Below, piece by piece: positions 1-11,225 of a DNA stretch of 11,225 bases (positions are counted from its first letter, which is position 1; the number at the start of each line of letters is the position of its first letter). Source of the DNA: an uncultured Bacteroidales bacterium (GTDB taxonomy: Bacteria; Bacteroidota; Bacteroidia; Bacteroidales; UBA932). A program made the translations under genes and the position numbers. The notes below the pieces were generated by a model. It saw only the letters and a program-made list of their open reading frames with translations. It made no database searches and was not told the origin of the DNA. Location of the stretch: contig CAMJRT010000023.1 of the NCBI GenBank assembly GCA_946408295.1, forward strand, positions 1 to 11,225. The letters run 5' to 3'.

Positions 1-2
1 CA

Positions 3-98
3 AAACTTTTGGATATATCGGAAAATTTTACAGAAATGCAAATGAGTCATCTCGAATTTTCCAATAAGTTTCCAGCAAGTTTATTAAATAATAATTAA
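3..98 (+). CDS. Possible C-terminal end of an upstream gene (partial)
   Basis: The frame beginning at base 3 is open from the window edge to a TAA at 96-98, giving 31 residues that end in LLNNN. It has no stop until that point, while the other two forward frames stop at about bases 45 and 66. The stretch is AT-rich and too short to assign a family. It may be the tail of a gene that starts outside the window, or chance. I do not recognise it. Confidence 0.25.
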   Translation, partial: KLLDISENFTEMQMSHLEFSNKFPASLLNNN

Positions 99-175
99 TT
101 GTATATAAATAATTTACAGAGTTTTCAACAAATTAACAGCAATTATAACAACATCAAAAGTTTTAAAAAAATCAA

Positions 176-183
176 TATATTTG
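176..183 (+). promoter_or_regulatory. Putative -7 element of the ruvB promoter
   Basis: TATATTTG matches the Bacteroidota -7 consensus TAnnTTTG exactly and lies 35 bases upstream of the chosen ruvB ATG, which implies a leader of about 29 bases. No convincing TTTG -33 element is visible at the expected distance, so this is a half-supported promoter in a very AT-rich region. Confidence 0.45.
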
Positions 184-218
184 TAATTATTTGTTTGATA
201 ACAACACCTGCTACTTTT

Positions 219-1247
219 ATGCAAGAATCTTTCGACCCGCACATCCAAGGAGAGTGCAAAGATAGTGATTTGGACGGAATAACGCGTCCTCAAGATCTGG
301 AAGAATTCACCGGACAGGATAAAATCGTAGAAAATCTCCGCATTTTCATCCAGGCAGCCAAGATGCGGGACGAGGCGCTCGACCACGTATTGTTCCACGG
401 CCCTCCGGGACTGGGCAAGACTACGCTGGCGCATATTATCGCCAATGAGTTAGGCGTCAATTTGAAAGTCACTTCCGGTCCTGTATTGGATAAACCGGGA
501 GATTTGGCCGGTTTGTTGATTTCTCTCCAGAAAGGAGATGTGCTTTTCATCGATGAGATTCATCGGCTCTCTCCCGTCGTTGAGGAATACCTATATTCCG
601 CGATGGAAGATTTTGTGATTGACATTATGGTGGACAAGGGCCCCGGAGCCCGTTCCGTCCGTATCAATCTCTTTCCATTTACTTTGGTGGGCGCTACCAC
701 GCGCAGCGGCTTGCTTACCTCTCCTTTGCGCGCCCGTTTCGGTATCAAATGCGCTCTGGAGTATTATGATACTCTTACCTTGCTGCATATCATTCAGCGG
801 AGCGCGCGTATATTAAAAGTCGAAATCAGTGAGGAGGCAGGATATGAAATTGCACTTCGCAGCCGGGGAACCCCCCGTATCGCGAACGCTTTACTCCGTC
901 GTGTGCGTGATTTTGCCCAAGTGAAAGGGAATGGAAAGATTGATATCACTATCGCCCGCTTTGCCCTGGATGCTTTGAATATTGACAAACGAGGCCTGGA
1001 TACCATTGACAATAAGATTCTCAAGACGATTATCACCAAGTTCAAAGGAGGTCCGGTCGGGGTGAACACCATTGCCACCGCCGTAGGAGAAGAAGCCGGA
1101 ACCATCGAAGAGGTTTATGAACCTTTCTTAATAAAGGAAGGATTCATCATCCGCACCCCTCGGGGGAGAGAAGCGACTGAATTATCTTATAAACATCTGG
1201 GGCTCAATAAGATGCAGGATTATAGCGATGAGCCCGGTTTATTTTAA
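219..1247 (+). CDS. ruvB: Holliday junction branch-migration ATPase RuvB
   Basis: RuvB is the AAA+ motor that forms hexamers on either side of a RuvA-bound Holliday junction and drives branch migration in recombinational repair. The 342-residue product carries Walker A GPPGLGKT at 61-68, Walker B LFIDEIH at 109-115, sensor 1 GATTRSG at 158-164, the arginine-finger segment LRARFG at 170-175, sensor 2 [13 protein letters not shown] at 216-228, and the C-terminal winged helix ending in the basic hairpin TPRGREAT at 313-320. I chose the ATG at 219 because homology begins just after it and the length fits the family. An in-frame TTG at 99 would add 40 AT-rich, non-conserved residues. No Shine-Dalgarno is visible, as is usual in Bacteroidota. 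The gene converges on the M64 peptidase gene with 19 bases between stops and no clear terminator. Confidence 0.97.
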
Positions 1248-1266
1248 AAAGTTGATTACCTGATTC

Positions 1267-3312
1267 TTACTCCTCGTGTATCACGGGGGCGGGTAACATC
1301 GGCATCACTTTGGGCGGGATTTTTTCCGTTACGCTGCCGTATGTCGCTCCGGTGACGATATCCCGCAAAGGATCCGTCGGATCGTCTTTACTGAAGAAGG
1401 TGGTCAGATTGAATGTTTCTCCTGCAATATCCAGAATCCGTTTCACAATCAGCAAGCGTTGCCAGGTGGAGAAGTAACGCCGGTTGTCTATCATGCAACT
1501 GATTCTTTCACTTCTCCATCGGTTGAAGATGGACACTTGTCCCCCGTGGTACACGCCAATCCGGCTATACAAAGGATTCATCGCCTCCAAGGTACTGAGA
1601 TTATCCAGTAGGGCGCTTTGCCAGGGCGGATTGTTATAAGTGGCTGAGATATTCAATCCATAAGGAACCGGAAAAGCGTGAGAATCAATCGCTGTGACCG
1701 CTGGCAGATAACTGCTGTACCAATATTCATCCAAAAGCCTTGAGAAGCCGTGTCCGCCGAATTCGTGCAAAAAAATATTCCGCCAGTCTCCCTGTGAAAT
1801 CCCCAATGCCTGTTTTTCCGCATTCGTGACCGTTCTCGTCCCCCCGGTCATCGTGCTCTCGTTGACGGCTTCTGTATCAGGATAACCCCAACCTATAACT
1901 CCTCCCGCATTTACATAAGGAACCATTCCCAAGCATCTTGAGTTTGTATAATTGTGACATATTCCTCCGTATCGGGTATCATTGATAATCATAACGGTCG
2001 CGACTTCGCTGCCGGTATGGATTCCGTTGATCACATCCGGACAATTATTGGTGACAAACGCCAGCACTTTATCCAGGTTCGCCGTCATATCACTATAGGA
2101 CTCGCTTCCCCAGCGGGATTCAAAATAGGTATCTTTCCGTTTGATGATATTCCCGCTTCCATCCGTAATGCTGGATCCTGATTCGTTGGATGGAGTTTTC
2201 AGAATCCAGACATTGAAGTATTCTTTGTAGGATTTGAAGGGTTCCACGGAGAACATCATATCAATCCCGCTCTTGGCCAGCATTTCAAAATCACTCAACT
2301 CTTCCTGCTTGAATCCTTCTGAAATCACGGCGATGCTGACCGGTGTTTTTCCGGAGGTGGATTGTATGTAGAGCGTGGCGTTTTCCGGGTCGTCATCAAT
2401 GAGGTCACTGCCTATGTTTATCGTGCCTAAATCACTGATTATAGAGCGATTAAGTATTATTTTCTTATTGGATACCAGTGTTTTTCTGTTCGTTCCATCC
2501 GAGAAAGACATCGTGAATCCGTACTGTGTTCCGGGCATTACGGTGAAATAATAATCCACCCCTGTTCGGAAAGAACCCGTCAAGGTCACGGTGTTGGATT
2601 TGACATCGTCATTAAAGTATATTTCATTAGTCAGCACAGGTGTTCCATCCTCTTCGACCAGTAAAATGCAGTCCCCCGCCATGGTGTTCCCTCCTTTTAA
2701 GGAAATGGAGGTCACGCTGCTTACCACGGAACCGCTTAAACGGAATTTGATGAAGGAACTGCAATTCAGAAAATGAAAGTTGCTATTTTGTACATTTGTT
2801 CTACAAAATGACACATTCGACCCGGGCGAAATGGAGCCTGCCGTGGCCGTTTGGTTGATAGGAATAGTTATTCCAAATGCAGTCGAACCATTGTACTGTG
2901 TCATTTTTCGTACCGAAGGATAAATACAGTAAAAAGGTGCGATCGTTAGCGTGCTGCTATAACTGAAGTTGGCAACCTCTCCCCCGGCAGAAGTTGTATA
3001 GACAGTATAAGGATATTTACCGGTAGAAGAGTCATAGGTGAGCATTTCAAAACTGTCACCCGGATTCCAGATTACTTTGGCGTAAGTTCCATCATCGCTC
3101 AGTTCAGAATGCGTCTTACTCCCCTCTTCTTTAAATTCCGCCGTCGCCGCTCCCCCTCCCGGATTTCCTGCGACTTTTTGGTTGCTCATATCTTCCAACA
3201 GCCAGACGTCTTTCTTCTCTGGCTGTGGAAGCGTTGTTATTTCTTTGGAAATTTTACCGCACGCGGCTAGCCCCCATAATAAAAGAAAAAGAATATAACC
3301 CTGCTTTTTCAT
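1267..3312 (-). CDS. Fimbrillin-like / M64 family metallopeptidase lipoprotein
   Basis: Predicted exported lipoprotein of 681 residues. A short basic and hydrophobic signal ends in the lipobox LAAC, with the lipidated cysteine at 18. Residues of about 60-300 resemble Bacteroidota fimbrillin-like (Mfa/FimB type) beta-sandwich proteins: a VIWNPGDSFEM segment at 80-90, an APFYCIYPS segment at 125-133, an IPINQTA segment at 150-156, and an F-C-x-S-F-I-K-F core at 181-190. From about 312 the sequence matches peptidase M64 (IgA-peptidase-like): SEGFKQEE at 331-338, PFKSYKEYFNVW at 358-369, and the zinc motif HEFGGHGFSRLLDEY at 516-530. The two histidines are one residue further apart than in HExxH. 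Known M64 enzymes include a clostridial IgA protease; the substrate here is unknown. The start is supported by AGGAGG seven bases upstream. It is the second gene after a 44-residue ORF, probably translationally coupled to it. Confidence 0.88.
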   Translation of the reverse strand: MKKQGYILFLLLWGLAACGKISKEITTLPQPEKKDVWLLEDMSNQKVAGNPGGGAATAEFKEEGSKTHSELSDDGTYAKVIWNPGDSFEMLTYDSSTGKYPYTVYTTSAGGEVANFSYSSTLTIAPFYCIYPSVRKMTQYNGSTAFGITIPINQTATAGSISPGSNVSFCRTNVQNSNFHFLNCSSFIKFRLSGSVVSSVTSISLKGGNTMAGDCILLVEEDGTPVLTNEIYFNDDVKSNTVTLTGSFRTGVDYYFTVMPGTQYGFTMSFSDGTNRKTLVSNKKIILNRSIISDLGTINIGSDLIDDDPENATLYIQSTSGKTPVSIAVISEGFKQEELSDFEMLAKSGIDMMFSVEPFKSYKEYFNVWILKTPSNESGSSITDGSGNIIKRKDTYFESRWGSESYSDMTANLDKVLAFVTNNCPDVINGIHTGSEVATVMIINDTRYGGICHNYTNSRCLGMVPYVNAGGVIGWGYPDTEAVNESTMTGGTRTVTNAEKQALGISQGDWRNIFLHEFGGHGFSRLLDEYWYSSYLPAVTAIDSHAFPVPYGLNISATYNNPPWQSALLDNLSTLEAMNPLYSRIGVYHGGQVSIFNRWRSERISCMIDNRRYFSTWQRLLIVKRILDIAGETFNLTTFFSKDDPTDPLRDIVTGATYGSVTEKIPPKVMPMLPAPVIHEE

Positions 3313-3319
3313 ATCTTTT

Positions 3320-3326
3320 CCTCCTA
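3320..3326 (-). promoter_or_regulatory. Strong Shine-Dalgarno fused to a stop codon (TAGGAGG)
   Basis: On the minus strand TAGGAGG reads as the TAG stop of the 44-residue ORF (3324-3326) run into a full AGGAGG (3320-3325), seven bases before the ATG of the M64 gene. It fixes the peptidase start. A consensus Shine-Dalgarno stands out because the other genes in the window lack one. The arrangement suggests ribosomes terminating on the small ORF reload on the peptidase gene (inference). Confidence 0.85.
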
Positions 3327-3458
3327 TTCTTCAAAAAAATGATAGGTGAAGCCGGGATCAACGGGAACGACCGGAATCTTTTCGTGGCTGCCGGTAAGAA
3401 GAGTCTGTTCGATGGATAGTGGAACGGACGTCAGCGAGGGGCTTTGGTAATTACACAT
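3324..3458 (-). CDS. Small 44-residue ORF upstream of the M64 lipoprotein, unknown function
   Basis: An intact reading frame from ATG (3456-3458) to TAG (3324-3326) fills nearly all of the space between the predicted promoter and the peptidase gene. The product begins MCNYQSPSLTSVPLSIEQ and ends HFFEE. It has no signal peptide or membrane segment. The YxxP start, hydrophobic-plus-acidic middle and short TGS segment are reminiscent, from memory, of the roughly 50-residue proteins often found beside Bacteroidales surface lipoprotein genes, but I cannot confirm a family. Support for translation: a -7 box at 3479-3486 puts the start about 14 bases after the expected transcription start; AAGG immediately precedes the ATG; the stop is built into the next gene's Shine-Dalgarno. 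It could be a leader peptide, a partner of the peptidase, or a chance frame. Confidence 0.6.
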   Translation of the reverse strand: MCNYQSPSLTSVPLSIEQTLLTGSHEKIPVVPVDPGFTYHFFEE

Positions 3459-3478
3459 CCTTATTCGATTTATGCTTT

Positions 3479-3508
3479 CAAAGGTATGGATTTTTTTTGA
3501 TTTCCAAA
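3479..3508 (-). promoter_or_regulatory. Promoter of the small ORF and M64 peptidase unit
   Basis: On the minus strand TTTG (3505-3508), an 18-base spacer and TACCTTTG (3479-3486) match the Bacteroidota housekeeping promoter at every fixed position. The predicted transcription start is near 3472. If the small ORF were not translated, the peptidase mRNA would have a leader of about 160 bases. It interleaves with the ruvA promoter on the other strand. Confidence 0.7.
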
Positions 3509-3525
3509 AATTGTGCGTATCTTCG
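3496..3525 (+). promoter_or_regulatory. Promoter of ruvA
   Basis: TTTG (3496-3499), an 18-base spacer and TATCTTCG (3518-3525) fit the Bacteroidota promoter with one change (TTCG for TTTG). The predicted start near 3532 leaves a leader of about 12 bases before the ruvA ATG. It shares bases with the divergent promoter of the peptidase unit. Confidence 0.65.
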
Positions 3526-3543
3526 CTCTATATACAGATTATT

Positions 3544-4134
3544 ATGATAGACTACATTAAGGGTAAAATTGTCGAGTTGCTTCCCACCGACATTGTGATT
3601 GAATGCGGAGGTATCGGGTACCACGCTTTTATTTCTCTCCAGACGTATGCCATGTTGGAAAATAAGTCGGATACGACCCTCTTTATCCATCATATCCTTC
3701 GCGAGGACGAAGAAATGTTTTATGGATTTTCCAGCAAAGATGAGCGCCAGTTCTTCCGTCTGCTGATCGGCGTGAGCGGTGTGGGGGCCAGTACCGCCCG
3801 TATGATGTTATCTTCTTTGAGTGCAGACGAGATTCGCGAAGCTATTTTGAGTGAGAATGTATCCCGCATCAAATCCATCAAAGGAATCGGTCTGAAGACA
3901 GCCCAGCGAATCATTCTTGAATTAAAAGATAAAGTGGTCAAGGGCGAAGGTTCCGACTCCACCGTGTTCTTTTCCGGCCAAGCCACCCATGCCGTGGCGG
4001 ACGAAGCCATTACTGCACTGCTTATGCTTGGTTTCCCCAAGCCGGCCGTTCAGAAATTGGTGGGTTCGCTGGTTCAGGAAAATCCCACGGCCGGCGTAGA
4101 AGTTTTAATCAAGACCGCGCTGCAAAAGTTGTGA
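3544..4134 (+). CDS. ruvA: Holliday junction DNA-binding protein RuvA
   Basis: RuvA binds the four-way junction as a tetramer and loads RuvB. The product has 196 residues, normal for the family. The N-terminal OB-fold (about 1-63) starts MIDYIKGKIVE and includes the acidic-pin segment LREDEEMFYGF at 52-62. Two helix-hairpin-helix motifs follow, VSGVGASTAR at 77-86 and IKGIGLKTAQR at 112-122. After a short linker (about 131-147), the C-terminal RuvB-contact domain (about 148-196) contains DEAITALLMLGF. I chose the ATG at 3544, since conserved sequence begins there; an upstream in-frame ATG at 3472 lies before the promoter. ruvA diverges from the M64 unit and converges on mnmG, ending three bases before the parS-like palindrome. 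ruvB lies 2.3 kb upstream on the same strand rather than in one operon. Confidence 0.96.
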   Translation: MIDYIKGKIVELLPTDIVIECGGIGYHAFISLQTYAMLENKSDTTLFIHHILREDEEMFYGFSSKDERQFFRLLIGVSGVGASTARMMLSSLSADEIREAILSENVSRIKSIKGIGLKTAQRIILELKDKVVKGEGSDSTVFFSGQATHAVADEAITALLMLGFPKPAVQKLVGSLVQENPTAGVEVLIKTALQKL

Positions 4135-4137
4135 TTC

Positions 4138-4153
4138 TGTTCCACGTGGAACT
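4138..4153. promoter_or_regulatory. parS-like centromere site (ParB-binding palindrome)
   Basis: TGTTCCACGTGGAACT contains a perfect 14-bp palindrome, GTTCCACGTGGAAC (4139-4152). It matches 13 of 16 bases of the B. subtilis parS TGTTTCACGTGAAACA, and the C/G pair at the two inner differences is, as I recall, the form in pseudomonad parS sites. It sits in the 28-base gap between the convergent stops of ruvA and mnmG, where a non-coding site fits well. As an RNA it could form only a 5-bp stem (GTTCC/GGAAC, loop ACGT) before a pyrimidine-rich tract, so a weak terminator is the main alternative. Confidence 0.65.
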
Positions 4154-4162
4154 CTTCTTTTC

Positions 4163-6235
4163 TTATCTTCCGAAATACACCAACAGTACGGCGATATCGG
4201 CTGGAGAAACACCTGAGATTCTGGAGGCTTGGGCGATGGTCGTGGGGGCGTAGCGTTTGAGTTTTTGCCGGCACTCGATGGAAAGGCTTTCAATTCGGTC
4301 GAAATCGAATCCCTCAGGAATGCTTAGATTTTCCAGGCGTTGAATTTTGTTGGCCAGTAACCGCTCTCTTTCAATGTATCCTTCGTATTTGATTTCGATT
4401 TCCAATGATTCAAGAATGGACGAACGGAAATTCGATTGAAGTTGGTTCTTGATGTACGCATCATCCAAATTTTCCACCGCAATTCCTTCGTTGTCCGACA
4501 GGACGGCCAGCGCTTTTTTATAGACATCCTTTTCTATCTTCGGGAAAGGAGCGCTTTCTTTCAATAATTTTTTGTAGTCCTTAATCGGTACAAAAGCAGA
4601 CACGTCCGTCCATTCTTCCTCGGCGATTTTCTTTCTATTTAATGTTCCACATAGAACATTTTGGTAAAAAGAATGGATGTCCACTTGTGGACGGACAATC
4701 AAATCCGCGATTTTTTTGCGGTTGGGAAGGGGAGCGGAGCCGACGGATTCCAAATAGGCATTGGCTGCAGCCGGAGTCACCGATTCGTTGCGGACAAAGT
4801 CGGAAAGTTGTGACACGGCATCGTATTTCCGCATTGTATAATCATAACGGAATGCATCGGCCAGACCCAATTCGTAACCCTTGGCGGTCAGTCTCCAATC
4901 AGCATTGTCTTGTCGTAGCAGAATGCGATATTCAGCCCGAGAAGTGAACATACGATAGGGTTCATCAACGCCTTTTGTAATCAAATCATCAATCAACACA
5001 CCGATGTAAGCTTCATCCCGATGTAGAACAAATGCATCTTTTTTCACGATTTTCCGATGGGCGTTGATGCCTGCCATCAGCCCTTGCGCAGCCGCCTCTT
5101 CATAGCCGGTGGTTCCGTTGACTTGTCCGGCCAGGAAGAGATTCTCAATGCATTTGGACTCCATAGAAGCCTTCAATTGGGTGGGATCAAAGAAATCATA
5201 TTCCACGGCATAGGCCGGCCGATAGATGATGGCGTCTTCCAGCCCTTCAATCTTGTGGAGCGCTTCCACCTGAATTTCCAGGGGAAGGGAGGATGAAAAT
5301 CCTTGCAGATAGTATTCGTTGGTGTCGCGTCCTTGCGGTTCCAGGAAAAGTTGATGTGCGTCTTTATCGGCAAAAGTTCGCAACTTATCTTCAATACTCG
5401 GACAGTAACGGGGACCTATCCCGGAAATTTTACCCGAGAAAAGAGGGGAGTCCTGAAAGCCGGAGCGTAGAACATCGTGTACTTCGGAATTGGTGTGAAC
5501 GATGTAACAAGGCATCTGCGGATTGCCGTTCTGGACGGTGGACAGGTAGGGGAGGAAAGAAAATTTTTCCGGCTGGGCGTCTCCTTCCTGACGGGTCAGT
5601 TTGGTCGTATCAATGGAGGAAATGTCGATGCGCGGGGGAGTGCCGGTCTTCATCCGCGCCGTCCGGATTCCGCGTTCTACCAGTTGGCCGGTCAGCCCGT
5701 AAGAGGAAAGTTCGCCGATGCGTCCGCCCTCAAAATCCTGCTTTCCGATAAAAAGGCGGCCTGAAAGAAAGGTTCCGGCCGTTAAAACAACGCAACGACA
5801 ATGAAATATTGCGCCCGTTTTCGTACAACACCCCGTAATTTTGCTTCCCTCAAAAAGAAAATTTGTAGCAACATCCTCGTAAATATCTATATTACAAGTG
5901 GTTTCAAGTGTTTTTCGCCAATGGGCCGAAAAGCGGTTTTTATCGCATTGCGCACGAGGACTCCACATCGCCGGTCCTTTGGATTTGTTGAGCATCCGAA
6001 ATTGGACCGTGGAGGCGTCCGTGATGATGCCCATATATCCGCCAAGTGCATCTATCTCCCTGACAATCTGTCCTTTGGCTATTCCTCCGACTGCCGGATT
6101 GCAGGACATTTGCCCGAATTTGTTCATATCCATCGAAATCAGCAGCACCGATGAGCCGAGCGATGAAGCCGCCATAGCCGCCTCGCAGCCCGCGTGTCCG
6201 CCTCCGATAACAATGATGTCGTACTCCTTTTTCAT
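4163..6235 (-). CDS. mnmG: tRNA uridine 5-carboxymethylaminomethyl modification enzyme MnmG (GidA), with an insert
   Basis: MnmG, with MnmE, uses FAD, a folate C1 unit and glycine or ammonium to build the cmnm5 group on wobble U34 of several tRNAs. The sequence shows the dinucleotide fold VIGGGHAGCEA at 9-19, SCNPAVGGIAKGQIVREIDALGG at 44-66 with C45, the family signature GPRYCPSIEDK at 274-284 with C278, the FAD segment AGQVNGTTGYEEAAAQG at 369-385, and the C-terminal tRNA-binding helices (KYEGYIERER at 616-625; ASRISGVSPADI at 670-681). At 690 residues it is about 60 longer than E. coli MnmG; the extra sequence lies at about 525-590, between the RPQ strand and the KYEGYI helix. Its ATG overlaps the ybeY TGA by four bases, so the two are probably co-translated. 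Confidence 0.96.
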   Translation of the reverse strand: MKKEYDIIVIGGGHAGCEAAMAASSLGSSVLLISMDMNKFGQMSCNPAVGGIAKGQIVREIDALGGYMGIITDASTVQFRMLNKSKGPAMWSPRAQCDKNRFSAHWRKTLETTCNIDIYEDVATNFLFEGSKITGCCTKTGAIFHCRCVVLTAGTFLSGRLFIGKQDFEGGRIGELSSYGLTGQLVERGIRTARMKTGTPPRIDISSIDTTKLTRQEGDAQPEKFSFLPYLSTVQNGNPQMPCYIVHTNSEVHDVLRSGFQDSPLFSGKISGIGPRYCPSIEDKLRTFADKDAHQLFLEPQGRDTNEYYLQGFSSSLPLEIQVEALHKIEGLEDAIIYRPAYAVEYDFFDPTQLKASMESKCIENLFLAGQVNGTTGYEEAAAQGLMAGINAHRKIVKKDAFVLHRDEAYIGVLIDDLITKGVDEPYRMFTSRAEYRILLRQDNADWRLTAKGYELGLADAFRYDYTMRKYDAVSQLSDFVRNESVTPAAANAYLESVGSAPLPNRKKIADLIVRPQVDIHSFYQNVLCGTLNRKKIAEEEWTDVSAFVPIKDYKKLLKESAPFPKIEKDVYKKALAVLSDNEGIAVENLDDAYIKNQLQSNFRSSILESLEIEIKYEGYIERERLLANKIQRLENLSIPEGFDFDRIESLSIECRQKLKRYAPTTIAQASRISGVSPADIAVLLVYFGR
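4643..4658. promoter_or_regulatory. Degenerate parS-like palindrome inside mnmG
   Basis: TGTTCCACATAGAACA differs from the palindrome TGTTCCACGTGGAACA at two central positions, and keeps 9-base arms with one interruption (AATGTTC and GAACATT around CACATA). It lies in codons of about 526-531 of mnmG, at the start of the extra segment, 505 bases from the better site. ParB binding would be weaker than at a consensus site, or absent. Confidence 0.3.
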
Positions 6236-6660
6236 TTTTCAAGTTCCGATTTGAGGGACAGGGCTTCGTTTTCTTTTTTTCGCATCACCTTCCGCTCTTC
6301 TTCCGTATGGTCGTCATACCCTATCAGATGAAGGATGCCGTGCACCATCACCCGGTTCAGTTCTTCGCAAAAGCGGCCCTCGGCATATTCATCTGCATTG
6401 GCGCGTACCGTGTCGATGCTGATGAACAGATCTCCGTTGAGCGTCGTTCCTTCGCAGTCGTCAAAAGTGATGATATCGGTATAATAGTCGTGCGAAAGGA
6501 ATTTCCGGTTGATATCCAGCAAATAGGCGTCACTGCAGAAAATGATGTTGATATTTCCTATCAGTCTGTCTTCCCGCACTGCCACCTCTTTCAGCCATTG
6601 CTTGGTGTGGGCCTTCCCGCTCAGTGAAAAATCGATATCTTCGGTAAAGTAGCGAATCAT
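6232..6660 (-). CDS. ybeY: Endoribonuclease YbeY, rRNA maturation factor
   Basis: YbeY is a metal-dependent RNase needed for 16S rRNA 3'-end maturation and ribosome quality control. The 142-residue product has the conserved strand SHDYYTDIITFD at 56-67 (family pattern YxxxTDVLSF), GDLFIS at 76-81, and the metal site HGILHLIGYDDHTEEE at 107-122. H107 and H111 are in place. The position of the third canonical ligand (ten residues after the first His) is Asp 117, with a His immediately after it, where enterobacterial enzymes read GYDH. I recall Bacteroidota relatives carrying Asp there too. It heads a two-gene unit with mnmG (ATGA overlap) and diverges from tonB. Confidence 0.93.
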   Translation of the reverse strand: MIRYFTEDIDFSLSGKAHTKQWLKEVAVREDRLIGNINIIFCSDAYLLDINRKFLSHDYYTDIITFDDCEGTTLNGDLFISIDTVRANADEYAEGRFCEELNRVMVHGILHLIGYDDHTEEERKVMRKKENEALSLKSELEK

Positions 6661-6677
6661 TTTCTGAAATTTTGCTG

Positions 6678-6685
6678 CAAATCTA
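6678..6685 (-). promoter_or_regulatory. -7 element of the ybeY-mnmG promoter
   Basis: On the minus strand TAGATTTG matches TAnnTTTG and lies 17 bases before the ybeY ATG, giving an 11-base leader. No TTTG is found 18-20 bases further upstream; the region there is T-rich (minus strand). It lies back to back with the tonB promoter. Confidence 0.55.
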
Positions 6686-6704
6686 CAACTATTCTCAGAA
6701 AAAA

Positions 6705-6735
6705 TTTGAAATAAATTGAATTATTTATAACTTTG
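6705..6735 (+). promoter_or_regulatory. Promoter of tonB
   Basis: TTTG (6705-6708), exactly 19 bases, then TAACTTTG (6728-6735) is a full match to the Bacteroidota housekeeping promoter. The predicted start is near 6742, 24 bases before the tonB ATG. Confidence 0.75.
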
Positions 6736-6765
6736 GGGGCTAGTTGTGAACTAATATTTGCAAAA

Positions 6766-7461
6766 ATGAAGATAAAGAAATCACCTGAGGCCAATCTGGA
6801 GAACAAGAAATTGCTCTTCATTGAACTGGGTTTGGTTTGTTCTTTGGGCCTGTGCCTCATCGCTTTTGAATGGGGTTCTCGTGAGAAACAGACCGTCAGC
6901 CAATTTGAGGACTTGCAACAAGTCATCGAGGAAGAAGAGATTATCAACACGATGGTCGAAACGCCCCCTCCTCCGCCGGAGATCCCCAAGATTCCTGTTT
7001 TGTCTGACCAAATTGATATTGTGGATGATGACGCAGAAGTCGATGACGACATGTTTGTCAATCTTGAGGATGATGCCAACCTGGGCGTTGAGATTATGGA
7101 CTATGTGGAGGCCGTGGAGGAAGAGCACATCGAAGAAGAGGCCATTCCTTTCCAGTTGGTGGAAGAGAAACCTTCCTTTATGGGCGGTGACGCCAACGCT
7201 TTTTCCAAGTGGGTCGGCCAGCACCTGGTCTATCCTGAGATTGCCAAGGAGAATGGCGTACAAGGTCGTGTCACCCTTCAGTTCACGGTGGAGACCGACG
7301 GTCGTGTGACCAATGTCAAGGTGCTCCGTGGTATCGACCCTTCCTTGGATAAGGAAGCCGTCCGCGTGGTGTCCAGTTCTCCGAAATGGAAACCGGGCAA
7401 GCAGCGTGACCGCAGTGTGCGTGTGACCTACACCTTCCCTGTGATTTTCCAGCTCCGTTAA
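6766..7461 (+). CDS. tonB: Energy transducer TonB
   Basis: TonB links the proton motive force sensed by ExbB/ExbD in the inner membrane to outer-membrane TonB-dependent receptors. The 231-residue product has a short cytoplasmic N-terminus, one membrane helix at about 16-35, a proline run PPPPPEIPKIP at 67-77, a strongly acidic linker of about 80-127, and a complete TonB C-terminal domain at about 140-231 with YPEIAKENGVQGRVTLQF at 156-173, DGRVTNVKVLRG at 178-189 and PKWKPGKQRD at 206-215. I chose the ATG at 6766, 31 bases after the -7 box; the frame extends to a TTG at 6733 inside that box, which cannot be a start. Bacteroidota carry several TonB paralogues and no receptor or ExbBD gene is in the window, so the partner is unknown. 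A hairpin follows the stop. Confidence 0.92.
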   Translation: MKIKKSPEANLENKKLLFIELGLVCSLGLCLIAFEWGSREKQTVSQFEDLQQVIEEEEIINTMVETPPPPPEIPKIPVLSDQIDIVDDDAEVDDDMFVNLEDDANLGVEIMDYVEAVEEEHIEEEAIPFQLVEEKPSFMGGDANAFSKWVGQHLVYPEIAKENGVQGRVTLQFTVETDGRVTNVKVLRGIDPSLDKEAVRVVSSSPKWKPGKQRDRSVRVTYTFPVIFQLR

Positions 7462-7480
7462 GAGCATGAGTATGATGATA

Positions 7481-7519
7481 AGATAAGGTTGGCCGGAGGA
7501 TTTTCGGTCAACCTTATTT
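7481..7519 (+). terminator. Long hairpin between tonB and hflX, probable terminator or attenuator
   Basis: ATAAGGTTGGCCG (7483-7495) pairs with CGGTCAACCTTAT (7505-7517) over 13 bp, with one G-U wobble and a loop of nine bases; two more weaker pairs extend it outward to 7481/7519. The 3' side runs into TTATTTAG, a modest T-tract. It ends 9 bases before the hflX ATG. It could end tonB transcription, but I see no separate hflX promoter after it, so partial read-through or control of hflX translation is also possible. Confidence 0.6.
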
Positions 7520-7528
7520 AGATAAAAG

Positions 7529-8722
7529 ATGAGCGCAATAGAAGAGAAAAAGGCATTCAAAGCCGTGTTTGTGGGCATCATCCGCCAGAACGACGATGAA
7601 GCCCGCGTCAAGGAATACCTGGATGAACTTCGCTTTTTGGCGGAGACGGCCGGTGCCATTCCCGACAAGCAGTTTGTGCAGAAGGTGGACCGGGCAGACA
7701 AGGCGACCTATATCCGCAGCGGCAAGGTGCAGGAAATAGGCGAATATTGCGAAGAAAACGGGATTGAATATGTCATTTTTGACGACGAACTGACCGGCGT
7801 GCAGCAGCGCAATATCGAGAAAATCCTCAAAACGGTGACGGTCATTGACCGGACCAGCCTGATTCTGGAAATTTTTTCGCAGCGGGCCCGGACGGCCTAT
7901 GCCCGTATGCAGGTGGATTTGGCGCGTTATAATTATATGCTGCCGAGGCTGGCGGGTATGTGGACGCACTTGGAGCGGCAGCGCGGCGGCGTGGGTATGC
8001 GCGGCGGTATGGGCGAGACCCAGATAGAGATTGACCGGCGTATCGTCAAAGATAAGATTGCCAAACTTAAGGAACAACTCAAGAAGGTGGACCGCCAGAT
8101 GGCGACCCAGCGGGGCAACCGCGGGCAACTCGTGCGGCTCTCGCTGGTGGGTTATACCAATGTGGGAAAAAGCACCTTGATGAATTTGCTGGCCAAGTCG
8201 GACGTGTTTGCGGAGAACAAGCTGTTTGCTACGCTGGATACGACGGTGCGCAAGGTGGTCATTGAGAATTGTCCGTTTTTGCTGAGCGATACGGTGGGCT
8301 TTATCCGCAAATTGCCCACGGAACTGATTGAGGCGTTCAAAAGCACGCTGGACGAGGTGCGCGAGGCGGACATTCTGGTACACGTGGTGGATATTTCCCA
8401 TCCCGATTTCGAGGCGCAGATGGCGGTGGTCGAGAAGACCCTGGCCGATATCGGCGCCGCCGACAAGCCCGTTTTCACGATTTTCAACAAAATCGACCAA
8501 TACGAATACGAGCCTTACGACACGTTTTCTTTGGAGCCCAAGAGCAAGAAAAACTGGTCGCTGGACGACTGGAAGGCCGATTGGAGGGAGCGCAAGGGTA
8601 CGCCCGGCATCTTTATTTCCGCCCGTGAAAAACGCGGCATCGACAAACTCAAGGAAGATCTCTACAAAATGGTCGCCGAGATTCACGCCGGCCGTTATCC
8701 GTTCAATAATTTCCTGTGGTAG
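7529..8722 (+). CDS. hflX: Ribosome-associated GTPase HflX
   Basis: HflX is a GTPase that binds 50S or 70S ribosomes and splits stalled ribosomes under stress. The 397-residue product has the N-terminal HflX domain (about 10-110), a helical arginine/glycine-rich segment with GGVGMRGGMGETQIEIDRR at 153-171, and the G domain: G1 GYTNVGKST at 208-216, G2 LDTTVRK at 236-242, G3 DTVGF at 254-258, G4 NKID at 320-323, G5 SARE at 364-367. All nucleotide-binding residues are present. Between G4 and G5 there is a longer loop rich in charged and tryptophan residues (about 325-357). The ATG at 7529 is the first in frame and leaves the usual short N-terminus. It lies 67 bases after tonB; cotranscription depends on the hairpin between them. 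It ends before a bidirectional terminator. Confidence 0.95.
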   Translation: MSAIEEKKAFKAVFVGIIRQNDDEARVKEYLDELRFLAETAGAIPDKQFVQKVDRADKATYIRSGKVQEIGEYCEENGIEYVIFDDELTGVQQRNIEKILKTVTVIDRTSLILEIFSQRARTAYARMQVDLARYNYMLPRLAGMWTHLERQRGGVGMRGGMGETQIEIDRRIVKDKIAKLKEQLKKVDRQMATQRGNRGQLVRLSLVGYTNVGKSTLMNLLAKSDVFAENKLFATLDTTVRKVVIENCPFLLSDTVGFIRKLPTELIEAFKSTLDEVREADILVHVVDISHPDFEAQMAVVEKTLADIGAADKPVFTIFNKIDQYEYEPYDTFSLEPKSKKNWSLDDWKADWRERKGTPGIFISAREKRGIDKLKEDLYKMVAEIHAGRYPFNNFLW

Positions 8723-8850
8723 GGATAGCAGAATCCTCAACGCTCACCCTTGCTCGGGCCTTTGCCCCCGAAAGGGCGCTCACTCCATAAGAGAAGTCCG
8801 TTCGCGCTTCCTTCCGGATGACTTTTCAGCCCGAGCTTTCTAGCCAAAAA
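8723..8850. other. Non-coding stretch with short repeats after hflX
   Basis: No credible gene is visible on either strand. The stretch holds an inverted pair GCTCGGGC (8752-8759) / GCCCGAGC (8829-8836), a direct repeat CGCTCAC (8741-8747 and 8777-8783), and a G/C-rich core. The unusual composition for an intergenic region suggests a remnant or a dispersed repeat, or an RNA 3' end, but nothing here decides it. Confidence 0.4.
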
Positions 8851-8854
8851 GCAC

Positions 8855-8890
8855 AAAAAAGAGCGGCGGGGTTTTTCCGTCGCTCTTTTT
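8855..8890. terminator. Bidirectional intrinsic terminator
   Basis: GAGCGGCGG (8861-8869) pairs with CCGTCGCTC (8877-8885), 9 bp with one G-U, around a seven-base loop. A-run 8855-8860 on the left and T-run 8886-8890 on the right provide a U-tract on either strand. It serves convergent hflX (+) and the small lipoprotein gene (-). Confidence 0.9.
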
Positions 8891-8908
8891 GTGTGATTTT
8901 GCGAATGA

Positions 8909-9277
8909 CTACAAAAGACCTTTGGTAAAGATGCGGTTGTCCAGACGCAATTCGGTTTCGCTATTGAACTTACCGTCATAAGTTTCAAGTTCACCGTGTA
9001 CTGTGAAGGTAATCGTAATCATTTCTCCGGCAAGGCTGGGTTTGGCGCCGGAGAGAATGAAGGTTCCGCTGTATTGCTTTCGGCCGCCCTCTTTATCGAT
9101 TTCGTCCATCGTGCATCCGCTCTGGCTGTCGAATGTCAGATGATAGGTGTCAGTGCCTTCTGAAGCTATCCACGTTGTTCCGATCAGAGATTTGGCAAGG
9201 TTGATGTCTTTTTGGCAGGAGGTGGTCATAACCGCAGCGACGAGAACGCTGGCCAAAATAACGAGAATTTTTTTCAT
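8909..9277 (-). CDS. Small putative lipoprotein, unknown function
   Basis: A 122-residue product with a clear lipoprotein signal: MKK, a hydrophobic stretch of 4-17, and TTSC with the acylated cysteine at 21. The residues after it, QKD, resemble the start of the lysine-plus-acidic export signal that sends Bacteroidota lipoproteins to the cell surface, though only one acidic residue follows. The mature part (about 100 residues) alternates hydrophobic and polar residues with a TTWIASEG segment at 34-41 and repeated short strands, which looks like a small beta-barrel or lipocalin-like fold; that is an inference from pattern only. I do not recognise a named family. It has its own promoter, diverges from frdA, and ends 18 bases after the shared terminator. 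Confidence 0.8.
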   Translation of the reverse strand: MKKILVILASVLVAAVMTTSCQKDINLAKSLIGTTWIASEGTDTYHLTFDSQSGCTMDEIDKEGGRKQYSGTFILSGAKPSLAGEMITITFTVHGELETYDGKFNSETELRLDNRIFTKGLL

Positions 9278-9324
9278 AATGTTTAAAAATTAAAATGGTT
9301 AAATTTTCTTTGCATTAAAGTCCC

Positions 9325-9338
9325 ATCGCTTAAGCGAT
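9325..9338. promoter_or_regulatory. 14-bp perfect palindrome between divergent promoters, possible operator
   Basis: ATCGCTTAAGCGAT is a perfect palindrome. It covers roughly the first 14 transcribed bases of the lipoprotein gene and is centred about 68 bases before the predicted frdA start. That would suit a regulator that blocks one gene and activates the other. The site resembles no operator I can name. Confidence 0.4.
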
Positions 9339-9345
9339 AACGCCA

Positions 9346-9377
9346 CAAAGGTAGCAATAAAATTGGATTTTCCCGAA
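9346..9377 (-). promoter_or_regulatory. Promoter of the small lipoprotein gene
   Basis: On the minus strand TACCTTTG (9346-9353) is an exact -7 match. A weak -33 (TTCG, 9374-9377) lies 20 bases upstream. The predicted start near 9339 gives a leader of about 62 bases. The -33 region overlaps the frdA promoter. Confidence 0.6.
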
Positions 9378-9393
9378 AAAATATGTACTTTCG
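9363..9393 (+). promoter_or_regulatory. Promoter of frdA
   Basis: TTGG (9363-9366), 19 bases, TACTTTCG (9386-9393): a Bacteroidota-type promoter with one change in the -7 box. The predicted start near 9400 is 18 bases before the ATG. Confidence 0.65.
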
Positions 9394-9417
9394 CGGAATA
9401 ATTATAAAACTCAAATT

Positions 9418-11225
9418 ATGGCCTCAACGTTAAATTCAAAGATTCCTGAAGGTCCTTTGGCCGAAAAGTGGTCAAAGCATAAAGCAGGTATCCGCGTTGT
9501 CACCCCCGGCAACAAACGGAAACTGGACATCATCGTGATTGGCACCGGCCTTGGCGGAGCGTCCGCAGCGGCTTCCCTGGGAGAGCTCGGATACAACGTC
9601 AAGGTGTTCTGTATCAGTGATTCCCCCCGCCGCGCGCACTCCATCGCCGCCCAGGGTGGTATCAACGCCGCCAAGAACTACCAGAACGACAACGATTCCA
9701 TCTATCGTCTCTTTTATGAGACCATCAAGGGCGGTGACTATCGTTCCCGCGAAGCGAATGTCTATCGTCTGGCGGAAGTCAGCAACAATATCATCGACCA
9801 GTGCGTTGCGCAAGGTGTTCCCTTTGCCCGGGAATACGGCGGTTTGCTGGCCAACCGCTCTTTCGGTGGGGCTACCGTCAGCCGCACCTTCTATGCCCGC
9901 GGTCAAACCGGGCAGCAGTTGTTGTTGGGTGCGTATGCCGCTTTGAACCGTCAGGTGGCGGCGGGTACCGTCAAGAGTTATCCCCGGCACGAGATGCTGG
10001 ATGTGGTCATTGTGAACGGAGAGGCCAAAGGTATCATCGCCCGCAACCTGGTGACCGGCGCCATCGAACGCTTCGGCGCCCACGCGGTGGTGATTGCCTC
10101 CGGTGGTTATGGCAATACCTATTTCCTTTCCACCAACGCGATGAACAGCAACGGTTCGGCGGCCTGGCAGTGCTACAAGAAAGGCGCTTTCTTCGCCAAC
10201 CCCTGCTTCGCGCAGATTCACCCGACCTGTATCCCCGTCCACGGCGAGCAACAGAGCAAGTTGACCCTGATGAGCGAGTCCCTGCGTAACGACGGCCGCA
10301 TCTGGGTGCCCAAGAAACTGGAAGATGTCGCCAAACTCCGCAAGCACGAGATCAAGCCTTCCCAGATTCCGGAGGAAGACCGCGACTACTACCTCGAAAG
10401 AAGGTATCCCGCCTTCGGTAACCTCGTTCCCCGCGATGTGGCTTCCCGCGCCGCCAAGGAGCGTTGCGATGCCGGATTCGGCGTCAACGAGACCGGCCTG
10501 GCCGTGTTCCTCGATTTCAAGACGGCCATCGACCGCCTGGGCGAGGACAAGATTCGTGAGCGCTACGGCAACCTCTTCCAGATGTACGAGAAGATTACCG
10601 CCGTCAACCCCTATAAGGAGCCGATGATGATTTACCCCGCCATTCACTATACGATGGGCGGTCTTTGGGTGGACTACAACCTCCAGACCACCGTTCCCGG
10701 CCTGTACGCCATCGGCGAAGCCAACTTCTCCGACCACGGCGGCAACCGACTGGGCGCTTCCGCGTTGATGCAGGGTCTGGCCGACGGTTATTTTATCCTC
10801 CCGTACACCATCGGCGACTACCTCGCCGGTCACTTCAAGGACGGTCCTGTCAATACCCGGACGCCCGAGTTCGATGCCGCCGAGAAAGCCGTCAAGGACA
10901 AGATTGAAAAACTCTTCTCCATCAAGGGCAAACGTACCGTCGATTCCATCCACAAGGAACTTGGCCATATTATGTGGGAGCACGTGGGTATGGCCCGCAA
11001 CGAAGAGGGACTGAAAGAGGGTATCCAACTGATTCAGGCCCTGAAAAAGGAGTTCTGGTCCAACGTGTTCGTACCCGGCAGCAACTTCGAGTTCAACCAG
11101 GAACTCGAGAAAGCCCTGCGACTGGCCGACTTCCTCGAAATCGGTGAACTGATGGCCCGCGACGCCCTCAACCGCCGGGAATCCTGCGGCGGTCATTTCC
11201 GCGAGGAAAGCCAGACCGAAGAAGG
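9418..11225 (+). CDS. frdA: Fumarate reductase / succinate dehydrogenase flavoprotein subunit (3' end outside window)
   Basis: Catalytic subunit that interconverts fumarate and succinate with covalent FAD; in anaerobic Bacteroidales it acts mainly as fumarate reductase in the path to succinate and propionate. The first 602 residues are present and the frame is open to the window edge. Visible are the FAD fold [11 protein letters not shown] at 40-50, the flavinylation motif [15 protein letters not shown] at 71-85 with H74, substrate-site QIHPTCIP at 266-273, ESLRNDGR at 287-294, PRDVASRA at 338-345, [12 protein letters not shown] at 408-419, and [18 protein letters not shown] at 440-457. The long form without gaps matches the Bacteroidota and epsilonproteobacterial type. 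Usually a cytochrome b subunit gene precedes it; here its own promoter and a divergent lipoprotein gene do. Whether it is named frdA or sdhA cannot be settled from sequence. Confidence 0.95.

Follow-up and report, generated by a model that had tools for sequence, protein, structure and literature searches.

PqqD-like RREs bind RiPP leaders at a YxxP motif. The described systems closest to the locus considered here are the Linear Polyphosphorylated Peptides (LPP; LppA-K-B-S-D-N), RiPPs that are stated in the available passages of PMC13381572 to be restricted to Bacillota and to have an unknown biological role. According to the same passages, the YxxP of the LPP leader is essential for RRE binding, as judged by mutation, cleavage occurs after T-1 and before x-x-Ser3, and phosphates are placed on Ser3. 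The open-licence literature yielded no description of a Bacteroidales LPP variant, of the small ORF (sORF) family discussed below or of an sORF–lipoprotein unit, and nucleotidyltransferase and HPr are absent from the available passages of PMC10352776, which concerns RiPP mining in Bacteroidales.

We analysed an 11,225-nt stretch from an uncultured Bacteroidales bacterium (the window; contig CAMJRT010000023.1 of assembly GCA_946408295.1), in which an uncalled sORF lies immediately ahead of an M64 peptidase gene. The reading that we favor, with a probability of about 0.62, is that the sORF encodes an LPP-like RiPP precursor that is co-translated with its lipoprotein and served by machinery acting in trans. 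Its observed basis is the conserved coding of the sORF, the coupling geometry, the association of the family with lipoproteins, the gene sets near family members and homologues of the machinery in three close relatives. The features of the locus are collected in Table 1.

Table 1. Features of the sORF–M64 locus in window coordinates
Feature	Position	Strand	Basis or interpretation
sORF, 44 codons plus stop	3324..3458	minus	candidate precursor peptide of an LPP-like RiPP
TAGGAGG	3320..3326	minus	sORF stop overlapping the M64 Shine-Dalgarno
-7 promoter-like element TACCTTTG, TAnnTTTG type	3479..3486	minus	pattern search
Predicted leader, residues 1-21	3396..3458	minus	family spacing Y..P(12)PhiPhi-x-x-S and LPP cleavage before x-x-Ser3
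Y4-Q-S-P7, candidate RRE-binding motif YxxP	3438..3449	minus	motif conservation and LPP precedent
Predicted core TGSHEKIPVVPVDPGFTYHFFEE (residues 22-44), including a variable acidic tail	3327..3395	minus	predicted cleavage site
Candidate phosphosite Ser24 (Y+20), third residue of the predicted core	3387..3389	minus	family conservation and LPP Ser3
681-aa lipoprotein, fimbrillin-like N-terminal half and M64 peptidase domain	1267..3312	minus	Pfam, model, Foldseek
ruvA, divergent neighbour outside the unit	3544..4134	plus	RuvA_N E 6.3e-19; start MIDYIKG by inspection

The original prediction described an intact minus-strand frame of 44 residues that ends within the Shine-Dalgarno (SD) sequence of the M64 gene, and this is what the sequence contains. 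The translation is MCNYQSPSLTSVPLSIEQTLLTGSHEKIPVVPVDPGFTYHFFEE, the TAG (3326-3324) forms the start of TAGGAGG, GGAGG is followed by the M64 ATG after 7 nt, and the spacing from sORF stop to M64 start is 11 nt. The TAnnTTTG box ends 20 nt upstream of the sORF ATG. The M64 domain of the downstream lipoprotein matches PF09471 (E 2.9e-14), and the predicted model of the protein (pLDDT 81) matches the BF3526/BACOVA_00663 peptidases, Bacteroides fimbrial and adhesion proteins and Mfa3 in Foldseek. Since ruvA is divergent and the ORF at 99-1247 (ruvB by eye) converges on the M64 gene from the other side, the sORF and the M64 gene form a unit of two genes. Elsewhere in the window (8909-9277, minus strand) there is a 122-aa lipoprotein, called by eye, with no Pfam match.

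The 44-aa product has no match among Pfam, NCBIfam or PHROG profiles, and assignment to a known small-protein family was rejected on these grounds; 46 relatives (alignment A2) gave only two single weak matches in Pfam and none in NCBIfam. A sequence search for relatives of solved structure returned none, and the model of the peptide (pLDDT 79, pTM 0.25), which lacks secondary structure, carries little information. An Rfam element was also considered and rejected.

Judged by sequence comparison, the window sORF is a conserved protein-coding gene. Among 5.8 billion proteins, a search with the sequence by itself turned up one relative (95% identical), and a profile of 46 relatives matched 31 proteins at E <= 1. 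Searching with the M64 gene gave 74 loci with titles of Bacteroidia, Bacteroidales or Bacteroidaceae, many from rumen; four are cut off (L004, L050, L059 and L074), leaving 70 that are testable. The original prediction proposed a search of related genomes for a small ORF just upstream of M64, and a family sORF is present there in 52 of the 70 (profile, at least 15 bits). Of these sORFs, 31 belonged to the 32-sequence seed and 21 lie outside it. Weaker versions are recognizable by eye at two loci (L058 and L063), at two more (L031 and L056) only a tail-like motif is present, where the preceding lipoprotein ends, and the sORF is absent from 14. Where M64 identity to the window is at least 60%, the frame is retained in all four testable loci (L001, L002, L003 and L007), so that the loss in close relatives that might have told against the sORF is not seen. 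A further sample of M64/fimbrillin-like loci chosen irrespective of the sORF (L131-L160) was mostly unusable because many of its members have ~100 nt of upstream sequence; the sORF is present at L131 and L147, and none was found at L140, L142, L156 or L159.

The synonymous-site bias that the original prediction called for is also evident. Over 10 pairs drawn from the window and the four close loci, pN/pS is 0.15-0.42, versus 0.84-2.08 when the frames of the three closest sequences are shifted, which indicates purifying selection at the protein level; 15 other sORF pairs give 0.20-0.78. Pooled over the clade, pN/pS is 0.38 for codons 2-24 and 0.16 for codons 25-39.

The stop-to-start gap is at most 20 nt in 50 of 51 measured M64-linked sORFs, a set that includes the window (two further M64-linked sORFs were unmeasurable). 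The coupling geometry noted at the window thus recurs among M64-linked sORFs, and translational coupling of the sORF and M64 genes is credible on this positional evidence. In L002 and L003 the sORF stop has shifted, yet it remains within 4 nt of the M64 start. The SD sequence, by comparison, had been called exceptional, and it proves to be unusual and not unique: in the sampled loci, an anti-SD duplex of -6 kcal/mol or better is found at 31% of 51 M64 starts, as against 12% of 340 other ORF starts and none of 54 sORF starts. Over 55 sORFs, a TAnnTTTG box lies 4-5 nt upstream of the start in 7, 18-22 nt upstream in 15 and farther away in 5, and it is absent in 28. The seven with the box 4-5 nt upstream are those of L011, L013, L015, L017, L018, L025 and L027; this placement (7/55) would suit leaderless mRNAs, although it is suggestive only.

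Geometry of this kind is also what would be expected of a pure leader cistron acting in cis, in which the small ORF just delivers ribosomes to the lipoprotein start and the peptide has no function. Several observations agree with this explanation: (i) the gaps cluster at -8, -4, +1/+2 and +11 to +13; (ii) M64 starts are enriched in strong SD sequences and sORF starts have none; (iii) at four loci that lack the sORF (L024, L034, L041 and L051), the M64 gene starts directly at the stop of another large gene; and (iv) the available passages of PMC12548453 propose that a short upstream ORF can deliver ribosomes. The large gene is SufD-like by eye at L024, L034 and L041. However, a peptide without function would not be expected to show the low pN/pS of the true frame relative to shifted frames, constraint on both halves of the sORF or retention of the Y..P...S motif across diverged sequences, and it would not explain why sORF relatives sit in RRE gene sets. 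We therefore regard a purely cis-acting cistron as unlikely.

An attenuator, or a ribosome-arrest peptide that controls the operon, would also place a short ORF in the leader, and the C-terminal half of the peptide contains prolines; moreover, the available passages of PMC7366714, on the B. theta transcriptome, report sORFs in long 5' UTRs that are reminiscent of leader peptides. The suggestion in the original prediction of a regulatory leader does not survive in the form of an RNA attenuator: the fold of the leader RNA at the window is ordinary (z = +0.78) and the sORF/M64 leader has no terminator-like site, and an attenuator hairpin was rejected on both counts. Across the family, anything from 24 to 53 residues separates the conserved P from the stop, which also argues against this reading, and control of this type is very improbable.

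The family extends well beyond M64. Applied to 19 genomes, the profile of M64-linked sORFs gave additional, weaker matches, several of them ahead of lipoproteins without M64, and family and genus samples added more. A widened profile of 93 sequences (A3) found 6-18 matches at E <= 0.1 in each of eight genomes, mostly ahead of a lipoprotein. With the partner called by an automatic lipobox test on fetched loci, a lipoprotein is the next gene after the family match in 17/23 (L105-L130) and 40/46 (L161-L215) cases and, for the eight genomes, in 19/24 and 34/40, versus 56/1178 for control small ORFs. The corresponding figure for the order sample is 7/22 judged; the link thus holds strongly for genomes close to the window's lineage and weakly for remote Bacteroidales. 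Across the order, family matches occur in 27 of 295 genomes, four of them spurious because they lie inside long ORFs. The statement in the original prediction that small ORFs are common ahead of Bacteroidales surface lipoproteins is therefore borne out in the fetched family loci. One genome (G455) has six paralogous sORFs with the common tail LPDVGDGGDAW (L112, L123, L126, L128, L129 and L130), five of which are followed by a lipoprotein by eye. At L238 and L274, a family sORF precedes a signal-peptide protein that lacks a lipobox and is SusC/TonB-receptor-like by eye.

These distributions bear on the proposal, also made in the original prediction, that the M64 peptidase has the peptide as its partner, inhibitor or chaperone, which would then act in the cytosol. 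Linkage to M64 is frequent (52/70 loci), and a P-x-D-P type tail, a pattern picked by eye, is present in 35 of 53 M64-linked sORFs versus 2 of 76 others; on these sequence comparisons, the tails of M64-linked sORFs are partner-specific. Many of the other partner lipoproteins match the profile of the M64 protein. A role dedicated to M64 nevertheless fails to account for family members ahead of many lipoproteins that lack M64 and for those in RRE gene sets. Moreover, no signal peptide is apparent on the product by inspection, so that the peptide, if free, would stay apart from the exported enzyme. A partner of this type is accordingly highly improbable.

Family members share a grammar with rigid spacing: Y-x-x-P, 12 residues, two hydrophobic residues, x-x-Ser and an acidic variable tail. 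In A2, P7 is invariant and Y4 is present in at least 90% of the 46 sequences. Among the 93 rows of A3, position Y+16 is hydrophobic in 92, Y+17 is hydrophobic in 89 and Y+20 is Ser in 71, counts that are partly circular because the rows were chosen by profile. Ser occupies Y+20 in 33 of 52 M64-linked sORFs, and the 20 C-terminal residues of family members carry a median net charge of -4. By analogy with LPP, the window peptide is predicted to lose its leader after Leu21 and to carry phosphate on Ser24.

Family members were found in or beside sets of genes for an HprK-like kinase, a small SpI/S24-like peptidase, an RRE, an NTP transferase (NTase) and an ABC transporter, at loci selected for the apparent closeness of sORF and PqqD positions. 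Such sets are seen in L341 (G038; sORF-kinase-SpI-RRE-NTase-ABC, one strand) and L365 (G249; sORF-lipoprotein-kinase-SpI-RRE-NTase-ABC, one strand). In L340 (G109) the RRE is followed ~40 nt on by the sORF and then by the kinase, SpI and an ABC-like ORF, with the NTase on another contig. In L364, from a genome (G528) of the same genus as the close relative G006, an sORF-lipoprotein pair is divergent from a full set whose NTase and ABC were called by eye, and L325 (G455) has the gene set between two flanking sORF-lipoprotein units. Other arrangements are present in L327 (G406; sORF, lipoprotein, RRE and NTase) and L345 (G132; sORF, lipoprotein, ABC, PqqD match and kinase-like gene, mostly by eye). 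The sORF matches to the profile in L340 and L341 are modest (25.6 and 22.4 bits). A lasso-like cluster in G112 (L342), with WxxP and an Asn-synthase-like protein of 631 aa (by eye), was not counted as support.

The enzymes are recognizable to differing degrees. The P-loop GxSGxGKST and a DD are invariant in eight HprK-like proteins, including that of L328 (G006), and the domain matches HprK_rel_A/B or ScmC, in all cases below curated cut-offs. In six SpI-like proteins S-M-x-P, H-R and G-D are invariant; the assignments fall below curated cut-offs (L341, TIGR02228, E 1.8e-8) except that of L365, where PF00717 is above the cut-off. SpI homologues were matched in 10 of 10 genomes, five of which had supplied query sequences. 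NTP_transf_5 (PF14907) is found in L325, L327, L328, L341 and L365, and the transporter domains PF00005 and PF00664 in L325, L365 and L341, PF00664 being just under the cut-off in L341. Taken together, the Y-x-x-P...Ser motif and the presence of family members in or beside these PqqD/RRE-kinase-SpI-NTase-ABC sets point to a RiPP precursor.

Co-occurrence across the order sample of 295 genomes is consistent with this assignment. After the four genomes with matches inside long ORFs had been dropped (G094, G120, G253 and G305), NTP_transf_5 is found in 17/23 sORF genomes versus 78/272 others (p 2e-5), and PqqD (PF05402) in 20/23 versus 165/272 (p 0.013). Including those four genomes gives 22/27 for PqqD and 18/27 for the NTase, and excluding the lasso-like G112 with its WxxP gives 19/22 and 16/22. 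In at least six genomes (at least five without G112), 6 kb or less separates an sORF from a listed PqqD, versus 0.27 genomes expected, the 6-kb limit having been chosen after the distances were known. PqqD is present in 7 of 8 sORF-rich genomes and also in 185 of the 295 order genomes, so that its presence alone says little; in the genus sample its association with the sORF is not significant (34/52 versus 3/9, p 0.14).

PqqD loci were also selected on other grounds, 14 of them by PqqD score and 11 for having PqqD and NTase close together. By the filters applied, none of these 25 has a family YxxP sORF within about 6 kb, and some of them carry the full enzyme set. Small WxxP ORFs occur near PqqD in four of the 14 (L348, L350, L356 and L357) and are probably ordinary lasso precursors. 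Enzyme sets that lack a local family precursor occur both in genomes with dispersed sORFs (G074, G130 and G227) and in genomes where no sORF was detected (G097 and G201). Kinase-SpI-RRE-NTase sets, called by eye, with no local Y..P precursor of the family are present in Bacteroidales genomes at L372, L373, L377, L379 and L380.

Homologues of these components are present in three close relatives of the window's organism. In G001, G002 and G006, whose M64 proteins are 81% (L001), 71% (L002) and 83% (L007) identical to that of the window, the RRE, ABC, kinase and NTase genes are found at one locus each (L329, L331 and L328, respectively). For L328 the RRE and NTase are called by Pfam, the kinase by homology and the ABC by eye, and the calls at L329 and L331 are largely by eye. 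PF05402 (PqqD, a discrete RRE) is found in all three genomes, and their SpI homologues lie apart from the RRE-kinase locus; a fourth, G003, has an SpI homologue, and no PqqD was found in it. No kinase, SpI, RRE, NTase or ABC gene was seen by inspection within the 11-kb window. Since PqqD and the M64-linked sORF are on different contigs in G001, G002 and G006, the machinery would act in trans, and by analogy with these relatives the window's own organism would be expected to encode it.

We propose that the sORF encodes an LPP-like precursor of Bacteroidales and opens a two-gene unit as its first cistron. Its translation would hand ribosomes to the lipoprotein gene by termination-reinitiation, aided by the SD sequence on its stop codon. 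The Y-x-x-P leader at the N terminus of the linear precursor would dock on the discrete PqqD-like RRE, the conserved Ser near the core start would be phosphorylated by the HprK-like kinase, the leader would be cut off by the SpI-like peptidase, and the acidic core would be exported by the MsbA-like transporter and act together with the co-made lipoprotein. Every chemical step, the cleavage site, export and the peptide-lipoprotein interaction are drawn here by analogy. A more specific version, which we consider possible at somewhat less than even odds, is that one trans-acting kinase-RRE-peptidase-NTase-transporter set serves dispersed precursors, every one of them translated together with a surface lipoprotein of its own, often a fimbrillin-like one, and that the exported phosphorylated core is loaded on this lipoprotein as a detachable tail or ligand.

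The detachable tail is hinted at by L031 and L056, where lipoproteins upstream of M64 (L031:342-2678 and L056:1999-3765) have C-terminal ends that resemble the sORF core (...TSTTEPYPLDPFDPGFD and ...TSGYDVDPVEF, respectively). In L056 the lipoprotein is followed by an 11-codon micro-ORF that repeats the tail, and its TAA overlaps the M64 ATG. At the other end of the precursor, a leader-like motif is fused in frame before a lipoprotein signal peptide in G006:C24 (L095/L278) and G001:C4 (L099/L293). The motif reads YVMPKSKI..ILAGSNEKI in G006, the fusion is open in both genomes, and the fused ORFs of L278 and L293 have a pN/pS of 0.43 over the first 41 codons (a value of 0.93 beyond codon 62, obtained by comparing the sequences without gaps, is left out of the evidence). 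The core-like lipoprotein ends and the leader fused ahead of a lipoprotein hint, at the level of sequence, that peptide and lipoprotein work together.

These leader fusions, together with the proximity that coupling would impose on peptide and lipoprotein, could alternatively mean that the Y..P peptide serves to recruit the RRE and kinase and that modification falls on the nascent lipoprotein and not on the peptide tail. Against this reading, the core half is the most constrained part of the sORF, and the gene-set members in L341 and L340 have no lipoprotein directly after them; we consider modification of the lipoprotein quite improbable. If the LPP-like precursor reading is correct, (i) rumen and gut Bacteroidales would join Bacillota, to which this RiPP class is reported to be restricted, (ii) an explanation would be available for Bacteroidales kinase-RRE-NTase sets that have no nearby precursor, (iii) small uncalled ORFs ahead of surface lipoproteins would acquire a testable role and (iv) a fixed surface-protein partner for each precursor would give a direct handle on the role of LPP.

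How far the system resembles LPP can be judged against the available passages of PMC13381572. As in LPP, the sets in relatives comprise a discrete RRE, an HprK-like kinase, an archaeal-type SpI-like leader peptidase, an NTP transferase and an MsbA-like transporter, and the precursors are small, with an N-terminal YxxP leader, a Ser soon after the predicted cleavage site and a variable C terminus. Unlike LPP, the hosts are Bacteroidales, the precursors are dispersed (6-18 per genome in the eight genomes) and often far from the machinery, and most of those near the window's lineage are coupled to lipoproteins. The window has the YxxP of the LPP leader as Y4-Q-S-P7 and departs from the printed consensus YxxPxVLxHQxIxFETxxS: what the two have in common is YxxP, spaced hydrophobics and an xxS further on, VLxHQxIxFET is unmatched in the family, and Ser is at Y+20 in place of Y+18. 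The precursor is within the gene set in L340, L341 and L365, adjacent to it in L364 and outside it in the window, G001, G002 and G006. Membership in LPP is unproven because the window's own precursor has neither the full leader consensus nor the clustered position, and the system is therefore LPP-like and not a proven LPP member. Lasso peptides of the paeninodin type likewise combine a PqqD-like RRE with a [Y/W]xxP leader, and the kinase and NTase are common to paeninodin clusters (available passages of PMC13381572) and the sORF-linked sets. In the gene lists of L340, L341, L364 and L365, inspection revealed no macrolactam or Asn-synthase-like cyclase and no B2 peptidase, and the lasso-like cluster at L342 is separate from the sORF family system. 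The partner lipoprotein of the window shares its fimbrillin-like half with the type V pilus/fimbrillin lipoproteins (Mfa and FimA); the small ORF itself is not a pilin, and we know of no fimbrillin operon described with a RiPP precursor. Finally, the sORF resembles coupled uORFs and leader cistrons in being a short ORF that ends at the start of the next gene, and differs from them in that its amino-acid sequence is conserved and members of its family are found in enzyme gene sets.
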